IMG/VR virus record: IMGVR_UViG_3300025655_000372
Span: 1-20,660 of that record
DNA: 20,660 bases
Direction: 5' to 3' (one strand)
Source of the DNA: a virus
Shown here: in pieces, positions 1 through 20,660 of the stretch
Layout: each line of letters begins with the position of its first letter
Numbering within the stretch: position 1 is the stretch's first letter
The notes under the pieces: model-generated
Told to the model about the DNA's origin: nothing
Seen by the model: the letters and a program-made list of their open reading frames with translations, nothing else
The model's database searches: none
Position numbers and translations under genes: made by a program

Positions 1-175
1 TTGTATATTTCTGAATTAGCTTGTCTAGTTCCACTATTTCAGAATTACTTAAATCTGCCCCCGGATCGGTTAGTTCAATGAATCTCTTCATCTCTGGTCC
101 CCCACCCTTAAACTCTAATATCATTTCCTCTCTGATACACTCTTTGATAATTGTCTTTAGTTCTGATTTTTTCAT
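1..175 (-). CDS. Unknown protein, N-terminal part (runs off window)
   Basis: An ATG at 175 opens a frame that stays open to the window edge, giving about 58 residues. It begins MKKSELKTIIKECIREEM, a charged helical start often seen in small phage proteins near head genes. It begins just after the stop of the preceding gene (179-181). A purine-rich GGAAAG lies about 6 bases upstream of the ATG. Its place after terminase, portal and two unknown genes would suit a head-assembly protein such as a prohead core or scaffold component, but that is positional inference only. The visible part has no diagnostic domain. Confidence 0.7.
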   Translation of the reverse strand, partial: MKKSELKTIIKECIREEMILEFKGGGPEMKRFIELTDPGADLSNSEIVELDKLIQKYT

Positions 176-178
176 TGT

Positions 179-730
179 TTACTTTCCGCCCTTCTTTAGA
201 GAGAAATCCATTGTAGATTTTGCTGTGGAAAAAACATCTTCCATCAACATCTTGTTTGCCGCACTCTCCAAGTGTTTTACGAAATCTCTGAATGGAATAT
301 TGTTTATCTTTCCAGAGGATGGCGTCGGTGCTGGCTCATCATTCATATCAATGGTGTTCAATGTGTCTATATTTATCTCAATTTCTATGAACTGCCTTTT
401 TCCGGGTGCAACCCCCTGTAAAGCAAAGTCATAGGTAAATATGACGCTGGATGTGTCAAAGTATTCGGAATTGAAATATTTATATGCTTTTTTCTTCAAG
501 GCTTCAATACCAGATACAAATTCCTTGGCACTCTGTTTGGCAACGGAATCAACATCTTGTGTTGCCGATTTCCTAGCAGAATTGACAGATAGTTTTGGTT
601 TTACCCACGAAGATAGAACCAAATAAACCGCTTCTGGTCTGTTTTTGTTTTCTATTGCGTTTCCTGTCGCTTTCCAATCCTTACGCTTTAAGGATAATGG
701 TTGGCTTGTTCCCGGTCCAAATTTACCCAA
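179..730 (-). CDS. Unknown protein next to the portal gene
   Basis: This frame has no upstream ATG. The best start is a TTG at 730, six bases after a GGGGGG ribosome site, giving about 183 residues and overlapping the end of the previous gene by 8 bases. A TTG at 763 is also in frame but has no ribosome site. The protein starts with a Gly/Pro-containing stretch, has a helical middle around residues 45-85, and carries an acidic Pro/Ser linker near residues 130-140 (DEPAPTPSSG). No signal peptide or membrane segment is visible. I do not recognise the family. Position between the portal side and the next module suggests a virion or head-assembly role, as inference. Confidence 0.75.
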   Translation of the reverse strand: MGKFGPGTSQPLSLKRKDWKATGNAIENKNRPEAVYLVLSSWVKPKLSVNSARKSATQDVDSVAKQSAKEFVSGIEALKKKAYKYFNSEYFDTSSVIFTYDFALQGVAPGKRQFIEIEINIDTLNTIDMNDEPAPTPSSGKINNIPFRDFVKHLESAANKMLMEDVFSTAKSTMDFSLKKGGK

Positions 731-1547
731 TGACTTCCCCCCCGTTGTAGTGGTCCTCAACAAGATGTTTGTTCATCTCTTTCATTTCCGAAAGTAATTC
801 ATATCCATACAGTATTGAGTCTGTGTCTTCGTTTGATTTTATTCTATCTATAGCTTTTTCCAAATTCTTTTTAATGTCCTCATCGGCGGCCGGGACTATC
901 ATCGCACAATGTTCGGTCAACTGCATCAAAAGTGTTTCTCTATACTTTCTTATCTCGCCATCGTCTTTGGACTTGAGTAGGTTAAACAACCTTCTATCGC
1001 TTTCATTAAATGTTGTCTTATATTTGTCATTAAATTTCTTTATGGCAATCTTAACAACATGCTGCGGCTTCAGGAACTTTAGTTCCATGGATTCGTTCAA
1101 AACATCTTTGTCCAAAGTCTTTGTTTCCCTGAATGTGGAGATATGATCTACCACAAAGCTAAAAGACTCCACATACATTTGTGGATCGTTGATTTCGCTT
1201 GTGTGATACTTTATCAGATTTCCGATGTGTCTATTAATGTCTGTAGACTTCATCTTTGGGACGGAATATTTTGTTTCAAGTAAAGCATTGAACGATTGAA
1301 TATCCGCGAACGAATATTTACCAAGTGGCTTTAACGACTCCGAAACAAACATCTGTGCGCTCTGCTTATCCTTTATGTATGCCGTATTCAGGTTATGGTA
1401 AACCATAAATTGACGTTGTAGAACTTCCTTTAACCCAACATAAGTAATAAAGTCTTTCGCAAGACCCTTAGCTTGACGATCTTTACATTCGTAAATCTTC
1501 GTTATACATTGTTTGGTTATTGAATCTACTATGGTTCCAAAATTCAC
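723..1547 (-). CDS. Unknown helical protein downstream of portal
   Basis: About 274 residues, starting at a GTG (1547) with AGGAGA eight bases upstream; the only nearby ATG (1553) runs straight into TGA. The protein is rich in Lys, Asp and Glu and looks mostly alpha-helical throughout, with no Cys cluster, signal peptide or membrane span. The C-terminus (residues about 225-270) is strongly charged and helical. It lies 60 bases after the portal stop, in the place where T4-like phages put prohead core and protease genes. I see no Ser/His protease motif, so calling it a gp21-type protease would be unjustified. It is likely a virion or assembly factor, family unknown. Confidence 0.8.
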   Translation of the reverse strand: MNFGTIVDSITKQCITKIYECKDRQAKGLAKDFITYVGLKEVLQRQFMVYHNLNTAYIKDKQSAQMFVSESLKPLGKYSFADIQSFNALLETKYSVPKMKSTDINRHIGNLIKYHTSEINDPQMYVESFSFVVDHISTFRETKTLDKDVLNESMELKFLKPQHVVKIAIKKFNDKYKTTFNESDRRLFNLLKSKDDGEIRKYRETLLMQLTEHCAMIVPAADEDIKKNLEKAIDRIKSNEDTDSILYGYELLSEMKEMNKHLVEDHYNGGEVIG

Positions 1548-1607
1548 TTCACATTCTCCTTATGGTTGCACCCCTAAAAAGAAATATCTCCAAATATTAC
1601 ATAAACA

Positions 1608-3458
1608 CTACTTTTTGTTTGTGTTTATATCTATTTTTCCATCTTCCCTTTTGATTTTTTCATCCAAATTAGCAAGCATATGTATGGTGTTGTCATAGGA
1701 AAGACTATTGACCAACAATCGTTTGTTCTGCTTGACCGATGTCTTTCCCCTATTGTTTGTTAGTTTTCTCATTTCACCAAGGGATTTTATCAAATCGTCA
1801 AACGCCCTTGATTCAACAACTTCGCCAGTATCGGGATCAACATATTCATACCCCTCGGGCGGATCTTCTGGTAAAGCTTCACCTTGGTCATCAACAAACC
1901 CACCACTTGCAGCACCGGTCGCCGCGCCGGGTTGTGGTTGATCCATTTCACCACTTTCCCCCTGTGAGACGGTTTCTATCTCAAGCTTCATCTTTCCCTC
2001 AAGGAATTGCTGCTTAAGTATTAGCTTTATTTCATCATCACTGAATCCAAAGATGTTCTGCATACCCCAAACATATGATGTTGGGGAAAGGGTTGATTCG
2101 TCCCAAAGGGAACTAAACACACTTGCTTTCTGTTCATAGAGTTCGAACTTTTCAATTTCGGTTTGTGTGCTTGGGTTCGTGAGAGACAATTCAAACTCTG
2201 TCAAGTGTCCCTTTTCGCGGAACCCCAATGTCCAAAGGTGGGTTACTGCTATGTTGGTCAATGTTGCTATGACTGCTTGTTGCACTCTGTTAATTGTTCT
2301 GGCGAAACGAAAATCCTCACTCGACAATGTAGCCTTGGCATTTATCTGTTCATCAAAAGTTAGATATGCCTTGGGAACCTTTAATGCTGCGAACATCTTG
2401 TTTTGCAAGTATTCAATATCGGCAATCTCATCAAGATTGGATGCTCCGGGGAGTGTATCGATTTCACTATTCTTATCTCCGCGCCGGGGGATGAAAAAAT
2501 CTTCATCAACTGCCATCGTGTTGTATTTGTGATCTATATTTCCCGTCTGTTGATGAACCGCTTGTGTTCTCTTTATTTGGTTTTTGATTGACTTGATGTA
2601 TTCCCCAACATCCCCCGGATCTATATTGCCAACGTCTATGTAAAACACTCTACGTTCGGGTGCGCGGGTGATACGATAAATAAGCATTGAATCTTCTGCT
2701 AGAGTTAGTTGCTTCCATATCAATCTTGCTGACTCTATTGCTGCCGTTCCATATGGGTATTTGTCCATATTGTTTAATAGACGAAAGTGAGCAACCTGCC
2801 AACTGTCAAACTCAAGATTCTGTGCGTCCCAAAGAAACTTGACGGAATTAACCATTCCATCATAAGCTTCCTCGCGCCTCATTTCATTTATTGGCAAAGG
2901 CAAATGACCAACAACACCCCTTCCGGGTTGGACATCCAAGAGCAAAAAGTGATTTCCATACTTACACATATTTCGGGTCCAATGCCATAGATTGTGGTCA
3001 ATATCCAGAACATCATTGAACAGGTTTTCGAGAATCAACTTTATTCTCTCATTGTCTGTTTTTATGTCGAGAACAATACCATCTTCATTCTTTGTCAGAG
3101 ATTCGTCTGCATAAATGTCAAGTGCCGAATGAATCTCAGGAGTATAATCCATGATGAGATAATCTTCATATGTCTTTAGTCTATCGACCTCAAGTGTTGT
3201 TGCTCTTAGATAATGGTCGTATGTTGCCTTTTCAAACTGCGTCTTTAGATACTCTTTTTGTCTGCTTGTTGTTGGCGCATCATATTTCTCTGGATCGACT
3301 ATATACTTCTGTCCAAACCCTCGCTTGAAAAGTAGTGTTAATTTTGGGAACAGTCCAACATCCGGAGACTTTATATTGGTATTTGTAGTTGAAAAAACAT
3401 CGTCCCGTGTCCGGACACTGTTTGAACCAACCTTTTTGTACTTCATAAACTCTGACAT
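1608..3458 (-). CDS. Portal protein, T4 gp20-like
   Basis: 616 residues, ATG at 3458, ten bases after the terminase stop codon. It forms the dodecameric ring at the head vertex through which DNA is packaged and to which the neck joins. Segments fitting the gp20 family are visible: the helical region with YEDYLIMDYTPEIHSALDIY near residues 97-116, ITRAPERRVFYIDVGN at about 263-278, the DFFIPRR block at 320-326 and KAYLTFDEQINAK at about 363-375. The protein is longer than T4 gp20 (about 520 residues). The excess lies mainly at the C-terminus, where a low-complexity Gly/Ala/Pro and acidic linker (about 505-550) precedes a Lys-rich tail. Portal directly after TerL is the expected gene order. Confidence 0.93.
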   Translation of the reverse strand: MSEFMKYKKVGSNSVRTRDDVFSTTNTNIKSPDVGLFPKLTLLFKRGFGQKYIVDPEKYDAPTTSRQKEYLKTQFEKATYDHYLRATTLEVDRLKTYEDYLIMDYTPEIHSALDIYADESLTKNEDGIVLDIKTDNERIKLILENLFNDVLDIDHNLWHWTRNMCKYGNHFLLLDVQPGRGVVGHLPLPINEMRREEAYDGMVNSVKFLWDAQNLEFDSWQVAHFRLLNNMDKYPYGTAAIESARLIWKQLTLAEDSMLIYRITRAPERRVFYIDVGNIDPGDVGEYIKSIKNQIKRTQAVHQQTGNIDHKYNTMAVDEDFFIPRRGDKNSEIDTLPGASNLDEIADIEYLQNKMFAALKVPKAYLTFDEQINAKATLSSEDFRFARTINRVQQAVIATLTNIAVTHLWTLGFREKGHLTEFELSLTNPSTQTEIEKFELYEQKASVFSSLWDESTLSPTSYVWGMQNIFGFSDDEIKLILKQQFLEGKMKLEIETVSQGESGEMDQPQPGAATGAASGGFVDDQGEALPEDPPEGYEYVDPDTGEVVESRAFDDLIKSLGEMRKLTNNRGKTSVKQNKRLLVNSLSYDNTIHMLANLDEKIKREDGKIDINTNKK

Positions 3459-3468
3459 CTATCTTTAC

Positions 3469-5199
3469 CTATCCTTTTCGTTTTCCAACCAGCCAAGATA
3501 AATCTTCCTTTATTCCTGTAGTTCCCACGGACATTTCCCATGGACTATTTCGTCTTCGTTCATTCATAAATACATTGCTAAGTTCTTTGACCTCATCCTT
3601 TGCTAAAGTTGTTTGACTTCCATAGTTTGTAAGGGACGCTATGATACTTTCTCTTGTTGCAACCATGTCATTCAATGTTGTGTCTATAATAAGTAATCCA
3701 ATCGCCGCTGCCATAGATAGGTCATCATTATACCCCGCCATAGCCTCTGGCTTTCCATTATTCCATATGAGTGTTCTTAACTCAGACACAAGTCTTGTTG
3801 AATGTATGACGAACTTCCCCGTTCTTACCCCTTCCTCCAACTGCGTTATGGCGAGTGGGCGAGTGGAAGTTGTTGTTTGGAACCCCGGAACCATTGTCTC
3901 TTTATTCATCATAGCTTTTTCAAGCTTCCGTCTATCTCTGGCGTTAAACTGCCCTCGCATTGAATAGAATATGTTGGGATACTCAAGTTCCTGTACCTTC
4001 AGACAAGTTGCATATCCGATAGAGTTTGCTTCTATTGCTAATAATGCCTTGTTATACTTGATTCCCAATTCATAAAGGAACTTTGCATACATATCGGGAG
4101 GAAGTTTCCCCCGGTACTCTGCTACTTGTTCCAAGTTAGAAAGCTTGATGACATGACAGGCTGAATAATCAGAACCATCACCCCTTGCTACATCTGCCGA
4201 TATTAAATATTTGTCCGTTTCGTTGGGTTCTTCCCACGTCCAAAGATTGTTGTCAAACCCACCCACAGATTCGGGCGCACATACGTTCAACTCTGTCTTT
4301 TTTATGTATTCCTCAAGAATAACATTGTCGCCAGATCCAAGAAAGTCCATATCCATTTCTTGTGCTATTAGACGGGGATCCCCAAGCTGCCGACATTGCT
4401 CAATGTACCAAGGTGATTCTGGCTTAAGGGAAGATTCTCCACACACATTACAAACTGGACTATAGACGGACGATTCATTCTGTGTGTGGTTACACCCCAT
4501 ACACTTCCATATAACATCCTTCCCATACTTGGGGTGTTGTGTCCAGTGTATCCTCAGGGGATTAAAATCCGACTCTCCACTTTCTGCTGCCACCCATTGT
4601 TTGTGATAAAAGTTCCCAACACCCTTTGGTGTGGATATAATTACCGCATTACCACCGAGGGATAGTGTTGGATATGCTGCTGCCCAAAGGTCGTTGACCT
4701 TCCCCGTTTCAATTGCCGCTGCCTCATCAATGACCAACAAAGATAAAGATTCGGAACGGGCAGCGTTGGATGTTGTCGCTTCTGCTTCAACTCTTGAACC
4801 ATTTGATAGAGTTATACTACCCTGATTGTCGATGGTAATTTTGGGAACCATCCAGTTCGGAGAGTTGCGTATTATCAATTTCACTTTCCGGATAAATCCC
4901 TGTGCGTTCTTTTTCTTGTCAGCAACAACCACAACCTCTTTGGCAGAGTGGAATGTGATAAGCCAAGCAATGTATCCTGCGGTGATAGTGGAAAGTCCCG
5001 TCTGTCTCGACTTAAGAGTAATGTTGAATCTCTTTTGTTGGAACGATCTGATACAAACCTTCTGGTACTCATATAGTCTGAATGGTATGATCCCATTAAC
5101 CGGGTCGCGAACCTTTCCATAGTTTTCCAAAAAATAAATGGGGTCTTTTGTACACGACACCATTTCCTTCATCATTTGCATTTTTGATAATCTTGCCAT
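3469..5199 (-). CDS. Terminase large subunit (TerL)
   Basis: 576 residues. This is the DNA-packaging motor: an N-terminal ATPase that drives translocation and a C-terminal RNase H-like nuclease that cuts the concatemer. Visible motifs are a Walker A variant SRQTGLST at 64-71, Walker B LLVIDEA at 154-160, the coupling motif ISTPKG at 188-193, nuclease acidic motif SADVARGDGSDYS at about 334-346, and a late DD pair at 492-493. The residue at the adenine end (YEYQ, about 43-46) fits a Q-like motif. A four-Cys zinc-ribbon-like insertion (C233, C236, C250, C253) separates the two domains. The ATG at 5199 follows a GGGAG ribosome site that lies partly in a strong hairpin. The portal gene follows after 10 bases. 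No small terminase is recognisable nearby. Confidence 0.96.
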   Translation of the reverse strand: MARLSKMQMMKEMVSCTKDPIYFLENYGKVRDPVNGIIPFRLYEYQKVCIRSFQQKRFNITLKSRQTGLSTITAGYIAWLITFHSAKEVVVVADKKKNAQGFIRKVKLIIRNSPNWMVPKITIDNQGSITLSNGSRVEAEATTSNAARSESLSLLVIDEAAAIETGKVNDLWAAAYPTLSLGGNAVIISTPKGVGNFYHKQWVAAESGESDFNPLRIHWTQHPKYGKDVIWKCMGCNHTQNESSVYSPVCNVCGESSLKPESPWYIEQCRQLGDPRLIAQEMDMDFLGSGDNVILEEYIKKTELNVCAPESVGGFDNNLWTWEEPNETDKYLISADVARGDGSDYSACHVIKLSNLEQVAEYRGKLPPDMYAKFLYELGIKYNKALLAIEANSIGYATCLKVQELEYPNIFYSMRGQFNARDRRKLEKAMMNKETMVPGFQTTTSTRPLAITQLEEGVRTGKFVIHSTRLVSELRTLIWNNGKPEAMAGYNDDLSMAAAIGLLIIDTTLNDMVATRESIIASLTNYGSQTTLAKDEVKELSNVFMNERRRNSPWEMSVGTTGIKEDLSWLVGKRKG

Positions 5200-5210
5200 A
5201 AAATAAAACT

Positions 5211-5236
5211 CCCGCGATATAATTAAATATCGCGGG
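5211..5236 (-). terminator. Strong hairpin before terL: terminator and/or ribosome-site cover
   Basis: A perfect 10-bp inverted repeat (CCCGCGATAT / ATATCGCGGG) with a 6-base AT loop is followed on the minus strand by AGTTTTATTTT and then the terL ATG. A GC-rich stem plus T-rich tail is the form of an intrinsic terminator and would end transcripts from the DUF932 operon. The last GGG of the stem is also the first part of the GGGAG ribosome site of terL, so the folded RNA would hide that site. Which role dominates cannot be read from sequence. Confidence 0.75.
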
Positions 5237-5268
5237 GGTTTGTGTTTATGTTGTTTGAGTATTAGCTA

Positions 5269-6111
5269 CTAAAAAATACTTTCCGTGGAAAAGAACTTGT
5301 AAAGGTTCTCATCTAGCGAACGGGCACGGTTATACTTCCCCTTTTCACGAACCAAGTGGTGTTCAATCACACTATGGAAGGCGTTGTAAAGGGACCAAAC
5401 AGTCATCGGTCCATTTTCGAGTTCGCGGGAAATCTCGCACTCCACAAGAGGCTTATATTTAGCCGGAAAATTAACCTTAGGGTTATTGATGACATAATCA
5501 ACAAGCTTATTTAGATCCACAGATGTCCGCGCACCTAAATCCTTGTTTGCCCACTTGTTGAAGTTGGTGAACTGATCTCCATCAACAACACCAATGATTC
5601 CTTCAACCATTTCAGTGTAGTCCTTATTCTTGCTGTGGACGGATGTAAGATTTTTGATGATCTGAGGAACCCGCATACCATTGGTGCAAACCAAACGAAA
5701 GATACTTGCCTCAAGATGATATCGGAGGGTTCCGTCCAAAGAGTTTACAACAGTGATGCCAGGCCAATACTTATCTCCACTATTTCCAACGGAGGCTTCC
5801 TTGTGGGGGAAATAAATACTTGCAAACATCTTTGCCCCATTGTTTGCCAACAAAATACGCTTGAATGTCCTTTGACCCTTTTCCTTAAGACGATCAATAA
5901 TGGGATCGAGGGCGTCACTGTGAGATAGAACCTTATAGTTAGAACCAACTGTTCCAACAACCTCATTAGTATCTCCACGAACAATGGCGCGTCGGTTGGG
6001 AACTTCAACACCACCCTCTGTGAGTATCTTACTCTCCATCACCGGGAACTGATACTTCTCCGTAAATTCCTTGACCTCTCCATACCCAATGTTTGAAAAA
6101 TCACTACTCAT
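5269..6111 (-). CDS. DUF932 domain protein
   Basis: 280 residues, ATG at 6111 with AGAAGG about 9 bases upstream. The sequence matches the DUF932 (phage/plasmid-like protein) pattern. There is an N-terminal part with GTVGSNYKVLSHSDALDPI at about 53-71, resembling the family's transition from native to altered regulation of position. There is also a core segment WPGITVVNSLDGTLRYHLEA (116-135) followed by RLVCTNGM (139-146), which I take as the strongest evidence. These proteins are common in large phages and plasmids, and their molecular role is not established. It is the last gene before the terL hairpin, so it probably ends a transcription unit. No membrane segment or signal peptide is seen. 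Confidence 0.8.
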   Translation of the reverse strand: MSSDFSNIGYGEVKEFTEKYQFPVMESKILTEGGVEVPNRRAIVRGDTNEVVGTVGSNYKVLSHSDALDPIIDRLKEKGQRTFKRILLANNGAKMFASIYFPHKEASVGNSGDKYWPGITVVNSLDGTLRYHLEASIFRLVCTNGMRVPQIIKNLTSVHSKNKDYTEMVEGIIGVVDGDQFTNFNKWANKDLGARTSVDLNKLVDYVINNPKVNFPAKYKPLVECEISRELENGPMTVWSLYNAFHSVIEHHLVREKGKYNRARSLDENLYKFFSTESIF

Positions 6112-6132
6112 TTTAGAACCTTCTTTCTTTAC

Positions 6133-6642
6133 TTAGACCTCATCATCAAGGTCATCTTTTCTTGCGTGCTTGAACCTACAACGGGTTCCATTTTTGAATA
6201 ACCCTCTACCAAGTCTTATGTCATCCAGTATAGATAAGCATTCCTTGGCGTGCTTACTGTTGTGATAAAACCAATTGTCCTTTGCTGTCTTTTTTTCGTC
6301 ATCTTCACTTCGTTTCATCAAAGCAATCTTTTTGTCTGGATTGTAATAGCACCCAATACATTCGCTTGGAGACTTACACCAAAAGAAGGCCTTGTGTGGA
6401 CAATCGTCTGGAAACTGTGGTTTGATTCTCCTTTTGTTTGATTTGATTTTGGTTGGATGGGGAATGGATAAGTTCATTTCCTTCTTGCAAGTCCTGCATG
6501 TATATTCTTCGTTAAAGTGCTTATCCGTAAACTTTGGAACCTTTTTCCATTCCCCACATCTTGGACATTGTATTTCGCCTGAAGTTAGATTTTTGGAACG
6601 CCTTTCCCACACCCTCCCCTTTGAGCGAATGATGTTCTTCAT
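6133..6642 (-). CDS. Multi-zinc-binding small protein, unknown role
   Basis: About 169 residues from ATG 6642, which follows GGAG by six bases; the longer TTG-start version lacks a ribosome site of its own. Two Cys clusters are visible. The first is CPRC...CRTC at C26, C29, C49 and C52, a zinc ribbon. The second is CPHKAFFWC...CIGC at C81, C89, C95 and C98 with a nearby His. The rest is Lys/Arg-rich, consistent with nucleic-acid binding. A zinc-ribbon, nucleic-acid-binding or recombination/endonuclease accessory protein is possible, but no HNH or nuclease motif is visible. It begins within the stop region of the gene before it and is probably translationally coupled. Confidence 0.75.
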   Translation of the reverse strand: MKNIIRSKGRVWERRSKNLTSGEIQCPRCGEWKKVPKFTDKHFNEEYTCRTCKKEMNLSIPHPTKIKSNKRRIKPQFPDDCPHKAFFWCKSPSECIGCYYNPDKKIALMKRSEDDEKKTAKDNWFYHNSKHAKECLSILDDIRLGRGLFKNGTRCRFKHARKDDLDDEV

Positions 6643-6643
6643 A

Positions 6644-7195
6644 TCAATCTCCAATCAAATCATTCCACCGTCCCAACCAACTCTTGTGTTTGTGGGCACT
6701 CTCAAAGGTGAACACCCTTCCACCCCTCCCACGAAGTCTTGTATATCCATGTTGTGCTGTATTTGGTGAAAACTTTTGACCAATCTTCTTGGTGCTGCCA
6801 TCCCTAAACAATAGAGAGATTTCTGTGGAACCCTCATCCTTCCACAACGCTGCATCTTGGTTATACTTTCCGACCCAATTCTTTACCATTCCCTTGAGCT
6901 TGCCATTATCGTTTTCCTTGCCGATGATCATCACAGAATCTTCCTTCATTTCCTCCCCCGTGTTTGGATCTTGCCAAGCTCCATCAAGGAAAACATAACC
7001 ATATCCCGCACCTCGCGCCTCTGAGGCGATGCTTTTGTTGTCGGCAATACTTTTCTTCACGGGCTTTTCTTCGGGGTCGCGAAAGGCCGTGACGATTGCG
7101 ATTGGGATATTCTTATTTTTGAAGTGGGAGTAAACCCGCGACAAACTTACCTCCACAATACCAGCAATATCCCACATCCTCTTTAATTCATCCAC
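6644..7195 (-). CDS. Unknown protein, possibly DUF3293-like
   Basis: 183 residues. The start is GTG at 7195, six bases from a near-perfect GGAGGT ribosome site, so the non-ATG start is well supported. After a short helical N-terminus, residues about 32-90 read IAIVTAFRDP, then an N-x-x-I...GYGYVFLDGAW pattern, then EDSVMIIG. This order (ITA-R, Asn, GYG, Glu-Asp-Ser) resembles small phage and bacterial proteins of the DUF3293 type. The match is by eye and weak. The C-terminus is basic with a GRGGR stretch. It is the first gene after its own promoter (7217-7245) and leads a short operon with the zinc protein and DUF932 gene. Confidence 0.7.
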   Translation of the reverse strand: MDELKRMWDIAGIVEVSLSRVYSHFKNKNIPIAIVTAFRDPEEKPVKKSIADNKSIASEARGAGYGYVFLDGAWQDPNTGEEMKEDSVMIIGKENDNGKLKGMVKNWVGKYNQDAALWKDEGSTEISLLFRDGSTKKIGQKFSPNTAQHGYTRLRGRGGRVFTFESAHKHKSWLGRWNDLIGD

Positions 7196-7216
7196 GGTTA
7201 TACCTCCATCATTAAT

Positions 7217-7245
7217 ATTATATCAAAATACTATTTACAAGTAAA
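7217..7245 (-). promoter_or_regulatory. Extended -10 promoter for the 7195-5269 operon
   Basis: On the minus strand TTTACT (7240-7245) and TATAAT (7217-7222) are 17 bases apart, and TGA precedes the -10, giving an extended -10 (TGnTATAAT). Predicted transcription begins near 7210, leaving a short leader that includes the GGAGGT ribosome site at 7202-7207. It shares the CTTTACT...TGATATAAT layout of the 10.5-13.2 kb promoters but not their conserved upstream block. Confidence 0.75.
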
Positions 7246-7251
7246 GAAAAA

Positions 7252-7548
7252 CTACTCATAATTTTCGTATTCAATTTTTTCCGAAAAAACCCGGCGTCCA
7301 GAACCAGATAGATAAAACCTTTGTCCCGTGGAAGTTCTCAAAACTTTGTTGAACATATCAAACACTTCAATATCCCTGATATTGACAACCTCTCCATTTG
7401 AAAGCTTGGGATATTTATCTGCCTGTCCAATCATCTTACCCTGAATATATTCAGGCATCGCAAAATAATCATCATACTTGACTTCCCAATTTATAAGAAC
7501 TGGATAGTTGTTGTCCATAAAGTCTTTGTTTTTCATAAAATCATTCAT
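7252..7548 (-). CDS. Unknown small protein
   Basis: 98 residues. ATG 7548 is preferred because GGGGG lies five bases upstream; a GTG at 7560 sits next to that ribosome site and is unlikely. The N-terminus is Met/Asn/Asp/Lys-rich and helical, the middle has aromatic strands (residues about 17-35), and the C-terminal half (about 50-90) reads like a small beta-barrel or SH3-like fold with alternating hydrophobics, ending in an acidic tail. I cannot assign a family. It is the last gene of the long transcript from the 10.6 kb promoter, just ahead of the next promoter. Confidence 0.7.
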   Translation of the reverse strand: MNDFMKNKDFMDNNYPVLINWEVKYDDYFAMPEYIQGKMIGQADKYPKLSNGEVVNIRDIEVFDMFNKVLRTSTGQRFYLSGSGRRVFSEKIEYENYE

Positions 7549-7582
7549 GATTACCCCCACTGTCCTTATAAATATTCAACCT

Positions 7583-7804
7583 CTACCAAATAACAATCCT
7601 GTGGTTATTTTTTGTGGATCGCTTTTTGTCAATGGCAAAGTGTCCAATCTTTGTATCATAACGAGTCCCGACACACTCGGCATCATTGATTGGAGTAACC
7701 ACCCTCGCACCCGTGGGATCGGTTGTAATACGACAAACTTCAATGTTTCCATGTTCTGCCACAAGTTCACTGATCATAGCAATTAGTTCGACAGCCTTCA
7801 TCAT
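7583..7804 (-). CDS. Unknown small protein
   Basis: 73 residues, ATG at 7804 (a second ATG follows at 7801), with GGGGG eight bases upstream. It starts with an amphipathic helix (MKAVELIAMISELVAEHG) followed by a short mixed region containing RITTDPTGARV and a basic C-terminal tail. No cysteine, signal peptide or membrane span is apparent. Only three bases separate its start from the stop of a 15-codon open frame (7808-7855), which may act as a leader. Function unknown. Confidence 0.7.
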   Translation of the reverse strand: MMKAVELIAMISELVAEHGNIEVCRITTDPTGARVVTPINDAECVGTRYDTKIGHFAIDKKRSTKNNHRIVIW

Positions 7805-7807
7805 TAG

Positions 7808-7855
7808 CTAAACCCCCATACGCATGTGGTGATAGTTATTGAGAATGAGTTTCAT
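7808..7855 (-). CDS. Possible 15-aa leader peptide
   Basis: ATG 7855 lies six bases after AAAGG and encodes a 15-residue peptide (MKLILNNYHHMRMGV) whose stop is three bases from the next gene's start. A 10-bp inverted repeat overlaps its first codons. The arrangement suits translational coupling or a regulatory leader, but the region can also be explained as debris of a duplicated gene end, so the call is tentative. Confidence 0.3.
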   Translation of the reverse strand: MKLILNNYHHMRMGV

Positions 7856-7861
7856 TCTCAA
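7839..7861 (-). repeat. Perfect 10-bp inverted repeat (TTGAGAATGA)
   Basis: TTGAGAATGA (7839-7848) and TCATTCTCAA (7852-7861) are separated by three bases. No T-tract follows on the minus strand, so a terminator is unlikely. It could be a dimeric repressor site or an RNA hairpin over the start of the 15-aa frame. A third related element, TGAGAAT, lies just beyond it. Confidence 0.7.
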
Positions 7862-7873
7862 CCTTTCGAATCA
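7857..7873 (-). repeat. 17-bp direct repeat, copy after the 219-aa gene
   Basis: The 17 bases here are identical to 8562-8578. In the reading frame L-I-R-K-V-E-N-E-T-H-S-Q-stop, this copy resembles the C-terminus of the DUF3310 protein (MIRKVEEENESA). It therefore looks like a duplicated gene tail, now cut off by an upstream TGA. The two copies flank the gene at 7895-8554. Confidence 0.7.
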
Positions 7874-7894
7874 ATTCTCATTGTAATCTTCCCC

Positions 7895-8554
7895 TTAGAT
7901 CTCTACTTCACCAACATTGTGAAGAACATCGATGATCTCCGCAGGATATTCCTTCGGCTTGACGCCTTCCTCAAGAATGATGTAATTTCCCTTGGAGTCG
8001 CGGGAGATTTCCTTGTTTCCCCACCGATTAGGCTCGTTCTCATACTGATACGTAGTGAACTTGCGAGGCTTGACAACCTTATCCGGAGACAGAGAGGGCA
8101 CTACATAAGTACCACGGTGAAACTTGGCGCGGACAAGATTGACTCCACAAATCTTAGCAGCCTCAATCAAAATATCCACGGTACAGGAACCGGCATAGAA
8201 GGTAAACCCCTTCTCCCAAACCTCATCCTCGCTGGTGTAAGTAACCTCGTTCACCTGAGACTCAGGGAAGGTGCGGTTAACAGCATCGGAGTTGGATGAC
8301 CATGGACCGATAAGCTCACGCTCAGTCCCGTCCTTCATCTTGAGGGTGAACTTGCGACCACCGAACCCATCACCGGGACTCTTGTAGAAGAAAAAACTCA
8401 CCATGCCATTAGGAAGGATCGACAGGTAGATACCATTTCTTTCCTCATAACGATGCTCGCTATGATCCGCCCAGTCGTCGTCCACCAGAATCTTGAAGCC
8501 CGGGGTGTTGTCGAACCCCTCCATCCATTCGACCTTAGCATCACGCAGACTCAT
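7895..8554 (-). CDS. Unknown protein flanked by direct repeats
   Basis: 219 residues from ATG 8554, which sits just after GAGGAAG. A TTG at 8566 gives a slightly longer frame but lacks a better ribosome site. Its first 14 bases overlap the end of the DUF3310 gene. The protein is mixed alpha/beta with a WADH...YEERNGIYLS region near residues 28-50, a Gly-rich PGDGFGGRKF stretch around 60-70, one Cys pair (SCTV, about 126, and KICG, about 137) and a Pro-rich, acidic C-terminus. I recognise no catalytic motif. Codons are richer in C and G than in the structural genes. The 17-bp repeats on each side suggest it may have been inserted as a unit. Confidence 0.8.
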   Translation of the reverse strand: MSLRDAKVEWMEGFDNTPGFKILVDDDWADHSEHRYEERNGIYLSILPNGMVSFFFYKSPGDGFGGRKFTLKMKDGTERELIGPWSSNSDAVNRTFPESQVNEVTYTSEDEVWEKGFTFYAGSCTVDILIEAAKICGVNLVRAKFHRGTYVVPSLSPDKVVKPRKFTTYQYENEPNRWGNKEISRDSKGNYIILEEGVKPKEYPAEIIDVLHNVGEVEI

Positions 8555-8918
8555 TTTCTTCCTCAACCTTTCGAATCATCCGGTTCAAGTACCAAACCGC
8601 TTTGTTTAGATCCTTGACCGGAGTACCCTTGTCCCTGAATCGAAGTAGGTACTTCAAGACATTGGACATGTTATATGCGACCTTTGGATTTTTCTCAATC
8701 TCAATGATCATTTCGATGATATCGATTGCTTCCATGAGACGATTGTTGTAATGCGGGGGATGATTCACATCCTCTGGAATCAGATCCAGCTTTTCTCCGT
8801 CCCACTGGAAAATTCTTCCACAACCAAGACACTTGAAGTTTCGATTGTCCTTGCCATCTTTCTCATGGATTCTATCGTTCCCGCAAAACGGACACGTTGG
8901 AAATTCTTTTTCTCCCAT
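8541..8918 (-). CDS. Zinc ribbon fused to DUF3310
   Basis: 125 residues from ATG 8918, six bases after GGGGAG; the TTG at 8936 is a poor alternative. Residues 9-33 form a zinc ribbon (CPFC at 9-12, CLGC at 30-33). Residues 50-120 match DUF3310, a family frequent in phages: VNHPPHY at 51-57, then helices with a MEAIDIIEM segment and VLKYLLRFRDKG around 87-98, and the closing AVWYLNRMI. Some DUF3310-containing phage proteins are described as nucleotide-kinase-like, but I see no kinase motif and assign no activity. The zinc ribbon suggests nucleic-acid or protein contact. It is a middle gene in the transcript from 10.6 kb. Confidence 0.85.
   Translation of the reverse strand: MGEKEFPTCPFCGNDRIHEKDGKDNRNFKCLGCGRIFQWDGEKLDLIPEDVNHPPHYNNRLMEAIDIIEMIIEIEKNPKVAYNMSNVLKYLLRFRDKGTPVKDLNKAVWYLNRMIRKVEEENESA
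8562..8578 (-). repeat. 17-bp direct repeat, copy in the DUF3310 gene end
   Basis: This copy encodes the IRKVE segment near the C-terminus of the DUF3310 protein and overlaps the ribosome-site region of the next gene. It is identical base for base to 7857-7873, 705 bases away. Confidence 0.8.
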
Positions 8919-8920
8919 AA

Positions 8921-9361
8921 TCAACTCCCCAGCCAAAACTCGTAAATCGGCAGACCATTCTCATGGTAAACCTGCTCATACGTATTCGTATCGGAATTCC
9001 TCCACCGGCGAGGACCGATACCCTCAAGGAAAATGTGGTGATAGTCGCAGGTACAACGCATCTGCTCATCGGCAAGCTTCCAAAGCTTCATCCAACTCGG
9101 ACGCTTCACCTTGACCTCAAAGTCGCAAGACGCTTCGCCACCCAAAAATTTATCACCACTGGCAACAATCATGAACTCATCGGGAAGGGGATATCCATTG
9201 ATATCCTTCACCGCAACATCATTAAGCTCAGGAACAAACCATTCGGGACAATTATCCTTATCCGGATGTTCTCTGATCGAAAGAACCATCTGGAGTCCAT
9301 AAGCCTCCCGTAGCTCATTCTCCCAATCCATACACTGTTTATAATTCTCAAAAATCGGCAT
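8921..9361 (-). CDS. Unknown protein
   Basis: 146 residues. ATG 9361 shares bases with the TAA of the open frame upstream (TAATG) and has GGAG seven bases before it. The N-terminus is helical, with a Trp/Tyr-rich composition through the chain. A Cys/His group, MRCTCDYHH near residues 100-109, could bind metal, but is only suggestive. The C-terminal 40 residues are aromatic and Gly-containing. No family recognised. Its stop lies two bases before the DUF3310 start, so the two are likely co-translated. Codon use is GC-richer than the structural genes. Confidence 0.8.
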   Translation of the reverse strand: MPIFENYKQCMDWENELREAYGLQMVLSIREHPDKDNCPEWFVPELNDVAVKDINGYPLPDEFMIVASGDKFLGGEASCDFEVKVKRPSWMKLWKLADEQMRCTCDYHHIFLEGIGPRRWRNSDTNTYEQVYHENGLPIYEFWLGS

Positions 9362-9474
9362 TAGTTATCTCCAAACTCTTTCATAACAAGAGCCAGCTTG
9401 AGGGTAGGAACCGAATCAAGGTATCGCCATTCAAGATGCTTCGATTTTCCTACTGGTATAGTGTTCTGGATGAT
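9361..9474 (-). pseudogene. Open frame without a start codon, ending in TAATG
   Basis: From 9474 down to the TAA at 9361-9363 a frame of 37 codons is open and reads like protein (for example GKSKHLEWRYLDSV and LKLALVMKEF), but contains no ATG, GTG or TTG start except a late internal Met. Its stop overlaps the next gene's start in the TAATG manner typical of real genes here. It overlaps the 23-aa DUF3310-like frame in the +1 phase. Removing one A from the AAAA run near 9443-9446 would join the two into one product. A decayed gene, an assembly indel or a +1 frameshift are all possible. Confidence 0.45.
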
Positions 9475-9502
9475 TTACTGGATCGTTGTTATTCTTATTC
9501 AT
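9431..9502 (-). pseudogene. Truncated DUF3310 N-terminus (23 aa)
   Basis: ATG 9502, six bases after GGGAG (9506-9510), opens a frame of 23 residues containing DPVNHPEHYTSRKIEAS before TGA. VNHP-HY followed by KIE is the hallmark start of DUF3310 proteins, which then continue with a long helical part that is missing here. An intact DUF3310 copy lies 500 bases further on (8541-8918). I read this as the remnant of a second copy, or the first part of a frameshifted gene. Confidence 0.6.
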
Positions 9503-9504
9503 GA

Positions 9505-9588
9505 CTACTCCCAAAATTTTCGCTCAAGAAAGTTGACAAATCCGGCAGACACTATGGTTGCAAAGATTCCACACACCCAAGTAAACAT
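9505..9588 (-). CDS. Tiny single-helix membrane peptide
   Basis: 27 residues, starting at ATG 9588 behind GGGAG with eight bases between. Residues 2-20 (FTWVCGIFATIVSAGFVNF) are a compact hydrophobic span, followed by a charged LERKFWE tail, so it would be a one-pass inner-membrane peptide with its C-terminus charged. The next ATG begins two bases after its stop. Phages often use such peptides against host membrane functions, but none of this is shown here. It could also be chance, though the ribosome site and hydrophobicity argue otherwise. Confidence 0.55.
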   Translation of the reverse strand: MFTWVCGIFATIVSAGFVNFLERKFWE

Positions 9589-9617
9589 TTTTTCTACTCC
9601 CACTTTGGCGTTTCTCT

Positions 9618-9800
9618 CTAAACTCCCGAAATCGCATGAAACTCAAGACGCCAATCCTCACCGGAAAGACCCTCTCGCTTGTCGTCCTTATTGAACTGGT
9701 CCCGAGCCATTTTAGCATCTTCGATTTTTGCGTAAACGAAAATTCGATAATCGTTGCTTTCAGGACCGCGATTCCGAAGAACATAGACTCCGTTAATCAT
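9618..9800 (-). CDS. Unknown small protein
   Basis: 60 residues. ATG 9800 overlaps the previous gene's stop as TAATG. Ribosome site GGGGAGCGG lies upstream inside the preceding gene. The sequence alternates short strands (GVYVLRN and YRIFVYAKIED) with a helix (AKMARDQF) and is charged at the end, which would suit a compact alpha/beta fold. No known motif. It sits in the run of small genes transcribed from the 10.6 kb promoter. Confidence 0.7.
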   Translation of the reverse strand: MINGVYVLRNRGPESNDYRIFVYAKIEDAKMARDQFNKDDKREGLSGEDWRLEFHAISGV

Positions 9801-10114
9801 TACGACCGCTCCCCGTTCATCACCTGATCCAGCGTAGTGTTAGAATCCCACCACGCATCGCGCTCAATACCAAGACCGAATAGACCCTTGAAGTTCCGAA
9901 GTTCCTCAAGACTGACATAACCAAGCTCAGGAAAGCCAAGGTCGCACCAGCCAAAAGCCATTTCAGTATCGGGATCGTACTCAGTGATATACCAAGTTCC
10001 GATACCCGTAGGGTTGAAAAGCTTCAACGGAACCTTGATATCCTCAGGATTGACATTCTCGTTAGCGTAAAGCTTCGGCAGCTTGCGAGAGATTTCTTTT
10101 GTAATCAGCATCAT
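9800..10114 (-). CDS. DUF2958 domain protein
   Basis: 104 residues, ATG at 10114 with GGAG eight bases upstream. The whole chain follows the DUF2958 pattern: an N-terminal LITKEISRKLPKLYANENV segment (3-21), then KLFNPTGIGTWYITEYDPDT (31-50), then FGWCDLGFPELGYVSLEEL and a closing GLGIERDAWWD. The family is common on plasmids, mobile elements and phages, often near anti-restriction or conjugation genes, and has no settled biochemical function. Its occurrence in an early-looking small-gene block fits a host-takeover or defence-related role, as inference only. Confidence 0.85.
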   Translation of the reverse strand: MMLITKEISRKLPKLYANENVNPEDIKVPLKLFNPTGIGTWYITEYDPDTEMAFGWCDLGFPELGYVSLEELRNFKGLFGLGIERDAWWDSNTTLDQVMNGERS

Positions 10115-10118
10115 TTTT

Positions 10119-10277
10119 TTACTCCACTAACTCCATCGGATCCACATAGGAATCACAACCCATTCGCTTATTGTTCTCAACTTGCTTGTCGGCAGCATCG
10201 GAGTTCTTGAACACCCCATCGACGCACCATTGAGCATCGTCAAAATACCAGACCACATAAACAACCATCTTAGTCAT
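10119..10277 (-). CDS. Unknown 52-aa protein
   Basis: ATG 10277 overlaps the stop of the gene before it (TGATG). The frame runs 52 codons to TAA at 10119-10121, with the next start five bases on. The sequence begins with a strand-like hydrophobic MVVYVVWYFDDAQW, followed by a helix rich in Asp, Lys and Asn and an acidic end. Overlaps at both ends support it as a real gene. No domain recognised. Confidence 0.65.
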   Translation of the reverse strand: MTKMVVYVVWYFDDAQWCVDGVFKNSDAADKQVENNKRMGCDSYVDPMELVE

Positions 10278-10510
10278 CACGCAACCTCATTCTGGAACCG
10301 AATCAGTTCCTTGATTCCAGTGATCTTTCCCCGCACCGCGGCCGCGTGGCTGGTCATGCCATAGATGCCACAGAACCGAACGATCTTGGTTGCGGGGTAA
10401 TACGAACCAATATAACCATGCTCGCGGGTGAAAAATCGGATCCGGTAACCGTGTCGATCCTGATCGACACTATAAACTTGACCGTCAACCTTGACATCGA
10501 TTCCACGCAT
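10277..10510 (-). CDS. Unknown small beta-rich protein
   Basis: 77 residues from ATG 10510, which is nine bases from GGAAGG; the earlier ATG at 10519 directly abuts that site and so is less likely. The first half has alternating strands (GIDVKVDGQVYSVDQDRHGYRIRFF), the second half a Gly/Tyr-rich stretch and a helical end. It is the first gene of the transcript starting near 10568. No family recognised. Confidence 0.7.
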   Translation of the reverse strand: MRGIDVKVDGQVYSVDQDRHGYRIRFFTREHGYIGSYYPATKIVRFCGIYGMTSHAAAVRGKITGIKELIRFQNEVA

Positions 10511-10574
10511 TTTACGCATCCTTCCGAACAGCCTCAGGGATCAGATGGGTTGTGTCCTTTTTGACTACCCTAGA

Positions 10575-10604
10575 ATTATACCAGAGAACCACGGAAAAAG
10601 TAAA
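10575..10604 (-). promoter_or_regulatory. Cassette promoter A (extended -10)
   Basis: TTTACT (10599-10604) and TATAAT (10575-10580) are 18 bases apart with TGG before the -10. Predicted start is near 10568, giving a leader of about 58 bases before ATG 10510. Together with sequence to about 10635 it is nearly identical to promoter B at 11102, apart from a two-base longer spacer. It should drive the long run of small genes down to 7252. Confidence 0.85.
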
Positions 10605-10631
10605 CAGAAACCCCAAGAAAAATTGAATTTT

Positions 10632-10691
10632 AACCCCTTGAAACACAACAACCTAGGAACTTTCTGTTAAGTCATTATATTTCAAGGGGTT
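10632..10691 (-). repeat. Perfect 12-bp inverted repeat with 36-base spacer
   Basis: AACCCCTTGAAA (10632-10643) pairs exactly with TTTCAAGGGGTT (10680-10691). It lies in the noncoding interval between the 91-aa gene and promoter A, the longest gene-free stretch here (10511-10753, about 240 bases). It may be a structured RNA or weak terminator for the gene before it, or a protein-binding site. No clear T-tract directly follows. Confidence 0.6.
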
Positions 10692-10753
10692 GCCCATACA
10701 TCATCTTGTTCCAAGATTCAATCGGGTGGTGGCAAAGAGCAATGTTCGGCTCA

Positions 10754-11029
10754 TCACACACCCACCATGCCATATCCGCAGTATTTCTTTAGTTTGTCGT
10801 AGTTCTTGATGATGTATAGAACATCATCCCTGTCCATATCAACATCGGCAAGTTGCCAAGCCAACTCTACAACCACATCTAAGTTCCACATGTTGGTTAG
10901 ACTACTTTTCTGGACAGCAAGATATCCGTCCCAATGGTTGATGTTAAATTTGCTATGGGGAGTCCAAGATTCGTTGTTGGTGTCGGTCGGGCCGACCTTC
11001 AACGCATCGATGATGTCTTTGTTGATCAT
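10754..11029 (-). CDS. Unknown protein, single-gene unit
   Basis: 91 residues, ATG 11029 with AAAGG ten bases upstream. It has a polar N-terminal part with several Trp and Asn (residues about 20-35), then a helical acidic segment (VVVELAWQLADVDMDRDDV, about 51-69) and a Lys/Tyr-rich end. It has its own cassette promoter upstream (11102-11129) and an inverted repeat downstream, suggesting a monocistronic unit. No domain recognised; a small regulatory or host-interacting protein is possible. Confidence 0.7.
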   Translation of the reverse strand: MINKDIIDALKVGPTDTNNESWTPHSKFNINHWDGYLAVQKSSLTNMWNLDVVVELAWQLADVDMDRDDVLYIIKNYDKLKKYCGYGMVGV

Positions 11030-11101
11030 TGTCTTTGACCTTTCTTTTTTTGGGGATTGAATACCCCGTGTTTGGTTTAAGTGATTTCCGACTACAGAGG
11101 A

Positions 11102-11129
11102 ATTATACCAGAACCACGGAAAAAGTAAA
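11102..11129 (-). promoter_or_regulatory. Cassette promoter B (extended -10)
   Basis: TTTACT (11124-11129), 16-base spacer, TGG TATAAT (-10 at 11102-11107). Predicted start near 11095, leader about 66 bases to ATG 11029. The region to about 11158 upstream matches copy A closely (CTTGG, TTTCTGTTTACTTTTTCCG and an AT-rich flank). The spacer is two bases shorter than in A. Confidence 0.85.
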
Positions 11130-11162
11130 CAGAAAATCCAAGAAAAATGGCATTTTAGCCCA

Positions 11163-12131
11163 TTATCGCTTGATCATGGTCATTTCAGCCATGGTCTGCC
11201 AGTGGAACGGGTTGGTACGAACGAAGTTAGCAAGCTGGATGATAGTCCGGATCGAAAGACTCCGCATACGATCAGCGTTGGCACCCATCCAGTTGATGAT
11301 GTCATCGGTGTGGTTTTCAGCCAACCCAAGGTCCGAAAGAATGTTGGTGTTCTTGATGACCTGCTTGATGCGAATCATAATTTCCCGCGTGCTATGGATA
11401 CCAAGGTCAAGATACACGCAACGGTTAATCAGAGCCGCAAGGTGGGGAGCCAGCTTGGTCCCGCGCTCAATCTGCTGGTCAAAGTTCATGTTGGAGATGA
11501 AAATAACCGTACCCTCAAACTCAAAGCTATTCGGGATATCATTCTCACGCAGATACTTGCTGGCACTCATCCAAGAAATGGTGCGAGTCTGACCAGTGTC
11601 CAGAGCACCCTTGAGAAGATTGAGGGCCTCTTGATCGGCAAAAATGCTATCAAGGTCGTCAAGAACCAGAACATCCCCAACATTGCGATGGTCATAAAGG
11701 GTGAGATACAGACCGATGGCAGTAGCCGAACCAGTCAGTTGTGAAAAGTTCAGACCACGCTTGGCGGCCGCTTCGCGGAGCTTGGCGTCAACGGTAAAAG
11801 TCTTTCCAATGCCCGGCGCACCCGAAAGAACTACGGACTTGATGGACCGATGAATCACACCATCGATAATCATCTCCATAACATCAAACCGCTGCTCAAT
11901 GTCGCGAGAAAGTTCATCATCGGACTTTTTGGGAACATTGGACTCGCCAACAATATCAAAATCCGAAGCGTTGATATGGAGGCGCGTCTTTTTGCCGTTG
12001 CGCAGAACCCAAATACAACCGTCTCGCTTGTCAGAGACGCCGGCCTTAAACGGAGCGGCAAGCTCAAACACACCAGAAATGTCGGTCTTGTAATGAAGGG
12101 CACTCTTGATGTTCACTTGAGCGGTAGTCAT
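11163..12131 (-). CDS. AAA+ ATPase
   Basis: 322 residues; ATG 12131 with AGGAG eleven bases upstream. An N-terminal region of about 70 residues precedes the ATPase core: Walker A GAPGIGKT at 104-111, Walker B VLVLDDLDS at 154-162, a sensor-1 Asn in ISNMNF (N214), a candidate arginine finger (R237, in INRC) and a sensor-2-like Arg (R295). This is a complete AAA+ module of the kind found in ring-shaped remodelling or DNA-loading machines. The substrate is unknown; helicase-loader, clamp-loader-like or chaperone roles are all open. It has its own promoter at 12183-12211 and uses GC-richer codons than the structural genes. No partner protein can be named. Confidence 0.9.
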   Translation of the reverse strand: MTTAQVNIKSALHYKTDISGVFELAAPFKAGVSDKRDGCIWVLRNGKKTRLHINASDFDIVGESNVPKKSDDELSRDIEQRFDVMEMIIDGVIHRSIKSVVLSGAPGIGKTFTVDAKLREAAAKRGLNFSQLTGSATAIGLYLTLYDHRNVGDVLVLDDLDSIFADQEALNLLKGALDTGQTRTISWMSASKYLRENDIPNSFEFEGTVIFISNMNFDQQIERGTKLAPHLAALINRCVYLDLGIHSTREIMIRIKQVIKNTNILSDLGLAENHTDDIINWMGANADRMRSLSIRTIIQLANFVRTNPFHWQTMAEMTMIKR

Positions 12132-12182
12132 TTTTTCGTATCTCCTACTTCAGCTTTTTGTCTCTCTCAACCTTGAGACACA

Positions 12183-12211
12183 ATTATACCTGAACAGAAA
12201 ATAAAAGTAAA
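12183..12211 (-). promoter_or_regulatory. Cassette promoter C
   Basis: TTTACT (12206-12211), 17-base spacer, TATAAT (12183-12188). Unlike copies A, B and D the -10 is preceded by AGG rather than TGn, but the conserved GTTTACTTTT and the AT-rich upstream part remain. Start near 12176, leader about 45 bases to the AAA+ gene. The leader holds GGTTGAGAGAG, also present after promoter D. Confidence 0.8.
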
Positions 12212-12238
12212 CAAAAAACCAGAAACTTTGAAAAGTTT

Positions 12239-12421
12239 TTAGTCGAAATATTCATCATCATCATTTTGATACTGAATATCAAAATCCCTATACTTCTGGT
12301 TCCTGTTATACCGCTTTTTGGGGGCAAGAGGGTCTTTCTTGATATTGTCCTTTTTCTTCCCGAACGACTTGCGCTTGGTGGGCTTCTTTTCTTCCTGCTG
12401 TTCATTCCCGTAAAAAAACAT
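12239..12421 (-). CDS. Small Lys-rich protein with acidic tail
   Basis: 60 residues, ATG 12421, with AAGGGAACC upstream. After a short aromatic start (MFFYG) it is dominated by Lys and Arg from about residue 12 to 45 and then ends in an acidic Asp-rich tail (NDDDEYFD). It would be largely disordered and could bind nucleic acid through its basic part. No domain recognised. It is the last gene of the unit starting at promoter D and ends 28 bases before the -10 of promoter C. Confidence 0.65.
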   Translation of the reverse strand: MFFYGNEQQEEKKPTKRKSFGKKKDNIKKDPLAPKKRYNRNQKYRDFDIQYQNDDDEYFD

Positions 12422-12439
12422 TAGCTTTGGTTCCCTTTC

Positions 12440-12592
12440 TTAGAACGCTTTCTTGTGCTTGACCTTGCGAGTATACTTCTTTTTGGATTGCTCCACTTTG
12501 GGCTTAAACATATCTTGGCCGCCATTTTTCTTTAGCGCATTTCTATGCGCCGTTCTGTTCATTCTTTGGATATCTTCTTTCGAGATCTTCAT
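12440..12592 (-). CDS. Small very basic protein
   Basis: 50 residues from ATG 12592 to TAA at 12440-12442. The ATG lies one base after the preceding gene's stop, so it is likely coupled. A short helical N-terminus (KISKEDIQRMN) leads into a chain with about 14 Lys and few acidic residues, ending KKKYTRKVKHKKAF. Like its neighbour it may bind nucleic acid or ribosomes. Family unknown. Confidence 0.65.
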   Translation of the reverse strand: MKISKEDIQRMNRTAHRNALKKNGGQDMFKPKVEQSKKKYTRKVKHKKAF

Positions 12593-12593
12593 T

Positions 12594-12758
12594 TTACCCA
12601 ACTTTCAACCCAAGCGACTTTGCCTTGATGTAGAGTCGAGTTTCAGCAATCAGGGTTTTTCCACTAGTAGGAATTTCCTCCCACGCAATCCGCTTGTTGT
12701 TAGGACCAAACAGAACCAGATAATTGCGGTCGCGCTGAATAACTGCCTTGTTATTCAT
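12594..12758 (-). CDS. Unknown 54-aa protein
   Basis: ATG 12758 is fused with the stop of the preceding gene (TAATG), with GGAGGG about 8 bases upstream. This is preferred over a longer frame from 12800. The N-terminal half has strand-like KAVIQRDRNYLVLFGP and the C-terminal half a basic helix (IAETRLYIKAKSLGLK). No known domain. Second gene of the promoter D unit. Confidence 0.65.
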   Translation of the reverse strand: MNNKAVIQRDRNYLVLFGPNNKRIAWEEIPTSGKTLIAETRLYIKAKSLGLKVG

Positions 12759-13129
12759 TAGTTTCCCTCCACCAGCACAAGCCAACCAAAGGTGTCGCAC
12801 ATCAAAGCTTCACCATTGTCCATGACCACGATATCACCAACACTCATGCTGGTATGAGAACGATGCCCAACCGCCAACACATTAGCAGAAATCCACGGGG
12901 TCATGAACTCAGGCTGAAACGCCTCAAAAAGATCCTCAAGGTTGCTAATGTCATCGCCAGAATAGACCAGATCGTAGTCCGATTCAAGGTCCGCGATGGT
13001 GGGAAGATCCGTATCCACCTTTTCACAGAAGTTAGAGCCGAAAGACCAATCAGTGCGCTTTTCGTCGCGAGTCTGGACGCCAGTGGTGGGATCTTCGTGA
13101 ACCGTGGACTTGAGGTAGTAGACCTTCAT
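12758..13129 (-). CDS. Unknown acidic protein, first gene of the promoter D unit
   Basis: 123 residues. ATG 13129 is chosen for the AAGGAAAG four bases upstream; the TTG at 13159 is almost at the predicted transcription start. The protein begins with a strand (KVYYLKSTV), has an Asp/Glu/Ser-rich middle around residues 42-75, and ends in a beta-like segment with SVGDIVVMDNGEALMCDTFGW, resembling small phage proteins of unknown role. It is GC-richer than the structural genes. Confidence 0.75.
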   Translation of the reverse strand: MKVYYLKSTVHEDPTTGVQTRDEKRTDWSFGSNFCEKVDTDLPTIADLESDYDLVYSGDDISNLEDLFEAFQPEFMTPWISANVLAVGHRSHTSMSVGDIVVMDNGEALMCDTFGWLVLVEGN

Positions 13130-13171
13130 TTGACTTTCCTTGGTTTGTGCCTTTCTCAACCCAACAAGACA

Positions 13172-13201
13172 ATTATATCATGAGCGGATGGAAAAAGTAA
13201 A
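13172..13201 (-). promoter_or_regulatory. Cassette promoter D (extended -10)
   Basis: TTTACT (13196-13201), 18-base spacer, TGA TATAAT (13172-13177). Start near 13165, leader about 36 bases. Upstream bases share TTCTGTTTACTTTTTCC with copies A and B and an AT-rich flank up to about 13230. It lies directly after the Mom-like gene and opens the accessory block. Confidence 0.85.
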
Positions 13202-13261
13202 CAGAAATCCAGAAAATAATTGAAATGTTTTGAGGATCGTAAATCATTGTAAATACTCAAC

Positions 13262-14137
13262 TTATCGTTTGGGGTATGGAAATGTCTTGTTTCTGCCCTC
13301 AAATTCCCGCCTCAATCGCTTGGTTTCCCCTTTATCTCTACCCAAAACATAAGCATATTTTCCCTTATTTGGAAACTCATGATATTTTGCTTCGGCTTGA
13401 ACCTTCTTTGAATGTTCCCGCAACAATCTCTCAATATAATCGGGAACATTTTCCCACAACATGGTTGTGCTTGATGTCCAATTTTTCTGCCACTCTATAC
13501 CCAAGTCTTTTGCGTATTTTCTATATGCCGAACGCTGGCGAAAAAATCTATCGGACACCAACTTGCCACTATATGGATTGATGTATCTCCTAGCCGTTCC
13601 AGAATTTTGACCAAGGTAATAGAAATTACACGCTTGGTAAATCGTTCCAATCTCATTAGCTGTTGGATCCGAGTATGCCGTAAAGAGTCTATAGTCGGTA
13701 TTTTCAACCATCCACTTGATTGACCACATAAGAAGATTGGATGCGAGATTTTTTGGTGACCAAGAAATACAAGCTCCGCGACTAATGAGCCTTTCCAAAT
13801 TTGGTGTATCGTCTCCAAGCAACTTTGAAAAGCTATTCGGGAGATTCATAAGAATAACCCCAGCGAGTTGACCCTTATGATATGTCGCGAACCAATGAGT
13901 TGTGTATTGAGATAGATTTCCCAACCACTCATGTTTTTCGATGAATTTCTTCAATAAATCGCGTTCTTCTTTCGACTCCACCACCCTATGCTCGAAATCA
14001 TTTACGTTCAATGTAGAACAATATTCCTTGGAAAATCCAGCGTTTTTCAAGTCTTCCTCAAGGTTCCTAACCCTTATGTCATACTGCCAACAATGATCGC
14101 TCTTGTAGTCATTCATCCGCTTCAGAATGTCGGTCAT
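13262..14137 (-). CDS. Mom-like DNA-modification protein (GNAT fold)
   Basis: 291 residues; ATG 14137 six bases after GGGGGG and overlapping the previous stop (ATGA). Three blocks resemble phage Mu Mom and related phage proteins: a strand AGVILMNLP (92-100), then LERLISRGACISWSPKNLAS (114-133) leading into a helix, and AYSDPTANEIGTIYQACNFY (154-173) with the Gly and YQA typical of the family. The C-terminal part (about 259-291) has the Tyr-rich, basic segment ending PYPKR often seen in Mom-like proteins. Mom converts adenine in phage DNA to N6-carbamoylmethyl-adenine, shielding it from restriction. Family membership is likely; the actual modification is not shown. No Com-like translational activator is recognisable beside it. 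Confidence 0.85.
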   Translation of the reverse strand: MTDILKRMNDYKSDHCWQYDIRVRNLEEDLKNAGFSKEYCSTLNVNDFEHRVVESKEERDLLKKFIEKHEWLGNLSQYTTHWFATYHKGQLAGVILMNLPNSFSKLLGDDTPNLERLISRGACISWSPKNLASNLLMWSIKWMVENTDYRLFTAYSDPTANEIGTIYQACNFYYLGQNSGTARRYINPYSGKLVSDRFFRQRSAYRKYAKDLGIEWQKNWTSSTTMLWENVPDYIERLLREHSKKVQAEAKYHEFPNKGKYAYVLGRDKGETKRLRREFEGRNKTFPYPKR

Positions 14138-14445
14138 TTATCGCCCCCCACAAAAAACCTATCCGATGGCTCAGACCAATCGCTTTGTCTATTGAACCTA
14201 TCAATAGCAGCAACGCGAACTATCAAAATCTCGCCAACGGAATACTTGAATGTCATCTTTGTATCACTCTCAAAGGTTCCTCTTAGTTCTGTCCAAGTAT
14301 CCCCATCAAACACTTCGACAATGTAAGAAGTGGGAGACTCCCCCGAATCCGGGGGAGTCCATTCCACTACCAATCTCTTGGTGGCATTATCGCATCCACC
14401 AAGTATCAGAACCAAAACAACTGCTAAAGCTATTAGCTTACGCAT
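14134..14445 (-). CDS. Phage-encoded FnIII lipoprotein
   Basis: 103 residues. An N-terminal signal (RK, then 13 hydrophobic residues) ends in a lipobox LGGC with the lipidated Cys at 18. Asp at the next position (C-D) would, by the E. coli rule, keep it in the inner membrane. Residues about 25-98 form one fibronectin type III domain: VVEWTPPDSG, SYIVEVFDGDTW, and the closing VRVAAIDRFNRQSDWSEPS. The partner gene directly before it encodes a paralogous exported FnIII protein. Lipoproteins in phages can block superinfection or serve lysis (Rz1); Rz1 is smaller and Pro-rich, so this does not look like it. Role unknown. Confidence 0.8.
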   Translation of the reverse strand: MRKLIALAVVLVLILGGCDNATKRLVVEWTPPDSGESPTSYIVEVFDGDTWTELRGTFESDTKMTFKYSVGEILIVRVAAIDRFNRQSDWSEPSDRFFVGGDK

Positions 14446-14448
14446 ATA

Positions 14449-14799
14449 TTATTCTTCCGAAATGACAGGCTTTCCGGGTGCCGTTGGAATACCAAGGTCG
14501 GGCATATACTCATCCGATGGGGCAGACCATGGTCCTTGGCGACCCATACCATCAACACCAGCGACACGAACAACGTAGATGTTCATGTATGTCAATTCAA
14601 GTGTTGTAGTTGTTGTTTGAATGTTGTCTTGCTCCGTCACAAAAGCACCGCCGTTTGTTGAAACCTGTAAGATATAATGATCCACTGGCGAACCGTCGGT
14701 TGGTGCTGTCCAAGATGCTCTAACTGTTGCTGTAGTCTGCGCGAACGCAACGCTTGTCAAGGTTAATAGCATTATTGCCGCGAACAAAATCTTTCTCAT
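14449..14799 (-). CDS. Secreted FnIII-domain protein
   Basis: 116 residues, ATG 14799 after AGGAGA. A typical signal peptide (RKILFAAIMLLTLTSVAFA, cleaved after about residue 20, AFA-QT) precedes one FnIII domain: VRASWTAPTDGSPVDHYILQ, a central strand, and VRVAGVDGMGRQGPWSAPS. A Pro/Gly-rich tail follows. There is no lipobox, so it should be periplasmic or exported. It is clearly related to the adjacent lipoprotein: the order of VRVA, D-x-x-x-R-Q, W-S-x-P-S motifs is the same. The two genes are three bases apart, suggesting a duplicated and then differently anchored pair. Function unknown. Confidence 0.8.
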   Translation of the reverse strand: MRKILFAAIMLLTLTSVAFAQTTATVRASWTAPTDGSPVDHYILQVSTNGGAFVTEQDNIQTTTTTLELTYMNIYVVRVAGVDGMGRQGPWSAPSDEYMPDLGIPTAPGKPVISEE

Positions 14800-14814
14800 T
14801 TTTTGTTTCTCCTT

Positions 14815-15189
14815 TTAAAATTCTTGGTTTGGATAATCCTTGCTAATCTCTTGTAGCAGGAAATATAATTCTATTGTAGCATCGCTTACAAACTGACTTT
14901 GGTTGTCGGTTTCTTTTTGGTGTATCTCTATTTCATCATCTACAATCGCTTCGCTCACTTTTTGATCCACCCTCAACTCAAAGGCAGCGCGAAGTTTTTT
15001 AAGTTCACCGAATATCTTTGCGTCCGAAGATTCATCGCTAAGATTCATCGCTCTATAGTAAAGTCTTGACGCTTTAATGAAGGTCGAAACCATAAAGCGT
15101 ATAACTTCACCCTTGTCGCGATTGTCTAATCGATCAACCAACGGTCGCAAATCTGTATCGTAAAACTTATTTAGTTCGTACTTGCCCAT
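14815..15189 (-). CDS. Unknown helical protein
   Basis: 124 residues, ATG 15189 with GGAG five bases upstream. Mostly helical and charged, with Leu/Arg-rich stretches (LRPLVDRLDNRDKGEVI) and an acidic Gln-rich middle around residues 80-95. No signal peptide, Cys or catalytic motif. It is the first gene after a hairpin/promoter region and is followed by the FnIII pair, which may share its transcript. Confidence 0.7.
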   Translation of the reverse strand: MGKYELNKFYDTDLRPLVDRLDNRDKGEVIRFMVSTFIKASRLYYRAMNLSDESSDAKIFGELKKLRAAFELRVDQKVSEAIVDDEIEIHQKETDNQSQFVSDATIELYFLLQEISKDYPNQEF

Positions 15190-15236
15190 GATGACTCCAT
15201 TCTACACTATGACGCCAAAGATGTAAAGGGGATTTT

Positions 15237-15265
15237 ATTATAAGGGGGTTTGCTGTCCTTAGCAA
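15237..15265 (-). promoter_or_regulatory. Candidate promoter overlapping the hairpin
   Basis: TTGCTA (15260-15265) and TATAAT (15237-15242) are 17 bases apart on the minus strand. The -35 lies in the loop-side arm of the hairpin at 15244-15271 and the -10 is just beyond it. Predicted start near 15230 leaves a 40-base leader with the GGAG site of the gene at 15189. Confidence 0.45.
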
Positions 15266-15271
15266 ACCCCC
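15244..15271 (-). terminator. Perfect 11-bp hairpin between transcription units
   Basis: GGGGGTTTGCT (15244-15254) pairs with AGCAAACCCCC (15261-15271) across a 6-base loop. On the minus strand it is followed by TTATAATAAAATCC, a weak T-tract; on the plus strand by AACTTATTTTG. It lies between the zinc-knuckle gene and the 124-aa gene and best fits a terminator for the genes to its right. Confidence 0.7.
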
Positions 15272-15349
15272 AACTTATTTTGAAGGCGATATTGCTAATA
15301 AGAAAGGCAATATTTCTCGTTTAGCGTTTCAAGCCTCCACTAATAAATA

Positions 15350-15550
15350 TCACTCTCCAATTTGTTCATCGCCATATTTTTCTGTCCATTCACTTTGGAT
15401 TTGAGCCAATTCTTCAAGATCTTCGTTTAGTCCATCCAAGCAAGCCTTGTGAGAAAGTCTCCAAACCCTCAAGTCGCCATAAACATCTTCGTGTCTAATG
15501 ACTTCCTCTCCCTCTTGAACTTCTTTCAAACAAAGACTACACACACTCAT
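15350..15550 (-). CDS. Small zinc-knuckle protein
   Basis: 66 residues; ATG 15550 overlaps the previous stop (TGATG). CxxC at C4-C7 and HxxC at H34-C37 would hold one zinc in a treble-clef or ribbon-like fold, and residues 40-66 form an acidic helix. No catalytic motif is visible, so it may be a nucleic-acid or protein-binding knuckle. It ends the transcript ahead of the hairpin at 15244-15271. Confidence 0.7.
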   Translation of the reverse strand: MSVCSLCLKEVQEGEEVIRHEDVYGDLRVWRLSHKACLDGLNEDLEELAQIQSEWTEKYGDEQIGE

Positions 15551-15855
15551 CACACACCGCCAGCAGGCTCATCGTCAGCTTCGTTGAAAAACTTCACGAT
15601 GTCCTCAATAGCCACTCCAACCGAAACAGCCTTTGTTATGATATCGTTCAATTCATCCTCCGATAGAATTCCATCCTCAAGGGATTGTGCTGCCACGTAA
15701 AATAGCACAGATAACGAATCAAATGCTTCTGAAACTTCGTAGAACAACTTTGACTTTTCTCCAACATACTCTGCGGGGTCAAAGTCGAACAATGAAGCCA
15801 CCAATGGATAGACCAACCTTTGCACCGTCTCAAATGTTTCTGCATCAAATTTCAT
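15550..15855 (-). CDS. Unknown acidic helical protein
   Basis: 101 residues. ATG 15855 is eight bases from AAGGAG; a GTG at 15864 is too close to that site. The protein is acidic and helical (FETVQRLVYPLVASLFDF, then several Glu/Asp-rich helices), with LSEDELNDIITKAV near residues 66-79. No cysteine, signal or known motif. It lies between the 120-aa unknown and the zinc-knuckle gene in a run of small virion-adjacent genes. Confidence 0.7.
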   Translation of the reverse strand: MKFDAETFETVQRLVYPLVASLFDFDPAEYVGEKSKLFYEVSEAFDSLSVLFYVAAQSLEDGILSEDELNDIITKAVSVGVAIEDIVKFFNEADDEPAGGV

Positions 15856-15867
15856 AATACACACTCC

Positions 15868-16230
15868 TTATTCGTCGCTGCCGAACAACTGGTTGAGCCA
15901 TGCTTGCCCACCGATTTTATTGTATAGATAAACAACCAAGTCTATAGACCACTCAAATAAAGCCTGTTCTACAAACTCTGGACACCAAGGTATGTCGATA
16001 AGATCGTTCAATACCTCTGCGACAACCTTACGCTTATCTTCCCCCGCCATGCCATCATATGTGTCGGCAAATATTTCAACTCGTTTTACCGATTCACTAA
16101 TTAAAGCATATGCTTCGTGAATTGCTAGGGGGTCGAACTTTCCAATCCTACCCAACTTTATTTTACTAACATCGTCCCCAAGGGACTCTATTAGTTCTAA
16201 TGCTAATCTCTTAATTTCCTCATTAGACAA
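15868..16230 (-). CDS. Unknown helical protein, TTG start
   Basis: An ATG at 16275 is in frame but sits inside the previous gene without a ribosome site. TTG 16230 is preferred because a near-perfect GGAGGT (16237-16242) lies six bases upstream and the overlap then disappears. The protein, about 120 residues, is acidic and helical with a C-terminal aromatic helix (ALFEWSIDLVVYLYNKIGG). No known domain. Confidence 0.7.
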   Translation of the reverse strand: MSNEEIKRLALELIESLGDDVSKIKLGRIGKFDPLAIHEAYALISESVKRVEIFADTYDGMAGEDKRKVVAEVLNDLIDIPWCPEFVEQALFEWSIDLVVYLYNKIGGQAWLNQLFGSDE

Positions 16231-16246
16231 AACGGAACCTCCATTC

Positions 16247-16414
16247 CTACGTTGACCAAAATGTTTTCTTGACATAGAGTTGATAGAACAGTCTTATGAG
16301 TTGCTTCTGTATCATATCCTTTACAACAGCCAAGTCTTTACTTGTGAGTTCTTCCTTTAGGAGAACTCTTTCTACATCGTCATACTCTGATATTTTTTTG
16401 TTCTTCATTTTCAT
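16247..16414 (-). CDS. Small helical protein
   Basis: 55 residues from ATG 16414, five bases after GGAGAG, to TAG at 16247-16249. It overlaps the end of the membrane protein gene by 35 bases. The chain is a charged helical N-terminus (YDDVERVLLKEEL), then TSKDLAVVKDMIQKQLIRL, then aromatic FYQLYVKKTFW. This acidic-helix plus aromatic-basic end resembles small phage proteins found near tail and head genes. I do not know its function. Confidence 0.7.
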   Translation of the reverse strand: MKMKNKKISEYDDVERVLLKEELTSKDLAVVKDMIQKQLIRLFYQLYVKKTFWST

Positions 16415-16658
16415 CTTTCTCTCCATGGTTCAACCCGTCCCGTATGCCCTTTACCAATTGACCAACGGAGTTGATTATAAAATCCTCCACTCTCTCCCAA
16501 GTTTTAGATCCAACTTTAGATGTGCCGAAGGCATTCAACCATTCTCCAAACGAGAATCCATAACCATAGACCTTTGCGTTGGGGAGTAGCTTCGCGATGA
16601 TAGTCAGCACCAATGTTGCACTTGCACCAATCGTTATGACATCCTTTAGAATATCCAT
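16380..16658 (-). CDS. Single-pass membrane protein, holin candidate
   Basis: 92 residues, ATG 16658 after GGGGAATCT. Residues about 7-26 (VITIGASATLVLTIIAKLLP) form a single transmembrane segment; the rest is a soluble, mildly charged region with a Gly/Tyr-rich stretch (VYGYGFSFGEW) and a strongly charged C-terminus. Small one-helix proteins near tail fibre genes are sometimes holins, but there is no endolysin next door to support that, so the role stays open. Confidence 0.65.
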   Translation of the reverse strand: MDILKDVITIGASATLVLTIIAKLLPNAKVYGYGFSFGEWLNAFGTSKVGSKTWERVEDFIINSVGQLVKGIRDGLNHGEKDENEEQKNIRV

Positions 16659-16693
16659 AGATTCCCCTTTCTTGTATAAGTAAATAGTGCGTC

Positions 16694-17023
16694 CTATTTA
16701 TTTGATCTTCCGGGTGGATCGTCCAACACATCTATTGCATCCCCGTATGGAAAAAACTCAACCTCAGTTTGTGTTTCCTCATCCCACACCAAATAACTGT
16801 AGTTCTTTATTGCCTGATATGCCAACGCTCTATTTGCATTTCTCAAATCAAAGTTGAACCTATCTGTATGTATTGGTGCTGCGCCAGAGTCCCTTGATGC
16901 TTGATCTATATAGCCAGAAAGCCACACCGAAGTCTCTGCATCAAAGTTCTCACTTATTCTTGTTATTCTCCAATATGTAGCACCAACATTATATTGTGTT
17001 TGGATATTTTTTTCCAATCCCAT
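16694..17023 (-). CDS. Unknown tail-region protein
   Basis: 109 residues, ATG 17023 six bases after GGACGG. The opening GLEKNIQTQYNVGATYWRIT and then VWLSGYIDQASRDSGAAP (residues about 33-50) give a beta-rich, aromatic protein of a type repeatedly met between fibre and tail genes, though I cannot name a family. It follows the beta-helix gene by 12 bases and is probably a small tail or fibre accessory protein. Confidence 0.7.
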   Translation of the reverse strand: MGLEKNIQTQYNVGATYWRITRISENFDAETSVWLSGYIDQASRDSGAAPIHTDRFNFDLRNANRALAYQAIKNYSYLVWDEETQTEVEFFPYGDAIDVLDDPPGRSNK

Positions 17024-17035
17024 TTCATCCCGTCC

Positions 17036-18148
17036 TTATGTTATGTTTATAATTCTCGCTTGTTCTGTGTATTTTGTGGATGGTTCTGGCGTTCCAGCCC
17101 CATACTCAAATGCCCCTATGTCCCAAGTACCACTTCTTACCGCTCCCGTTATGTCCGTTGTTATCCCCGAAGAACTCAAGTCCGTTCCAACATCAATGAC
17201 CGGGGAGGATGATACTAAACTGAAATCAAAGTTTGATGGGTCCGTGAAAACATCCGTTAATGAATAGCTAGACAAATCATAATATGGATATGCGGAATAT
17301 GGTAAATAACCTGTTCCACCTATATCGTCAGCTTGAACATTATTGTTTGCGTGATACCTTAAATTTGTTTCTCCACCGCTCCCCCATCTAACAGATTGAA
17401 GAACGTCAGTAAGTCCCCAAGCTAATGTATTTATACAAAGAATATTTGATCCAAGTGAAGTGTTGCTATATATCGTATCGCTACTTCCACCATATAAGGT
17501 GCAATTGAAAATTCTAATAATGATTGATGCTGCATCGGTGTCGCCAACATATAATGTTCTATAACCGCCAATCAATACACAATTATGAATGTCCACACTT
17601 CCAGCGGCAGAACTTGCGGACGGCGATACTGTAAACGCCGATTGTCCATATCCAATACTGGAAGTTCTCGCTTTGAATATACATCCATCAAGAAACCATA
17701 GTATGTTTGTTAGAACATCGTTTGATCGTCCAAACGCATATGTAAAGCCGCCGGTAGATGTTTGCTCTACTTGTAGGTTATAAACATACGCATAGTTGTC
17801 GTTTAGTGTCAATGAAGATCCACCATTTACCGACAACCTATACATTGATGTGTTCCAAATGCCGTTATGTTGGTCCGTTCCGGATATGACAACATAATTT
17901 GTTGCGTCTGTTGTGTATGTCCAAGTACTTGATGCAAGGTCATTCAATGCCACCGCCGACGTGTCCGCACTACCAGCAGAAGATCTACAGTAATAAACGT
18001 GTCGTTCATCTGTTCCCGTTGATGTTATATCCGTTGCCTCTGTTTGTACGGCAGTTGCTAAACTCGTATATGCGTCTGTCCAACTGGTTCCATTTGCAGA
18101 ACCACTTGCGTCTGGATCGACATATATGTATTTGGTAATAATAGCCAT
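17036..18148 (-). CDS. Beta-helix tail spike-like protein
   Basis: 370 residues, ATG 18148 after GGAG. Opens with YIYVDPDASGSANGTSWTDA, typical of secreted or viral beta-helix proteins, and goes on with Ser/Thr/Asn-rich short strands and turns (for example LTLNDNYAYVYNLQV, and VDIHNCVLIGG with repeated short hydrophobic rungs). It closes with SSPVIDVGTDLSSSGITTDI and WDIGAFEYG, a common end of parallel beta-helix repeats. Such proteins can bind or cut polysaccharide. I see no catalytic residues that would settle enzymatic activity. It follows the fibre by three bases, suggesting a shared adsorption role. Confidence 0.75.
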   Translation of the reverse strand: MAIITKYIYVDPDASGSANGTSWTDAYTSLATAVQTEATDITSTGTDERHVYYCRSSAGSADTSAVALNDLASSTWTYTTDATNYVVISGTDQHNGIWNTSMYRLSVNGGSSLTLNDNYAYVYNLQVEQTSTGGFTYAFGRSNDVLTNILWFLDGCIFKARTSSIGYGQSAFTVSPSASSAAGSVDIHNCVLIGGYRTLYVGDTDAASIIIRIFNCTLYGGSSDTIYSNTSLGSNILCINTLAWGLTDVLQSVRWGSGGETNLRYHANNNVQADDIGGTGYLPYSAYPYYDLSSYSLTDVFTDPSNFDFSLVSSSPVIDVGTDLSSSGITTDITGAVRSGTWDIGAFEYGAGTPEPSTKYTEQARIINIT

Positions 18149-18151
18149 TAG

Positions 18152-20443
18152 CTATGCTCCGCTATACTTGATTGTGATATGGAACTCATCAACAGCAGTT
18201 CCACCGGTTGCCGTTGTTTCCAACCAAACAATAGTTCCAATGGTTGATAATGTTGTATCCCCACTGAAATAATCTATCGTTGTGTATCCTGTAGATTGAC
18301 CGCTGAATACTTCGGTTCCAGATGTTCTGGACGTTCCCGTCATAACGCGCCAATCAACAGTTGGCGTTGTCCCAACCATTATCGTCATAGCACTCTCAAT
18401 GTATATTTCGTTTGTCACGATGAACAATGTAGAATCTTCGTCCGCTCTTGTTTCCCGGAAAGTTGCAGACTTTGAATCCCACACAAAATATTCATCGTGA
18501 GTATGTGCTGTGTTGGCAACCATACTGGAATCTATACCTTGATAGGTTGTCGCGGCGATAGTCGCGGCAGATAGAACATCGTGAGTTATTCCTGTGATCT
18601 GTGTTTCAACATCATTCAAGCTAAGGTGTATGTTTGTGTTTGAAATGTGCGTGTCTATTTGCGCGTGTGTATTTGTTCCAACGTTCTGTATGTTGTCGTG
18701 GACAATGCTCGCTTCTGTGAAGTGTGTCGTTGGATCTCCGGTGTGAGACTCAAAATAGGTTCTCTCTGCATAATCGCCAAGATCGGTTATATCCGACTCC
18801 GTATGAGTATGTCCAGTGTTTGTTATAACACTGAAATCGTGAGTATGTGATGTATTAGCAACCATACTGAAATCTATACCTTGGTATGTTGTTGCAGTTA
18901 TGGTTGTCGCAATTATAGATCCCGCTGAAAACTCATCGTGAGTTGTTCCCGTAATCTGCGTCTCAACATCGTCCAAACTTAAGTGAATGGACGGATCCCC
19001 TGTGTGGGCAATATATTGTGTACCCGTAACGTAATCACCAAGATCGGTTATTTCTGATTCTGTGTGGGTGTGTCCAGTGTTGGTTATAACACTGAAATCA
19101 TGGGTGTGTGCTGTGTTTGAAACATCGGAAAAGTCTACACCTAGAACTGTGCCACCAGTAATTGTCGTTGCACTGATAACAGTGTGGACGTTTCCTGTTA
19201 GCCAATCATCTGCCCTTGCTTCTGTCAAGTATTGCAAGTGATCGTCATCACCAAGTCCATCCAATGAACTGTGATCATGAGTGTGTGCTGTGTTTGAAAC
19301 GCCACTGAAGTAAATCGGATTTGCGTCCCAATACTTGTTTGTATCATTCCAAACAAGGTATTTATTAGTTGTGTCTGGTGTCGTTCCATTTACGTCGGAT
19401 ATATTTTCCAATGTCATCGGCAGCACCGGCTTGAAATACACTTGACCGGATGTAGTTTCACCAACAGTAACAACACACATCCAAGCATTATGATTTGGAG
19501 CCATTGGTGGCGTATCTGTTAGCGATCCGTCCGCAGGAGTTGATGCGGACAGATAAAGACTTGTTCCTTCCGTCCAGTTTGTCGTATCCACATCATTGAC
19601 AAACCCCTGCAAGCAAACAAACCCATAATTATTTGCTGCAATGTCTTCCGTTGCCATACCAACCTGCATGGTTGGTGTGGACGCAGATGCAGTCGCGGGG
19701 GCAATGGTTGGGTGGTTGGCATGAGAACCGGTATTCATAACCACCGTTCCGTTGGTGATGGTAGAATCAGTATTGTTTCTCACCCGAACAAGAAACTCTT
19801 GCCCAATCTGTTGAATCACATTTCCGCCGGGCATTCCAACTTCAAGGCAACTTTGAGTTGAATTCCACCGTAGTTCGCCTTCCTCCACGACATAATCATA
19901 ATCAACGTCAAACTTTACCACGCCAGCATTGATTGTTTCTGCGGTCATCGTTGTTGCTGATATTACATCGTGATTATTTCCTGTTAGCCAAATTTCCGCT
20001 CTTGTGTCGTTGTGGTATTGGGTGTGGTCATCGTCTTCACGTCCAGACAATAACCCATGGTCTGTTACACCAACGGAGGAAGTTATGGCAGACCAAGTAT
20101 CGGTTGCTAACACATATGTTAAGACTTGTCCATCTAAAGCGGTAGATGTGTCAACGTCTGTCAATCCCGACAGTTCTGTTATACTTTCCGAACCTGTTGA
20201 TGCTGTGACAACCCACTTCCCGAGAAATGCGTCATAGGTGAGGAAATATCCATCCGAAACCCCCGCCACATCAACGTCTGTCATAGCCGAAAAATAAGAC
20301 GCACCACCAACAAGGTTTCCACCTGCCGTTGATCCGTCTCCAATATACAACAAGTGGGTGTCCGTTGTGTAAAGTGGTTCACCCTCAAGCGGTGTTATCG
20401 TTGTTCTCTCTGACTCAAGGCCCCTGCGTATTTTGAATGCCAT
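18152..20443 (-). CDS. Long tail fibre with repeats and HTH motifs
   Basis: About 763 residues. ATG 20443 overlaps the preceding stop (TAATG); a TTG at 20461 is less likely. The N-terminus, FKIRRGLESERTTITPLEGE followed by LLYIGDGSTAGG, resembles the major tropism determinant N-terminal domain used to attach fibres. A DDDHTQY-type linker repeat occurs around residues 135-150 and again near 395. A beta-rich body (about 220-360) includes VVMNTGSHANHP and similar blocks. The C-terminal part holds a tandem repeat with six HTH motifs (AHTHD, GHTHTE and SHTHD types), as in the metal-binding tip of T4 gp37. Receptor binding is the likely function. Confidence 0.85.
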   Translation of the reverse strand: MAFKIRRGLESERTTITPLEGEPLYTTDTHLLYIGDGSTAGGNLVGGASYFSAMTDVDVAGVSDGYFLTYDAFLGKWVVTASTGSESITELSGLTDVDTSTALDGQVLTYVLATDTWSAITSSVGVTDHGLLSGREDDDHTQYHNDTRAEIWLTGNNHDVISATTMTAETINAGVVKFDVDYDYVVEEGELRWNSTQSCLEVGMPGGNVIQQIGQEFLVRVRNNTDSTITNGTVVMNTGSHANHPTIAPATASASTPTMQVGMATEDIAANNYGFVCLQGFVNDVDTTNWTEGTSLYLSASTPADGSLTDTPPMAPNHNAWMCVVTVGETTSGQVYFKPVLPMTLENISDVNGTTPDTTNKYLVWNDTNKYWDANPIYFSGVSNTAHTHDHSSLDGLGDDDHLQYLTEARADDWLTGNVHTVISATTITGGTVLGVDFSDVSNTAHTHDFSVITNTGHTHTESEITDLGDYVTGTQYIAHTGDPSIHLSLDDVETQITGTTHDEFSAGSIIATTITATTYQGIDFSMVANTSHTHDFSVITNTGHTHTESDITDLGDYAERTYFESHTGDPTTHFTEASIVHDNIQNVGTNTHAQIDTHISNTNIHLSLNDVETQITGITHDVLSAATIAATTYQGIDSSMVANTAHTHDEYFVWDSKSATFRETRADEDSTLFIVTNEIYIESAMTIMVGTTPTVDWRVMTGTSRTSGTEVFSGQSTGYTTIDYFSGDTTLSTIGTIVWLETTATGGTAVDEFHITIKYSGA
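18497..19290 (-). repeat. Imperfect repeats in the tail fibre gene
   Basis: Two similar blocks about 261 bases apart (near 18777-18863 and 19038-19118) encode LGDY...GHTHTES...VITNTGHTHD-type segments. Another pair encodes LSL-DVETQITG-THD about 360 bases apart. Six HTH-encoding sites fall in this stretch. It is protein-repeat DNA within one gene, not a mobile or CRISPR array. Confidence 0.75.
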
Positions 20444-20565
20444 TAAACAAACACCCCACAATCTATTTCACAAGTTGGATCTGTAAATGTTCCACAATCA
20501 ATATCCACAGACGGAAGTGTATTTCGAAATACTGCGTTGTATGCTTTCATTAGGATGTGTGCCAT
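20443..20565 (-). CDS. Small Cys-containing protein before the fibre gene
   Basis: 40 residues from ATG 20565 to TAA at 20443-20445, which shares bases with the fibre start. It starts with a helical MAHILMKAYNAVFRN and ends with a short duplicated DIDCG...EIDCG motif holding three Cys (DCG, TC, DCG), so metal binding is possible. Overlap with the fibre start suggests translational coupling. Function unknown. Confidence 0.65.
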   Translation of the reverse strand: MAHILMKAYNAVFRNTLPSVDIDCGTFTDPTCEIDCGVFV

Positions 20566-20568
20566 AAC

Positions 20569-20660
20569 CTACTTCTTTCGCTTCATGCTTTCCTGTAGCT
20601 GCATCATACACAATCTAGCATATGGTGTAGATGTATCTTTGAATACACTTTTGCCCCACC
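20569..20660 (-). CDS. Unknown protein, C-terminal end (enters window)
   Basis: An open frame enters at the right edge and stops with TAG at 20569-20571. Only 29 residues are visible, ending in a charged helix QLQESMKRKK. It stops three bases before the next ATG. Too little is shown to identify it. Confidence 0.55.
   Translation of the reverse strand, partial: WGKSVFKDTSTPYARLCMMQLQESMKRKK

Follow-up and report, generated by a model that had tools for sequence, protein, structure and literature searches.

In phage T5, the llp gene lies adjacent to and downstream of the receptor-binding gene, and its product is a small lipoprotein that acts from the periplasm (PMC9586334). Two-component spanins are likewise encoded by adjacent genes, one for a membrane-targeted protein and one for a lipoprotein (PMC6139136). 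The locus described here recalls both arrangements. It is part of a 20.66-kb viral fragment (the window, that is, the whole stretch of DNA analyzed) that carries terminase and portal genes of the T4 type and a long array of minus-strand genes, and it contains two adjacent genes, FnIII-A and FnIII-B, for small exported proteins with a single FnIII domain. FnIII-B shares with T5 Llp and with Cor of T1 and phi80 that it is a small phage lipoprotein, and both T5 llp and the FnIII pair are found downstream of receptor-binding or fiber genes. However, T5 llp directly adjoins the receptor-binding gene, whereas in the window the fiber gene lies approximately 3.4 kb upstream of the pair and is not its immediate neighbor. 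FnIII-B also differs from Llp and Cor in size and fold, has a secreted partner, and shows no convincing sequence relation to either. Its match to the Cor family phrog_1119 is weak (E = 0.036), confined to residues 1 to 52, and dominated by the signal, and no convincing Llp/Cor homology was found beyond it. The likeness is one of possible action, not of family membership.

FnIII-A (positions 14449 to 14799, minus strand) encodes a secreted protein of 116 amino acids and is preceded by a good ribosome-binding site, AAAGGAG; FnIII-B (14134 to 14445, minus strand) encodes a lipoprotein of 103 amino acids. The two are paralogs (E = 3.7e-11, 29 to 30% identity). Export signals were called by rules covering the n-region, the hydrophobic core, and the cleavage motif. 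FnIII-A has MRK, a hydrophobic core, and AFA^QT, which is read as a Sec signal peptide of residues 1 to 20 (14740 to 14799, minus strand), and FnIII-B has MRK, a hydrophobic core, and LGGC^D (14392 to 14445, minus strand). The latter fits the lipoprotein rule of n-region, hydrophobic core, and [LVI][ASTVIG][GAS]C, reading MRKLIALAVVLVLILGGC-D with the lipobox cysteine at residue 18, and lipidation is predicted. Upon shuffling of the whole proteins, a lipobox signal arose in 1 of 20,000 versions of FnIII-B and a signal-peptidase-I-type signal in 29 of 20,000 versions of FnIII-A. Among the listed minus-strand open reading frames of the window, only these two carry a full export signal. The first-pass annotation had proposed two adjacent exported paralogs, one secreted and one lipidated, and the two minus-strand reading frames, their paralogy, and the rule-based signals all bear this out.

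The FnIII domain of FnIII-A (14512 to 14742, minus strand) matches PF00041 with an E value of 4.2e-11, and against Pfam fn3 the protein scores 37.4 bits (E = 2.9e-9), above the curated cutoff of 25. The domain of FnIII-B (14170 to 14385, minus strand) stays below the curated cutoff both in its PF00041 match (E = 6.5e-5) and when the protein is searched alone (E = 0.0022, 18.6 bits); we accept it as an FnIII domain because of its paralogy to FnIII-A and its AF2 model. The AF2 models of both proteins are of modest confidence (pLDDT, 67 and 70) and show the FnIII strand order. FnIII-A ends in a tail, EYMPDLGIPTAPGKPVISEE (14452 to 14511, minus strand), which aligns as the counterpart of the bacterial tail PYTPDxGAPGQPGKPIIF and completes a full-length match of signal, FnIII domain, and tail to the profile of the Krumholzibacteriota-type family introduced below. 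FnIII-B lacks the tail, while its signal and domain match the same profile; by alignment, it is a member of the same family as FnIII-A.

The pair sits in a run of four closely packed minus-strand genes, which encode, in order of transcription, a 124-amino-acid protein without family match (14815 to 15189), FnIII-A, FnIII-B, and a Mom-like GNAT DNA-modification protein (13262 to 14137; PF25680, E = 5.9e-13; phrog_1384, E = 2.7e-17). The secreted form is thereby transcribed before the lipoprotein. Intergenic distances are 15 nt between the first gene and FnIII-A and 3 nt between FnIII-A and FnIII-B, and the stop codon of FnIII-B overlaps the start of the Mom-like gene by 4 nt; FnIII-B and the Mom-like gene presumably belong to a common transcription unit. 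Upstream of the run lies a gap of 160 nt, the largest locally, which contains a promoter-like TTTACA-N17-TAGAAT (15199 to 15227, minus strand; a pattern match only) ahead of the presumed operon and a G+C-rich hairpin of approximately 11 to 12 pairs (15244 to 15271; -20.9 kcal/mol, z score of -3.5 against shuffles). The hairpin is likely to mark the boundary of the FnIII/Mom transcription unit. The T4 late-promoter motif TATAAATA showed no clear excess over chance, PADLOC gave no match, and searches for Rfam families and tRNAs found none. The Mom-like protein has relatives encoded by 169 viral stretches, the best 80 of the 169 at 54 to 70% identity, and is 63% identical to its counterpart in Vibrio phage 501E54-1. 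Its conservation is far above that of the remaining genome, in which only portal and terminase otherwise had relatives in many fetched loci.

Libraries of known families returned only generic FnIII matches for the pair, and a tblastn search of 50,697 phage records with the two window proteins and two relatives found no match at an E value of 1 or below. Peptide-pattern searches with single proteins or a two-row alignment yielded one weak relative only (L003). A DNA pattern for WTAPTDG was dropped as a family probe, almost all of its matches being unrelated proteins. The family was found with a degenerate DNA pattern for the common motif RVAx[VI]DxxxRQxxW[ST]. Among 2.9 million viral contigs, the pattern matched five stretches, and among 84,980 genomes, a single one. 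The genome stretch and four of the viral ones code for small proteins that each have an export signal and a single FnIII domain, most of them also with a similar tail. Outside the window, this gives five phage copies on four other phage contigs: the secreted forms L214, L215, and L217, the lipoprotein L213, and, 10 nt upstream of the secreted gene on the L215 contig, a second FnIII protein, which is a lipoprotein (MKRYLILALLILGGC-T). The secreted copies are 43 to 58% identical to one another and to the bacterial copies. A lipobox is present in three of the seven phage copies, compared with none of the 50 bacterial copies checked. The first-pass annotation had also singled out the Asp at position +2 of the lipobox. 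This residue is indeed there in FnIII-B, but it should carry no weight as a trait, since L213 has Ser and the lipoprotein on the L215 contig has Thr at that position. A fold search also brought up a "lipoprotein" of Cellulophaga phage phi10:1; it is likewise small and a lipoprotein, but no relation to the family is evident, and it was set aside.

The genome match, L218, comes from a contig that bears the title "Candidatus Krumholzibacteriia bacterium," and we take the phylum name Krumholzibacteriota from the title of this MAG and from NCBI taxonomy names. When a profile built from the eight sequences was run on 80 genomes of this phylum (cutoff, E ≤ 1e-6), exported single-FnIII homologs of approximately 120 amino acids were found in 35, with best E values of 1e-38 and lower. 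The profile does not simply match any FnIII domain, since the many first-look candidates in the remaining genomes all fell short of the cutoff. One large group of genomes has a conserved copy of approximately 120 amino acids, often accompanied by one to three diverged exported copies per genome; the conserved copy reads ...AQTxVxVxYTWTAPTTGSPVDHYVVEHSVNGGAWTQIA...IRVAGVDAxxRQGPYSVASDPYTPDxGAPGQPGKPIIF. The family has no name in the libraries searched. Its members (e.g., L231, L237, and L218) agree with FnIII-A in length, Sec signal, single FnIII domain, the RVAGVDxxxRQGPWS motif, and the PDxGxPGxPGKP tail, at 53 to 58% identity. In contrast to the pair in the window, the 50 copies checked are not lipidated (the single regex match to a lipobox sits before the start codon), and the bacterial loci examined contain no tandem pairs of a secreted and a lipidated form; FnIII-B in turn differs from the bacterial protein in having no tail.

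The bacterial copies reside on ordinary contigs, and in 7 of 12 loci a convergent gene, the same one each time, adjoins them; it encodes an exported protein that is a candidate partner of the FnIII protein. This neighbor (L267:8386-9024, L271:6613-7248) is approximately 210 to 290 amino acids long and has no Pfam match; by eye, its N-terminal sequence resembles outer membrane barrels. In one examined locus, a trypsin/PDZ protease is encoded within a few genes of the FnIII copy.

FnIII-A is 53 to 58% identical to these bacterial proteins versus 29 to 30% to its own neighbor FnIII-B. In a tree, it nests with L218, L231, L233, and L234 (support, 97/85), while the L214 copy groups with a different bacterial subclade (84/77). 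In addition, when the DNA of the window and of the L214 and L217 contigs was compared with the 80 genomes, the top match each time was the FnIII gene. Nesting in separate bacterial clades, together with these top matches, favors capture by phages from their hosts on more than one occasion, and transfer from phage to host is unlikely, given that the bacterial genes are widely distributed and make up clades of their own. Judged by sequence, the secreted half of the pair is a captured host envelope protein, and phages have apparently captured the family more than once. This relation, which we regard as the main fact about the pair, had been overlooked in the first-pass annotation, whose recognition of adjacent exported paralogs otherwise stands. 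FnIII-B and the other lipidated copies form long branches in the tree; they may be old, or they may have separate origins, as FnIII-B and the lipoprotein on the L215 contig are only 26% identical.

Given that, apart from phages, the family was encountered among the exported proteins of Krumholzibacteriota, we infer, from this gene family alone, that this phylum hosts the T4-like phage of the window. A search for CRISPR spacers or prophages linking the two found none. A 27-nt stretch of the window (10334 to 10360) is 96% identical to many Krumholzibacteriota genomes, and in the three loci checked it falls in a gene encoding GGMTSHAAVVARGMG, which we take to be the active-site motif of PEP-utilizing/PPDK enzymes; we set this match aside as a coincidence in a gene carrying that motif.

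The L215 contig (G099, 114.8 kb) belongs to the nearest phage relative found with sequence across this region; its terminase and portal proteins are 60 and 59% identical to those of the window phage. The terminases of other viral relatives are approximately 42% identical or less, except in L004, a 4.6-kb fragment that does not extend to the locus. The window and G099 have a collinear order of fiber gene, FnIII pair, NrdC.10-like AAA gene, nucleotide-kinase-domain gene, terminase, and portal. In the window, the tail fiber-like protein (18152 to 20461, minus strand) has an Mtd_N domain and DDDHTQY repeats, and the NrdC.10-like AAA protein (11163 to 12131, minus strand; phrog_1250), encoded downstream of the pair, is 60% identical to that of G099. 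The G099 pair has the opposite order from that in the window, with the lipoprotein gene first. Across the 58 kb of G099 that were covered, no match to the Mom-like gene was found. That both phages have one secreted and one lipidated form in this collinear position argues that the pair is a retained two-gene unit, and their retention across core proteins only about 60% identical is good evidence that both forms are used.

What this unit does is a matter of weighing. We consider superinfection exclusion or receptor masking the most likely function by analogy with T5 Llp and because the pair lies downstream of the fiber genes in both phages. In this proposal, Krumholzibacteriota would supply a conserved exported protein whose gene phages capture, and the T4-like lineage would keep a soluble copy close to the host protein and a diverged one anchored through an N-terminal lipid. 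In the infected cell, both would reach the envelope, one free and the other fixed to a membrane, where they could bind in place of the host protein to its partner and so mask or alter a surface structure that serves as a phage receptor. Further phages might then be excluded, much as by small lipoproteins of the Llp/Cor type, which have other folds. For the whole of this, a two-gene unit of host envelope origin that masks or alters a receptor and excludes further phages, we see a chance somewhat short of even.

Alternatively, the phage might simply supply, or over-supply, a useful envelope protein of the host, for instance for surface integrity, adhesion, or charge, without excluding other phages. 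The host homology and conserved signal fit this, host genomes often carry two to four copies, and identities of 43 to 58% among secreted copies are expected if the activity is kept; yet it leaves the lipidated phage versions, lacking among the checked host copies, and their strong divergence unexplained, and we count it as a serious rival, though a doubtful one. The main functional rival is a role in lysis, as the L217 gene adjoins a lysozyme-like gene: downstream of it are genes for a coiled-coil/TM protein, the lysozyme-like protein (PF00959, E = 0.0013, below the cutoff), and small membrane proteins. A secreted/lipoprotein pair acting at the envelope as a spanin-like or lysis-timing unit would also match the layout of two-component spanins such as lambda Rz/Rz1 and T4 PseT.3/PseT.2, a membrane-targeted gene beside a lipoprotein gene (PMC6139136). 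However, FnIII-A has a signal of the cleavable type and lacks the uncleaved N-terminal anchor with coiled coil; a C-terminal TM segment is absent from both proteins; and there is no proline-rich or T4-type beta-alpha-beta o-spanin. Instead, both partners consist of a signal and a beta-sandwich and are paralogous to each other, their order is swapped in G099, L213 lies among replication genes, and the family has chromosomal members in bacteria. No lysis gene was recognized close to the pair in the window or in the G099 genes tested around its counterpart. We regard a lysis function as unlikely.

FnIII and Ig-like domains are common in phage tails and heads, and generic FnIII matches of the pair to tail fiber J, a head decoration protein, and BFVD tail fibers might suggest a virion or tail decoration protein. 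These matches are of low identity and partial overlap, and the shared PF00041 fold belongs there to large virion proteins, whereas FnIII-A and FnIII-B are free-standing exported domains. Phage virions assemble in the cytoplasm, but every close family member has an export signal. The first-pass annotation called the pair unusual for a phage and saw its claim at risk if homologs were clearly virion proteins; the homologs, from phages and Krumholzibacteriota, are instead small proteins with export signals, and a virion role is very improbable. Finally, the genes might be passengers, captured without a selected role. A PF00041 search that detected both FnIII genes in the window itself gave nothing above the cutoff in 97 other records sharing its terminase or Mom-like gene, most of them fragments, and only two subthreshold fragments in one record; by this absence, phages of this sort can probably do without the pair as a rule. 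Still, a like pair occupies the collinear locus in two phages whose core proteins are about 60% identical, its frames are open, and signals and tail have been kept, which makes a mere passenger very improbable.

Returning to exclusion, phage-encoded envelope proteins are of a known kind, and what is new here is the secreted and lipidated FnIII forms of a host family, with good support for the evolutionary part and a proposed function. Tentatively, and on balance improbably as a complete account, free and lipid-tethered copies of a host protein could disable or disguise a surface structure, a mimicry-type superinfection exclusion that to our knowledge has not been described before, with the gene serving as a host marker. 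In any case, two small phage genes that had been anonymous now belong to a defined family with chromosomal counterparts in bacteria, and the sequences hint at which uncultured phylum the T4-like lineage infects. If true, the family would also mark phages of Krumholzibacteriota. The pair allows a clean test of whether phages alter the host surface with free and tethered copies of a host protein. Through its phage relatives, attention is also drawn to a conserved host envelope component worth identifying.

Three minor observations concern other genes of these phages. A truncated open reading frame at the window edge (1 to 175, minus strand) has stretches of 16 to 18 amino acids that match five places in G099 (38.8 to 49.4 kb), which suggests a short motif repeated in that region. 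On the phage contig of L217, the FnIII gene comes directly after two others whose products also have export-like signals (118 and 871 amino acids, the longer without family match; L264:2678-5667), giving three exported proteins in a row. Lastly, the fibers of the window (18152 to 20461) and of G099 (L263:11619-12827) differ over most of their length and share a DHGxLxGRxDDDHTQYHNDTR block, with 43% identity over 96 amino acids.
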